A DNA stretch of 46,905 nucleotides, taken from the IMG/VR virus record IMGVR_UViG_3300017605_000804, positions 1 to 46,905 of that record, one strand, 5' to 3'. A model generated the notes under the pieces. It was not told the DNA's origin. It searched no databases and saw only the letters and a list, made by a program, of their open reading frames with translations. Within the stretch, counting starts at the first letter, position 1. Every line of letters begins with the position of its first letter. This stretch comes from a virus. Below, in pieces: positions 1 to 46,905 of this stretch. A program made the position numbers and the translations under genes.

Positions 1-194
1 ATGTCCGGCCGGGTTGGTGTGGGAAAAAATCGGGGATCCCTTGCGCTGCAACGGTTCTGCGCTCTCGGATTGTGTTGTGCTGCAACGGTTTTGGTAGTGG
101 CGTTCGCATGGCTTATAGCTCCGTAGGATTGGCATGTATCGCTGTTACTGTGGGTAACGTATCGTTGGGTGTCGTTGTCCACTTGCGGTACCAC
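1..194. other. left genome-end non-coding region
   Basis: No convincing gene is seen. The stretch holds two copies of a 17-bp motif (annotated separately). With the non-coding right end it would form one ~450-bp intergenic region between the HNH/Walker fragment and the terminase genes once the ends are joined, which is where cos is expected. I cannot identify the cos overhang itself. Confidence 0.5.
38..88. repeat. left-end 17-bp motif pair, 34-bp spacing
   Basis: Two copies of a motif close to CCGTTGTGCTGCAACGG lie at 38-54 and 72-88, exactly 34 bp apart. The motif has palindromic outer arms (CCGTTG/CAACGG) around a five-base centre. The same motif occurs four times at the right end in the opposite orientation. 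Possible roles are terminase binding (cosB-like), operators or replication iterons; the sequence does not decide between them. Confidence 0.75.
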
Positions 195-284
195 TTAGTC
201 AATGATGATGTCGCCCTGCTTGGCGTGGGTGAGGGCGTGTGTGCTTTTGCCGGAGGCGGGTGGGCCGACGAGGACGTAGAGCAT
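195..284 (-). pseudogene. truncated Walker-A ATPase fragment
   Basis: Twenty-nine residues that start MLYVLVGPPASGKST and stop shortly after a GDIIID run. The P-loop (GPPASGKST) is intact, but everything after it in a normal AAA/kinase-type protein is missing, including Walker B. The ATG overlaps the previous stop as TGATG, so translation is probably coupled. Similar N-termini occur in small phage P-loop ATPases near HNH and terminase genes. I read this as a 3'-truncated remnant beside the genome end. No continuation in another frame was found downstream. Confidence 0.55.
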
Positions 285-550
285 CAGAGGTGCCCGCGCC
301 TGCCGCGGCAGGCGCGGCTGTGCCGGCCGAACCAGCGGCAGCCGAGTAGCAGGATCGGGTCGACCACCTTCTCCGCCCAGACGTAGCCCACCAGCCACCG
401 CATCCCGTCGATGAGCTTGGTTTCGAGGGGGTTGAACAGGATGCGCGTCTCGAGGCTGGAGTACCCGGTGCGGCTGGGCTCGGTCTCGATGGTGATGCCG
501 GGTACGGGCCGGGTCCACTCGTGGTGGTAGTCGCTGCGGATGATGCGCAT
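284..550 (-). CDS. hypothetical protein, 88 aa
   Basis: Unrecognised. The ATG is preceded by AAGGCGG five bases upstream, right after the HNH stop. The middle is hydrophobic (WLVGYVWAEKVVDPILLLG) and could associate with a membrane, and the C-terminus is very basic (RACRGRRGHL). Its stop overlaps the start of the P-loop fragment. It is the second-last gene of the leftward early operon; no function is assigned. Confidence 0.55.
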   Translation of the reverse strand: MRIIRSDYHHEWTRPVPGITIETEPSRTGYSSLETRILFNPLETKLIDGMRWLVGYVWAEKVVDPILLLGCRWFGRHSRACRGRRGHL

Positions 551-560
551 CGTGGCCGCC

Positions 561-860
561 TTAGAGGTCCGCGGGGTTGGCGTGGATTGGTTTGGTGCCG
601 GTGGTGGGGTCGCCGATATGGAGGTTGCAGGGTTTGCAGGCGGAGACCATGAAGTCGGGGTTGTCGCCGGTGAGGGCGCGGCCGTGGGTGTGGTGGGCTT
701 CGTTGGGGGTTTGGGTGCAGGTGTGGTTCCCGGGCTTTTTGGCGCACCAGCCGTCTTGGTGGGCGCGGCAGTGGTAGCCGGCCAACGCGTCGCGGTGGAG
801 GATGGCGGCGCGGATGCGTCGGTATTGGCGGGTGCTGCCGTTGGCCCAGGACCGGCTCAT
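561..860 (-). CDS. HNH endonuclease
   Basis: Ninety-nine residues with an HNH zinc-finger nuclease pattern: Cys31 and Cys48, the His56-His57 pair (NEAHHTHG), then ACKPCN with Cys75, Cys78 and Asn79. The small size fits phage HNH proteins that lie beside terminases and assist cos cleavage or packaging in several HK97-like phages. If the genome ends join, this gene is just upstream of TerS/TerL, supporting that role by context. The start overlaps the previous stop as ATGA. Confidence 0.85.
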   Translation of the reverse strand: MSRSWANGSTRQYRRIRAAILHRDALAGYHCRAHQDGWCAKKPGNHTCTQTPNEAHHTHGRALTGDNPDFMVSACKPCNLHIGDPTTGTKPIHANPADL

Positions 861-1213
861 GGGTGCCGGTCCCGTGCCTCGATGAGGATGTCGCGTGCCT
901 CAACGGTGAAGCGCTCGATGGTGCGCCTGGCGTCCGCCATTTCCGCTCGGGTCGTTTCAGAGAGTTGATCGGCTTGGTGGTCGCCGAGGAGTCCTTGCAG
1001 TCGCAGCTGCTCGACGTGGGCGAGGTGTTCGGCCGCCATCCGTGCTTGCTGGATTGCGCGCTCGACCTCACGGTAGGGACGTTCCCGTTCCCGCTGTTGG
1101 CGGTAGGCCCGGCGTCGGGCGCGTGAGGTGAGGGTGATGGCGAGGCATTGGATGCCAGTGATGACGGCGGCGAGGGCGATGCCGATGAGGGCGGCGGCCA
1201 GGTAGGGGTGCAT
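857..1213 (-). CDS. membrane-anchored coiled-coil protein, 118 aa
   Basis: An N-terminal transmembrane helix (about residues 5-28, rich in Ala/Ile/Leu) is followed by an Arg/Glu-rich stretch and a long charged helix likely to form a coiled coil. The topology suggests a short N-terminus outside and a cytoplasmic helical tail. Both ends overlap neighbours by about four bases. No family is recognised; a membrane-docking accessory role is only a guess from topology. Confidence 0.6.
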   Translation of the reverse strand: MHPYLAAALIGIALAAVITGIQCLAITLTSRARRRAYRQQRERERPYREVERAIQQARMAAEHLAHVEQLRLQGLLGDHQADQLSETTRAEMADARRTIERFTVEARDILIEARDRHP

Positions 1214-1839
1214 CAGCGGTCCCTTCGTTCGATGCGGATAGCCCGGCCGCGCTGCTCGTACATCTCGTCGACGAACAGCGTCCCGGCGGTGATGTAGTCG
1301 AGGGTGTCCAGCATGGCGTCGGGCTTGAGCCAGTCGGCCAGCTCGTCAAGGCCGTAGACACCCTGGGCGTTGTAGATGTCGGTGCCGTGGGCAGGGCACA
1401 GCCGGATCTCGTCTCCGGCCTCCCACCAGCGGCCAGCCAGACGACCAGGCTCGGCGGCGGTGAACTTGTACCGGCCCTTGTCCGTGCAGGACGGCGCGAC
1501 GCATGGCGGAAGTTTCTCCTCGAATGCTTGCAGCCACAGGCTTTCGGCAGCCCGTGTGTAGTAGATGACTTTCGGGTCTGGGCTGCTTCGGCTGGCCTGA
1601 AGCCGTTCCGGTTCGGCCATGCACAGGTAGGCGTGGTCCAGCGGCCGCTGTGCTCGCGGGTTCGGGTTGAGCCGCCGCAGGTTGTAGGTGTGCGGCTCCG
1701 GCATGGGCATGACGTGATCGGAGGTGATGTCGAGGATCGACCACTCCTGCTTGCGGGGGACCATCAGCACCCACGGCGGCGGCTCGGGTACCTCCCACGC
1801 CTCGCCGTGGACCGGCCCGCCGACCATCAAGGCGATCAC
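1213..1839 (-). CDS. hypothetical protein, 208 aa
   Basis: Starts MIALMVGGPVHGEAWEVPEP, a GGPxxGE opening seen in uncharacterised actinophage proteins. The C-terminal half has CVAPSC and a later CPAHG, a possible small zinc site. There is no signal peptide or membrane segment. It is joined by overlaps to its neighbours in the early operon. No function is assigned. Confidence 0.7.
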   Translation of the reverse strand: MIALMVGGPVHGEAWEVPEPPPWVLMVPRKQEWSILDITSDHVMPMPEPHTYNLRRLNPNPRAQRPLDHAYLCMAEPERLQASRSSPDPKVIYYTRAAESLWLQAFEEKLPPCVAPSCTDKGRYKFTAAEPGRLAGRWWEAGDEIRLCPAHGTDIYNAQGVYGLDELADWLKPDAMLDTLDYITAGTLFVDEMYEQRGRAIRIERRDR

Positions 1840-2102
1840 TGCGGGCTCCCAGGCTGCTCTTCGTCGTCCTCTTCTTCCTCCTCCGGCACCTCAGGCGCGT
1901 CCGGGTATTCGATTGGCGCCCAGTGGGTTACGTGGCAGTCGTCGGAGCCCCAGTAGGTGCACCACCACCCGCCGTGGTCGTAGTAGCCGAAGGTGACGCC
2001 GTGGTAGTGCTCCTCGTGGATCCATACGAGTTCGTCGTGCTTGGGGGGCGCGGTGTCCTGCCGGTTGTCGTAGTCGAACGGCCTCCACTCGAACGTGGTC
2101 AT
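1836..2102 (-). CDS. DUF551-like small protein, 88 aa
   Basis: Rich in Trp, His and Tyr, with a VTHWAPIEYPDAP segment resembling the VTHWMPLPEPP signature of DUF551 phage proteins. It ends in a run of acidic residues. The acidic tail and small size are typical of phage accessory proteins of unknown function. The family link is by eye from one motif. ATGA overlap with the next gene. Confidence 0.6.
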   Translation of the reverse strand: MTTFEWRPFDYDNRQDTAPPKHDELVWIHEEHYHGVTFGYYDHGGWWCTYWGSDDCHVTHWAPIEYPDAPEVPEEEEEDDEEQPGSPQ

Positions 2103-2224
2103 GGCTGGTCGCCTCGGATGTCCTCGGCCGTGGGTTGGCTGCTGACGGTGATGGGTGGAGGTGGTGGGGGTTGCGTCCGGGCTGGCTGTAGGCGTATCCG
2201 GGCTGCCTGCCTGTAGTCGCTCAT
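2099..2224 (-). CDS. small hypothetical protein, 41 aa
   Basis: Starts MSDYRQAARIRLQPARTQ and contains a run of six prolines. The start is supported by the ATGA overlap with the RuvC-like gene, the stop by overlap with the following start. Nothing else is recognisable. Confidence 0.5.
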   Translation of the reverse strand: MSDYRQAARIRLQPARTQPPPPPPITVSSQPTAEDIRGDQP

Positions 2225-2754
2225 GATGGTGTGGCCTCCGGTGTGGCCGATGCTTTGGTGCAGGCGGGCCACGTCACCTTGGCCAGGGCGGCACGGTGGG
2301 ATTGGGGCACCTGCACAACCGGCTCGCCGTAGTGGTCGAGCGCCATCGCCCGCAACCACCAAGCGTCTACCTGGTTGTCGTCGCGCAGGTCGAGGGTGGC
2401 GCGCTGGTACAGCCTCATGCGCATGTCGGGCTTGGTGGCGTTGCCCTTGCCGGTCGCGTACTGCTTGAGGACGGAAGGGATGACCAGCACGTAGGGCACG
2501 CCGAGGTCTGCCAATGCGACGCGGGCGGCGCCCTGAACCATGCCGGTGATCCCCGCGCCGTGGGCGTGCTTGGGCAGGTCCTCGATTACTGCGAGGTCTG
2601 CCGGCGGGTTGTTGGCGAGGTCGCGGATGTGGTTGCGGATGACGGTGAGCCGGTGGTCGCCGTCATCGGTGCGGGTCTTGATGGTCTCTGTCATGCCGTC
2701 CCAGCGGGCGATGCCGGTCGCGGTGAGGCTGAGGTCCAGGCCGACGACTTTCAT
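2221..2754 (-). CDS. RuvC-like Holliday junction resolvase
   Basis: Begins MKVVGLDLSLTATGIA, the first RuvC/RNase-H-fold strand with the catalytic Asp7. AVIEDLP supplies Glu58 and RDDNQVDAWW supplies Asp126/Asp130, completing an acidic active site. The length (177 aa) is usual for RuvC. An AAGGAG Shine-Dalgarno sits before the ATG at 2754; the upstream in-frame extension is not needed. Proteins of this type resolve branched replication and recombination intermediates, fitting its place next to the primase-helicase. Confidence 0.85.
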   Translation of the reverse strand: MKVVGLDLSLTATGIARWDGMTETIKTRTDDGDHRLTVIRNHIRDLANNPPADLAVIEDLPKHAHGAGITGMVQGAARVALADLGVPYVLVIPSVLKQYATGKGNATKPDMRMRLYQRATLDLRDDNQVDAWWLRAMALDHYGEPVVQVPQSHRAALAKVTWPACTKASATPEATPS

Positions 2755-2774
2755 GAATGGCTCCTTGAGGGGAT

Positions 2775-3083
2775 TTAGAAGAGGGTTTGTTGTTCGGGGC
2801 GGGTGCATTTGTGTTCGACGTGGATTTGGCGAGGGGCCAGTCGTGGGTCTCGTTTGTGGTGTTCGCGTATTCGGTCGGCGTCGCGGTAGGCGAGTTCGTC
2901 ATTTGAGAAGCGGGTGTATGTGCGTAAACCCGCGAGCAGGGCGGCGATTTCGGCATTGCGATCTGGTAGCGGTGTGGCGTCGACGCGGGCGGTGAGGCCG
3001 TCGGCGAGCCCGATGAGGATCGGGTCGCGACAACGGTGGCAGGTGGCCGGTTTGGCCCGGGTGGTGACGAGGTGATCAGTCAT
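2775..3083 (-). CDS. zinc-finger-like small protein, 102 aa
   Basis: Starts MTDHLVTTRAKPATCHRCRDP. CHRC near residues 15-18 and HVEHKC near the C-terminus could form a zinc-binding site. The ATG overlaps the primase-helicase stop by eight bases, so it is translated with that gene. Small proteins with this arrangement are common in actinophage replication modules, but no activity is known. Confidence 0.65.
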   Translation of the reverse strand: MTDHLVTTRAKPATCHRCRDPILIGLADGLTARVDATPLPDRNAEIAALLAGLRTYTRFSNDELAYRDADRIREHHKRDPRLAPRQIHVEHKCTRPEQQTLF

Positions 3084-5991
3084 GGCGACCGCCGTCCGAC
3101 AACCCGTGCAACGTCGACAACTTCCCGGCGGACGACACATCGCCACCCGACAAACCGGTTACGCGCTGTAGTGGATCTATATATCGCGGGCGCGCGGGGG
3201 GCCCAGAAGTTGTCAAGGTTGTCGAGGTTGTCTGTTGACCTTGACCACTTGTGTAGATTCGCCACAACTTGTTCTTCGTGGCATCGACACCGGCCTCCCG
3301 CACGGTCAACCCACCCGCCCACCGGCCGGATCGGTTGCGTAGCCACCACGTGAGCGTCTTCGCCAGTCCTGGCGCGGCACCTCCCCGCCCCAACTTCGTT
3401 TCCAAATCGCCAGGCAGAGCATCAACGGGGATGAGCCCGGGGCGGATGAGGTTGCCGGTGTCGACATCGGCGAGCAGTTCTTTTGCGGTGAATCCGCGGG
3501 TGCCGTAGGCGCGGTGCACGGCGGTCAGGAACTCGGCCCACTCGTCGTCGTCGGAGCCGACCTCGATTTGCGTGGACGGGTCATCGAACCGGCCAGGAAC
3601 GCCAGCGTGGCGGAGAATGCTTTCTACTGTGCGTACCCATCTGGCGTATCCATCGGAGGCACGAATAGGGCGCAATCGCATTCCGTCCACGACCCAGGCG
3701 CGCACGATGGTGAGCATCGCTGCGAGCAATTCACCGCGCCGGTCATTCACCCATATGTCAAGGGCTGGAATAGCAAATTCGGTACGCAATTCGGGGTTGG
3801 GTCGGCCGGGGTCGATAACTGTGCGAAGCGTGCGACGCGGCAGATCGCCACCGATGGACAGGTTGTTTCCGGTGATGGTCCAGAGGCGGTCGTTGGCGGC
3901 GCGGGTCCAGGAGGTGGAGCCCAGTGGCCGGTCATCCCATTGCGCGGTGGTGAGCAGGCCGGCCAGGGTGCTGGAGCGCAGGGCACCGGAGACGTTGTCC
4001 AGGACGACGACGGGCCCGGTGGTGATGGACAGGATGGCGGTGATCTGCTTGCGCAGCTCGGTGTCGTCCTCGGGCAGTTCGGCTCGGAACACGCCACCGT
4101 GGATCCAGCGGGCGAGGTTGGCCAGCAGGGTCTTCCCTGAGCCGGGCTGGTGGGCTTCGATGGCGTGGAGTTTGTATGGCGGCGGTGTGAGGGCGCGCAG
4201 CAGCGGGGTGAGCAGAGCGCCGAGGTAGTTGGCCTTGTGGTGTTCTGAGATGAACGGGAATCCGGCCAGCATCTCGTCGAGCAGTGCGACGGCGGCGGCC
4301 CGGTCGGCCGGTGTGGGCTGCTGGGGTGTGGGTGGCACGGACAGGCCTGGTTCGGGCAGGTACAGCAAGCCGGTCGCCGGGTCATATCCGGGGGTGTCGA
4401 TGAGGGAGCCATCGGCCCGGAACACCGGTGAGTGGATGACGCCGCGCAGCGTGCGCAGGTGCGGGAGCATGTCCGGGACGTCGACGGCGACGCGGGCGGC
4501 GCTACGCGGGAAGATGGCCGCCTTGGGCACATGGTCCTCGCCTTGCTTGACCAGGCGGTAGCAGCCGTAGGTGAAGGTGATCCGGGAGGCGAGCGTGGAG
4601 TCGCCGAGCGGGCGTACTTGTGCGGGGCCGTCCTGGTCGTTTTTGTCGTCGGTGAGCGGTAGGTATCCGTCTTCGCCTTCGCGTGGGGTGTGGACGATGT
4701 TGTCGAGGCGGCGGAGCAGGCCTGCGAGGCGGCCGCGGCCGGCGTTGTCGCGGAGCCAGTCGGCGGCCTCGGCGGGGTTGCTGACGTCGAGTTCGGCGGT
4801 CCACACGCCCCGGCCCGCCGCGGTGCCGGGCGGGGCTGGTGGTGGCAGTTGCGGGATGGGTTGGCCCAGCAGGGCTTCGATGTCGGCGCGGTTGTGTGCG
4901 GCGGGGTCGGGTAGTGGGCTGCCGTATCCGGAGCGGGCGAGGGCGCGGGCGGCCGCCGCGTGGTCTCCACCATGCTGGAGTGCTGCCAGCGCACCGAGTT
5001 TGGAGTAGGATTCGCCGCCTTCCAGCGGTGGCGCGCTGGTGGTGAAGACGTGGAGCCGGTCGGTGCCCAAAGCGTTTGTGCTGGCGCTGATGCCGGTGCG
5101 TTTGCCCGGCCGCGTCCAGTAGGTGACCCCGTCCTGCTCGTAGTGGACGGTCCAGCCTGCTGGACCGAGGATCTGCGCCCAGCCGGTGCGGTTGGCGTAG
5201 TCGTCTCCGGGGCTAAGCGTGCCGGTGGGGCGTTCGACGGGGCTGAGCATGCTCGTGGCGGCCGCCGGTGCCGGTGCGGGTGCCGGCGGGGTGATGGCGG
5301 CCATCGTGGTGCGTAGCGCGTCCTGGAGCTCGTGGACGGTGTACCGGTGTGGTGTGGCGCCGATGATGCGGCACGGCCGGGCCAGGCCTTCCTTGCGGTT
5401 GATGGTTCCGGGGATGCGCAGCACCCGGGCGAGGTCGCCGACGCCGCGACCGTACCGCCAGCCGTGTTTGGCGGCGGCGTGCTCGATGACCCGCTGCCAG
5501 TCCCGGGCGAGCGTCTTCGCCTGGTCGAGGTTGTCGGCGGTGAGCTGCCAGGGCCGGTTGAGGAGCCAGATGGGGTAGAGTCCGCCGCCGGAGTGGATCC
5601 AGATGGTGGGTTCGGGCAGGCCGGATTCGGTGACGATCTGGCGGCCGGCGGCTTCGTCGGGTGGTAGGTCGTGTTCGGCGTGGCCGGGTCCGGCGATGTC
5701 GATGTCGGCCCACAGGGCGGGCAGGGCGGCGGAGTCGCCGACGCCGCCTCGTTTTCCCGGCTCGGGTGCCGTGGTCAGGGAGGTGACGCGGCAGTAGATC
5801 CCTTCGCGTTTTTCGGCGTCGAGGCGGGTCACGTAGGTGGTGGCCGTGTCGAGGGCGGTGGTCGGGAAGGTGGCACCGGACCAGTCGCCGGTGTGGGCGA
5901 TTTGGAGGTGGCCGGGGCTGTCGCCGTGGAGGATTGCCAGCCAGCGGCGGACTGTGGCCGTGTCGATCGTGTCACCGTCGCCTGCCGTCAT
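3076..5991 (-). CDS. prim-pol / helicase replication protein
   Basis: A 971-residue protein likely to make primers and unwind DNA at the replication fork. An archaeo-eukaryotic primase-type N-terminus carries LWADIDIAGPGH near residue 95 (acidic metal-binding pair) and HSGGGLYPIWLL near 140. A DNA helicase domain has a Walker A motif (HQPGSGKTLL, near 615) and a downstream VVLDN segment. The open frame extends to 6513, but the extension is Arg/Pro/Ser-rich out-of-phase sequence. The ATG at 5991 follows GAGG and begins the recognisable protein. It is the largest early gene and anchors the replication module. Confidence 0.85.
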   Translation of the reverse strand: MTAGDGDTIDTATVRRWLAILHGDSPGHLQIAHTGDWSGATFPTTALDTATTYVTRLDAEKREGIYCRVTSLTTAPEPGKRGGVGDSAALPALWADIDIAGPGHAEHDLPPDEAAGRQIVTESGLPEPTIWIHSGGGLYPIWLLNRPWQLTADNLDQAKTLARDWQRVIEHAAAKHGWRYGRGVGDLARVLRIPGTINRKEGLARPCRIIGATPHRYTVHELQDALRTTMAAITPPAPAPAPAAATSMLSPVERPTGTLSPGDDYANRTGWAQILGPAGWTVHYEQDGVTYWTRPGKRTGISASTNALGTDRLHVFTTSAPPLEGGESYSKLGALAALQHGGDHAAAARALARSGYGSPLPDPAAHNRADIEALLGQPIPQLPPPAPPGTAAGRGVWTAELDVSNPAEAADWLRDNAGRGRLAGLLRRLDNIVHTPREGEDGYLPLTDDKNDQDGPAQVRPLGDSTLASRITFTYGCYRLVKQGEDHVPKAAIFPRSAARVAVDVPDMLPHLRTLRGVIHSPVFRADGSLIDTPGYDPATGLLYLPEPGLSVPPTPQQPTPADRAAAVALLDEMLAGFPFISEHHKANYLGALLTPLLRALTPPPYKLHAIEAHQPGSGKTLLANLARWIHGGVFRAELPEDDTELRKQITAILSITTGPVVVLDNVSGALRSSTLAGLLTTAQWDDRPLGSTSWTRAANDRLWTITGNNLSIGGDLPRRTLRTVIDPGRPNPELRTEFAIPALDIWVNDRRGELLAAMLTIVRAWVVDGMRLRPIRASDGYARWVRTVESILRHAGVPGRFDDPSTQIEVGSDDDEWAEFLTAVHRAYGTRGFTAKELLADVDTGNLIRPGLIPVDALPGDLETKLGRGGAAPGLAKTLTWWLRNRSGRWAGGLTVREAGVDATKNKLWRIYTSGQGQQTTSTTLTTSGPPARPRYIDPLQRVTGLSGGDVSSAGKLSTLHGLSDGGRHD

Positions 5992-6021
5992 GCCGGTCGA
6001 TGCCTCGTTTCTAATGTGGAG

Positions 6022-6057
6022 CCCGGCCCACCCCGGGGAGGTCGGGGGTGGGCCGGG
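6022..6057. other. 13-bp perfect hairpin before primase gene
   Basis: An inverted repeat CCCGGCCCACCCC / GGGGTGGGCCGGG with a ten-base loop lies in the 91-bp gap between the 210-aa gene and the primase-helicase. There is no T-run, so it is not a standard terminator. It could modulate read-through or mRNA stability in the leftward operon. Confidence 0.65.
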
Positions 6058-6082
6058 GAAATCGGTTGGGTGCGTTGAAGGG

Positions 6083-6715
6083 TTAGAAGCCGGGCTGGCC
6101 GGCGGGGGCCATGGCTGCGAGCACGGCGGCCTTTTGGGCTTCCGGGAGTGCGGCCCATACCGCCGGGTCGACACCGGGAGGCGGCGGGGCTGGGGTGGCG
6201 GGGCTGGTGAGGCCGAGCGATTGCGCCGCCGCGGGCTGGGCGGGCTGGGTGGCGGAGGCGAGGGTGGCGCTGCTGGTCGCGCCGTTGGTGCCCATGAGGC
6301 TGCCCGGGTCGAGGGCAGGCGGGGCGTATTCGGCGGCGAACTCGAACGGCGAGCCCTTCTCGCCGGTGCCACCGGTCCGGCGTACGGCGATGCGGCCGCC
6401 GATTTCCAGCCCCTTGGCGTTGGCGCGTTTGACGGCCTCGCGGACCGGGCCCTGCATCCGCGGCGGGATGTGCAGGCGCCGCTTGCCGTCGTCGTTGGCG
6501 TCGGCCGGGTCACGCAGATCGGTTTGGATGGTGCACATGATCTGCATCTTCGGGTCGCCGGAAGGCCAGAAGTCGAGCTCGTCGGAGTCGAACTTCTTCA
6601 TCTGCTCTGCTTTGGGCTGGTCGACGATGGTGCCGATCACCGTGTAGCCGACCGGGTTGTCCTTCCAGCCGATCGATGCGATGCCGCCCGACATCAAAAG
6701 CTCATTAGCATCCAT
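6083..6715 (-). CDS. probable ssDNA-binding-type replication accessory protein
   Basis: 210 residues beginning MDANELLMSGGIASIGWKDN. It has a compact N-terminal domain with a WPSGDPKMQIMCTIQTDLRD segment and a low-complexity Ala/Pro/Gln tail ending in hydrophobic residues. Proteins with this opening are widespread in actinophage replication clusters. The folded core plus flexible tail is reminiscent of ssDNA-binding proteins, but no OB-fold motif can be proved by eye. A strong AAAGGAG lies upstream; the ATG at 6715 is better placed than the TTG at 6724. Confidence 0.65.
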   Translation of the reverse strand: MDANELLMSGGIASIGWKDNPVGYTVIGTIVDQPKAEQMKKFDSDELDFWPSGDPKMQIMCTIQTDLRDPADANDDGKRRLHIPPRMQGPVREAVKRANAKGLEIGGRIAVRRTGGTGEKGSPFEFAAEYAPPALDPGSLMGTNGATSSATLASATQPAQPAAAQSLGLTSPATPAPPPPGVDPAVWAALPEAQKAAVLAAMAPAGQPGF

Positions 6716-6742
6716 GATTTTCAATCTCTCCTTTGTGGATTG

Positions 6743-7777
6743 TCAGGCGATGAGCCCGTGTAGCTGCTTGTCGATCTTGTCTTCGGTATCCCCTGGGCAA
6801 CCGGTACCGTCAGCGGGCCCGCCGACCCTCCTAAATGGACACCACGCACAGCTTTTGCCTGGGGCTGCTGGGGTGGCAGCCCACAACGTGGGGTTGGCGT
6901 TGAGCTGAAGGCTGGCGATGAGGTCGAAGGTGGCGTAGTAGCGGCTGATTGCCTGGATGGCTACGTCCGGGTCGTAGCGCTCCGTCCACTCCGTCGAATC
7001 GGCGTAATCGTGGCTGCGGGCCAGGAAGACCAGCCGCACCCACCGCACCTCGCGGCCGGCCCGCTCATGCCCGTACCCGTAGAGGTGGGCCTGCACGCGG
7101 TAGTCGGGCTTGACGAGCTGCTCATTGGGAATCGTCTTGCGTTTGACCTCGCGCAGGGTGGTGACACCGACGTACTTCCAGTCGACCACCATGCCGGTGT
7201 CGGTGTCGAAAGCGTCGCCGTGCCCACAGATCGGGTCGATGTCCGGTAGGCCCGGGTCGACGACCAGACGCTCTTCCACAATCCAGCGTTGCCGGCCGAG
7301 TTGGGCGTTGTGGAACCGCAGCGCCTCCTCCATGAGGGCATGCAGGGCGGTGCCCTGCATGGGCGCCCACGGCGGCCGTTTGTCCTCCGGCTGGCGTGGC
7401 AGACCGGCGAGTTTCATCGCGATCTGCCGCTGGCAGGGGGTGCCCAGCTCCGACGGGCCGAGTGACGTTTGCCGGCTGCGTGGCCGGTTGGCGTCCAGCG
7501 CGGTGAGGACGTCGCGCATCTCGGCGACAGTCGACGGCGGCGGCCCGGCTGGCGTAGCCGTAGGGACCAGGGTGGCCACCGGCATGGCTGCCGTGATGGT
7601 CCTGCCGCCCTGGGGCCGGATGATGTGTCCGGCCGGCGCCCACCCACACGCGGCCGTAGTGCCTGTGCAGAACGGGTCGTCGCATGGCCGCGGCGCCTTA
7701 ACGGGCGCCGCGGCCGGGGCGAGACCGAGGTCCGCCATGAGGGCGGACAACTCGGCATCGGACACGCTGGTCGTCAT
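6743..7777 (-). CDS. Cas4/RecB-family exonuclease
   Basis: A PD-(D/E)XK nuclease of 344 aa. GHGDAFDTDTG (Asp188) and VVDWK (Asp199, Lys201) form the active site and YRVQAHLYG contains the QhxxY motif. Cys115 (TPCQRQ) together with Cys310, Cys313 and Cys327 makes the four-cysteine Fe-S cluster typical of Cas4 and AddB-like nucleases. It would process DNA ends during recombination or replication. It lies with the DUF2303 and ssDNA-binding-type genes. There is no CRISPR array in the window, so a CRISPR role is not implied. Confidence 0.9.
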   Translation of the reverse strand: MTTSVSDAELSALMADLGLAPAAAPVKAPRPCDDPFCTGTTAACGWAPAGHIIRPQGGRTITAAMPVATLVPTATPAGPPPSTVAEMRDVLTALDANRPRSRQTSLGPSELGTPCQRQIAMKLAGLPRQPEDKRPPWAPMQGTALHALMEEALRFHNAQLGRQRWIVEERLVVDPGLPDIDPICGHGDAFDTDTGMVVDWKYVGVTTLREVKRKTIPNEQLVKPDYRVQAHLYGYGHERAGREVRWVRLVFLARSHDYADSTEWTERYDPDVAIQAISRYYATFDLIASLQLNANPTLWAATPAAPGKSCAWCPFRRVGGPADGTGCPGDTEDKIDKQLHGLIA

Positions 7778-8589
7778 GACGGGGTGCCGCGCAGGACAGG
7801 CACTTTGATGTCTGCTTGGACGTCGGCGATGACGCCCTCGAACGCGGCCCGGACCACGTCACCGAGCTGGTCGAGGATCACGGCGAGGTTGAGTTTGCCG
7901 TCGACGATCCGGAACCGCAGCCGGGCGGTGATCGCGTCGGCGACCGTCGCACCCTCGAATATCGCGACGGCGAGCTGCAGGTGGTCGGGGACGGCCATTT
8001 CGCCGCGATGCCCGGCCGACGCGTCGATCGACTCGACGTAGGACAGTTGCCGCTGCCCCGTTTTGAGAATCGTCGACGACTTGAAGTCGACCTTCGTGGT
8101 GGCCTGGAAGGTTTGGGCCAGCTCGAGGACGTCGGCGGCGGCCGGTGTGATGATGTCGGCTCGCCGGTCTTCGATGAACTCGGCGAAGTCGTTCTGCGAC
8201 ATCATTTTACCGTTGACGCCTGACCATGCGTTGAACGCGTCGGTGTGCTTGAGCGCGAGCATCACCCGGTGGCCCTGCCACTGCGGGGTGCCGCCGTGGC
8301 CGGTGTGGGCGTCGAGGATGGCGGTGATCGTGGCGCGGGTACGGTCGGCGAATACTTCGGCGTCGGGGCTGGCGTGCTTGCCGTAGACGGCAAGGAATGA
8401 GGGGACATCCCGGACCGTGACGGTGCCGGTTTTGTGGCGTGGTGTGTCGCGGTATTGGTCGCCGGTGAGGTCGAAGATCCGCACGTCGCCGTTGGCGGTG
8501 GGCACGATGTGGTACTCGCCCAGATCCAGGATGTGCGGTTCGGTGCTCATGCGGGCGGCGTTGATGATGGCGTCGGCTTCGGTCGTCAT
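7774..8589 (-). CDS. DUF2303 family protein
   Basis: 271 residues resembling the DUF2303/YfdQ phage family: HILDLGEYHIVPTANG near the start, the long TPRHKTGTVTVRDV region, FAEFIEDRRADI in the middle and a C-terminal beta-rich part. Function is unknown. The family recurs beside recombination genes, as here between the Cas4-like nuclease and a 121-aa partner, joined by ATGA overlaps. Confidence 0.8.
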   Translation of the reverse strand: MTTEADAIINAARMSTEPHILDLGEYHIVPTANGDVRIFDLTGDQYRDTPRHKTGTVTVRDVPSFLAVYGKHASPDAEVFADRTRATITAILDAHTGHGGTPQWQGHRVMLALKHTDAFNAWSGVNGKMMSQNDFAEFIEDRRADIITPAAADVLELAQTFQATTKVDFKSSTILKTGQRQLSYVESIDASAGHRGEMAVPDHLQLAVAIFEGATVADAITARLRFRIVDGKLNLAVILDQLGDVVRAAFEGVIADVQADIKVPVLRGTPS

Positions 8590-8951
8590 GCGTTTGCGGC
8601 CTTTCCGGAGTCGAGCCCGCGCAGGGGCAGGGCGAGCTGGTTGGGGTCGTTGCGGGTGAGGTTGCCGGAGTTGTCGTGGAAGAACACCGAGCTCGGCGAG
8701 TCGTCATCCGACTTGGGCGCCTTGACGGCGGTGGTGCCGGTGACGACAAGATTGGTGGTGTTGCCCGGCTTGATCGGCGCGACCGTCAACGTGAGCGTGA
8801 GGGAGCCTTTCTTGCCGGTGTCGGTGACAGCGGTGACGAGGTCCTGTAGCTGTTCGCTGACGCGGGTGTGGAAGGCGCCGGCGGCGATCTCCTGGAGGGT
8901 CGCGGCGAACGGCTTGATGGTGCGGCCGTCATCGGGTGGGCTGTTGTTCAC
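8586..8951 (-). CDS. conserved phage protein, 121 aa, DUF2303 partner
   Basis: Starts MNNSPPDDGRTIKPFAATLQ and ends LPLRGLDSGKAANA. The central SLTLTLTVAPIKPG segment is strongly beta. It is translationally coupled to the DUF2303 gene, so they probably act together. No catalytic motif is visible. Confidence 0.65.
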   Translation of the reverse strand: MNNSPPDDGRTIKPFAATLQEIAAGAFHTRVSEQLQDLVTAVTDTGKKGSLTLTLTVAPIKPGNTTNLVVTGTTAVKAPKSDDDSPSSVFFHDNSGNLTRNDPNQLALPLRGLDSGKAANA

Positions 8952-9021
8952 GTCTGTCCAATCTGGTCGGTCAGGTGGCTGGTTGTCTTGTGGTGCCTCG
9001 AAATGTCCGCGAGGTGCCGGG

Positions 9022-9477
9022 CTATGTCCGTTGGATCTCCCACCGCTGCCGTGGGATCAGCTGCGACCCATTGGGCTCACGCGGGCGTCCGGGCGTGTCC
9101 CAACCGGAACGAGCGGGCAACTCGGCCACGCGGATCCATCCGGCGGCGCGCAGGCTCGTGCCGGGTTCGGTGGTGAGGGTGTAGGTGATGGCTCGCTGGT
9201 AGCCGAGTGCTTTGGCAGCTCGCCAGCAGGCGCCGTAGAGCATTGAGCAGGCGTGCGGTGTGCCGTCGGTACAGACGCGGGTGACTTCGATGGTGTGGCC
9301 GTCGTCGAGGGCGCGGGCAACGGGCCGGCCAGCGGTGGCCACGCCCACGAGTTCGCCGGCGGAGGAGACTCCGACGGCGAATCGGTAGCCCTGCGGTCGG
9401 CGGGCGTGGCGGTGTAGGCGTCGGATGAAGTCGACTGCCTGGTCGCGGGTTACGGCCGTCAACTCGAGGGTGGTCAC
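9022..9477 (-). CDS. XF1762-type GNAT-like acyltransferase
   Basis: 151 residues beginning at a GTG that overlaps the previous stop (GTGA). The pattern LHRHARRPQGYRFAVGV, RPVARALDDG, EVTRVCTDGTPHACSMLYG and a C-terminal GTSLRAAGW matches the XF1762 group of GNAT-fold putative N-acyltransferases found in phages. The substrate is unknown. A longer frame exists upstream, but the GTG at 9477 fits the overlap pattern. Confidence 0.75.
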   Translation of the reverse strand: MTTLELTAVTRDQAVDFIRRLHRHARRPQGYRFAVGVSSAGELVGVATAGRPVARALDDGHTIEVTRVCTDGTPHACSMLYGACWRAAKALGYQRAITYTLTTEPGTSLRAAGWIRVAELPARSGWDTPGRPREPNGSQLIPRQRWEIQRT

Positions 9478-9662
9478 GATTCTGCCCTCGCCCAGGTTTG
9501 GCCGCCGTCGGTCGAGGTGACCAGTTCGTAGCACCGACTGTCGGCGGCGAGGCGCGCGATGGTTTCCCGATCTTGCCCTTCGGCGTAGATGTGGCCTGCG
9601 CGGTGACCGACCGGGTCAGGGTCGGTGCAGCGCAGCCCGTACAGGACGGTGTTGGTCGTCAT
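9474..9662 (-). CDS. small hypothetical protein, 62 aa
   Basis: Starts MTTNTVLYGLRCTDPDP. Compact, with C12 and C44 and a TSTDGGQTWARAE end. Its start codon lies in the left copy of the 27-bp repeat flanking the HNH-like cassette. Before insertion of that cassette its start would have overlapped the helicase stop directly. Confidence 0.6.
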   Translation of the reverse strand: MTTNTVLYGLRCTDPDPVGHRAGHIYAEGQDRETIARLAADSRCYELVTSTDGGQTWARAES

Positions 9663-10074
9663 GCGGTGATCACCCCGTTGAGCTCCTGTCGGTCAAATCG
9701 GTAATGGCAGACCTTGCACAGCACGAGATACCGCGCCGGGTCGGTGCTATACGGGAAGCCGGTTTCCAGGTCGATCAGCTGGTTCGGATCGGTGCGGTCG
9801 TATGCCCAGTCCTCGGCGTCACCGGCGCAGTGCTCGCACGGGTGCCTTGCCGCCGGGCCACGGAGGCGGTAGAGGCGATGGTGGACCGCGGTGTACTTCG
9901 CCGCGTCGCCCTTCCAGCGCCCGTTCGCGGGGCCATTCGTGTTGCGAACCATGGTCGCGTCCCCGGTCCGGCGTCGGCGCATGTAGTGCTTCTGGCACAG
10001 CCCTAGCGCCTTAACTGGCGTTGTGCATTCGTTCACGGTGCACGGAATCGTCATGCGGTGATCACCCCGTTGAG
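9656..10074. repeat. 27-bp direct repeats bounding HNH-like cassette
   Basis: A perfect 27-bp sequence occurs at 9656-9682 and 10048-10074, 392 bp apart. It begins TCGTCATGCGGTGATC and ends CGTTGAG. Each copy contains a stop codon, the preceding NGVITA coding sequence and the ATG of the next gene. The 392-bp unit contains the complete 131-aa Zn/HNH-like gene, as expected for a cassette inserted with target duplication. Confidence 0.9.
9659..10054 (-). CDS. HNH-like zinc-finger protein on inserted cassette
   Basis: 131 residues with an N-terminal zinc finger (Cys5, Cys10, Cys20, His23; CTVNEC...LCQKHYMRRRR) and a C-terminal HPCEHCAG...LCKVCHYRFD pair typical of HNH/homing nuclease relatives. 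The catalytic His pattern is weak, so it may be a degenerate or divergent nuclease. Its C-terminus (LNGVITA) is identical to that of the upstream helicase because both lie in the 27-bp direct repeat. It is probably a mobile homing-type insertion. Confidence 0.75.
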   Translation of the reverse strand: MTIPCTVNECTTPVKALGLCQKHYMRRRRTGDATMVRNTNGPANGRWKGDAAKYTAVHHRLYRLRGPAARHPCEHCAGDAEDWAYDRTDPNQLIDLETGFPYSTDPARYLVLCKVCHYRFDRQELNGVITA

Positions 10075-11445
10075 GGCTGGCACGATCACGGCCTGGTGCG
10101 ACGCTCTCGTTATGGCTGTGTAAAGCCATCTACGCCCGTTGACGTGTCCTTCGATCGCTGCGACCTCAGGCCCGGCGACCTTGGCGTGTTCGCGGTATGC
10201 GGCGCCGTAGAACACCGACGACTCGTCGATGACCAAAACCTTTGGCCATTGGGACCCTTGGCTTTTGTGGGTGGTGATGGCCTGCCCGAACGTGGCGGCG
10301 ACGATGGTGCCGCGGCCTTCGCGTTTCGCGGTCTTCTCGCCTTCCAGGTCCTTGAACCCGCATGCCCAGGTGGTGAGCCAGCGTTCGAGGCCTTCGTCGT
10401 CGCGGACGAGTAGCCGGTGCCGGTCTTCGCGGTCGGCGGGTGCGGTGTCCAACACTTCGAACTGCTGGCCGTTGAAGACTTCGGCCTCGGACGAGTTGGC
10501 GAGCACGATGATCCGGTCACCGCGCTGCGGCGGGCCGGACAGGCCGCGTAGGGCGCGTAGGAGGTGCACGGCCTGCCACCGCGTGGCGTTGCGGCCCACG
10601 AGAACCTGGTCGAAGGCGAGTAATTCCGCCACGGTGAGGCGGTTGATGCGGCCGGAGTCACCGTCGCGGCCGGGCACTCCGTAGTCGCGGCGGCCCGGTT
10701 CGCTGTCGCGGATCGCGGTCGCCATCCTCGTGACCGGGCTGTCGAGCGCCGACCGGTGAATCTCGGTCAGCAGGTGGTCGGCCGGGGCGTTGATGAACCA
10801 TCCGCCGCCGTCGACGGGCGGCAGCTGCGCCGGGTCACCCAAGCAGAGCACCTTGCAGTCGTAGGACAGCAAGTCCTTGGCCATTTGCTCACCGACCATC
10901 GACACCTCATCAAGCACAAGCAGCGAGGTGAACTCGAGTTCGGACTCTTCACGCAGGATCCAGTCGGGAGAATCGGCCTTCGCTTGTTCCCGTTTGATGT
11001 CGGCGAGCAACTCGGCACGCTCGAGGTCACCGACCTCGGCCAGCTTGGCACGCAGCTCATTGAGGTGTGCGCGTACCTTTTCCACAGGCTGGTAGATCAG
11101 GCTGTGGACAGTCGACGCCCCCTCGCAACCCTTGGTACGCAACACGTAGGCCGCTTTGCCGGTGAAGGCGCCGTACGAAACCCTTTGCAGGCCGAGCTGA
11201 TCCACGATGTGCCGGGCAAGGCTGGTTTTTCCGGTGCCCGCATAGCCGAACAAACGAAAGATCTGCCTGCTGTCGTCGGCGAACCAGTCGGTGATTTTGT
11301 CAATTGCCTGCTGCTGCTGCGGTTGCGGCGTGAAGTCGCCGACAGCGACAGCCGCGATTGCTGGCGCAGACGTCGGCGTGACGTCGGCGCCAACCAGATC
11401 ACGCAATACGGTTTCATTTTCGAAGGTGAACAAGGGCACCGTCAT
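10051..11445 (-). CDS. RecD/Dda-like SF1 DNA helicase
   Basis: 464 residues. Walker A GYAGTGKT (residues 67-74), Walker B LLVLDEVSMV, the motif GDPAQLPPV, and late motifs ITTHKSQGSQWPKVLVIDES and LYTAITRAS together define an SF1B helicase of the RecD2/Dda group. It would load on ssDNA and unwind 5'-3' during phage replication or recombination. The start overlaps the 51-aa gene by ATGA. The last seven codons lie in the 27-bp repeat. Confidence 0.9.
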   Translation of the reverse strand: MTVPLFTFENETVLRDLVGADVTPTSAPAIAAVAVGDFTPQPQQQQAIDKITDWFADDSRQIFRLFGYAGTGKTSLARHIVDQLGLQRVSYGAFTGKAAYVLRTKGCEGASTVHSLIYQPVEKVRAHLNELRAKLAEVGDLERAELLADIKREQAKADSPDWILREESELEFTSLLVLDEVSMVGEQMAKDLLSYDCKVLCLGDPAQLPPVDGGGWFINAPADHLLTEIHRSALDSPVTRMATAIRDSEPGRRDYGVPGRDGDSGRINRLTVAELLAFDQVLVGRNATRWQAVHLLRALRGLSGPPQRGDRIIVLANSSEAEVFNGQQFEVLDTAPADREDRHRLLVRDDEGLERWLTTWACGFKDLEGEKTAKREGRGTIVAATFGQAITTHKSQGSQWPKVLVIDESSVFYGAAYREHAKVAGPEVAAIEGHVNGRRWLYTAITRASHQAVIVPALNGVITA

Positions 11446-11597
11446 CGCTGCCGCCCCGATCGCTTGGGACGCAGGCGAAGCGTCACGCCCCGGCGGACGA
11501 TGGACACCTTGCGCAGCTCGATCAACAACTCACGCTTGAATGTCCGGCTGTTCGGGCAGCTCGGGTCGTCGGGCATCAACGCGTCGAGCTGGCTCAC
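11442..11597 (-). CDS. small basic protein, 51 aa
   Basis: Begins at GTG (GTGA overlap with the NUDIX stop) and ends in a strongly basic run (RLRPKRSGRQR). It may bind nucleic acid by charge alone; there is no recognisable fold. Coupled to both neighbours. Confidence 0.5.
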   Translation of the reverse strand: MSQLDALMPDDPSCPNSRTFKRELLIELRKVSIVRRGVTLRLRPKRSGRQR

Positions 11598-12097
11598 TTG
11601 GGGCGCCTCCCTGACTCGCGGTAGACGGGCAGCATCAGGGCGCTGGCGGCCAGCCGGGCGGCGATGATGCGGCGGTGCAGCAGCGGCGCATCCTTGGTGC
11701 GCTCGGCGATCTGGGCCGGGGTGCACCAGTCCCACGAGCGCAGCTCACCCGGGTCCAAGCGGATGTCGACGTCGACGTCCAGCTGCCCGCCGTCGAACAC
11801 GAACCGCAGGCCTTCGCCAGCGTTGGGGCGGGGTGGGAGGTAGTCGACCACGAGGAGCCGGCCGGGTCGGATGTCGAGGCCGAGTTCTTCTTTGACCTCG
11901 CGTTGTGCTGCGGCCCATGGGGATTCGCCTGCCTCGAGGATGCCGTCCGGCAAATCCCAGTACGGCTTATATGTGGGCTCGACGAGCAGCACCCGGTCGT
12001 GCTCGTCGACGAACAGGACGCCGGCGGCGACCGGCAGCGCGTGCCGATCGGGATGCGTGCGGCCGGGGAGAACGATCCCGCCGGGCTGAACCTTCAT
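11594..12097 (-). CDS. NUDIX hydrolase
   Basis: 167 residues with a complete Nudix box at about 52-74, GILEAGESPWAAAQREVKEE followed by LGL, matching GX5EX7REUXEEXGU. Nudix enzymes hydrolyse nucleoside diphosphate derivatives, such as damaged dNTPs, NADH or ADP-ribose. The substrate cannot be read here. ADP-ribose or NAD turnover would be notable given the virion ART protein, but that link is speculation. The start at 12097 is fixed by the ATGA overlap; the long in-frame extension upstream is spurious. Confidence 0.9.
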   Translation of the reverse strand: MKVQPGGIVLPGRTHPDRHALPVAAGVLFVDEHDRVLLVEPTYKPYWDLPDGILEAGESPWAAAQREVKEELGLDIRPGRLLVVDYLPPRPNAGEGLRFVFDGGQLDVDVDIRLDPGELRSWDWCTPAQIAERTKDAPLLHRRIIAARLAASALMLPVYRESGRRPK

Positions 12098-12495
12098 CGA
12101 CTCACCGCCTTGACTGGGGTGGTGCTGCGCGCGGCGTCGCGCATCGCTGCGGCCACGCTGGCGACCGTCGCGCCGGGCGCCTCGCACAGCCGGTCGATCT
12201 CGGCGAGCATGCCGTCGCCGTATCCGCCGAGCGAGATGTCGAGGCGGCGTAGGGCGGCCCAGTACGGGCGGCCGGTTGTCCGGTCGACGGGGATGCCGCC
12301 GTGCTCCCAGGGGATTTGCTCGGGTGCCGGCCATAGGGCGTTGCGTAGCGCGGCGTATGGGTCGCTGCGGCCGGCGATGTAGTCGGCTGCGACACGGTCG
12401 GCGCGGGTGAGGCCGGCGGATTGCTCGAGGATGTCGGCGGCGACGAGCAGGGCGCCCCAGGCGGTGGTGGGAGGCTGGCGTTTCGGCTGCGTCAT
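12094..12495 (-). CDS. hypothetical protein, 133 aa
   Basis: Starts MTQPKRQPPTTAWGALLVAA; mostly helical with a central WPAPEQIPWEHGGIPVD segment. A loose similarity to DUF6197-type proteins is possible but not secure. Coupled by overlaps on both sides. Confidence 0.6.
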   Translation of the reverse strand: MTQPKRQPPTTAWGALLVAADILEQSAGLTRADRVAADYIAGRSDPYAALRNALWPAPEQIPWEHGGIPVDRTTGRPYWAALRRLDISLGGYGDGMLAEIDRLCEAPGATVASVAAAMRDAARSTTPVKAVSR

Positions 12496-12704
12496 GGCGC
12501 GACCGCCTTGCGGCGCTTGGCGAATGCCTCGCGGACTTCCTCCGCGCGCAGGCCTGCGGACAGGACCTTGTATGCCTTGGCGGTGAGCAGGTCTAGCGCC
12601 TCGCCAACGCGCTCGTCGCTGATCGGCCCGGCGTGGTTGGGGATGCCGAGGACGTAGCGGGCAACCGTGTTGACGGCGTTCGCTTCACTGATCGACATCG
12701 TCAT
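12492..12704 (-). CDS. small helical protein, 70 aa
   Basis: Starts MTMSISEANAVNTVARYVLG and ends AFAKRRKAVAP. A predominantly helical, soluble small protein with no motif. GGTGAG lies just upstream of the ATG. Confidence 0.6.
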   Translation of the reverse strand: MTMSISEANAVNTVARYVLGIPNHAGPISDERVGEALDLLTAKAYKVLSAGLRAEEVREAFAKRRKAVAP

Positions 12705-12840
12705 CAGTTCTCACCGCCCGGTTCGTGCTGGTTGTAGACGGTCCCGCCGCGACGGCCGCGGCCGGAGGCTGCCTTCGGCGTTCGCCGGTGTCGGTGTCTA
12801 TGTAGTGGTGGGTTTTCCCACGGTTCACACGTTTGATCAC
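12685..12840 (-). CDS. small hypothetical protein, 51 aa
   Basis: Begins at GTG (GTGA overlap), reading VIKRVNRGKTHHYIDTDTG. It overlaps the next gene by 20 bases. An alternative frame also ends at this junction (TGATG), so this call is less certain than its neighbours. The RGKTHHYID opening looks like real protein sequence. Confidence 0.45.
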   Translation of the reverse strand: MIKRVNRGKTHHYIDTDTGERRRQPPAAAVAAGPSTTSTNRAVRTDDDVDQ

Positions 12841-13262
12841 TGGTGGTCGTCTCCGTTGTTGGCCCGCTGGGCGGGGAGCTGGATGGTGGGCCCGTCGCGG
12901 CGGATGACTGCGGGGCGGCCGGGCAGGGTGTGCGGCGTCGTCGGCGATTCGGCGCCGGCCGCCCGGTCGGCAAAGCCGTTGCGGTGTGGGCTGGCCTCGG
13001 GCCGGTCGATGATCGGAAGCAGCATCGTCGGCGAGTCCCACGCCTCCCGGACCGGCCGCCGCATCCGGGCGTCGCGGCGGTCAGCAGCCACGGCCAGCGG
13101 CCACAGCACCGCCACCACCACGACCGGGATCGCCGCGAAAGCCGGGTGCACGACAACGGCCAGCCCTGCGCCGGCGACGGCCGCCACCATGGCGACCGCG
13201 CCGGCGGCGATGCCGCAGCCGTGCAGGGACAGCCACAGCAGCCGGACGAGCACGCTGTTCAT
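12837..13262 (-). CDS. membrane protein, 141 aa, two TM segments
   Basis: Two hydrophobic helices at about residues 10-35 and 38-60, followed by a soluble Arg/Pro-rich tail of about 80 residues that is probably cytoplasmic. The start at 13262 is fixed by ATGA overlap. Function unknown. Confidence 0.6.
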   Translation of the reverse strand: MNSVLVRLLWLSLHGCGIAAGAVAMVAAVAGAGLAVVVHPAFAAIPVVVVAVLWPLAVAADRRDARMRRPVREAWDSPTMLLPIIDRPEASPHRNGFADRAAGAESPTTPHTLPGRPAVIRRDGPTIQLPAQRANNGDDHQ

Positions 13263-13675
13263 GCGGCGGCTCCGGCGAGGGCCAAGAAGCGGGACCGGGC
13301 TCCGACCCTGGGCCGCCGGGGTGCCGGCGGCAGGGTGATGGCCACCCGCAGCCGCAGCCCATCGGGGGTGTCGACCCACGACGCCGGGCGGACCGGCTCG
13401 GCCGGCCGGGCGGCCGGCTCGGGCAGCAGGTACCCCCACGGCCCCCACCCGAAGCTGCTCGGGGCGAGCGCTTCGGCCAGGCGCCGTTCGGCGGCGATGA
13501 CCGCGGCGGCCTCGCGCAGGGTGCGGCGGATCTGCTCAAGGTGGGCCTCGTGGGCGGCGGCTCTGGCGGCTTCGGCCTCCCGTTCGCGGTCGACGCGGCG
13601 CTGCGCATCATGCTGGCGGCGGCGGATCTCCTTGCCCAGACCGGATTTCTTGCTGTGCTCACTCTTTCGCGCCAT
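13259..13675 (-). CDS. coiled-coil protein, 138 aa
   Basis: MARKSEHSKKSGLGKEIRRR opens a highly charged Arg/Glu/Ala helix (about 15-80), then a Gly/Pro/Trp-rich C-terminal part. The ATG at 13675 has GGAGG eight bases upstream, better than the GTG at 13684. No family recognised. Confidence 0.55.
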   Translation of the reverse strand: MARKSEHSKKSGLGKEIRRRQHDAQRRVDREREAEAARAAAHEAHLEQIRRTLREAAAVIAAERRLAEALAPSSFGWGPWGYLLPEPAARPAEPVRPASWVDTPDGLRLRVAITLPPAPRRPRVGARSRFLALAGAAA

Positions 13676-13982
13676 TGCGGTCACCTCCAGCGGTCGTGAT
13701 GGCGTTGAGGGCGTCGGTGATTGGGGCCACCGCGTTGCGGGCGACGGCCAGGGCGAGCAGGGTGCGTTGTCCCCAGGTCAGCCGGTAGGTCGGCCGGTCG
13801 GTGGGGTCGATTGCCGCCCACAGCTCGCCCAGGCTCTGCCACTGCGCGGCGAGCTGGCGGCGGGAGACGGCGATGCGGGCGATCTCGTAGCGGTGCCACA
13901 GGGCGATCGCGCCGGCGGTGACCACACCACCGGCCAGGGCTGCGCCGAGCAGCGCGAGCAGGTCGATCAGCGGGTCACGCAT
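13659..13982 (-). CDS. membrane protein, 107 aa
   Basis: An N-terminal transmembrane helix (LIDLLALLGAALAGGVVTAG) followed by a helical soluble part. It overlaps the coiled-coil gene by about 17 bases. It belongs to a group of small membrane/coiled-coil genes at 12.8-14.0 kb that may form a complex, though nothing shows this directly. Confidence 0.6.
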   Translation of the reverse strand: MRDPLIDLLALLGAALAGGVVTAGAIALWHRYEIARIAVSRRQLAAQWQSLGELWAAIDPTDRPTYRLTWGQRTLLALAVARNAVAPITDALNAITTAGGDRNGAKE

Positions 13983-14169
13983 CCGTGGTCACCGCCTCTC
14001 CAGCGCGGCCCACTTGCCGCTGTGCTCGCTGGATGTCCCACGGCACGCCAGACATGCGGGAGATCCGGTCGGCGAGGTCGTCGAGCATGTGGCCGGGCAG
14101 GTCGGCGATCCGCCCACCCCATGCCCACAAGGCATCCACCGGCCACGGCCGGTACTGCTGCCGCTTCAT
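13975..14169 (-). CDS. small hypothetical protein, 64 aa
   Basis: Starts MKRQQYRPWPVDALWAWGG; amphipathic and helical (DLPGHMLDDLADRISRMSG). The start at 14169 is supported by ATGA overlap. No family recognised. Confidence 0.55.
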   Translation of the reverse strand: MKRQQYRPWPVDALWAWGGRIADLPGHMLDDLADRISRMSGVPWDIQRAQRQVGRAGEAVTTDA

Positions 14170-14300
14170 GACGCCCACTCCTGTTGCCACGCCTGGAAAT
14201 CGAGCGCGTCGTCGCAGTCGGCGCAGCAGCCCGGCGCCGGCGTGTACGCGCGGTTGGCGTCGGTTTCCTCGAAACCGGGAATGATGTCGGGGGTGATCAC
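14166..14300 (-). CDS. small Cys-rich protein, 44 aa
   Basis: GTG start in a GTGA overlap. PGCCADCDDALDF has three clustered cysteines, a possible metal site. Too small for more. Confidence 0.5.
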   Translation of the reverse strand: MITPDIIPGFEETDANRAYTPAPGCCADCDDALDFQAWQQEWAS

Positions 14301-14545
14301 CGGCCACCGTCCAGCGTGGACGCCGCGAACTCGCTGAGCAGCGCCGAGGCGCTGGCGATGGTGGCCGCGACCTGACGGTGGCGGCCGGCCTCGACCAGCC
14401 ACCCGATCCACTCGCAATCCGAGCCGCGTGACCGGCAGGCGGTGCCGAGCAGCTGCCCGGTGGCCGGGTGGCGTGCCTCGAGCCGGTCACGGCCGGTCTG
14501 CACGACCTCGACCCGCCGCATCGGGGTGACAAACGGGGTGCTCAC
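14297..14545 (-). CDS. hypothetical protein, 82 aa
   Basis: GTG start overlapping the 267-aa gene's stop. It reads VSTPFVTPMRRVEVVQTGRD, with two Cys at 47 and 54. Similar small proteins occur in actinophage early operons but have no known role. Confidence 0.5.
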   Translation of the reverse strand: MSTPFVTPMRRVEVVQTGRDRLEARHPATGQLLGTACRSRGSDCEWIGWLVEAGRHRQVAATIASASALLSEFAASTLDGGR

Positions 14546-15345
14546 GCCGCACCGCCGCACCGGCTCGCCTCGGGCTGGCCGTCGTGCGCCAGCCCGTCGA
14601 CGAACGTCACCGGCGTGGCGTCGGCCTCGTCGACGGGCTCGGCCGGTCCGGTCGCGCGCCACGAGGTGTTCTCCACGTACCGCAGCACCGTCCCGTCAAC
14701 GAGGACCAGGACGCCGGTGTCGCTCACGTTCGACGTGGCCTCGCGGTCGAACTCGGGCACGCCCTCGATCCAGTCCCACCAGTCGATGCCGTCGTCCGGA
14801 TCGCGGGTCAGCCGGTTCAGCTCGGTGACGATCTCGGCGACCCGCTCCGGCGCGATCGCATCGGGCAGGGAGATGTCCTCGGGCACGACCATCCGCGCGA
14901 TCGCCTCGGCCTCGTCCGGCTCGATCGGCTGCGGCGCAACGGTTTCGGCGGCCTCGCCGGCCGCCAGGTCCTCGGCGAACACATCCGGCGACGCGGGCTC
15001 GTCGACGGGCTGCACCGGCGGCGGGGCGATCGTCACGAACTCGACCCCGTAGTGACCCCCCGCGCAGTACTGGCCGCTGGCAGGCATCCGCGTCCGCAGC
15101 CCGGCCACGGCAGCCAGCTGGTCGACCATCGCCATCCAGGCGCCGGCGACGTTGGCCAACTGCTCGGCGCGGCTGAGCTCGCGCACGACGTCGACGGTCC
15201 AGGGCTGGGCGCTGGTGTAGGCGTCGCCGGTGGCGAGCAGCGCGGCGAGCATCTCGGCGCGGCCCTGGGTCAGGCCGGTGATGGTGTTGACCGGCTGCCC
15301 GTGCTCGTTTTTCTGGGTGAGGGTGTAGGTTGATGGCTGGTCCAT
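14542..15345 (-). CDS. acidic hypothetical protein, 267 aa
   Basis: Starts MDQPSTYTLTQKNEHGQPVN with GGAAGGACA upstream. The first third is helical, the middle is acidic and Pro/Glu-rich (probably disordered) and the end is mixed. The frame is open much further upstream as a proline-glycine repeat, which is only the shadow of the alanine repeat in the neighbouring gene. Function unknown. Confidence 0.65.
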   Translation of the reverse strand: MDQPSTYTLTQKNEHGQPVNTITGLTQGRAEMLAALLATGDAYTSAQPWTVDVVRELSRAEQLANVAGAWMAMVDQLAAVAGLRTRMPASGQYCAGGHYGVEFVTIAPPPVQPVDEPASPDVFAEDLAAGEAAETVAPQPIEPDEAEAIARMVVPEDISLPDAIAPERVAEIVTELNRLTRDPDDGIDWWDWIEGVPEFDREATSNVSDTGVLVLVDGTVLRYVENTSWRATGPAEPVDEADATPVTFVDGLAHDGQPEASRCGGAA

Positions 15346-15379
15346 GATCTTGTCCTTCCGTGGTTGGGTTGTGGTCCGG

Positions 15380-15404
15380 ATGGCCCCGGTTGCGTCGGGG
15401 CCAT
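15380..15404. other. 9-bp perfect hairpin
   Basis: ATGGCCCCG / CGGGGCCAT with a seven-base loop in the 73-bp gap between two early genes. No T-run. It is one of several hairpins that occupy nearly every true gap in this genome. Confidence 0.6.
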
Positions 15405-15418
15405 TTGTCTTTGTGTGG

Positions 15419-16276
15419 TCAGGCAGGGCGCACCATGCGGCCGAACAGGTCGATGGCGGAGTCCTGGAGGTGGTCGACGGTCGGGTTGAGGGCGGCCCCG
15501 GCGGCGTCCCTGGCGGCGGCCCCGGCGGCGGCCCTGGCGGCGGCCCAGGCGGCGTCCCCGGCGGCGGCCCAGGCGGCGTCCCTGGCGGCGTCCCTGGCGG
15601 CGGCCCTGGCGGCGGCCCAGGCGGCGGCCCTGGCGGCGGCCCCGGCGGCGGCCCAGGCGGCGTCCCTGGCGGCGGCCCCGGCGGCGGCCCCGGCGGCGGC
15701 CCTGGCGGCGGCCCCGGCGGCGGCCCCGGCGGCGGCCCCGGCGGCGGCCCAGGCGGCGGCCCAGGCGGCGTCCCAGGCGGCGGCCCAGGCGGCGGCCCAG
15801 GCGGCGTCCCAGGCGGCGGCCGCCTCATCCCTCGCCGCCCGCACCACCGGGCCAGCAGCCTGAGCAGCCACCAAATCCACAATCCGTCGCATGCCACGCA
15901 GCGCCTGCGCCTGCTCGGTCAGCCCAGCCAGGTCCAGCCACGCCGGGGTGTAGGTGCGGATCAGCCAATCCAGCGCCAGGTAGGAGCGGGCCTCGTCGAG
16001 GCCGTCGCCGGCGGTGCCGAGCATGGCCGGGATCAGCGGTACCAGCCGCTTGCGCTTACCGTCGGGTAGCAGGTCGTTGAGGTCGCGGCCGAAGCCGGCC
16101 AGCACCCGCGACACACAGGCCGGGTGGTCGGTCCAGGGTTCGCCGGCCATCCACGCGCATGCCTCGAGCAGGCACATCTCACCGGGACCGGGGGCGGTGC
16201 CGGTGGGTGCATGGTGTCCGCCTTTGTCGAGGCGCAGGGTGTCCAGGTCTAGCGGCCGGACGATGGTGACGCTCAT
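15419..16276 (-). CDS. alanine-tetrad repeat protein
   Basis: 285 residues. The N-terminal half (MCLLEACAWMAGEPWTDHPACVSRVL..., then a LIPAMLGTAGDG region and LDWLIRTYTPAWLDLAGL) matches an actinobacterial/phage family known to me only as uncharacterised. Residues 156-263 are 27 uninterrupted tetrads of the form [W/G/R]-[A/D]-A-A, so one side of a long helix carries Trp, Arg or Gly every fourth residue. The last 22 residues return to ordinary sequence. AAAGGA precedes the ATG. The repeat copy number probably varies between relatives. Confidence 0.8.
   Translation of the reverse strand: MSVTIVRPLDLDTLRLDKGGHHAPTGTAPGPGEMCLLEACAWMAGEPWTDHPACVSRVLAGFGRDLNDLLPDGKRKRLVPLIPAMLGTAGDGLDEARSYLALDWLIRTYTPAWLDLAGLTEQAQALRGMRRIVDLVAAQAAGPVVRAARDEAAAAWDAAWAAAWAAAWDAAWAAAWAAAGAAAGAAAGAAARAAAGAAAGAAARDAAWAAAGAAARAAAWAAARAAARDAARDAAWAAAGDAAWAAARAAAGAAARDAAGAALNPTVDHLQDSAIDLFGRMVRPA
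15488..15811. repeat. 27 x 12-bp GC-rich tandem repeat
   Basis: A 324-bp array of 12-bp units close to GCGGCCCNGGCG, in frame with the gene, giving 27 four-residue repeats. Variation is almost confined to the base that sets Trp/Gly/Arg and to the Ala/Asp position. The opposite strand reads as a GPG/PPG collagen-like shadow, which is not a gene. Confidence 0.9.
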
Positions 16277-16305
16277 AGGGTTTCCTTTCGTGGCTTAGGG
16301 TTTGT

Positions 16306-16344
16306 GGGCCGCTCGACGACCGGTCGGGTGTCGTCGAGCGGCCC
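16306..16344. other. 15-bp perfect hairpin after regulatory genes
   Basis: GGGCCGCTCGACGAC / GTCGTCGAGCGGCCC with a nine-base loop, between the small TM gene and the alanine-repeat gene. Its position, right after the first three genes of the leftward operon, suggests attenuation or mRNA processing. It lacks a T-run on either side. Confidence 0.7.
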
Positions 16345-16390
16345 GTGCGCTGACGGGCCCTACAGCGATGTGCCAGACCCGCCCGGCGGT

Positions 16391-16654
16391 CTATGTGGCG
16401 GCGTGCTGCCGCGCGGACTGCATCGGGCGCGGCGAGTGGGCAGGCGGGGCGACAGGGTGACAGGCGGCCATGCCCGCGCCAGCGCCAGCCAGGCTGAGCG
16501 CCATTGCGGCGGGCAGGACCACCGACCAGCAGCCGAGGGCTTTCTTCCCGCCACCTCCACCACCGGTGGTGGTGCGTCCGCCGGAGCGGACGCCCGCGTA
16601 GCCGGACGGGCCGCGGCCGGCACGCCCTGCTGGGCCACGGGTACCCCGGCTCAC
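16391..16654 (-). CDS. small membrane protein, 87 aa
   Basis: A Gly/Arg-rich N-terminus (about 35 residues) precedes one hydrophobic helix (CWSVVLPAAMALSLAGAGAGMAA). The start overlaps the excisionase-like gene's stop by ATGA. The protein could sit in the membrane with a cytoplasmic basic tail. Function unknown. Confidence 0.5.
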   Translation of the reverse strand: MSRGTRGPAGRAGRGPSGYAGVRSGGRTTTGGGGGGKKALGCWSVVLPAAMALSLAGAGAGMAACHPVAPPAHSPRPMQSARQHAAT

Positions 16655-16845
16655 GCGGCACCTCGCAGCTTGCGCGCGATGTACTCCTGCACGCTGGCTG
16701 CCGGGATGAAGCGGGTCCGCTTTCGAAGGAAGCTGGGCAACTCACCCGAGCCGATCATTCGGTCGAGGGTGGACAGGCTCACGCCGAGCGAGGTGGCGGC
16801 CTCGCGACGGCGGAGGGTGGCGCGGGGCGACGTGGTCGCGGTCAT
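16651..16845 (-). CDS. excisionase-like helix-turn-helix protein
   Basis: 64 residues. LRRREAATSLGVSLSTLDRMIGSGELPSF followed by RFIPAASVQEYIARKL is the MerR/AlpA-like winged helix of phage excisionases and plasmid Xis proteins. It is the second gene of the leftward operon and close to integrase/attP, so a role as recombination directionality factor is the natural inference. Confidence 0.8.
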   Translation of the reverse strand: MTATTSPRATLRRREAATSLGVSLSTLDRMIGSGELPSFLRKRTRFIPAASVQEYIARKLRGAA

Positions 16846-17099
16846 GCTGCGACCCGCACGATCAGCTCGTCGCGCGCGACGCCCAACCTGTCGGCTACCT
16901 CTTGGGCCTTGTCCCAGTCCGGTGCCGTGCGGCCGTGCCGCCAGCGGTGCTCTGTGGAGCGGGAGATGCCCGCCTTCTGGCGCCGCTGCTCGGCCGTAGT
17001 CGCGCCCAGGGCACTGGTCCTGCTGCGGTAGAGGTCGAGATTGAGGACCCAGCGCGTGTCACCCATGGCAGTTGAACCAATGGCTCGCGTATCACCCAT
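16842..17099 (-). CDS. Cro-like regulator (XRE-type HTH)
   Basis: 85 residues from ATG 17099 (an in-frame ATG lies at 17066). The HTH is in TAEQRRQKAGISRSTEHRWRHGRTAPDW followed by KAQEVADRLGV. No Shine-Dalgarno precedes either ATG. Instead a good promoter (TTGCGT-17 bp-TAGCCT) puts the transcript start on the A of ATG 17099, so the gene is probably leaderless. It is divergent from the repressor and first in the early operon, the usual place for Cro. Operators cover its promoter spacer and both possible starts. Confidence 0.75.
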   Translation of the reverse strand: MGDTRAIGSTAMGDTRWVLNLDLYRSRTSALGATTAEQRRQKAGISRSTEHRWRHGRTAPDWDKAQEVADRLGVARDELIVRVAA

Positions 17100-17194
17100 G
17101 ACACGTAGGCTACGGGTATCAGTAGTGACACGCAAGTGGCACGCTCGGGTCTTTTCTGGGCGGCTAGGCGTCGGCTACTGTGTCACGCATGACA
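17057..17194. promoter_or_regulatory. immunity operators TGTCA-N4-TGACA
   Basis: Four 14-bp sites: 17057-17070 (TGTCACCCATGGCA), 17090-17103 (TATCACCCATGACA), 17117-17130 (TATCAGTAGTGACA) and 17181-17194 (TGTCACGCATGACA, perfect). Half-sites recur nearby at 17304 (TGTCA before the repressor ATG) and in an AGACACGTGTCT palindrome around 17252-17263. They fill the region between the divergent Cro-like and repressor genes. Confidence 0.8.
17107..17135 (-). promoter_or_regulatory. early leftward promoter
   Basis: On the minus strand TTGCGT (17130-17135) and TAGCCT (17107-17112) are separated by 17 bp; the ATG is seven bases after the -10. One operator (17117-17130) lies in the spacer and overlaps the -35 edge, so repressor binding would shut off the lytic operon. 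Confidence 0.65.
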
Positions 17195-17296
17195 CGTCAC
17201 AATCGGCCCAAAGTTGCGAGTCAGGGGCCGCGCGGACCGGGGCGTCATGACAGACACGTGTCTGCGGCGACACGCGACGGATGGACCGTTGCCGCC

Positions 17297-17309
17297 TACG
17301 GTTGTCACA
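17297..17309 (+). promoter_or_regulatory. possible leaderless repressor promoter
   Basis: TACGGT at 17297-17302, with the transcript start expected at the A of the repressor ATG. No good -35 is seen. A repressor half-site TGTCA (17304-17308) lies between -10 and ATG, allowing autoregulation. Confidence 0.4.
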
Positions 17310-17770
17310 TGCGAGACGAGGGCCAGGGAGAAAGTGCCACCTTTGGCACCTGGTTCCGCAACGCTCGCATCCGCAAGGGCTGGACACAGGACCGCGTCGT
17401 TTCGGAGGCGGATCTCAGCAAGTCCACCCTCAACCGTTGGGAGAACGGCAAGGGCATCGGCGACCCGGCCACCGTCCGTCGCGCGTGTCTGGCCATGGGG
17501 CTAGACCCTAGGGAGGCTGCGGTAGCCATAGGGCTCGTGACCCGGGAGGAGTGGGACCTTCCACCGTTCCCGCCGACGATCGACGATGCGCTCCAGGAGC
17601 CAGCCAGTTTGCTCGCGGACGAACGCATCCCCGAGCCCGCAAAGAAGGATCTTCGAGGGCTGATCGCCACCTCGGTGGACCTCTGGAAGAAGCGGCTCGG
17701 CCTGCGTGACATCCGCGAACCATCGGCAGCTGAGCGCGCCAAAGGCCAAGCGCCTACGCGCCGACGCTGA
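17309..17770 (+). CDS. immunity repressor (XRE-type HTH)
   Basis: 153 residues. FGTWFRNARIRKGWTQ, then VVSEADLSKSTLNRWENG and PATVRRACLAMGL form an XRE/Cro-C1 helix-turn-helix at about 12-65. A Pro-rich linker and charged C-terminal part follow, without an obvious LexA-type peptidase. The frame is open from 17180, but third-position GC is clearly lower there than in the body, so ATG 17309 is preferred. A TACGGT -10-like box ends six bases before it, suggesting leaderless expression. Followed by the integrase. Confidence 0.75.
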   Translation: MRDEGQGESATFGTWFRNARIRKGWTQDRVVSEADLSKSTLNRWENGKGIGDPATVRRACLAMGLDPREAAVAIGLVTREEWDLPPFPPTIDDALQEPASLLADERIPEPAKKDLRGLIATSVDLWKKRLGLRDIREPSAAERAKGQAPTRRR

Positions 17771-17804
17771 CCCATCCCCCAACCTCACAAAGTAAGGAGT
17801 CGCT

Positions 17805-19361
17805 ATGTCGCGACCCCCGAAGAAGCGTCCTATCTCCGTCCCGGTCACCCAGGGCAAGGACGGCAACGGCCACCTCACGGGCAGGTGGAACGCCTACGTG
17901 CCGATAAAGGACGCTTACGGGAACCCAGTCAGATACGCCAGCGGGCGACCCAAAAGCAAGCACATCGAGAAGCGATCGCAGGAAGAGTGTGAGGACGCGG
18001 TCCGCGCGTTTGAGGACGAACAGGCCGCAGCGATCGCTCGGCGGGCCGCCGGCGTCGCGCCTTCGGTGAAGAAGCCCAAGCGGCTGCACGAGTGGATCCG
18101 ATACTGGGTGTATGAGATCAAGTTCCCGAAGGTGTCCCACAACATGTTCAAGGACTACCGGGACACGGCAGAGAAGCTGATCCTCCCCAACATTGACGAC
18201 TGCGACCTGCCCGACATGGAGTCCGAGGCGATCGACCTGATGCTCAAGCGAATCCGGCGTGCGGATCCGAAGTCCACGGACAAGCCGAACCGCGCCTACC
18301 GGCACCTGCGCATGCAGCTCAAGGCCGCGGTCGCCCGTGCGAAGGAGACCGGACTGTTCTGGAACCCGGCCGAGGCGGTCGACGTCCCCGAGCACGAGTC
18401 ACCCGAGGTGACCCCGTTCACGGTCGAAGAGGCCAAGCTCGTGATGACCTCCGCGCGGCGGCGGCGCAACCCCGCGCGCTGGACGGTCGGCTCCGCGCTC
18501 GGGCTACGGCCGGGGGAGGCACTGGCCATGATGGACGAGGACTTCCGGATCATCGACCGCCAGACTAAGGCGATCATTCCGCAAGAGCGGTGGGACACCG
18601 TCGACCTGGACGAGGTCGTCGGGCTGCTGCGCGTCAAAGAGAACCTGTTCCGGCGAGCGTGGCAGCACGGATGCAAGGACCCGGCCAACTGCCCCGGCGC
18701 CAAGCACAAGCGGCCCTGCTCGGGCAAAGGCCGGGCGCATCTGCGCTACCACCGCAACGGCTGCCCAGACCGCAGCCCGTACTGCGAACCGGGTTGCGCC
18801 AGCCACGCACGCATGTGCCCGGCCCGGCACGGCGGCATCGGACCGGACGGACGGCCGCTGCCTGGCGGTCGTGTGCGCAAGGCGCCGAAGTCGAAGGCGG
18901 GCAAGCGGACCATCGTCCTGTTCCGGGAGATGACGGCCGAGCTGATCGCGCACTTCAAGCAGAAGGACAAGGAGCGGCAGGCGGCCGGCGAGTTGTGGGT
19001 GGAGACCGGTGCGCTGTTCGCCACCGCTGAGGGCCGGGTGATCCTGGAGCACGACGACTGGGAGGAGGCCAAGGCGATCCTCGCCGAGGCCGGGCTGCCC
19101 GACGCCCGACCGTACGACTCACGCCACACTGCGGCGACGCTGCTGTTGCTCAAGGGTGTGCAGAAGCGCCTCGTGATGGACGCCTTGGGGTGGTCGTCGG
19201 AGGCGATGTTGAAGCGCTATCAGCACATCCTCGACGAGATGCGCAGCGAGGTCGCCGACGCCATCGGAGGGCTGCTGTACGATTCTGCAACGGATCTTGC
19301 AACGGACCCGCCGCCGGACAACGTTGTGGAACTCGATTCGGTCCGCAAAAAGGCCGCATGA
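17805..19361 (+). CDS. tyrosine integrase
   Basis: 518 residues. Catalytic positions read as Arg235 (GLRPGEAL), Lys364/367 (SKAGKRT), the RHT box with Arg440 (YDSRHTAAT, Tyr437 where many family members have His), Trp463 and the nucleophile Tyr472 (RYQHI). Between 288 and 340 there is an insert with seven cysteines (290, 296, 305, 320, 327, 331, 338) and several His, like the probable zinc-binding insert of some actinobacterial integrases. AAGGAG precedes the ATG. attP lies directly downstream. Confidence 0.95.
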   Translation: MSRPPKKRPISVPVTQGKDGNGHLTGRWNAYVPIKDAYGNPVRYASGRPKSKHIEKRSQEECEDAVRAFEDEQAAAIARRAAGVAPSVKKPKRLHEWIRYWVYEIKFPKVSHNMFKDYRDTAEKLILPNIDDCDLPDMESEAIDLMLKRIRRADPKSTDKPNRAYRHLRMQLKAAVARAKETGLFWNPAEAVDVPEHESPEVTPFTVEEAKLVMTSARRRRNPARWTVGSALGLRPGEALAMMDEDFRIIDRQTKAIIPQERWDTVDLDEVVGLLRVKENLFRRAWQHGCKDPANCPGAKHKRPCSGKGRAHLRYHRNGCPDRSPYCEPGCASHARMCPARHGGIGPDGRPLPGGRVRKAPKSKAGKRTIVLFREMTAELIAHFKQKDKERQAAGELWVETGALFATAEGRVILEHDDWEEAKAILAEAGLPDARPYDSRHTAATLLLLKGVQKRLVMDALGWSSEAMLKRYQHILDEMRSEVADAIGGLLYDSATDLATDPPPDNVVELDSVRKKAA

Positions 19362-19369
19362 CCTGGGAG

Positions 19370-19421
19370 TGCCCGGGGCGGGACTCGAACCCGCACGCTC
19401 TTTCGAGCAGCCGATTTTAAG
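19370..19421 (-). other. attP core, 3' part of tRNA-Leu(UAA)
   Basis: On the minus strand this encodes the anticodon loop CTTAAAA, a long variable arm, a T arm (GCGGG TTCGAGT CCCGC) and the CCCGGGC acceptor strand plus A. The 5' half of the tRNA is absent, so it is not a gene. It is the identity segment that rebuilds the host tRNA-Leu(UAA) on integration. It lies nine bases after the integrase stop. Confidence 0.85.
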
Positions 19422-19445
19422 TCACTCAATCGGCAGAATCAGGAA

Positions 19446-19510
19446 GCGTCAGTTAGCGTCACGCCCCAGCTCAGAGCCGGTTGTGACGCTAACTGACGCT
19501 AACTGATTCC
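19446..19510. repeat. attP arm: 17-bp inverted and 10-bp direct repeats
   Basis: GCGTCAGTTAGCGTCAC (19446-19462) is matched by its perfect complement at 19483-19499, 20 bp apart. The right copy continues as TGACGCTAAC repeats, with a third degenerate unit. These are likely integrase and/or excisionase arm-type binding sites. Confidence 0.8.
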
Positions 19511-19561
19511 AACTGAGTCTTAGACGTTGTGCAACGGATCATGCAACGGCTCGCCAGGCCG

Positions 19562-19945
19562 TCACTCGTGTCCCTGCCCGCGCTTCAGATCGTCCATGGC
19601 CTGGAGGTAGGTCGCGAACTCTCCGGCCAGGCCTGGCGCGACAGGCTTCCCGTCCGTTGGTTGGTCGCGGGCTGGATCGCTGTTGGACTGCGGCTCCGGC
19701 CAGGCGGAGCGGTCGACGTAGACCAGGGTGCACCTGCTCAGCCGGCCGAGGACTATGCCGACCGCCGTCGCCACGGCACCGACGAGGACCAGCATCGTGG
19801 ATGTTGTCGCGGCGCCCGCGCGGAGGTGCTCGCGCATCGTGCTGACCATGGCCGCAGTTTGCACAATGGCGAAGAGCAGGACCCCCATGGCCATCATGAT
19901 CGCGCCGCCGAGACGGAACCCGGCGCCGGAGTTGGATAGGGACAT
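19562..19945 (-). CDS. membrane protein near attP, 127 aa
   Basis: Two transmembrane helices, about residues 12-35 (GGAIMMAMGVLLFAIVQTAAM) and 48-68 (TMLVLVGAVATAVGIVLG), then a soluble tail of about 60 residues. GGGGAGG lies ten bases before the ATG. It stands alone, reading toward attP, a location where lysogenic conversion or superinfection-exclusion genes are common. No family is recognised; the role is inferred only from place and topology. Confidence 0.65.
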   Translation of the reverse strand: MSLSNSGAGFRLGGAIMMAMGVLLFAIVQTAAMVSTMREHLRAGAATTSTMLVLVGAVATAVGIVLGRLSRCTLVYVDRSAWPEPQSNSDPARDQPTDGKPVAPGLAGEFATYLQAMDDLKRGQGHE

Positions 19946-20228
19946 GCTGGACTAACCTCCCCTAAGTTAGACATGGCCGACCAATCTAGGGCGAATGTCA
20001 CACCCCGGACAGCGAAACACTAGGGTGACATGCCAATAACCAAGGTCACTAGATCTAGCGGCATCGATCATGCAGCAAAATGCAACTTGCACCCAACGCG
20101 CTGACCTCGCGTGAGTGAATTGCTGACTCGATCATGTCCGGCCTGTTACGCACGGCACCTCAACGGCGATCCAATCTGGATAACCGGATTGATCGATGAT
20201 CGGCCAGACGGATCAATCGGGGTAGTCG
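19946..20228. other. intergenic region, no clear gene
   Basis: AT-richer stretch. TGTCA at 19996-20000 and TGACA at 20026-20030 resemble the immunity half-sites but are 25 bp apart. A CTAGATCTAG palindrome lies near 20050. A weak plus-strand frame from GTG 20111 has poor third-position GC. Confidence 0.4.
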
Positions 20229-20387
20229 ATCAATCCTCCGGTCTCCCGAGGCCACCGCGTCCGGCTCTGCGACGACCGCCAAGGCGAGATCGTCAAAGTT
20301 TCGCCGCGCGGCCGGCCGGTGGTGCAAGTCGACGGTGGTGGGCTGGTGGAGGTCCACCCGATGCGCATCGCGGCCCGGGTGCGCTAG
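20229..20387 (+). pseudogene. 5'-truncated gene fragment
   Basis: After a TAG, one plus-strand frame reads ...RGHRVRLCDDRQGEIVKV and ends PMRIAARVR with strongly GC-biased third positions, but it has no start codon. A different frame just upstream (from GTG 20111, MSELLTRSCPACYARHLNG) could be its 5' part after a frameshift. It is either a decayed gene or one broken by an indel. It ends eight bases from the convergent HTH gene. Confidence 0.4.
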
Positions 20388-20394
20388 CGCCGCT

Positions 20395-20652
20395 CTATGC
20401 CTGGGACGTCTTCGGCTTGGCGCGCGGCTTACCGGGTGAGCCTGTACCGGGGCGCGCTTTCCACATGGCGTCGAACTCCCTGGCGGAGTAGAGCTTTTTC
20501 TTGCCGTCTAGCTCGGCCACGTGCTGGAGCTTGTACCGGCTGATCTCGCGCCGTACGCCGTCGGGCGACGAGGCGCCTATGCGTTGGGTTGCCTGCTCGA
20601 CGGTGAGCGCGAGTTTGCCGTCTACGGTGATGCGGATAACGGGTGGTGGCAT
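20395..20652 (-). CDS. winged-HTH-like regulator, 85 aa
   Basis: MPPPVIRITVDGKLALTVEQ, then ATQRIGASSPDGVRREISRY and KKKLYSAREFDAMW, look like a small MerR/excisionase-type DNA-binding protein with a basic Pro-rich tail. No Shine-Dalgarno is evident. A copy of the second operator family lies 22 bp upstream, so this protein is a candidate for the regulator that binds it. It could alternatively be a second directionality factor. Confidence 0.6.
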   Translation of the reverse strand: MPPPVIRITVDGKLALTVEQATQRIGASSPDGVRREISRYKLQHVAELDGKKKLYSAREFDAMWKARPGTGSPGKPRAKPKTSQA

Positions 20653-20673
20653 GGCCTGAGGGTAGCATAGAGA

Positions 20674-21024
20674 GCCTCGATAACGCAGCGTACAGCTTGA
20701 GGGCTGTCCGGTTTGTGCAGGACACCCGTACTGTAGATCTTCAAACGCTAGATCTTTTAGCATCGAATCGGACACAAGCGGACGCTCTGGCAACAGTCGG
20801 GCTCCACCGTTCGGTCAGCATTTCGGACATAGTCAACAGGGTGTAAGGGCGCCACGGTATCGAGGCACTTACCTTTTTGATCTCCATCCATGACGCTCCG
20901 TGACCGTGTACTAGAATGTCCGGATTCCGAGGCGCTCCATGGTCGCCCCCGGCTCTATGCCCCCGCACGATCACCCGTGTTTTGCCTGCTCGGACTCCGG
21001 TTGAGAGAGCCTCGGTATCGAGGC
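20674..21024. promoter_or_regulatory. second operator family GCCTCGGTATCGAGGC
   Basis: Three related 16-bp sites: 20674-20689 (GCCTCGATAACGCAGC), 20851-20866 (GCCACGGTATCGAGGC) and 21009-21024 (GCCTCGGTATCGAGGC, perfect arms). They differ completely from the TGTCA/TGACA immunity operators, so a separate regulator is implied. Confidence 0.7.
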
Positions 21025-21029
21025 ATACT
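21001..21029 (+). promoter_or_regulatory. accessory operon promoter with operator in spacer
   Basis: TTGAGA (21001-21006), a 17-bp spacer and CATACT (21024-21029). The perfect operator at 21009-21024 fills the spacer and touches the -10, so a bound protein would block RNA polymerase. Transcription would start near 21036 into the rightward small-gene operon. Confidence 0.65.
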
Positions 21030-21337
21030 AGTCATCACAAGTGAACAGCGTGGCCAGCCACTCCGAACCGGGAGCAACGGCTGGGGAAGTCAAGGAAGCG
21101 TCGCCGAGTAAAGACTCCGAACCAGAACAGCGCAGGACAAGCCAACTGCCGCGGACAAGCACCTCTGGGATGTGGACAGCGATACGGCGCGGAACCGAAG
21201 ACGAAGCCCCCAGAACCGCCCGGGTCCGAGACCCCGAAGGTCGCCAGCACCCCAGTACGAAACGCACAGCTCACCGGCCCCTCACAGTCCGGGCGGTGAG
21301 CACGACCCCATGCACCCCAACGAGATCGGAGATCAGC

Positions 21338-21487
21338 ATGTCGAAGAAGGACGAGGGCAAGCGCAGGCGCGACGAGCTGCTCAGGGAGTTCCTCAAGCCC
21401 CCGGCCAAGCCGCGCGACGAGGGGTCCCGCTGCGGCAGCTGCGGCGAGTGGCTCGGCTCCGGCGGCGAGTGCGCCAACGGTCACTGA
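21338..21487 (+). CDS. small zinc-ribbon-like protein, 49 aa
   Basis: MSKKDEGKRRRDELLREFLK is basic and helical. The end (SRCGSCGEWLGSGGECANGH) has Cys-x2-Cys and a Cys/His pair, a plausible zinc site. GGAG lies about six bases before the ATG. First gene of the accessory operon. Confidence 0.7.
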   Translation: MSKKDEGKRRRDELLREFLKPPAKPRDEGSRCGSCGEWLGSGGECANGH

Positions 21488-21493
21488 ACGGAT

Positions 21494-21524
21494 CACGGTG
21501 GGGCCCTACGGGGCCCTCGCCGTG
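21494..21524. other. intergenic hairpin 1 of accessory operon
   Basis: CACGG...GGGCCC / GGGCCC...CCGTG with a small internal bulge, seven bases after the 49-aa gene. No T-run follows. Confidence 0.65.
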
Positions 21525-21595
21525 GGCGCTCAGCCCATCAAGCCTCAAACCCCTTGCCGCGCAACGCGGCCCACACTCATCCCCTGGAGGGAATC

Positions 21596-22303
21596 ATGAA
21601 CGCCAGCCTGACCCAGCAGTTCCGCACCGAGTACGCCCGCGGCGTCGTCCCCGCCATGCTCAAGGCCATCAAAGCGGCTAAGCGCGACACCCGCCTGATC
21701 GTCCTCGCGGTCCTCGCGATCACCTACCATCACCAGGCCCACTGGCTCACCACGATCGAGGGCATCGGCATACTCGGCTGGGTTATCCCCGCCGTGGTCG
21801 ATATCTCGATGCTGCGCATGCTCGGCATCGTCCAGACCGCCGGCATGAGGCCCGCTGCCAAGCGGGGCGCGCTCAGGATGTTCGGCGTGCTCGCCGTGAT
21901 GAGCGCCGCCGTCAACGTCGCCGCCCCTGGCGCCATCGCCGCCCGATTGATCTTCGGCGCACTCGTGCTGATCGCCGCTGGCGTCAAGGTTATCGCCAGC
22001 CTGGTCGGCCCCGACTTCGACGAGATGGAGCAGAGCGAGACCGCTGCCCAGCCGACCACGGTCACCGCCGAGATCGACGAAGAGGCTGCGCAGCGCCGCC
22101 GCCAGAGTGCCGCGAAGGGTGTCGAGACGCGCCGCCAGCGCAAGGCCGAGGCGGACGCCAAGGCCGAGGCGAAGCGTGCCGAGCGCCGGGCACGCGCGCA
22201 GGCCAAGCGCCTTGAGGAGCTTGTCCCGACCAGCCCCGGCCACCCGGCCGTGATCCTGAGCGCCGCCGACAGGGAGGCGCTGGCGCACCTGGCCAAGCGC
22301 TGA
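21596..22303 (+). CDS. DUF2637-like membrane protein
   Basis: 235 residues from an ATG with GGAGGG upstream. Four hydrophobic segments occur at about 30-50, 60-78, 92-110 and 115-135 (LIVLAVLAITYHHQ; ILGWVIPAVVDISML; FGVLAVMSAAVNVA; LIFGALVLIAAGVKVI). A long Arg/Lys/Ala/Glu helical tail (about 160-215) is probably cytoplasmic. The layout resembles DUF2637 proteins of actinobacterial plasmids and phages. Function unknown; a role in lysogens (exclusion or maintenance) is suggested only by the promoter and position. Confidence 0.65.
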   Translation: MNASLTQQFRTEYARGVVPAMLKAIKAAKRDTRLIVLAVLAITYHHQAHWLTTIEGIGILGWVIPAVVDISMLRMLGIVQTAGMRPAAKRGALRMFGVLAVMSAAVNVAAPGAIAARLIFGALVLIAAGVKVIASLVGPDFDEMEQSETAAQPTTVTAEIDEEAAQRRRQSAAKGVETRRQRKAEADAKAEAKRAERRARAQAKRLEELVPTSPGHPAVILSAADREALAHLAKR

Positions 22304-22311
22304 CCGACCTC

Positions 22312-22338
22312 GGGCGCCCGCTGCGATGACGGGCGCCC
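22312..22338. other. intergenic hairpin 2 of accessory operon
   Basis: Perfect nine-base-pair stem GGGCGCCCG / CGGGCGCCC with a nine-base loop, in the 61-bp gap after the DUF2637-like gene. Confidence 0.75.
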
Positions 22339-22364
22339 TCCCACCGACCAGATTGGACAGACAG

Positions 22365-22526
22365 ATGACCACGCTTTTTGAGACCGGCAAGTTTTGGATC
22401 ATCGACGCGGCTACGGGCGCGAAGGTCCAGCAGTACCCACCGTTCGACACCTGGCGCGAGGCGCGCGATGTGATCGGCGATCGCTGGACCGAGGCTGACG
22501 CGCTCTTCCCGGACCTGGATCTGTAG
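22365..22526 (+). CDS. small hypothetical protein, 53 aa
   Basis: MTTLFETGKFWIIDAATGAK, ending ADALFPDLDL. It resembles a short beta-hairpin protein of phage accessory regions. GGACAG upstream. No family recognised. Confidence 0.6.
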   Translation: MTTLFETGKFWIIDAATGAKVQQYPPFDTWREARDVIGDRWTEADALFPDLDL

Positions 22527-22559
22527 CGAGGCGTCGGCGCCTCCTCCACAGCCTGACCG

Positions 22560-22599
22560 TCACGGCGGCGACCGGGCCACTGTCCGGCCGTTGCCGTGA
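22560..22599. other. intergenic hairpin 3 of accessory operon
   Basis: TCACGGC / GCCGTGA outer arms with further GC-rich inner pairing. A smaller GAGGCG/CGCCTC hairpin lies at 22528-22543 in the same gap. Confidence 0.65.
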
Positions 22600-22635
22600 A
22601 AGCCAGGACACCCCAAACCGAAGGAGATCGAGATC

Positions 22636-22806
22636 ATGAATCTGCACGACAGCGACCAGGTCATCGCGACCGTCGTCGACGAGCTACGCGCCCGGGGCGC
22701 CACCAACGCGGGCATGGCGGAGGCGCTGCTGCCCGAGCTGGAACTCCAGTGGGGCGCCCTGACCGACCGCGAGCGCAACACGGTGCTCGCCCACTTCAAC
22801 CACTGA
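22636..22806 (+). CDS. small hypothetical protein, 56 aa
   Basis: Reads MNLHDSDQVIATVVDELRAR and ends VLAHFNH. An AAGGAG lies nine bases before the ATG and third positions are GC-rich, so it is a real gene. Helical and acidic; no family recognised. Confidence 0.65.
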   Translation: MNLHDSDQVIATVVDELRARGATNAGMAEALLPELELQWGALTDRERNTVLAHFNH

Positions 22807-22813
22807 CGACGAA

Positions 22814-22844
22814 GGGACCGTGGCGCTCGAATCACCACGGTCCC
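22814..22844. other. intergenic hairpin 4 of accessory operon
   Basis: Perfect ten-base-pair stem GGGACCGTGG / CCACGGTCCC with an 11-base loop, between the 56-aa and 65-aa genes. Confidence 0.8.
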
Positions 22845-22866
22845 CTCCCACACCCTAGGAGGGGCA

Positions 22867-23064
22867 ATGCAGATCAGCCAGATCAGCCAATCCATGCGCG
22901 ACCGGGCGGAGCAATTCCGCGCCGCCAGGGCGGCGTACCTGGACGCGCCGAACGTGAGCACGCGGCCGGTTGAGGAATCCGACAGGCTGCGCGACGCGTT
23001 TGATCTCGCGGCGCAGATTGTGGCCGAGCAGATGCTCATCGAGATCGACAGGGCGAGCCGGTGA
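22867..23064 (+). CDS. small helical protein, 65 aa
   Basis: MQISQISQSMRDRAEQFRAA, wholly helical (possibly coiled coil) and ending MLIEIDRASR. AGGAGGGG just upstream of the ATG. Last gene of the accessory operon. Confidence 0.65.
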   Translation: MQISQISQSMRDRAEQFRAARAAYLDAPNVSTRPVEESDRLRDAFDLAAQIVAEQMLIEIDRASR

Positions 23065-23149
23065 GCGGGCATCGTGTCGACCGCCGCTGACCACTTTGGG
23101 CGAGCAGCACCCTCCGACGTGCGAGGCGTCGGCGCCCACGCAGCAACAG

Positions 23150-23194
23150 CGCCCCGCCCCCGAGCCAACACGGCTCAGGGGCGGGGCGTTTTTT
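23150..23194 (+). terminator. rho-independent terminator
   Basis: A long GC stem (CGCCCCGCCCC...GAGCC / GGCTC...GGGGCGGGGCG, loop AACAC) followed by six T. It ends the rightward accessory operon and is the only textbook intrinsic terminator I find in the window. Confidence 0.9.
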
Positions 23195-23347
23195 GTTGTG
23201 GCTGCTCGCGTGTGCGGTCGCCGAGCGCATTTGTTGATCTCTCATGTGGGTGGCCTCGGCACACCCGCACAAACCCGGCCTTCAAAGATCGATGCAATTT
23301 TTGCGGGTCGCCGCACGTCAGCTACCTGCGGGGCCACCGTTTTCCTT

Positions 23348-23410
23348 CCGCAACGCCGCAGCTGTAGCCCGGCCGCAACGCCGCAGCTGTAGCCCGGCCG
23401 CAACGCCGCA
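23348..23410. repeat. 25-bp tandem repeat, 2.5 copies
   Basis: Two perfect 25-bp units (23348-23372, 23373-23397) and half of a third (23398-23410). The unit begins CCGCAACGCCGCAGC and ends TAGCCCGG. There is no spacer diversity, so it is not a CRISPR array. Confidence 0.85.
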
Positions 23411-23412
23411 TA

Positions 23413-23429
23413 GCTCAGCAAGGCTGAGC
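23413..23429 (-). other. small hairpin downstream of tRNA
   Basis: GCTCAGC-AAG-GCTGAGC, 31 bases past the tRNA 3' end in the leftward direction. Could be a processing or weak termination signal for the late transcript. Confidence 0.4.
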
Positions 23430-23460
23430 CGGTGACTCAGTCCGAAGACCTCGACCCCCG

Positions 23461-23532
23461 CGCGTCAGGATGGACTCGAACCACCGTCCTCCCGCCGAGA
23501 GGCGGGTGCTCTATCCGCTGAGCTACCAACGC
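23461..23532 (-). tRNA. tRNA (Arg-like body) with 6-nt anticodon loop
   Basis: A full 72-base cloverleaf: acceptor GCGTTGG/CTGACGC (with G-U pairs), GCTC/GAGC D stem with loop AGCGGATA, and a T arm GGTGG-TTCGAGT-CCATC. The anticodon stem CCCGC/GCGGG encloses only CTCTCG, six bases instead of seven. Body and discriminator G resemble tRNA-Arg. With U33 as second loop base the anticodon would read CUC. One lost base from a CUUCUCG or CUCCUCG loop would explain it (UCU or CCU, Arg). CCA is not encoded. It may be defective or specialised. Confidence 0.8.
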
Positions 23533-23622
23533 ACCCGCAGGCGATCGGCACTGCGGGGCGGCGGTTACCCCCGGGCGATCAACCCCAGTTCTCCACCGCG
23601 CCCTCAGTCTACGCCCGCACGT

Positions 23623-23898
23623 TCAGACGCGCGGCGGCCACATCCAGGTGCCGGGCGCGATGAGCCCATCGCCGTCGGGCTCGCCCGGCGCGACGTTGTA
23701 CTCGGTGAACCCGCCGGCCTCACCCGGGGTGAACACCCACAGGTGCACATGCTGATCCGAGTCAAGCGCCGGGATGACGCCCGCCTCGACACCACGCGGG
23801 TCGAGGCTGTTCACGTCGCAGGTGACGATCGCGGCACGCATCGTGTGGAAGCCTTGCTTGCCGCGGTAGTGGACGATCCGTCCGAGGGTCGGAATCAC
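23623..23898 (-). CDS. conserved phage protein, 91 aa
   Basis: MIPTLGRIVHYRGKQGFHTM; HVHLWVFTPGEAGGFTEYNV; ending PGTWMWPPRV. This pattern is common in actinophages near lysis genes, function unknown. Compact beta-rich protein. ATGA overlap with the holin-like gene upstream. Last protein gene of the late operon. Confidence 0.75.
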   Translation of the reverse strand: MIPTLGRIVHYRGKQGFHTMRAAIVTCDVNSLDPRGVEAGVIPALDSDQHVHLWVFTPGEAGGFTEYNVAPGEPDGDGLIAPGTWMWPPRV

Positions 23899-24128
23899 TC
23901 GATCTCCTTCTCTGCCTTGCGTTTATATCGGAGCCAAAAGTGGATTGGCAGCCACAGCACCAGGGCGCCGATCGCCGCCGCGGTCACCTCGCCCGGCACG
24001 TAGGTGGTGATGAGGTCGGTCCAAGGCTCGGTCTGGTCGCTGCTGTCGAACGACGCCCACAGCTCCGCCGCGAGCGCCACCACGGTCACCGCCAGGAAAA
24101 CCCAGCGGAACACGTGCCGCTTGCTCAC
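23895..24128 (-). CDS. two-TM holin-like protein, 77 aa
   Basis: GTG start (GTGA overlap). Helices at about residues 7-26 and 45-68 separated by an acidic loop, with a charged C-terminus KRKAEKEIE. Size and topology suit a class II holin or antiholin beside the other lysis genes. Confidence 0.6.
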   Translation of the reverse strand: MSKRHVFRWVFLAVTVVALAAELWASFDSSDQTEPWTDLITTYVPGEVTAAAIGALVLWLPIHFWLRYKRKAEKEIE

Positions 24129-24424
24129 CGCTGGCTCATCCTCGGCGGCGTCCAGGCCAGCGGCTCCGCTTTTGGGTCGGTCGCCAGGAACGGCGCGACC
24201 TTCCGCAGAAGCTCGTTCACACCCGGGATCGCCATCACCCGCGTCACGATGCCGCACACCAGCAGCACCTGCGCCACCGCCGGTGTCGCCGTCAACTTCT
24301 CCAGGCCACCGACCGTGGCGATCGTTGGCGCCAGCGACGCAACCGCGAGCCCCGTCGCGAAGATGGTGCGAAGCGTTGCCCGCCACGGATGACGGGACTG
24401 AGTCGGTGCCGGTTGAGCAGTCAT
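24125..24424 (-). CDS. putative holin, 99 aa
   Basis: After a charged N-terminus, LRTIFATGLAVASLAPTIAT and TPAVAQVLLVCGIVTRVMAI form two transmembrane helices, followed by a PGVNELLRK segment as in actinophage holins. AGGAGG precedes the ATG. It would permeabilise the membrane to release the endolysin encoded just upstream. Confidence 0.7.
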   Translation of the reverse strand: MTAQPAPTQSRHPWRATLRTIFATGLAVASLAPTIATVGGLEKLTATPAVAQVLLVCGIVTRVMAIPGVNELLRKVAPFLATDPKAEPLAWTPPRMSQR

Positions 24425-24432
24425 TACCCCTC

Positions 24433-24705
24433 CTAGGGTCCGAGCTTTGGAATGATCACAGCGGCGAGACTCGCCAGCGACACCAACACCGCCGCCGTCG
24501 GCAACGGCCACTGCCGCCGCTCCAACGACCGCAACCGGGACTCGAAATCCTGATGCGTCGCAGCTGACTGCCGCTCATGATCCTGCTGGTCACGCACCGC
24601 CGCGTCATGTTGGGCGATCAACACATCCACGCGGCCGGTCAGCCGCATGACGGCGTCGTAGATCTCACGGCCGGTGATCAGCACCGGGCCGAGCGGGTCG
24701 GTCAT
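24433..24705 (-). CDS. XhlA-like coiled-coil membrane protein, 90 aa
   Basis: A soluble helical region of about 60 residues (VMRLTGRVDVLIAQHDAAVR) then one C-terminal transmembrane helix (LPTAAVLVSLASLAAVII). This arrangement is that of haemolysin XhlA-type lysis accessory proteins. Coupled by ATGA to the endolysin-like gene. Confidence 0.6.
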   Translation of the reverse strand: MTDPLGPVLITGREIYDAVMRLTGRVDVLIAQHDAAVRDQQDHERQSAATHQDFESRLRSLERRQWPLPTAAVLVSLASLAAVIIPKLGP

Positions 24706-25466
24706 GCCGCTGACCTGCGGTGGGCGTCGTCGTTGACCGCCTTCGCGATCGCCGCCAGCACCTGCGGATCCAGCAGCGCCGCCCGCAGCGCGGCCGGGTC
24801 CACCGGCGCCGGGGCGGGCGCGGTCAACTCCGCCAGCTTCGCCTTGATCGCCTCGGTGTTGAGCCACGCATCTGTGGCCCTCCAGTTCGCACCGATCAGC
24901 CAGTCCCGTGCGGGGTAGGTGGCGCCGCCGGCGTCTTTGCCGGCCGTCAGATTGTCGCTCCAGTCCATGTCGTCTCCCTCGAAGAATCGTTTGAACGCAG
25001 CGGTTTTGTCGCGAAACTCGCTGTCGCGGTACCAGCTCACGTGTGTGTGGGTTCGGTGCGACAGGTCACTGTCCGGTGCTGGCGAGCTGGACACACCACG
25101 CTCGCGGTCCCATCGGTAGACCGCGACACCATCGGGGCTGTAGATGACCTCCCGAATGTCCAGTGTGTCTCCGGCCCCCGCCCGGCACTGGCCGACCAGC
25201 CACACCGACAGCGTGCGGAGCTCGTCCAGGTCGTCATCGATGTCCAGCGCGGAGGCTGCGTCCGACAGTCCGGCCCGGTCGCGTGCCGTCCTTGCGCTGT
25301 AAGGGTTTTTCGCCATGATCAGCTGGTCGGCGCCGAGGTGATAGCTCGTGCCGGTTGCCACATGCGAGGGGCCGCCGACGATACCCAGCTCGTCATCATC
25401 CAGATCGGCGTCCTGACCTTTGAGCAGAGCGCGGACCGCGCGGATCGAGGCCGGGGCGAACGTCAT
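24702..25466 (-). CDS. putative endolysin, M15/LAS-type peptidase
   Basis: 254 residues. TSYHLGADQL (His43), AASALDIDD (Asp75) and HRTHTHVSWYRDSE (His140, His142) could make the zinc site of a LAS/M15-type peptidoglycan peptidase. The surrounding RDRAGLSDAASALD and DIREVIYSPDG motifs are typical of a recurrent actinophage lysis-region family. The C-terminal ~70 residues, after DWSDNLTAG, may be wall- or membrane-associating. GGGAGG precedes ATG 25466; the further upstream open frame is out-of-phase tail gene sequence. Confidence 0.6.
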   Translation of the reverse strand: MTFAPASIRAVRALLKGQDADLDDDELGIVGGPSHVATGTSYHLGADQLIMAKNPYSARTARDRAGLSDAASALDIDDDLDELRTLSVWLVGQCRAGAGDTLDIREVIYSPDGVAVYRWDRERGVSSSPAPDSDLSHRTHTHVSWYRDSEFRDKTAAFKRFFEGDDMDWSDNLTAGKDAGGATYPARDWLIGANWRATDAWLNTEAIKAKLAELTAPAPAPVDPAALRAALLDPQVLAAIAKAVNDDAHRRSAA

Positions 25467-25477
25467 GATCTGCCTCC

Positions 25478-26164
25478 CTAGATACCGACGACGCTGATCA
25501 CACGGTTGGAAAAGTTGGTCAAGAAGGTTCCGTTGCCGTGGTACTTCATGGTGAAGGTGTACGGCCCGCCGGGTGTCAGCCCCGTGACAACGCACGTGCG
25601 TGACGCGCCCATGAAGCGGGCGCCCCAAATCAGCAGCGCCTCGTTGAGGTTCGGGGCGACGTTGCTGGGGCCGGCGATGTCGAAGCCGACCGCACCCCAC
25701 TCGGGGGCCACAGTCGGGTTCGGCCCGATCGTTGCCGTGACCGTCACCAGCGCTATGCCGCTGGCGGGCACGAGCACACCTGAAACCAGCGGTCCGACTG
25801 TTGCCAGGTCGCTCCACGCCGCCGTGGTCAGGGTCTCGTTCGTGTCGATGCGGGCGGTGCGTGTGCGGCTGCCCAGCTGCGTGATCGCGTCGGTGGCGTC
25901 GGCGGTGCCCGGGATGACGAAGCGGCCGATGATGGCCCACGTCGACCCGACGGACATGATGCCGACCGTGGCGCCCTCCGCGAGCGATGCGGCCTCGGCC
26001 ACGCCAAGGACGGGCAGGTTCGACAGCACGGTCCGGCCGACCTTGACCGTGTTCTCCAAGGTGATCGGGTTCCATGACCGGATGACACCCTGCCGGTACA
26101 GCATCGGCGTGGCGGCGCCCGCGGGCGCCGCGGTGAACAGCGGAGTCAGGTCGTCCTCAAGCAT
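25478..26164 (-). CDS. minor tail protein, 228 aa
   Basis: Starts MLEDDLTPLFTAAPAGAATP. Beta-rich, Thr/Val/Gly-rich and no membrane segment; a beta-sandwich-like C-terminus (GGPYTFTMKYHGNGTF) suits a receptor-binding or baseplate part. Assignment is by position between tail genes and lysis genes. Confidence 0.6.
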   Translation of the reverse strand: MLEDDLTPLFTAAPAGAATPMLYRQGVIRSWNPITLENTVKVGRTVLSNLPVLGVAEAASLAEGATVGIMSVGSTWAIIGRFVIPGTADATDAITQLGSRTRTARIDTNETLTTAAWSDLATVGPLVSGVLVPASGIALVTVTATIGPNPTVAPEWGAVGFDIAGPSNVAPNLNEALLIWGARFMGASRTCVVTGLTPGGPYTFTMKYHGNGTFLTNFSNRVISVVGI

Positions 26165-26176
26165 GCCCGCCGTCCC

Positions 26177-26758
26177 CTAGATGTCCACGCCGGTGTCGGC
26201 GACAGCCAGGCCCACGTCATGGATGCACAGGTCGATGTTTTTGGTGGACGCGGCGATCAGCCCCACGTTCCCGGACCCGGCCACCTTGCCCACCGTGAGC
26301 AGCACCGACAGCAGGTGATCCGACGCCGGCTTGTACAGGTGCGCGATCTCGACCGGCTGGTCCGGTGTGCCCGTCAGCATGGTCGTCTGGACGAAGCGCA
26401 ACTCGGTCGAGCCGGTGCCCGCGTCGCTGCCGTCCGTGGTGATCCGCAACCGGACCGCCACCACCGCGGCGGCGTTGCCCTGGGCGTGCACGGTCGGCAC
26501 CGCGATCAGGTACGCCCGGCCGAGCTTGACCGGGATGTCGTCGACGCGCAGCACCCCGATCTCGGTGCCGGTGGTGGTCGAGTTGGTGGCCCGGCTGCCG
26601 TACCCGACCAGCCCTTTGGGTAGCGGCGTGATCAGCGCCGCGAGCGAGGCCAGCGCGGTGTCGACGGCCAGGAAGCCGTCCTCGCCCAGGTTCGGCCCGT
26701 CCGGCGGATCGGCCAAGGTCTGGTAGGGAATCGCGTAGTTCGGGGTGAAAGGCATCAC
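26177..26758 (-). CDS. minor tail protein, 193 aa
   Basis: Begins at GTG 26758 or ATG 26755 (GTGATG at the previous stop). NYAIPYQTLADPPDGPNLGE and FLAVDTALASLAALI resemble the start of actinophage minor tail proteins, followed by a beta-rich domain. Confidence 0.65.
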   Translation of the reverse strand: MMPFTPNYAIPYQTLADPPDGPNLGEDGFLAVDTALASLAALITPLPKGLVGYGSRATNSTTTGTEIGVLRVDDIPVKLGRAYLIAVPTVHAQGNAAAVVAVRLRITTDGSDAGTGSTELRFVQTTMLTGTPDQPVEIAHLYKPASDHLLSVLLTVGKVAGSGNVGLIAASTKNIDLCIHDVGLAVADTGVDI

Positions 26759-27879
26759 GGGCTCCCGACAAGTACGGTCGTCTGTTCCCGCGTGGCCCCG
26801 GTCATGGCCTCGGCTGGGGTGAGCGGGATGGTCACCTTGTCCAGCACGTGGGTTTCGCGGCCCTGGCCGGCGCCAGGCCGCACCGACACCGGGTCGTAGG
26901 GTTCCAGTGCCGGGTTCGGCACCGCGGTCAGATCGAGGCTGTACGGCAGGCCGATAGTTCGGCGCAGCATGGTTTCCGCCGCGATCGCGGCCTGCGCGTC
27001 GGTGGCCAGGAACGGCGAGGTGTAGAAGCGGGGCACCGGACCGAACCGGCCTTGGTAGAAGGTCGGGCTCGTCGGGTTGTTGTCGACGGCGACAGCGAAC
27101 GGTGGCACGGCGGTGTCGGTGCCGGTGCCTGAGGCGACCACGGCGTTGTAGACGCCCTCACGGCTCAGGGAGCGCGATAGCCGCAGCAGTACCCCTCCGG
27201 TGCTGGAGTGCACCTCGAACACCGGGTGCGCCGGATCGGGAGCCGACCGGATCACCAGAATGCCGCGGTGGTCCCAGTGCCAGATCTTGCCCCGGGAGCG
27301 GACCAGATCATCCAGGAAGGCGAACCGGTCCTGCTCGCAGATCATCGAGCGTGTGATGACCGCCGTGTCCGTGGCGTCGTCCCACTCGATGACCGCGGCC
27401 GGATACACCTGTGTGACAAGGGTTTCCATGATGAACCCAAGTGAGGCGCCGGCCAGGAACTGCACCGGCTCGACAAGCCGGGCGTCGATGATCCCGGCCA
27501 TCCGGTCCTTGCCCGACAGGCGGATCGGCCCGTCCGGTGCCTGCTCCTGCTCGGGCGCCTGGATCCGATGCGGGCCAAAGGAAACCCACTCGATCAGCTC
27601 ATCGGAGTACTGGACTCCCCTGAAGACCCAGATCTCATTTCCGTAGGGAGCCAGCGTGGAGTCGGCTCGCTTGGGCCACATCCGGTTGCCGTCGGTGGTC
27701 AGGTCCAGGGTGGAGCGGATGTCGGCGGTGCCGTCCAGCACGACGTCCCCGGCGAGGATGGGGATCTCGACACCCACCGGACTGGTGCCGGTCTGGAAGG
27801 TGTTGGTGACGATGGCCTTGGACACCATCCGGTGTGAGCCCTTGATCGTGCGGTTCCAGGCTTCGGATACGGGTCTCAT
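26755..27879 (-). CDS. DUF5047-type minor tail protein
   Basis: 374 residues beginning MRPVSEAWNRTIKGSHRMVSK, the DUF5047 signature. The rest is mostly beta (WVFRGVQYSDELIEWVSFGP; RGILVIRSAPDPAHPVFEV). Proteins of this family sit in the distal tail/baseplate of actinophages. The start at 27879 overlaps the previous stop by ATGA; the longer frame upstream is spurious. Confidence 0.8.
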   Translation of the reverse strand: MRPVSEAWNRTIKGSHRMVSKAIVTNTFQTGTSPVGVEIPILAGDVVLDGTADIRSTLDLTTDGNRMWPKRADSTLAPYGNEIWVFRGVQYSDELIEWVSFGPHRIQAPEQEQAPDGPIRLSGKDRMAGIIDARLVEPVQFLAGASLGFIMETLVTQVYPAAVIEWDDATDTAVITRSMICEQDRFAFLDDLVRSRGKIWHWDHRGILVIRSAPDPAHPVFEVHSSTGGVLLRLSRSLSREGVYNAVVASGTGTDTAVPPFAVAVDNNPTSPTFYQGRFGPVPRFYTSPFLATDAQAAIAAETMLRRTIGLPYSLDLTAVPNPALEPYDPVSVRPGAGQGRETHVLDKVTIPLTPAEAMTGATREQTTVLVGSP

Positions 27880-29297
27880 GGGACGATCACCTCCGATGGC
27901 GGTGCGACCCGAGACAGGAGCTGCTCCCATGAGCTGTTCGCGGCAAGCAGCGCCGCCCACGACGGGTAGCTGTTGAGGACGGTCTGCCACATGCTCACCG
28001 CGCCGACCACATCCGGGCCGGGCGCGGCGACCTGCCTCAACGGCAGGGTGAAAACCCGCGACGACGCCCGGCGGTGCGGCCGGCGCTCGCTGCTGGTGTC
28101 CACCCTGTAGTGACCCCTAGGCACCTCGCAGCCCAAAGGTGTTTGCAGAAATAGGATGTCGCCGCTCGCGATGATGAAATCGATGGTTTTGGCGTCATCG
28201 GCCGTGGCCGCGTACACCTCAAGGTCGAACTGCTTGCCGCCGGCAAGGTCGGTCACGGCGACTGCGAGGGTCCGGCCGACCACGTCGAAGTCTGCCCCAC
28301 GGGACGCCCGGGAAACGTCGCTCCACCCGACCACCGTCACCGCACGGTTCAGGAACGGTCTGGTGACGCTTTCTAGGAAGATCCGGTCCAGCACCGGCGT
28401 AAGCGATGCGGTCTGCTCGTTGAGGAACGGGGCGTGCTCGACAGCCATCGTGATGGCGCGGGAGATCCCCGCCGCGCCGCCGGTCACCACGAACGACCCG
28501 GCGACGATGTCCGCCTTGGTGGTCTGGATCTGGTAGTCCCACACCTGCCCAGCGTCATCGCCGGCCGTGGCAACGGGCTCGCCGATCTCAGTGAACCCCG
28601 CCAGGGTCGCGACGCTGGTCCAGTCGTCCTGCTTCCATCCGGCCACGATGACCAGGAGGTCATCCTTGGGGATGGTCAGTGCCGGGTACGCGATGTTCTG
28701 TGTCGAGCCGTTGAGCATGTCGACGCTGGCTGCCGGGGTGAGCGCGGCCCGCCGCCACGCCGCCATCTGCGCGATGGTGTCCGCGTTGAGCACGCCGTTG
28801 GCGAAGGTGACGGTTGGCGCGACGTCGCCGGACTGGTGAATGCGGCCCAGCAGGACACCGTTGCGTTGCACACCGCCGGTCTGCCCGAACTGGTGCATGA
28901 CCGTCCAGCCCGCCGGGGTATTGACCATGCCGGTGCCGGAGTTGCGGATCGACGCGAAGGTGACCTTCAGGTCGCCAACCACCAACCCGGCAGGGTGTGC
29001 GGGAACCACGGACGCGTTGTTGGCGGTGGCCGCGACACCGGCCGCAACGAACGTGATCGCCCCGGTCTCGATGCCCCGCACCCGGTAGAAGTTCTGTTTG
29101 CCAGCAACGAACTCGTAATCGTCGACGGGTTGCGCGAGTGAGCCGGCGGTGACCGGCGCGGTCATGCCACCGCGCACTGTGGTCCACATGATCTGATCTG
29201 TGGAGCGCTCGACGGTGGCGTAGTCCGCCGCGGCAAGCGCGTCGGCGGTGATGCGCACCCGGGACAGCGCCGCATCGTAGGTGAGTGTGACGGTCAT
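27876..29297 (-). CDS. minor tail protein, 473 aa
   Basis: MTVTLTYDAALSRVRITADA; fibronectin/Ig-like beta region at the start (YATVERSTDQIMWTTVRGGM), a middle jelly-roll-like part and a C-terminal WAALLAANSSWEQLL helix. Likely distal tail or fibre. Its start is followed upstream by the only large gap in the tail genes. Confidence 0.65.
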   Translation of the reverse strand: MTVTLTYDAALSRVRITADALAAADYATVERSTDQIMWTTVRGGMTAPVTAGSLAQPVDDYEFVAGKQNFYRVRGIETGAITFVAAGVAATANNASVVPAHPAGLVVGDLKVTFASIRNSGTGMVNTPAGWTVMHQFGQTGGVQRNGVLLGRIHQSGDVAPTVTFANGVLNADTIAQMAAWRRAALTPAASVDMLNGSTQNIAYPALTIPKDDLLVIVAGWKQDDWTSVATLAGFTEIGEPVATAGDDAGQVWDYQIQTTKADIVAGSFVVTGGAAGISRAITMAVEHAPFLNEQTASLTPVLDRIFLESVTRPFLNRAVTVVGWSDVSRASRGADFDVVGRTLAVAVTDLAGGKQFDLEVYAATADDAKTIDFIIASGDILFLQTPLGCEVPRGHYRVDTSSERRPHRRASSRVFTLPLRQVAAPGPDVVGAVSMWQTVLNSYPSWAALLAANSSWEQLLSRVAPPSEVIVP

Positions 29298-29361
29298 CTG
29301 TCACCTTCCCGACCCGATTGGGTGACTGCGATCAATGTGCCGATGCGTCACACTCGGCGCC

Positions 29362-29550
29362 ATGTCTGCAAAGCGCATTTCGGATCGCTGGTGGTGGCCC
29401 GCCTTCATCGTGGTCGCCTTCTTGCTCTCGGGCGCCATGGCCGAGAGTTGGGGCTGGCCCGAATTGATAAGTAACATACTCGACGGCGCGCAGCGCGGGA
29501 GCTGCGACCTCACGGACGCGACCGGCACGCGGCCCGACTTCTGCCCGTAG
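29362..29550 (+). CDS. small exported/membrane moron, 62 aa
   Basis: Plus-strand gene in a 260-bp gap of the minus-strand tail operon. MSAKRISDRWWWPAFIVVAF...LLSGAMAES has a basic start, a hydrophobic helix and an ALA-like cleavage region; two Cys near the C-terminus could pair outside the cell. Codons such as ATA and AGT are less GC-biased than neighbours. No clear Shine-Dalgarno. Looks like a lysogenically expressed moron. Confidence 0.5.
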   Translation: MSAKRISDRWWWPAFIVVAFLLSGAMAESWGWPELISNILDGAQRGSCDLTDATGTRPDFCP

Positions 29551-29557
29551 TCCGCCC

Positions 29558-30952
29558 TCATCGCGCACCTGACCCAGCCAGCACAGCCCGCCTCGTGCGG
29601 CGGTTGCACTCGTTGACCTCGACCTTGACCATGTCGCGCAGCTCGGTGTCGCCCAGGTACACGTGCACCTCGAAGCTGCTGCCGCCCATGGCGTGCGATT
29701 CCGCCGTGCCCGCATCGGACAGCGGCGTGATGTAACCGGACCGGGCGCCCATCGTCAAAACCTCCGGCTCGCCCTTCTCGCCGACAAGGTAGGAGCGATG
29801 CGCGCCGACCGGTCCGCCGCGCGCGCGGCCCGGGATCCTGCCGAACTCCTGACCGCCGGTGCTCGGCAACTTGTCCGATCCGCTGAACAGCTCCTTGATG
29901 ATGATCGCGACCTTGCGGACCGCCTCATACAGCTTCGCGAACGCGGTGATCATGAAGGAGATCCCCGTGAGGGTGTTGTGAACCCCCTGCCCGAACACGG
30001 GGCCGAGAAGCCCCACGACCTTCTCGATATCGCCGGCCAGGGTCTTCCAGGTCTCGGAGTTGTCTCCGACTGAGATCCGGATGTCGTCGAACCCCTTCTT
30101 CACCCCGGCCAGCACGTTGTCCTTGAGGTTGGTCAGCGCGGTGACGAGTCCGGTGAACTCCGGACCCTTGGTGAAGGCGTCCATCTTCGTGCCCAGATCC
30201 GACAGCCACGTGAGGAACCCGCCGAGCTTGGGAAGCAGATTCTCGACCCAGCCGAGGAACCTATCGAAGAACACCTGCGCCGCAGGCATGCCTTGCGCGA
30301 TCTTGTCGAAGAACCCGGCGATGGAAGTGCCGATGCCGGGCAGGTTGTCAGCCAGTACGTCGAACAGGGGCACCGACGCCTGCACGGCGGCGAGGATCCC
30401 CGGCAGAGCCTTCTCCGCCATGCTCGCGAACGCCGGCGCGAGTTTGTCGATGATCGGCGCCATCGTCTGGCCGATGCGGTTGATGGTCGGCTCAGCCCGC
30501 GCCAACGCCCGGCCGAAGGTAGACGCGGCCCGCTCCAGAGGTTTGATGAACGGCTTGGAAAACCGGTCGAACACTACGGTTGCCTGACGGCCGAACTTCT
30601 TCCAGGCGTTGACCACCTGAGGCGACTTGGCCGCGCCGACGATCCCGGCCGCGAGGGCACCACCCCCGACCGCGAGCAGGGTGCCGGAGATGATCGCCGA
30701 GGCCAGCGCGGGCGCCATCACCGCACCGACGCCGACGGCCGCGACGATCGCCGCACCCTTGAGCACGGACGGCAACGACCCGAGAGCGTCGATCAGGCCA
30801 CCGCCGATCACGGCTGTCGAGGCCACCGCACTCTTCTTGACCTGCTTCTCGAACCCTTCGACAGCAATACCCGCCTGGGCAGCCGCAGCGATGAGGCCTT
30901 TGGCGTTGCCGTCGAACCGGACCCGGATGGTGCGGGTAGCGGAAGCCATCAC
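29558..30952 (-). CDS. tape measure protein
   Basis: 464 residues, short for a tape measure, implying a short tail. The N-terminal soluble part (IRVRFDGNAKGLIAAAAQAG) precedes hydrophobic glycine-rich stretches (LPSVLKGAAIVAAVGVGAVM; ISGTLLAVGGGALAAGIVG), long helical regions and a C-terminal VGAHRSYLVGEKGEPEVL motif seen in many tape measures. Start at GTG 30952 or ATG 30949. Downstream of the tail chaperones, though separated from them by the gp10-like gene. Confidence 0.9.
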   Translation of the reverse strand: MMASATRTIRVRFDGNAKGLIAAAAQAGIAVEGFEKQVKKSAVASTAVIGGGLIDALGSLPSVLKGAAIVAAVGVGAVMAPALASAIISGTLLAVGGGALAAGIVGAAKSPQVVNAWKKFGRQATVVFDRFSKPFIKPLERAASTFGRALARAEPTINRIGQTMAPIIDKLAPAFASMAEKALPGILAAVQASVPLFDVLADNLPGIGTSIAGFFDKIAQGMPAAQVFFDRFLGWVENLLPKLGGFLTWLSDLGTKMDAFTKGPEFTGLVTALTNLKDNVLAGVKKGFDDIRISVGDNSETWKTLAGDIEKVVGLLGPVFGQGVHNTLTGISFMITAFAKLYEAVRKVAIIIKELFSGSDKLPSTGGQEFGRIPGRARGGPVGAHRSYLVGEKGEPEVLTMGARSGYITPLSDAGTAESHAMGGSSFEVHVYLGDTELRDMVKVEVNECNRRTRRAVLAGSGAR

Positions 30953-31446
30953 ACATCACCGCCTCGGCCGAACGCGCGGATGATGGCGTCGGCCGCCGCA
31001 TCCCAGCGTCGGGCGATGCCCGGCTCGTTGTCCTCCACGGTCGTGAAGAACCAGTACGAGTGACGACCAAAGTGCGGCGGGTACTGGCGCCCGCCGGACT
31101 GGGCGTAGCGTGCCGCCGCATACCAGCCGGACCGCCTGTCCATGCCGAACTCGCCGGCGAAAAGCAGCGCGTGGGCGGGTGTCTTGTGCCGGCCGACCCG
31201 CTTGATGCCGCCGGCGATGATGGCCGGCACCCGGTCGCGGGTCGCCTTCACCGTCGGTGCCATCAGTGCGGCCTGCCCGCCGCGCGCGGTCGCCGCGGCG
31301 GCGACGTCGACGGCCAGGTCCTTTGATATGTCGAGGCTCGCGTCGCGCAGCTGCTCCGACGCCTCCTTCGGCAACCGGGCGAACGCACGCAGAGTCTGGC
31401 GTACGCCGGAGGTGGATAGGTGCACCGTCAACGTCTGGGATGCCAT
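30949..31446 (-). CDS. HK97 gp10-like tail component
   Basis: 165 residues. HLSTSGVRQTLRAFARLPKE then helical repeats and a compact C-terminal part (HKTPAHALLFAGEFG; GRHSYWFFTTVEDN). Resembles the HK97 gp10 group of head-tail or tail-completion proteins, though here it follows the tail chaperones. AGGAGG is five bases before the ATG. Confidence 0.65.
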   Translation of the reverse strand: MASQTLTVHLSTSGVRQTLRAFARLPKEASEQLRDASLDISKDLAVDVAAAATARGGQAALMAPTVKATRDRVPAIIAGGIKRVGRHKTPAHALLFAGEFGMDRRSGWYAAARYAQSGGRQYPPHFGRHSYWFFTTVEDNEPGIARRWDAAADAIIRAFGRGGDV

Positions 31447-31455
31447 CTCAACCTC

Positions 31456-31662
31456 CTATCCGGACATCTGCCGCCCGTCGTCGTCTTCGTTGGTGCCCTT
31501 GCCTTTCGCCTTCAGGACGTCGATCGCCGTGACGATCGCCTGCTCGCCTTCTGCCGCCCACACACTTGCCGGAATCCCTGTGGCGCAGGCGAGCCGAATC
31601 AGTTCTCGGGCGAGGGAGCCGGCGGGGTAGGGTCCGGCTCCGGCTCCTCCTCGTACTCGAGC
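31456..31662 (-). CDS. tail chaperone frameshift extension (-1 frame)
   Basis: In the -1 frame relative to the 93-aa chaperone the reading is open from just after a TGA at 31663-31665 to a TAG at 31456-31458. It contains ARELIRLACATGIPASVWAA, a KAKGKGTNEDDDGRQMSG end and no start codon of its own. The RLA-TGIP-SVWAAE pattern is the conserved second half of actinophage tail assembly chaperones. The product is a G-T type fusion made by -1 frameshifting. I cannot identify a canonical slippery heptamer. Confidence 0.75.
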   Translation of the reverse strand, partial: ARVRGGAGAGPYPAGSLARELIRLACATGIPASVWAAEGEQAIVTAIDVLKAKGKGTNEDDDGRQMSG

Positions 31663-31880
31663 TCACACGTCTTCTCGAAGTCGTCGAGGGAACCGGCGAA
31701 CAGGCTCTGCCGCCGCGACGCAATCCACGCGATCTTGTAAAGGTCGGTGAGCTTGAGCCCGTCCTTGAGTTGGATCAGCGCCGCGCCGCGGGTGGTCTTC
31801 TCCCAGTGCACGATGTCCCGGGAACCGGCCTTCAGCTCGTACGGTTCCTCGCCGTCGGGCGTGACCTTGAACGTGATCAC
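31599..31880 (-). CDS. tail assembly chaperone, G-type
   Basis: 93 residues from GTG 31880 (GTGA overlap): VITFKVTPDGEEPYELKAGS, WIASRRQSLFAGSLDDFEKT and an acidic-proline tail ending PPAPSPEN. This is the short form; a minority product would continue in the -1 frame. It lies between the tail tube/structural genes and the tape measure, where the G/T pair belongs. Confidence 0.8.
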   Translation of the reverse strand: MITFKVTPDGEEPYELKAGSRDIVHWEKTTRGAALIQLKDGLKLTDLYKIAWIASRRQSLFAGSLDDFEKTCELEYEEEPEPDPTPPAPSPEN

Positions 31881-32425
31881 GCAGAAGCTCCGATCACGAC
31901 GATGTCGTACGTAACCGAGCTGCCGCCTGCGGAGTTGGCCACCTTCAACAGGTCGGCGGTGGTAGCTGTGACCGCATAGCCTGTGGCATCCGTGTCGCCG
32001 GCGAACGCCGCGAATACCGCGCCCGGTCGGAGGGTCACCGTGCCGGTCGAGTTGAGCAATGTCGTCCACGGGGCACCAGCGGCCGCACCGACCACGACGT
32101 TGTTCACGTTCGGTGTGGTCGTGACGCCTTCGGAGTTGGTCACACCACGTGCCGCGATGATCAGGCCCTTGACCCGGACGACGGTGAGCGTGGCGCCGAA
32201 CGCGTCGGCGAGCACGCCGGCCAAGTCGAGATCCTCGCTTGCAGATGCGACGAGGGTGCGCTGGTCGTGGAACACCAGATCCGCCTGGCCCACAGCAGTT
32301 CCCGACGCCAGCACCGCCTGATAGATCTTGCTCAGCGGCACTCGCCCGGTGGTGAGATCGAGCGCCTTCGTGTAATCGGCCGTCACCGAGACGGCAAGTT
32401 TGGAGGTCAGCCCCATCTGTGTCAC
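31877..32425 (-). CDS. tail structural protein, 182 aa
   Basis: MTQMGLTSKLAVSVTADYTK; a small beta-rich protein with no membrane segment (LDLTTGRVPLSKIYQAVL; VGQADLVFHDQRTLVASA; VTLRPGAVFAAFAGD). Similar proteins accompany the tail tube gene in actinophages; it may be a second tail or decoration protein. Confidence 0.6.
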   Translation of the reverse strand: MTQMGLTSKLAVSVTADYTKALDLTTGRVPLSKIYQAVLASGTAVGQADLVFHDQRTLVASASEDLDLAGVLADAFGATLTVVRVKGLIIAARGVTNSEGVTTTPNVNNVVVGAAAGAPWTTLLNSTGTVTLRPGAVFAAFAGDTDATGYAVTATTADLLKVANSAGGSSVTYDIVVIGASA

Positions 32426-32841
32426 ACCCTCGTATAGGTCGGCTTGCCGATGACCGGCAGCGTGATTTCGGTCTTCTCAGTGGTGCGGGCCTCACCGCCG
32501 ACGGAGGGCGCCTTGAGTTTGCAGTTGCCCGACCAGCGCACGTGCTCGGCTGCGAGGTCGGGGTGGTGGTCGAGGACGAACGCGACCGTCACCTGGTCGT
32601 TGGTGGTGAGGTAGTCGGAGATGCCGTTCAGCTTCCAGTCGGCGAAGAACACCAGCTCGAGCGAGTAGTCGGATTCGGCGTCCTCGCGGAACTCGCCGTC
32701 CTCATCACCGTCGCAGAAGGTGTAAAACTTCTCGCCATCCTCCGTCGCGTTGTTCATCGTCCAACTCTGCAACTGGCAAGCAAAGCTGTTGCCGCCCAAC
32801 GTAAACGTGATGCGCTTGAGCTTGCGGTTGTGCACGGTCAT
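32422..32841 (-). CDS. probable tail tube (major tail) protein
   Basis: 139 residues. ITFTLGGNSFACQLQSWTMN, a DYSLELVFFADWKLNGISDY segment and a closing SVGGEARTTEKTEITLPVIG are the usual beta-barrel features of tail tube proteins. It lies just before the chaperones. Start at 32841 overlaps the HNH stop by ATGA. Confidence 0.7.
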   Translation of the reverse strand: MTVHNRKLKRITFTLGGNSFACQLQSWTMNNATEDGEKFYTFCDGDEDGEFREDAESDYSLELVFFADWKLNGISDYLTTNDQVTVAFVLDHHPDLAAEHVRWSGNCKLKAPSVGGEARTTEKTEITLPVIGKPTYTRV

Positions 32842-33359
32842 AAGCGGCTCGCCTCCTTGAAGACATCGGCCTGGTGACGGATCAGATAGGCGGCAGCCGC
32901 CAGTAACAGATCCGGGCTGTCTTTGAACTGGCCCAGACCGGCGTTGCATCCGCGGCACAGGATTCCGCGGACCGCCCCGGACTCATGGCTGTGATCGACA
33001 TAGAAGGTTTCGAATCGGCTGTCGCCGTTGTCGGCGCTGCCACATATTGCGCAACAACCGCCCTGTGCCGCCAACCTCGACTCATACTGCTGAGGCGTCA
33101 TTCCATAGGGCCGCAGGTTCGCCAATCTCCGCAATTCCTTGGGGTCCATCGGCTCATACGGCGGGCGTGGATTCTGCCTGCGCTCACGACCCCGCTCGAC
33201 CATGCACTTGCGGCAGTTCGAGGAACGGCCGAGCTTCCCACCACGGTTCGGCGAGTAAGCATCAAGGGGTTTGTCCTCACCGCACCGCGTACAAATCTTT
33301 CCGATCTCCGTGACGACGACCCGGCGCCACTGGCGCGGCCGCACACCTGGCTGCGTCAT
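32838..33359 (-). CDS. EndoVII-like HNH endonuclease in tail operon
   Basis: 173 residues. N-terminal zinc ribbon (ICTRCGEDK...NCRKC) and a C-terminal His-Me finger: CCAICGS, FYVDHSHESGAVRG (Asp122, His123) and LCRGCNAGLGQFKDSPDLL (Asn139). It matches recombination endonuclease VII/homing-type nucleases. Placed between the tail terminator and tail tube genes, it is a likely free-standing homing endonuclease and not a structural protein. Confidence 0.9.
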   Translation of the reverse strand: MTQPGVRPRQWRRVVVTEIGKICTRCGEDKPLDAYSPNRGGKLGRSSNCRKCMVERGRERRQNPRPPYEPMDPKELRRLANLRPYGMTPQQYESRLAAQGGCCAICGSADNGDSRFETFYVDHSHESGAVRGILCRGCNAGLGQFKDSPDLLLAAAAYLIRHQADVFKEASRL

Positions 33360-33748
33360 CGACCCTCCAATGGCATGTCGATGGGGATCGCGTAGGCGGG
33401 CATGTCGCTGCTGCCGACCGGGTACGACGCCGGCGTGGCCTCCGCACCGTCAGCAAGGCAACCGTCGGTGTGTACTTCCACTGCGGCAACAACTTCGGGT
33501 ACCAGGTCCCACAGTTTTTCGACCGCATACTGGTCGGCGTCGACGACAGCGAAGACGGTGAACCGGGCGTTGGTGGGGACAGGTCCGACCTCGTCGTTGA
33601 ACGTCGCGAACTGGAGCGACGGCGGACCGATCACCAGCCCCGGGCGTTGCACCTCGGCACCGGGATCGGTGTACACGAACGAGCCGATGCCCGGCACCAG
33701 CATCAACGCCGCTTTCAGCCGGAGGGCGGCATCCTTGACGGCGTTCAT
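33356..33748 (-). CDS. probable tail terminator protein
   Basis: 130 residues. MNAVKDAALRLKAALMLVPG then a VYTDPGAEVQRPGLVIGPPS region and alternating beta strands, as in tail-completion/terminator proteins. Positioned between connector and tail tube. Function by position and general look. Confidence 0.6.
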   Translation of the reverse strand: MNAVKDAALRLKAALMLVPGIGSFVYTDPGAEVQRPGLVIGPPSLQFATFNDEVGPVPTNARFTVFAVVDADQYAVEKLWDLVPEVVAAVEVHTDGCLADGAEATPASYPVGSSDMPAYAIPIDMPLEGR

Positions 33749-34131
33749 GCGAATGACTCCGCCATCGGCGAGAACTTGCCCAGCCTCAGCATCCGGTCGA
33801 TGTCGGGGTCTGATCCGGCGATACGGGCAACCCCCAACTCCTGCATATTGATCATCCCGTCTTTGGATCGGCGCCGCTCGCTCAACCGGGCGGCCAGCCG
33901 CAGGATGCCGAGCCGGAAATCCCTTGGCGGATCGGGCAGTGCGAACTGGTCGGGGTCGTTGGTGTCGAACCGGTACTTGCCCGCCTTGCGTTCGGCGGCG
34001 AAGTCATAGGCCGCGCCGAGGTCGATTGAAAGCGTGTTGTCCTCACGGGTTTCACCCGGCGTGATCTTCATGTCCACCTTGAGGTCGTCCAACGTGGGCG
34101 GCCAGGAGATCTCGTACGAGTAGGCGACCAT
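33745..34131 (-). CDS. head-tail connector protein, 128 aa
   Basis: MVAYSYEISWPPTLDDLKVD, helical second half (FRLGILRLAARLSERRRSKD). Small helical adaptor-like protein after the capsid region, fitting a gp6-like head-tail adaptor, with reservations. Confidence 0.55.
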   Translation of the reverse strand: MVAYSYEISWPPTLDDLKVDMKITPGETREDNTLSIDLGAAYDFAAERKAGKYRFDTNDPDQFALPDPPRDFRLGILRLAARLSERRRSKDGMINMQELGVARIAGSDPDIDRMLRLGKFSPMAESFA

Positions 34132-34868
34132 CAGCTCGTCACCCGCCCCTCATGCTTGAGCGCGGCCACGGCAGCGGTCTCGATCGTGAACCGGCCGAAC
34201 TGGTTGGCACGCCACGCGTCGTACGCCATCCGGTCGACTTCGTATCGATCTTCTGAATTGGACTCCCTGTAGGAGGCATCCCACGACGCCTTGCCCGCCA
34301 ACGGATGCACATGCTCGACAATCACGTCCGGGCGGTAGGCGATCCGGCCCGCGGCCCGGCCCAACTCGAGCACCGCCGCGTCGACATACATGTGCGCACA
34401 GCAGGGCAGCATCATCCATCCCACCGCGCGGACGATCTCCGCCGAGACGACCCACGCTGTGGGCATGTTCTTATCTTGGAACAGGTCACGGCCGTAGGCG
34501 AAGCCGGGACCGTCCATGGCCTCGATCGCCTCGATGAGCTTGCGGTCCCACCCCTTGGTGCGCGGCCGGTGGTCATCGCCAAGGCTCGCCAGGTACCGCG
34601 GCGGTGCCTCCGTGTTGGATGCCAGCGCCGCCAACGCAAGCGTGTTCGTCCACGCGCACAGCGACTGCCGAGGCCCGACCACATACCGGTATGGCGCGTC
34701 CGCCTCGTAGTCGGGCAGCGCCGGGTCGTCGTGGTCGAGGCCGGCCACCACAGCCACGTCGCCCAACGCGGTGGAGTGGACGGCCTCGACCATCTCCCGC
34801 AACCGCGCCGCACGGCCACGAGAGGGAGTGATGACAATGAGTTCAGCGATGTCCTTCGCGTCAGCCAT
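34131..34868 (-). CDS. actinophage glycosyltransferase
   Basis: 245 residues. ELIVITPSRGRAARLREMVE, then LDHDDPALPDYEAD, ASLGDDHRPRTKGWDRKLIE and MYVDAAVLELGRAAGRIAYR correspond to GT-A glycosyltransferases of actinophage structural operons. The SLGDDH segment holds the acidic metal-binding motif. With the neighbouring fusion it probably decorates virion proteins with sugar. Start 34868 overlaps the fusion's stop. Confidence 0.8.
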   Translation of the reverse strand: MADAKDIAELIVITPSRGRAARLREMVEAVHSTALGDVAVVAGLDHDDPALPDYEADAPYRYVVGPRQSLCAWTNTLALAALASNTEAPPRYLASLGDDHRPRTKGWDRKLIEAIEAMDGPGFAYGRDLFQDKNMPTAWVVSAEIVRAVGWMMLPCCAHMYVDAAVLELGRAAGRIAYRPDVIVEHVHPLAGKASWDASYRESNSEDRYEVDRMAYDAWRANQFGRFTIETAAVAALKHEGRVTS

Positions 34869-36198
34869 TGCGCACCCACCAACCACTCGGGTGGTGCGAG
34901 ATCGGGGACATGCGCTCGATCGCGATATCACGCGACCAGCCCGGTTTGCCGTCAAGCTCTTCGGCGATCGCGTCCAGCGGCGAGCCGACCTGCCCAGGAA
35001 TGTGCATGGCCCGCAGTTGTGGTGGGGCGTAGCCGAAAAGACCGTCCTCCACCACGAGATAGCAGCCCGGCGTCACGAGCGGCGCGTAAAGCTCAATCTC
35101 CTTGGAGACGTGGGCCGCGGAGTGGTCCGAGTCCAGCACCACCATGCAACGGCGGCCATCGACGACGCGTGCTATGCGAGCAACGATCTCGGGACTGGCG
35201 CTGTCGCCAACTATCGCAATGACGCCTTCACGCAGCGTCTCCTTCAGGTCTTCATCTGTGGACACATCAACGGTAATCACCTGGTCGCACTGCTCCGCGA
35301 ACCATCGTGCTGATGCGCCAACGCGGGTGCCGGTCTCGACGATCACCTCGGGCTTGGTCGCGTCGATGATCTGCCGATACCGCTCGAGATCCTGCGGCAT
35401 CTTCAGCATACCGTCGTCGCGCACATGCGCGTTCGCGGCAAGGCTTTCCAGCGACTGCCCGATATCGATGTGCACAGACAAGTCCGGGATCCGGACCGTT
35501 AACGCCAGCTGCGCTTCATAGTCCTCTTCGGACAGCCAGTTGTCTTTGTGGTGTGTGGTCTTCACGCCGGTGTGCACCGCAGGGATGATGCCCGCCTTGA
35601 GCAACCGGCCGCAGAAGGCGATGTCCTCACCGACGATGTCGCCGACCTGGTCGTACATCATGTCGAACCAGTGATCGCCGACGTCCGCGCGGACCTTCTC
35701 CAACGCGCTGCGGTGAATCAGCAGGAACGCCCCGCCAGTCGCGGCGACCGGGGTGACGGTGTTGTCCTCGTAGTCGCCGAAGTAGCAGAACGAAGGGCTG
35801 CCGTCGGCGGTGGTGCCCATCTTGTACATCGTCGGCACGATCGTGCGCCGCCAGCCGCCCATGCCGTCATGGCCGGCGACCATCGACGCGAAACACAACG
35901 CCCCCACCACGGGCCGCTCCGCCGGGTCCGCGACAGCCAACAGCCGATGTACGGAGTCGGGTGCGAAACCCATGTCGGTGTCGATGAACAGCAGCCACTC
36001 GTGGTCGGTCTTGTCCAGGAACAGGCGGGCGGCACCGTTGCGGACGTGGGCGACCATTGCCACGCCGCAGCGCATGTTCATCGGCTTACGGGCCAACACT
36101 TGGCCGTGGTCGAGGTCGTATTCGAGCATGCCGCGCATCGACTCGACCCACGAGTGGGAGACGTGTTCGTTGTGCAGGTAGGCGATCTGGACTGTCAT
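34861..36198 (-). CDS. glycosyltransferase-methyltransferase fusion
   Basis: 445 residues. The N-terminal domain (1-235) is a GT-A glycosyltransferase: IAYLHNEHVSHSWVESM, FIDTDMGF with DxD at 73-75 and GEDIAFCGRLLKAG near 190. The C-terminal domain (about 265-440) is a CmcI-like SAM methyltransferase: EVIVETGTRVGASARWFAEQ (288-300), VITVDVSTD, VVLDSDHSAAHV and GCYLVVEDG. Two activities in one chain suggest transfer of a sugar and its methylation. Located right after the capsid gene, so virion proteins are the likely acceptors. Confidence 0.8.
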   Translation of the reverse strand: MTVQIAYLHNEHVSHSWVESMRGMLEYDLDHGQVLARKPMNMRCGVAMVAHVRNGAARLFLDKTDHEWLLFIDTDMGFAPDSVHRLLAVADPAERPVVGALCFASMVAGHDGMGGWRRTIVPTMYKMGTTADGSPSFCYFGDYEDNTVTPVAATGGAFLLIHRSALEKVRADVGDHWFDMMYDQVGDIVGEDIAFCGRLLKAGIIPAVHTGVKTTHHKDNWLSEEDYEAQLALTVRIPDLSVHIDIGQSLESLAANAHVRDDGMLKMPQDLERYRQIIDATKPEVIVETGTRVGASARWFAEQCDQVITVDVSTDEDLKETLREGVIAIVGDSASPEIVARIARVVDGRRCMVVLDSDHSAAHVSKEIELYAPLVTPGCYLVVEDGLFGYAPPQLRAMHIPGQVGSPLDAIAEELDGKPGWSRDIAIERMSPISHHPSGWWVRNG

Positions 36199-36213
36199 GT
36201 GCAGCCTTTCTCT

Positions 36214-36268
36214 TGGGAGGGAATCCGTCCCGTCGGCGCGACGTCCCTCCCAGGCGCGCACCGACGGG
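36214..36268 (-). promoter_or_regulatory. interleaved inverted repeats (possible pseudoknot)
   Basis: Two perfect stems interleave in the gap before the glycosyltransferase fusion: TGGGAGGGA (36214-36222)/TCCCTCCCA (36244-36252) and CCCGTCGG (36229-36236)/CCGACGGG (36261-36268). The A-B-A'-B' order is that of an H-type pseudoknot or of two alternative hairpins. It could set the ratio of capsid to glycosyltransferase expression. Confidence 0.6.
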
Positions 36269-36281
36269 AACGGACGTTGTG

Positions 36282-37661
36282 TCAGCTGCCCGAGTAGGTG
36301 ATTTTTGTGACAGCCTTCGGGCGACGCCCGAACGTGACGGCCTCATAGCCCCACACGCCGACCCTGACAAGCGCCGGACCGGCAGGCTGCTCGAACTGGA
36401 ACTGCATCGGCGGGCTGATGGAGAACAGGTGCTCCTGGCTGTTGACGATGAACCCGGTCGACGCCCCAACGGTCGGCGAGGTCACCGCGAGCAGGTTCTC
36501 CAACGTGCCCTGCACCACGGAGCGGAACCCTTGCGTGGCACCGCCTTCGCCGATCGCGTTCTGCGGACCGTAGCTTTGCGCCAGGATCAGCGGCCGGCCC
36601 GTGGTGTCGGCGAACTTGAGGTAGGTCGTCCACCGCGAGGTGCGGCCGACGAAGATGTCCGCGTCACCGGCCGGAGCGTCGGAGATCGCCGCGATACCGT
36701 CGAGGAGACCGGCACGCTGCAACGCGATGTCGGTCGTGGTGAGCACACCCGCGGACACGGTCACCGCGTTGACGCCCGCTTGCGCGTTGAGCGCAGCGAT
36801 CACCTCAAGCTCGGCGTTGTCGTAGAAGTCGCCCATCATGTCGCCCCACACGACCGAGTCCACGGTCGGGTTCGACGCCTCGAGCAGCTGCCGAGAGATC
36901 TCGGAATAGCCCATGATCGCCTTGGGGGTGACGGTCAGGATGTTGTACGTCGGGTCGGTCTCGGTGGTGTTGACACCCTCAGCAACCGTCGACGTCTTGG
37001 CCGCGGTGGAAGCCACCGGGATCGACCAGGCGAACGGCCCCGCCCACGGCACCTGCCGCAGCATCGAAGCCAGCCGCAGCTTGCGGTGCAGGATCGGCGC
37101 GAACTGCTCGGCCAACCACACCGGAGGAACGAGGCCGGCACCGAAAGTGGTAGCGCCCGCGCCGAGGACGTCACGCAGGTGCTGGTTGTCGCGCAACGCG
37201 TTGGTGTGCCGCTGCAACCGTGCGGCCGCCTCGGTGTCGCCCATTTTCGCGGAACGGAACTGGTCGGCGACGAACGAGTGCTGTCCGCCGCGGGTGTAGA
37301 GGCCGGGGTCACGGTCCTGGGTGCGGGCGCCGCCAAGCGAACGGATCTGGCTGGCGGTCCCGTTGCCGTCGCCGGCGTCGCCGTCGTCGGTGTTGCCTTC
37401 CGGCTCGCCGCCGTTCATCGCGGCCGCAACCTTGGCGTTCATCGCCGCGACGGAGGCGTTGCGGAGCTCGATCTCCGACAGGTCCTCGATCTGGCCGTAG
37501 ATGCCTTTGGCCTTCTCGCCCATCTCGATGACGGAGCGGAGTTCCTCCGGGGTCAGGTCACGCTTGGCCTCGGCGGCACGTGACTGGAGACCTTCGATGC
37601 TCGACTTGAGCGAGCCGTACTGGGTGCGAAGATTCGCAAGATAGGGGTTTTCGGATGCCAC
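36282..37661 (-). CDS. HK97-type major capsid protein
   Basis: 459 residues from GTG 37661 (GGGAG upstream). An N-terminal helical scaffold-like delta region (about 1-120, coiled coil then a Gly/Asp linker) precedes the capsid fold: AGLVPPVWLAEQFAPILHRK, then IMGYSEISRQLLEASNPTVD (spine helix region) and a C-terminal VWGYEAVTFGRRPKAVTKI. The delta domain would be removed by the protease encoded upstream. Confidence 0.95.
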   Translation of the reverse strand: MASENPYLANLRTQYGSLKSSIEGLQSRAAEAKRDLTPEELRSVIEMGEKAKGIYGQIEDLSEIELRNASVAAMNAKVAAAMNGGEPEGNTDDGDAGDGNGTASQIRSLGGARTQDRDPGLYTRGGQHSFVADQFRSAKMGDTEAAARLQRHTNALRDNQHLRDVLGAGATTFGAGLVPPVWLAEQFAPILHRKLRLASMLRQVPWAGPFAWSIPVASTAAKTSTVAEGVNTTETDPTYNILTVTPKAIMGYSEISRQLLEASNPTVDSVVWGDMMGDFYDNAELEVIAALNAQAGVNAVTVSAGVLTTTDIALQRAGLLDGIAAISDAPAGDADIFVGRTSRWTTYLKFADTTGRPLILAQSYGPQNAIGEGGATQGFRSVVQGTLENLLAVTSPTVGASTGFIVNSQEHLFSISPPMQFQFEQPAGPALVRVGVWGYEAVTFGRRPKAVTKITYSGS

Positions 37662-37821
37662 GACAACCACTCCCGTGGGTCACAAGGATTTGCCGCTCCG
37701 AGTGACCGGGGTGTCCGCGTGGCAGAGGCGGGGGTGTCGGCATCCGTGGGAGTGGCCGGGGTGTCCGCGTGCTTCAGAGGCGGGGGTGTCGGTGTCCAGC
37801 TATCTGATGCCTGCCACGGTA
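37662..37821. repeat. 50-bp imperfect tandem duplication upstream of capsid gene
   Basis: Two ~50-bp units (37700-37749 and 37750-37800), each with two GGGGTGTC-type motifs, giving four copies starting at 37708, 37731, 37758 and 37783. No gene fits. On the minus strand TTGATA (37820-37825) and TAGCTG (37797-37802) are 17 bp apart and could be a weak capsid promoter just ahead of the repeats. Confidence 0.7.
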
Positions 37822-38073
37822 TCAAACCGCAGGCAGGTCCGGCAGCGTCGCCAGTATGTCGGCGCCGGCCCAGGTGGCCCAGGTGTCGTGTGGCGGTCCT
37901 GGCTCCCAGGCGATGTGGCCGTTGGAGGTGCCGACCAGATCGGCGGGGCGGCGGCCGCGGGCAGTCTCGGCCTCGACCACCGGGCGGGCCCGGCCGGTCT
38001 CGTAGGTGACGGTGTCGCCGTCGATGGTGATCATGTCCAGGGTGCGGCCGTTGCGGACCATGCGCATCTTCAT
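37822..38073 (-). CDS. small hypothetical structural-region protein, 83 aa
   Basis: MKMRMVRNGRTLDMITIDGD, TVTYETGRARPVVEAETARG, NGHIAWEPGPPHDTW. Small beta protein between the 245-aa gene and capsid; a decoration or assembly factor is possible but unproved. ATGA overlap at its start. Confidence 0.6.
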   Translation of the reverse strand: MKMRMVRNGRTLDMITIDGDTVTYETGRARPVVEAETARGRRPADLVGTSNGHIAWEPGPPHDTWATWAGADILATLPDLPAV

Positions 38074-38807
38074 ACCGCCCCCAAAGCCTCGAACGCGGCG
38101 CCGGTCCGGTCGAGCCAGGGGCCGCGGCGGCGCCTGTCGAACTCGGGCCGTAGCGCCTCGATGGCGGGGCGGATCGCGTCGAGGAATGCCCGCTCCGCAT
38201 CGGACGGTATGACGGTGGCGGACCGCCATGCGCTGGGGAAGCCGAGGGGTATCAGCTGGTCGCCGTCGATCGCCCACTCACCCGGGTGCCGTGCCGCGGT
38301 GCCGGTGAGGCCGTCGACGGTGCGTAGCCGTCTGCCGGCATCGGAGCGATCGAGGAGGGCGGACTGCGCCCAGCCGGCAAGCTCCGCGTCGGTGAACTCG
38401 CGCGACGGTACCGCGAACCGGTCCAGGATCGCCCGTAGCTCGGCGGCGGGCACATCCGGCAGGTCGATACCCAACAGGCTGTCGTCGGCGGGCAGGGCGG
38501 TGTACAGCTCCGAATCGGACGCCCGCAGAACCTCGGGCGCGGTGAGGCTGGCGGCGCGGGCGACCGCGGTTGCAAGCTCGTCGGCGTCGTGGTCTTCCAC
38601 GTCGCGCATCGACGTGGCCTTTCGGTAGAGCGCTTTGCGTCCGGTTTTGAAGGTGGCGCGGAGCAGGCTGCCCGCCACCTCGTCGAGCGTGGCGACCCCG
38701 GACGCGACATCGACCCGCAGCCCATGACCTGGCGTCGGGGCAGCAAGGAACGGCGCCGCACGCGCGCGCAGCGCATCGTCGTCGAGCCGGTCCAGGCGAT
38801 GGGTCAT
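38070..38807 (-). CDS. hypothetical head-region protein, 245 aa
   Basis: MTHRLDRLDDDALRARAAPF; mainly helical with a Pro-rich middle and a WRSATVIPSDAERAFLDAIR C-terminal part. Located between protease and capsid, where scaffold or accessory head proteins lie. No family recognised. Confidence 0.6.
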   Translation of the reverse strand: MTHRLDRLDDDALRARAAPFLAAPTPGHGLRVDVASGVATLDEVAGSLLRATFKTGRKALYRKATSMRDVEDHDADELATAVARAASLTAPEVLRASDSELYTALPADDSLLGIDLPDVPAAELRAILDRFAVPSREFTDAELAGWAQSALLDRSDAGRRLRTVDGLTGTAARHPGEWAIDGDQLIPLGFPSAWRSATVIPSDAERAFLDAIRPAIEALRPEFDRRRRGPWLDRTGAAFEALGAV

Positions 38808-39451
38808 CGGATGGGCATGCCCAGACGCAGCTGCCGCATCGCGAGACTGTGGTCGACCGGGTCAGGTAGCCCGCCGAGGAATTCCTCCGCCTGCCGCCGC
38901 AAATCCATCTCCGCGTTGTTGAGCACGACCGGGTCGCCGAACTGCCCCGCCGACCGGACACCCGCCGTCGCGGCAAGATCCCCGTAGGCGCCCTGCAAGA
39001 CCGAGGCAACCTCGTTCAGGTGCGCCTTGACCCGCTGCATAACTCCGCCCGCCACGCGCCGGTTCTGCCGCTCGTTGAACCAGATCGACAGGTCCCGAAG
39101 CGCGCCGTCCTTGACCAACTCCAACGTCTCATCACCGGCAGGTGTCCGTGACGCACGCATCTCCACATATAGGCCGGCCGCGTCGTCGCGCATGGCGGAC
39201 AGGGCGCCGATCAACGTCCCGCCCAAGAGGAGGTGTTCACGGGCGTACTTCACCCGCTGCGGTGCGTTGATCTGCGCGTCGAACGCACCGCGGACGAACT
39301 CCTCAACGAGGTCATCGCGGATCCGGGTCGGTGCGTTGTACGGCACGGCGATGCCGTAGATGGTGCGCCCGTCACCGCCCGCCTTAACCTCGAGGTCGGG
39401 CCTGTATGACCGGAAGTGGCCGTCGGTCGGGGCGATCGTCGGGGCGGTCAT
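38804..39451 (-). CDS. prohead protease (HK97 gp4/S78-like)
   Basis: 215 residues. GRTIYGIAVPYNAPTRIRDD, EFVRGAFDAQI, AREHLLLGGTLIG (His73) and DGALRDLSIWFNERQ (Ser122) are the strand-helix features and catalytic His/Ser of S78 prohead proteases. It would cut the capsid delta domain during maturation. Confidence 0.9.
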   Translation of the reverse strand: MTAPTIAPTDGHFRSYRPDLEVKAGGDGRTIYGIAVPYNAPTRIRDDLVEEFVRGAFDAQINAPQRVKYAREHLLLGGTLIGALSAMRDDAAGLYVEMRASRTPAGDETLELVKDGALRDLSIWFNERQNRRVAGGVMQRVKAHLNEVASVLQGAYGDLAATAGVRSAGQFGDPVVLNNAEMDLRRQAEEFLGGLPDPVDHSLAMRQLRLGMPIR

Positions 39452-39687
39452 CGCTTGTTCCCCTGGGCGTCGTGGTGCATGGCGTGGTAGGAGCACACCT
39501 TGCCGTTGACGGCGTTACCGACGTGCATGCCCCGGCCGTCGTTGACAACACAGTCGCTGACGCGCGGCTGCTCTTCCTTCTTCGCCGGTGCCGTCTCCTT
39601 GGCCGGCGCGTCCTTCGTAGGCTCATCCTTGGCCGCGGGTGCCTTTGCCGGTGCCGCCTTCGTGGTGCTCTCTTCCTTCGTCGCCAT
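39448..39687 (-). CDS. small Lys/Ala/Pro-rich protein, 79 aa
   Basis: Disordered N-terminal half (KAPAAKDEPTKDAPAKE) and a short C-terminal piece with Cys46, Cys65 and several His. No family recognised. ATGA overlap with the protease gene. Confidence 0.55.
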   Translation of the reverse strand: MATKEESTTKAAPAKAPAAKDEPTKDAPAKETAPAKKEEQPRVSDCVVNDGRGMHVGNAVNGKVCSYHAMHHDAQGNKR

Positions 39688-39708
39688 GCTCTCCTCCTGT
39701 TGTGGCGC

Positions 39709-39831
39709 CTAGTCCTGGTCGTCTGCTTCGTTGTCGGGCTCGACCTCATCGGGAGCGTCGATGGTCATGTATTCCTCGTCGGCGACGAGACGGTTCGCCG
39801 CCTCTTCGAGGATGTCGTCGGGCAAAGTCAT
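39709..39831 (-). CDS. small acidic protein, 40 aa
   Basis: MTLPDDILEEAANRLVADEE, ending DNEADDQD. GGAAGG lies upstream of the ATG and the start overlaps the 56-aa gene's stop. Very acidic; function unknown. Confidence 0.55.
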   Translation of the reverse strand: MTLPDDILEEAANRLVADEEYMTIDAPDEVEPDNEADDQD

Positions 39832-39998
39832 TCTTGCGTCCTTCCAAAATTGAGCACCGCGCGAGCCCAGTTCGGCAGGTCATCCACGGTGTTCGCCTTG
39901 CGTGCCGCCGCGAGCAGTTCGCCCATCTGCGGACCGTCCTCCTCAAGGTTGAGGATGGTCTTGATCTGGGCGCATGCGCGGGACATTTCGGGTGTCAT
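39828..39998 (-). CDS. small helical protein, 56 aa
   Basis: MTPEMSRACAQIKTILNLEE, ending ARAVLNFGRTQE. Both ends overlap neighbours by ATGA, which supports it. Function unknown. Confidence 0.6.
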   Translation of the reverse strand: MTPEMSRACAQIKTILNLEEDGPQMGELLAAARKANTVDDLPNWARAVLNFGRTQE

Positions 39999-42895
39999 GG
40001 TTGTGCTTCCTCAACAAGAGTGGCAGTTCGATTCAGGATCACATACTCGGTCTGGCCATCCAGCTTCGATCCTTTACCACGATAGTCACCGGGAATGTAG
40101 ATGGCGTCATAGCCGAGCAGCGCCGCCACCCGGCCGAGATCGCCAGCGATCTGGCTCCGCGGTCCTTGCCGTGCCGCGAGCGCCGCATACTTGTCGATGA
40201 TCGCTTTGATGGCCTTGGTGTCAGTTGGATCGACCTTGTCCAGCTCGGCCTGTCGCTGATCGGCCAGGTTTGCCGCAGTTGCCGTAATACCTGTTCGCGG
40301 CCGCAGCTTCAGCAAGTCAGCATACGAAATCACCCTAGCGTCGCGGCGCAACCCGATCCGCAGCATCGTCGCCTCTTCACCGTACCGTTTGGCGGTCTCA
40401 CGCTGCGGTGATGTGTACGTGCCCGACCCGTAGACGCCGTTGCCGGGAAACAGCGGACCAGTCCGGTATTCCTCATTGAGCTCCGCAGACTTCTTGTAAT
40501 GCAAAGACTTGACCGCACGGAACAGTTCGATCCCACCGTCACGGACATGCTCGTCCATCTCCCGCTTGGGTACCACCTTCGGCTTTCCGTTGAAGCCTTG
40601 AGCCTGCTGGACTGCGCCCAGCCAACGGTCTCCGCCACCGGTACCGTTGTAGCCGACGCCTTTCACCGCACCGTCATAGTCGAAGTCATCGACGATGGAG
40701 CGGCCCTTCACCACGCCTGGTTCGATCTGATGCGGAACAACTTCCATAACAGCGATCGGCGGTGACACGGACTCGTCGACACGGACAATGCGGTACTCCA
40801 TGTCGCGGCCACCGATCGCTTCCTTGACGCGCTCGTGGCCCAACGCCACATTGGTACCCGCAGGCGCGAGAATCTTGAACAGCATCGGCTTGCGCCCTTT
40901 GGGGATAGTGCCGTTGCGCTGCCGCCAGTCGATCGTCTGCCGAGCGCCCATCTCCTCAAAGGACATCGACTTGTATGCCGGATCGCTGTAGATCGCGCCC
41001 GGCACCAGCCGGCGGAAGTCGGCTTGCGATACCACGGCTCCACGCCACAGAACCGCGTCCTGCGTCAGCTTGCTGTCGGCAATCGCCGAGTCGAGATCAC
41101 GCGCAACTTGATCGAGGTCGATCGTTCCCACAGGGCCCTTGATCTCGCCGTGGACGTTTCGGCCCTTACGAAGCGAGCCGTTCACCCCATCGGCCACGAC
41201 ACCCACCGTGTACAAGTCCAACGCCCGGTTTTCGGCAACGGAAAGGCCAGGACGTAGCGGAGCCTTTGGGTTGCGGACCAGGTCTGTGCCCGATCCGCGG
41301 TGGGCGAAGTCGTCAGGCACCTTGGCACCACGGTGAATCAGGATGTCCCTGTACGGACGCGACCGGAAACGTCCCTCATCAACTTGCACCATTTCGCCCA
41401 GAGACGTCGCACCCAGCGTGACCGCACGTTTGGTGGGAGGCACCTTGGCTACTTCAGCCAGGTCGGCAAGTCGTTCGAGGTCGGCCGCTACGTCGAGCCC
41501 GTGGGCAATCATCATCTTGCGGTCGTGGACACGGTTCGGCTGTGCCCAGAATCCCTGCCCGGCGACCGCGCGGGCGTGCTCGTCTCGCTCGAACATGGCT
41601 GCCGCGCGAGCAAGCCGAATGGCTGTGGCCCGTGACGTAGGTTTCGACGGATTGCCGAGGTTCTCCCAGAACTTTCTGAACACTGGATCAAACGGGTTGT
41701 CGTCCCGGTATTGCATCAGCGCATGGCCGAACTGGGGCGGCTTGTCGTCCGGCATCCACCGCCGGACGTCGATTCCGTTGGCCTCACCCAGCTTGATGAG
41801 GTCGATGCGACCCTTATCGTTGATGTATGGCGGTATCTCCGTCTTCTTCTTCGTCAGGTCTGACGCCAGGAACCGCAACGTATCCGCATCCTCCTTGCGG
41901 CCGATGCTGTCGGCTTCCTTGCGCAGATGCTTGGCCACCGCCTTGCGGTCCTCGCCGTCGGCCAGCGCGGCGACCGCGCGCTCCAGCGGGCCGTTGTCGG
42001 CCGGTTCGCGGCGGCCCATGTTCTTCAACCGCTCAAGCAAGCCCTTGTACTCGTCGATACGTTTGAACTTCACGTCCGGCGCCACGGCGCCCAACGCGCG
42101 CAAGGCATCGATAATCTCGTCACGAGTTTTGTCAGTGTCCTTGGCCGCCTCGATGACGTCGTACTCGAGCGCGAGGGACCGGAGCCGATGAGCGTCGAGC
42201 TTGTCGAGACCGTCGTCCGGCCCGGTCGGCTTCGCCACCTTGCGCGCCTTCGCCGCGGCCTTCTTCGCCGGTGCCGGTGCCGGTGCCGCCGCCTTCTTCG
42301 CCGGCGCGACAGCCGCGGCCGGCTTCTTCGCCTTCGGGTCGAGGTGCGCCACCAGCTTCGCGGCAATCGAATCCTCGTCCTCGCCGCGGTCCAACTTGAT
42401 ACCGAGATCCCGCGCCGCCTTCACCAGCTGCGGACGCTTGAACAGATCGAACGGGTTGCGGTCCTTCTTCGGGTTGAACTCGGCGATCGCCTGCTGCAGC
42501 AGATCGAGCATCGGCCTGAACTTGCCCGCCAGCGGATGCGGCTTCAACCATCGCTTGTGCTTGCCCGGGTCGAACGCGCGCAGGTGCGGCCGCGTGAGCG
42601 TGATCTCATACAAGGCGGTGAACAGCACCAGCTCGAGCGTCTCGTCGTCCAGCTTCCGCAGCGCATCGACCGGGCGCGGCGGATCCGGCAGCCCACGCAG
42701 CACCGCGTTCGCCCGCTCCCGCAACCACGCATCCGATGTGACCGCGACCTCGCCCCAGCCTGACCGCACCTCGTTGTCGAACACATCCAATCCGGCGGAA
42801 TCATCCCCGTCGTCGTCGAGGGCGGGCAGCCGCGCCGCCTCCGCCGCGCGAAGCTGCAGCTCGTCATAGTCCAACTCCGCCAGCGACTTCATCAC
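39995..42895 (-). CDS. minor head protein with two ADP-ribosyltransferase-like domains
   Basis: 966 residues, directly after the portal. N-terminal helical head-protein-like part (1-190), a Lys/Ala/Pro linker (190-225), a helical middle (225-540), then two ART-like domains. Domain 1 (about 550-705): LWRG (Arg618), SMS (643-645) and DME (698-700), the R-S-E triad order. Domain 2 (about 787-962): LFRAV (Arg793), PGNGVYGSGTYTSP (817-830), LGYDAIYIPG and TEYVILNR (Glu950), also ART-like. Such proteins can be packaged and injected to modify host proteins with ADP-ribose. Start GTG 42895 or ATG 42892. Confidence 0.8.
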   Translation of the reverse strand: MMKSLAELDYDELQLRAAEAARLPALDDDGDDSAGLDVFDNEVRSGWGEVAVTSDAWLRERANAVLRGLPDPPRPVDALRKLDDETLELVLFTALYEITLTRPHLRAFDPGKHKRWLKPHPLAGKFRPMLDLLQQAIAEFNPKKDRNPFDLFKRPQLVKAARDLGIKLDRGEDEDSIAAKLVAHLDPKAKKPAAAVAPAKKAAAPAPAPAKKAAAKARKVAKPTGPDDGLDKLDAHRLRSLALEYDVIEAAKDTDKTRDEIIDALRALGAVAPDVKFKRIDEYKGLLERLKNMGRREPADNGPLERAVAALADGEDRKAVAKHLRKEADSIGRKEDADTLRFLASDLTKKKTEIPPYINDKGRIDLIKLGEANGIDVRRWMPDDKPPQFGHALMQYRDDNPFDPVFRKFWENLGNPSKPTSRATAIRLARAAAMFERDEHARAVAGQGFWAQPNRVHDRKMMIAHGLDVAADLERLADLAEVAKVPPTKRAVTLGATSLGEMVQVDEGRFRSRPYRDILIHRGAKVPDDFAHRGSGTDLVRNPKAPLRPGLSVAENRALDLYTVGVVADGVNGSLRKGRNVHGEIKGPVGTIDLDQVARDLDSAIADSKLTQDAVLWRGAVVSQADFRRLVPGAIYSDPAYKSMSFEEMGARQTIDWRQRNGTIPKGRKPMLFKILAPAGTNVALGHERVKEAIGGRDMEYRIVRVDESVSPPIAVMEVVPHQIEPGVVKGRSIVDDFDYDGAVKGVGYNGTGGGDRWLGAVQQAQGFNGKPKVVPKREMDEHVRDGGIELFRAVKSLHYKKSAELNEEYRTGPLFPGNGVYGSGTYTSPQRETAKRYGEEATMLRIGLRRDARVISYADLLKLRPRTGITATAANLADQRQAELDKVDPTDTKAIKAIIDKYAALAARQGPRSQIAGDLGRVAALLGYDAIYIPGDYRGKGSKLDGQTEYVILNRTATLVEEAQP

Positions 42896-44082
42896 AGCCC
42901 GCCGCCGTACTCGTAGCCGTCCTCTTCCGCCATAGGCATCGGCGGCCGGTGCTCATACTCACGCACCTCATCCACCGTCAAGAAAGGCTTACCACCCAAC
43001 GCGATCTGATGCGCCTGATACCTGGTGTAGGTGTCCGACTTCAACAGCGCGTCCAGGTTCGCACGCGCGCATGTCTGCGGCGGCAACGCCAACGTGAGCG
43101 TCTGCTCGAACTGGGCAACATCCGCACCAGGCCCGGGGAACTTCATCAGGTTCGCGACGTCCTGCTCAATGTTCGCGTACGTTCGCGAGCTGGTGGTGCC
43201 GCCCAGCCAGCCGACCGGCAGCTCGAAGATGAGCTCCAACTCGGTCAGCGTGAACTTGCGGGCCTCGACCATTTGCAGCTCTTCGGGATTCCACGACAGC
43301 GGCTGAAACTCGACAGTCGGGCCGAGGGCCGCGATGGTCCGGCTGGCTTGCGATTCCAGCCATGACGCCTTCGCCGCCTGCATGTCCTCCTTGGATGCGT
43401 CCGGGTTGTTGGTCCTCAGCACACCAGTCGGGACACCGTGCCGCGAAATCGACTGGGCCTGCTTCTGCTGCTCCGACGCCAGGTTCAAGGTGGACAGGTG
43501 CGCCTCGAGGACACCCAGCCCACGGACCGCGCCCGGCTCACCCGGCCGCTTGAAATGGATCACATCGCGGGAGCCGAGCCGCAGCCGGCCGATCGAATAC
43601 TCGAGTTCGCCCACCGGCAGCGGCGAATCCATGTACTCCGTGATGCGCCTGACGCCGGCCGACTGTGCCGGGACCGGCACCACCGCCGTCGGCCACCCGG
43701 TCCGGTCACGGGCGGCAACAAGCCACAGGCCGTTGCCGTGCCAGATGTAGTCCAAGGCGGTCGACGCGAATGTGGTCAGCCGGGTGTCGGGCGGGTTCGG
43801 CTGCTCGAGCAGCGGCGGCGTAGGGGTGATCAACACCTCTGGCTGGCGTGGCACCTTCCGGTAGCCGAACCACGGCAGCATTCCCAGCACGCCTGAACGG
43901 AACGTCGCGGCCCGCCACGCCCCGGGGATTTGCATCGCCCCGCGGTACGCGCTCGAGGTCGCCCAGTCCGGACCCAAATTGTCGGTGATGAAATAGTTGG
44001 CGGTCGCGTTGGTGATGGTGTCCTTCACGGTGATCTGCGTCGACCGTGTCTCCCCGCCCGCCACGAGCCGCCCGAGCCCCAT
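42892..44082 (-). CDS. HK97-type portal protein
   Basis: 396 residues. TGWPTAVVPVPAQSAGVRRI, DVIHFKRPGEPGAVRGLGVL, ISRHGVPTGVLRTN, ELELIFELPVGWLGG and a C-terminal LTVDEVREYEHRPPMP are the standard blocks of HK97 portals. It forms the DNA channel at one capsid vertex. TAATG overlap with the 81-aa gene. Confidence 0.9.
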   Translation of the reverse strand: MGLGRLVAGGETRSTQITVKDTITNATANYFITDNLGPDWATSSAYRGAMQIPGAWRAATFRSGVLGMLPWFGYRKVPRQPEVLITPTPPLLEQPNPPDTRLTTFASTALDYIWHGNGLWLVAARDRTGWPTAVVPVPAQSAGVRRITEYMDSPLPVGELEYSIGRLRLGSRDVIHFKRPGEPGAVRGLGVLEAHLSTLNLASEQQKQAQSISRHGVPTGVLRTNNPDASKEDMQAAKASWLESQASRTIAALGPTVEFQPLSWNPEELQMVEARKFTLTELELIFELPVGWLGGTTSSRTYANIEQDVANLMKFPGPGADVAQFEQTLTLALPPQTCARANLDALLKSDTYTRYQAHQIALGGKPFLTVDEVREYEHRPPMPMAEEDGYEYGGGL

Positions 44083-44327
44083 TAGATCTTGCCGCCCTCA
44101 CGGAGCATGGACACCGCCACGACCAGAACCCCGGCAACGATCATCGTGACTGCCTCGCCGAACTTCAGGTAGGTGCCATACAAGCCGAGGCCGGCACCCG
44201 CCAACTGGGCGAGCGTGTGGAACGACGGGACCACGCTGAGGCGTAGCGCCCGGGTTTTACGGCGCGGAACCTCTTGCCCCTGGGGGATCACTGCCGTGGC
44301 ATCGACGGCGGACTCGAACGTCGTCAT
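44082..44327 (-). CDS. membrane-associated protein, 81 aa
   Basis: MTTFESAVDATAVIPQGQEV then two hydrophobic stretches (LAQLAGAGLGLYGTYL; AVTMIVAGVLVVAVSML). GGGAG precedes the ATG. Unusual in a head operon and likely a passenger or an injection/channel component. GTACGGCGTA occurs twice, 16 bp apart, just upstream. Confidence 0.6.
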   Translation of the reverse strand: MTTFESAVDATAVIPQGQEVPRRKTRALRLSVVPSFHTLAQLAGAGLGLYGTYLKFGEAVTMIVAGVLVVAVSMLREGGKI

Positions 44328-44435
44328 AGGGGGCTCCCTCACCTCTGGAAACACTGTACGGCGTAAACAGCGTACGGCGTAGAGAGAGGACGGGTGACGC
44401 GCAGGCCGAGGCGGCTAGACCCGCCCACGTATCGT

Positions 44436-44678
44436 GTGACGCATGCAGGTCACTCCTTCGACTCATCGATCGGGCGCGAGATCGACGTGCACCTGCCCGA
44501 CAGCCCGAACGCAACCAAAGGGCGGCTCGTGGCTGCGAAGGTCGCGGTAGACGGCAGCGCAGTTTGCCTGACCGTGGAGGTGCCCGACGGAAGCATCACG
44601 TTCCCGCCGGTGACCGACCTGGCCGGGCTCCCCTTCCACGAGGCCACACTTGCCCGTGTCCGGGCACAACGGACCTGA
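44436..44678 (+). CDS. plus-strand moron between terminase and portal, 80 aa
   Basis: GTG start, VTHAGHSFDSSIGREIDVHL; ends FHEATLARVRAQRT. Third positions are strongly GC-biased, which supports coding. The frame is open from 44394, but the sequence there is less convincing. It converges on the large terminase gene with 12 bp between stops. No family recognised; a lysogeny-expressed passenger is the simplest reading. Confidence 0.5.
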   Translation: MTHAGHSFDSSIGREIDVHLPDSPNATKGRLVAAKVAVDGSAVCLTVEVPDGSITFPPVTDLAGLPFHEATLARVRAQRT

Positions 44679-44690
44679 CGCCACCCTCGG

Positions 44691-46211
44691 CTAGACCACC
44701 CAGGGCTTCTGCAGAGCCTTCGGCTTCGGCCGGGCCAGCCACAGATGCGACCCCAGCCGGGCGTTCGTCACCGTCACCACCGGGCCGATGTTCACCGTCG
44801 ACAACTTCCGCGCCCACCCAATCTGGCCATGCTCGCCGACCTTCGCCTGCACATTCGGGATCGCCAAATCCAGCGGCTCCTGACCGACATGCCGCAGCGG
44901 CGACGCCGGCTTCCGGTTGAACACATCAATGAACTGCCCGACCGCATCCGACACCAGCTGCCCGTCGAGCAACAGCAGCCCACCCCGCGGAATCTCCGGC
45001 ACCTTCGCCTCGTCCTCGACCCGGCCGGTCAGCGCCTTCACCGCCGCCACATCCAGCACCCGGATTCCCTTGCCCGCCAACTGATCCAGGAACGCGTGCA
45101 CCCCGTTACGTTTGTCGATCACCCACAGCACCGGGTCCAACGCCTCATGCAAAATGCCGGCCCGGTCGACCATCCAATCCACATCCGGGGCGTAGTCGAC
45201 AACCCGCACCAGCTCCAGCCCATCGGCCCGCCAGCCGTGCACACCGATCGTCCCGTACTCCCGCATCGGCGTCATATCCAGCGACAACACCACATCAGAG
45301 CCCGGCGCAAGCCGCGACGTCACATCAAGCATCGTCTTCCACTTCGACGGCGACAGCGCGGCGTTCGCCGCCAACTCCGGCCAGATCCCCATGCACTCCG
45401 TCTGGAACTTCTCATCGCCAAGGATCTTCCGCAGGTGCCGCAGCCGCTCAAGGCTGATGCGGATCCCGAGCCCAGGATTCGCCTTCGCCAGCGCCACCAG
45501 GTCGTCGAGGTCGGCGCCTTTGTCGACACCCCACTCCACATACGACAGACCGCTGTCGCCCTCCTGCGCCCGGGCGCGGACGGTGCAAAGATGCTGGTCA
45601 CCGAACTGCGGAACCGTGCTGAAATACCAGAGCTGCGCGAAGTCGCGTGCCAGCAACGTCGGCACCAGCGAGGCGATCTGCTCCGGGTTGAGCTCAAGCG
45701 ACTCGTCCAGGATGACGAGGTCGCCGGTGAGACCGCGGCCGCCTGCGGCAGTTCTGGTCTTGAACTCGACGGTGGCCCCGGTCAGCAGGGTGATCGAAAA
45801 GTCTGAGTCGTTGATCGGCCTGCATCGGCGCGCCAAGTCCGGCGTGGACTCGACCAGCGCCCGGACACGGGAGAACGTCGACTGAGCGGTGTCCAACCGG
45901 TGCGCGGCGTAGATCGTCTTCGCGTTGCCCCACACGAACAGCGACGCCAGGATCAGCGCCTCGATCACCGCGCCCTTGCCGTTCTGCCGCTGGACAATGA
46001 CCGTGTTCTCGAAGCTGGCCCAGTTCAGGTCTGCGCGCAGCCCGCAGCCGTTGCGGATGCAGCCTTCCTGCCACTCGTCGAGCTTCCCGCCGGCCGCCTC
46101 GTAGATGTCGATCGCATCCTGCGCCCGGCTCGAGGTCATCGACGGCGTGAGCACGAACCGCGGTGGCACGTCCCCGAAGTCGACAGGCGCGTCGAGGACG
46201 GCGGTACTCAT
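44691..46211 (-). CDS. terminase large subunit
   Basis: 506 residues. The ATPase has a phage-type Walker A (RQNGKGA, 75-81) and Walker B (VILDE, 166-170). A C-terminal nuclease follows, with VVLSLDMTPMREYGTIGVH near 305 and LWVIDKRNGVHAFL. It drives DNA packaging and cuts concatemers. Preceded by the small subunit, followed by the portal. Confidence 0.95.
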   Translation of the reverse strand: MSTAVLDAPVDFGDVPPRFVLTPSMTSSRAQDAIDIYEAAGGKLDEWQEGCIRNGCGLRADLNWASFENTVIVQRQNGKGAVIEALILASLFVWGNAKTIYAAHRLDTAQSTFSRVRALVESTPDLARRCRPINDSDFSITLLTGATVEFKTRTAAGGRGLTGDLVILDESLELNPEQIASLVPTLLARDFAQLWYFSTVPQFGDQHLCTVRARAQEGDSGLSYVEWGVDKGADLDDLVALAKANPGLGIRISLERLRHLRKILGDEKFQTECMGIWPELAANAALSPSKWKTMLDVTSRLAPGSDVVLSLDMTPMREYGTIGVHGWRADGLELVRVVDYAPDVDWMVDRAGILHEALDPVLWVIDKRNGVHAFLDQLAGKGIRVLDVAAVKALTGRVEDEAKVPEIPRGGLLLLDGQLVSDAVGQFIDVFNRKPASPLRHVGQEPLDLAIPNVQAKVGEHGQIGWARKLSTVNIGPVVTVTNARLGSHLWLARPKPKALQKPWVV

Positions 46212-46213
46212 CG

Positions 46214-46651
46214 TCAGGCAGCTTTCGAGATGATGTTGTCGAGCGCACGCTGCGCCGCACGCAGCCGGATCTCATCCACCGGCCCGGCCGGGCCGTTCGG
46301 GACCTCGGTCAACTGCATCAGCAGCTTGCGCAGCTCGGCCACCGCCGCCGGCACCGCCCCGGTCTCATCCACGCGCCGGGCCAGCTGCACAGCGATCAGG
46401 CACAGCAGGCGGCGCGGGTCGCCCTCCTGGTACGGCAGCGCGTCGACGAACACCTGCACCGCCGCCTGGATCGGCCCGGCACCCTCGTGGCCCGGCACGG
46501 ACGCTACCGGCATCGAGGGCACTACCGCCGCGGCGATCGTCGTGGCTGCGTCCGCCCGCACCTCCGTGCATGTCTTCGCGGTGCACAGCGAGTGGTCGCC
46601 CTTGTTGTGCCTGCGCACCCGGCGCATCCGCTCCGCATCAGACGATGCCAC
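46214..46651 (-). CDS. probable terminase small subunit
   Basis: 145 residues from GTG 46651 (GGAGG upstream). VASSDAERMRRVRRHNKGDH then CTAKTCTEVR and helical repeats (RLLCLIAVQLARRVDETGAV). Its place immediately before TerL and at the genome end makes it the small subunit candidate; the DNA-binding fold is not clear by eye. The frame can be extended to 46711. Confidence 0.65.
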   Translation of the reverse strand: MASSDAERMRRVRRHNKGDHSLCTAKTCTEVRADAATTIAAAVVPSMPVASVPGHEGAGPIQAAVQVFVDALPYQEGDPRRLLCLIAVQLARRVDETGAVPAAVAELRKLLMQLTEVPNGPAGPVDEIRLRAAQRALDNIISKAA

Positions 46652-46905
46652 CGTTCGCCACCCCCTCCACCGAACGCAGACTACCCAGGGTAACGTTCGC
46701 AGGTCGCTCACTCTCCGTCACGCCCGGAAACCGTTGCGGGACAACAACTTTGCCCCACTCAAAACCGTTGCAGCACAACGAATCCCGCCACCACCTGCAC
46801 AAACGAACGCCCGACCTGAAACCCGTTGCGCCACAACAAAAACGCGATCCCCAAAACCGTTGCAGCACAACGGAATTTTCCGAACGAACTAGAGAAAACG
46901 GCCAA
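46652..46905. other. right genome-end non-coding region
   Basis: Upstream region of the terminase genes. Besides the four motifs I see no gene. TAGTCT near 46677-46682 on the minus strand could be a late promoter -10, but no convincing -35 goes with it. Confidence 0.45.
46731..46873. repeat. right-end array of four 17-bp motifs
   Basis: CCGTTG-N5-CAAC-type motifs at 46731-46747, 46765-46781, 46823-46839 and 46857-46873, with steps of 34, 58 and 34 bp. The last reads CCGTTGCAGCACAACGG, a palindrome apart from its five-base centre. All point the same way and opposite to the left-end pair, so the six motifs face the joined ends from both sides. Confidence 0.85.

What the first reader, a model, noticed from the sequence alone, without database searches (positions are those of the whole stretch)
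39995..42895. Virion head protein carrying two tandem ADP-ribosyltransferase-like domains
The gene after the portal encodes 966 residues with an R-S-E-type ART (LWRG...SMS...DME) and a second, different ART-like domain (LFRAV...GVYGSGTYTS...TEYVILNR). A helical head-protein part and a flexible Lys/Ala/Pro linker precede them. From T4 Alt it is established that head-packaged ARTs are injected and modify host proteins. Two distinct ARTs on one minor head protein suggest a dual-target injected effector. Here the middle of the triad is intact, while the ExE motif is DxE.
Basis: partly seen in the sequence, partly recalled or inferred. Interest (0 to 1): 0.8.

Follow-up and report, generated by a model that had tools for sequence, protein, structure and literature searches.

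The report
Phage head protein with two ARTs

Summary
The gene is real: 39995-42892 (-), 965 codons from the ATG that overlaps the portal stop. A 951-aa homologue is 67% identical. Domain 1 (about residues 510-722) is an R-S-E ART by profile (Vis toxin, E 7e-5; relatives hit PF03496) and by predicted fold. Three comparisons place the catalytic Glu at E692, invariant in six relatives, with V or A two residues before it, so there is no ExE or DxE. Domain 2 (about 752-966) belongs to a widespread phage ART-like family. Relatives of both domains are fused to MuF/VG15, and domain 2 also to portal proteins, or lie directly after portals of several families. Head location is therefore well supported indirectly, although this protein's own N-terminus has no recognisable MuF or portal domain. 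Head-packaged ART effectors and multi-ART 'polyvalent' proteins are published; related loci here carry two or more. Verdict: a new variant of a known kind; the 'dual-target injected effector' is plausible but unproven.

The parts
42647..42724 (-). residues 58-83, LRERANAVLRGLPDPPRPVDALRKLD: resembles the C-terminal tail of the phage's own prohead protease; possible encapsidation signal (a lead only)
   Evidence: score 46, 0 of 500 shuffles reach it; weak in L001; not seen in other loci
42212..42334 (-). Lys/Ala/Pro-rich flexible linker, residues 188-228, between two helix-loop-helix pairs that look like Rho_N/HeH motifs
   Evidence: pLDDT about 30; Rho_N/HeH found by Pfam only in the related proteins of L005 and L011
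41396..42055 (-). conserved all-helical region, residues 281-500, shared with multi-ART proteins of L005 and L009 and in part L010 and L011
40730..41368 (-). domain 1: R-S-E type ART, residues about 510-722
41042..41044 (-). R618 (LWRG), invariant in 6 of 6
40961..40969 (-). S643-M-S645, the S-T-S position (STS in L005 and L009, STA in L010 and L011, ATS in L001)
40820..40822 (-). E692, predicted catalytic Glu of domain 1 (first residue of a predicted strand); residue two before it is V690
40796..40804 (-).
39998..40642 (-). domain 2: PARP/diphtheria-like ART-like domain, residues 752-966
40517..40519 (-). R793 (LFRAV), invariant in 44 of 44
40415..40438 (-). GVYGSGTY 820-827: family motif GxYGNGTY; Y827 in 44 of 44
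40106..40108 (-). D930 (GYDAI), invariant in 44 of 44
40046..40054 (-). Q948-T-E950: QxE-like here; E in only 7 of 44 aligned sequences
40028..40033 (-). N955-R956 (LNR), invariant in 44 of 44
42892..44082 (-). portal protein (PF04860, 2.6e-39), directly upstream, TGATG overlap
44691..46211 (-). large terminase
39828..39998 (-). 56-aa ORF coupled to the ART stop by an ATGA overlap; conserved in L001 (6907-7077); possible partner, function unknown
38804..39496 (-). prohead protease (Peptidase_S78, 2.8e-10)
36282..37670 (-). HK97-type major capsid protein (PF05065)

Best explanation
This is a post-portal minor head protein of a temperate, probably actinobacterial, siphovirus-like phage. Its C-terminal half carries two ART domains of different classes. 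Most likely it is built into or packed in the procapsid through its helical N-terminal half, and enters the host with the DNA. There at least one of the two domains uses NAD to modify host or defence components early in infection. Domain 1 is an R-S-E ART (R618, S643-M-S645, E692) that, with all its family, lacks the acid or Gln two residues before the catalytic Glu. Domain 2 is a PARP/diphtheria-like ART-like domain (R793, Y827, possibly Q948-T-E950, and D930/N955/R956). Shown: gene, domain families, predicted fold of domain 1, conservation pattern, synteny, and fusions in relatives. Inferred: presence in the virion, injection, catalysis, targets.
For: Domain 1: profile hit to Vis ART (7e-5); PF03496 in 5 of 6 members, best 1.7e-8, and over the gathering cut-off in L010; predicted model at mean pLDDT 82 whose 50 listed PDB matches are all ARTs, beginning at E 7e-8; hhalign 96.8% to canonical ARTs of sister proteins. 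Domain 2: 97 relatives in viral contigs; invariant R, GxGxYxNGTY-type motif and LNR; weak hits of members to ART-PolyVal, PARP and the AcrIF11 ART; hhalign E 7e-5 to R-S-E ARTs over the R and GTYTS region. Head context: portal directly upstream here; domain-2 relatives directly after PF04860, PF05133 and PF06074 portals, fused to Phage_Mu_F in 4 and to a portal in 3 of 9 domain-2 proteins scanned, and matching PHROG 'minor head protein' in 19 of 44; domain 1 fused to VG15 (MuF-like) in L010. Precedent: T4 Alt and polyvalent or MuF-ART proteins (PMC5512222, PMC9503650).
Against: No MuF, portal or other head domain is detectable in this protein's N-terminal half; the N-terminal model is poor (pLDDT 63) and matches nothing. 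Domain 1 lacks the ExE/QxE first residue throughout its family, and L001 has lost the first Ser of STS. The Glu of domain 2 is absent in most relatives. No virion proteomics and no enzymology.
Confidence: 0.6

Rival explanations
1. One domain is the enzyme and the other is a dead ART fold reused as an adaptor or target-binding module, as in binary toxins of the VIP2/iota type, where an N-terminal ART-like domain is non-catalytic (general knowledge).
For: Both domains deviate from consensus at catalytic positions: no acid two before E692, ATS in L001, E950 not conserved in the family. VIP2, CDTa and Ia, two-ART proteins, are among the PDB matches.
Against: R618, E692, R793, Y827 and D930 are invariant across relatives, which is unexpected for domains long freed from catalysis. 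In the window, domain 2 has a complete R...Y...QxE set.
Confidence: 0.25
2. Both domains are structural relics: the protein is a plain minor head or assembly protein whose ART folds no longer bind NAD.
For: Catalytic deviations in both families. PMC5512222 reports an inactive effector domain in Mu gp30.
Against: Invariant R/E and R/Y/D/NR positions; the same domains recur in many unrelated head-protein scaffolds next to other enzymes, e.g. NUDIX in L005 and L033.
Confidence: 0.12
3. The protein acts in the producing cell (late-stage host or capsid modification, or protection of packaging) rather than being injected.
For: Encoded in the head operon. PMC9503650 names an alternative of this sort for ARTs in packaging neighbourhoods.
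Against: Relatives are covalently part of MuF or portal proteins, which are virion components.
Confidence: 0.1

Closest known systems
Polyvalent phage/plasmid proteins (Iyer et al. 2017, PMC5512222)
   Same: large head-locus phage protein with several effector domains, ARTs in more than one copy; sister proteins here add NUDIX, zinc-peptidase-like (HExxH) regions and further ARTs
   Different: the typical ART of that class is H-Y-D; here an R-S-E ART is joined to an R-Y type. [quoted passage not shown]
T4 Alt (head-packaged, injected R-S-E ART)
   Same: ART encoded with head genes; domain 1 is of the R-S-E class
   Different: two different ARTs, no ExE in domain 1, position directly after the portal; no sequence match to Alt found here
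MuF-ART and portal-ART fusions of phages (PHROG 16619/4611 'minor head protein'; PMC9503650)
   Same: domain 2 is the C-terminal domain of such proteins
   Different: the window protein has neither a MuF nor a portal domain
Gordonia phage Phendrix/GodonK gp66/gp67
   Same: domain-2 relative in a large protein encoded directly after the portal
   Different: no domain 1; 37% identity over 92 residues; the Glu of the window's TEYVILNR is not kept
AcrIF11 anti-CRISPR ART
   Same: 4 of 44 domain-2 members match weakly (best 0.013); diphtheria-like fold with an acidic residue on a conserved loop (PMC12421852)
   Different: AcrIF11 residues are H-F-H-D; below any meaningful cut-off; a lead only

Membership tests
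R-S-E ARTs (PF03496 / Alt-VIP2-C3 class), domain 1 | profile match over the curated cut-off | tested here: inconclusive
   window domain 15.9 bits against cut-off 23.4; relatives reach 1.7e-8 and L010 28.3 bits
R-S-E ARTs (PF03496 / Alt-VIP2-C3 class), domain 1 | ART fold | tested here: met
   pLDDT mostly 80-94 over the domain; 105 PDB matches at E <= 1e-3, the 50 listed all ARTs, best 6.6e-8; profile hit to Vis 7e-5
R-S-E ARTs (PF03496 / Alt-VIP2-C3 class), domain 1 | Arg in first strand | tested here: met
   R618 invariant 6/6
R-S-E ARTs (PF03496 / Alt-VIP2-C3 class), domain 1 | S-T-S motif | tested here: inconclusive
   SMS in window; STS, STA, ATS in relatives
R-S-E ARTs (PF03496 / Alt-VIP2-C3 class), domain 1 | catalytic Glu with Glu/Gln two residues before (ExE or QxE) | tested here: not met
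   E692 present and invariant, but V690 (V/A in all six)
R-S-E ARTs (PF03496 / Alt-VIP2-C3 class), domain 1 | NAD-dependent transferase activity | not testable with these tools
   none
ART superfamily, PARP/diphtheria-like side, domain 2 | ART fold | tested here: inconclusive
   hhalign E 7e-5, 62% to ARTs; weak Pfam/NCBIfam ART hits; modelled strand order fits, but domain 2 was not fold-searched on its own
ART superfamily, PARP/diphtheria-like side, domain 2 | H/R in strand 1, Tyr in the GxGxY motif | tested here: met
   R793 and Y827 44/44
ART superfamily, PARP/diphtheria-like side, domain 2 | catalytic acid at the start of the late strand | tested here: inconclusive
   E950 in the window, 7/44 in the family; 35/44 have D/E in the four residues up to that column
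Polyvalent head-packaged proteins | two or more effector domains in one polypeptide at a portal-terminase head locus | tested here: met
MuF-type minor head proteins | Phage_Mu_F / VG15 domain | tested here: not met
   none in the window protein; present in relatives
Virion-packaged injected effector | protein present in virions and delivered | not testable with these tools
   none

The most novel reading that the evidence does not exclude
Domain 1 founds a head-delivered ART subfamily that works without the ExE/QxE acid and so modifies an unusual acceptor. It is paired with an R-Y type ART in one molecule, and the protein enters the procapsid through a copy of the prohead protease's C-terminal tail rather than through a MuF or portal domain.
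Probability: 0.1. Interest if true: 0.65.

Novelty: new variant of a known kind. Interest (0 to 1): 0.42.

Why it matters
It adds a compact example, and several giant ones, of head-associated proteins that combine ART domains of different classes. This extends published surveys, which keep R-S-E ARTs apart from genuine polyvalent proteins. The corrected active-site register (E692; V690 instead of an acid) changes which loss-of-function mutants one should make and which acceptor one should expect. The domain-2 alignment gives a clear signature (R...GxYGNGTY...GYDAI...LNR) for a large phage family that Pfam barely detects. If the protease-tail resemblance is real, it would be a simple way to send cargo into an HK97-type procapsid.

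Tried and rejected
Single-sequence PDB search of the whole protein: only chance hits. Pfam/PHROG on the N-terminal half: nothing. N-terminal structure: poor model, no fold match. Genome contigs with the domain-1 alignment: no relatives in the sequenced bacterial or archaeal genomes held, so domain 1 of this kind is known here only from viral contigs. ART-PolyVal in sister records: none over threshold, controls silent too, so uninformative. Direct profile comparison of domain 2 with domain 1: no signal; they are not recent duplicates. Protease-tail resemblance: strong in the window (0 of 500 shuffles), weak in L001 (69 of 500), no counterpart in 19 other loci; another chance-looking tail match of similar score exists in L001. 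It is kept as a lead only. A protease-based scan found only L001 and one distant relative, so the test could not be extended. Domain-1 triad with DxE as proposed: rejected.

Full report
What the gene is. The window is a 46,905-base IMG/VR virus record with 67% G+C. Its head genes run on the minus strand: large terminase 44691-46211, a 90-aa ORF, portal 42892-44082, the gene in question 39995-42892, three small ORFs, prohead protease 38804-39496, a 245-aa ORF and an HK97-type capsid protein 36282-37670. The terminase is about 30% identical to those of Mycobacterium, Gordonia, Rhodococcus and Arthrobacter phages, and an integrase lies at 17805-19358 (+). The phage is thus probably temperate with an actinobacterial host; no close named relative was found. 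The ORF has two possible starts. The ATG at 42892, in a TGATG overlap with the portal stop, agrees with the start of the homologue in L001. The frame is real: the L001 protein is 67% identical over its whole length, with third codon positions changing most (0.47 against 0.24 and 0.19).

Domain 1. On its own the window sequence reaches only a sub-threshold PF03496 match. Relatives found by scanning viral contigs (L001/L004, L005 = L006-L008, L009, L010, L011) settle it. PF03496 is matched by 5 of 6 members, best 1.7e-8, over the gathering score in L010. The six-sequence profile finds the solved arginine ART Vis at 7e-5 and, more weakly, ExoT and ExoS. The predicted structure is good over this domain, and the 50 best PDB matches listed are all ARTs, the best at E 7e-8.

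The active site of domain 1 was misread. In the six relatives those columns are D/G, M/Q/R/S and E/Q/D/R, i.e. free to vary, while E692 is the same in all. The profile alignment to Vis puts E692 on the second Glu of Vis's EAE. A profile comparison with canonical ARTs inside the sister proteins (96.8% probability) puts E692 on the conserved Glu of their (E or N)-x-E motif. In the model E692 opens one strand, and DME sits at the start of the next. Two residues before E692 stands V690 (V or A in all six), so the acid or Gln of ExE/QxE is missing throughout the family. The S-T-S position is SMS here and STS, STA or ATS in relatives. From established knowledge of ARTs, such a site can be expected to bind and perhaps hydrolyse NAD, with acceptor specificity unknown.

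Domain 2. A scan with the first alignment returned 97 relatives in viral contigs. Members match ART-PolyVal (4), PARP (1) and the AcrIF11 ART (4) weakly. The profile aligns with R-S-E ARTs over the Arg strand and the GTYTS strand (E 7e-5). The G-x-G-x-Y motif recalls PARPs (general knowledge). I take it as an ART-like domain of the PARP/diphtheria side with R instead of H in strand 1. Direct fold search of this domain alone was not possible. The window copy has Q948-T-E950, so it could be active even though much of its family lacks that Glu. Domains 1 and 2 show no direct profile similarity, so this is not a recent duplication.

Where the protein sits. None of the libraries recognises the N-terminal 500 residues, and their model is poor. 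The evidence for a head protein is therefore indirect, but it is consistent. Among ten domain-1 or domain-2 relatives scanned, four proteins have Phage_Mu_F, three have a portal domain and one has VG15 in the same chain. Others are encoded directly after portals of the PF04860, PF05133 and PF06074 families. PHROG 'minor head protein' families match 19 and 8 of 44 members of the two-domain alignment. Gordonia phage Phendrix gp66, directly after its portal, carries a remote copy. Sister proteins are larger: L005 (2368 aa) has two PF03496 stretches, NUDIX and domain 2; L009 two PF03496 stretches plus domain 2; L011 three PF03496 stretches.

A lead on packaging. Residues 58-83 of the protein resemble, without gaps, the C-terminal tail of the same phage's prohead protease (score 46; 0 of 500 shuffles reach it), and a pattern derived from the pair occurs nowhere else in the six frames. 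I recall, without having been able to read it, that C-terminal fragments of the HK97 protease direct fusions into proheads (Duda, Oh and Hendrix 2013; the title is confirmed). The match is weak in L001 and was not reproduced in other loci, so it stays a lead.

What is known. Polyvalent proteins, with several ARTs and other effectors on one head-locus protein, were described in 2017, with up to 12 ART copies (PMC5512222). A 2022 survey reports Alt/VIP2 and N4-type ARTs fused to MuF, and about 44% of phage ARTs in head-packaging contexts (PMC9503650). BFVD holds phage proteins whose predicted structures match the two-domain model over 435-548 alignment columns. The window protein is therefore a new variant of a known kind. 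What is unusual is an R-S-E ART without ExE, joined to an R-Y type ART, on a post-portal protein without MuF or portal.

How it most likely works. Encapsidation, injection with the DNA, and early NAD-dependent modification of host or defence components by at least one domain is the best inference by analogy to T4 Alt and to the fusions above. None of these steps is shown here. The dual-target claim needs separate assays of the two domains.

Noticed in passing
window 39828-39998 (-); L001 6907-7077: A 56-aa ORF is coupled to the ART gene by an ATGA overlap and conserved in L001; candidate chaperone, inhibitor or regulator of the ART protein, no family match.
   Followed up: partly
window 39709-39831 and 39448-39687 (-): Two more small conserved ORFs between the ART gene and the protease: a 40-aa acidic one, and a 79-aa one with a Lys/Ala/Pro-rich N-terminus and a conserved C-terminal end.
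   Followed up: no
window 42647-42724 and 38825-38902 (-): Ungapped 26-residue resemblance between the ART protein's N-terminal part and the prohead protease's C-terminal tail; possible shared encapsidation signal.
   Followed up: partly
window 34861-36261 (-): ORF downstream of the capsid gene joins a phage glycosyltransferase-like part to a CmcI-type methyltransferase (PF04989, 5.7e-32), unusual inside a head operon.
   Followed up: no
L005 2163-9269 (same in L006-L008): 2368-aa protein with several ART domains, a NUDIX domain, the window's domain 1 and domain 2, and an HPRGxxGRFxxK motif near the N-terminus; identical translation in four contigs.
   Followed up: partly
L010 3676-7632: VG15 (MuF-like) minor head protein fused to an HExxH peptidase-like region and to domain 1, directly after an SPP1-type portal.
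   Followed up: partly
L033, L086, L025: Portal protein and domain 2 in one polypeptide; L033 also has a NUDIX domain between them.
   Followed up: partly
L032 3315-5069 and 7782-8540: Two separate proteins in one phage appear to end in domain-2 type sequences.
   Followed up: no
L003, L005, L011, L032, L053: Short N-terminal motif HPR(D/G)xxGRFxxK recurs in post-portal effector proteins or their neighbours of unrelated phages; possibly a shared head-binding signal.
   Followed up: no
window 23460-23532 (-): ARAGORN reports a tRNA-like gene with an undetermined two-base anticodon.
   Followed up: no
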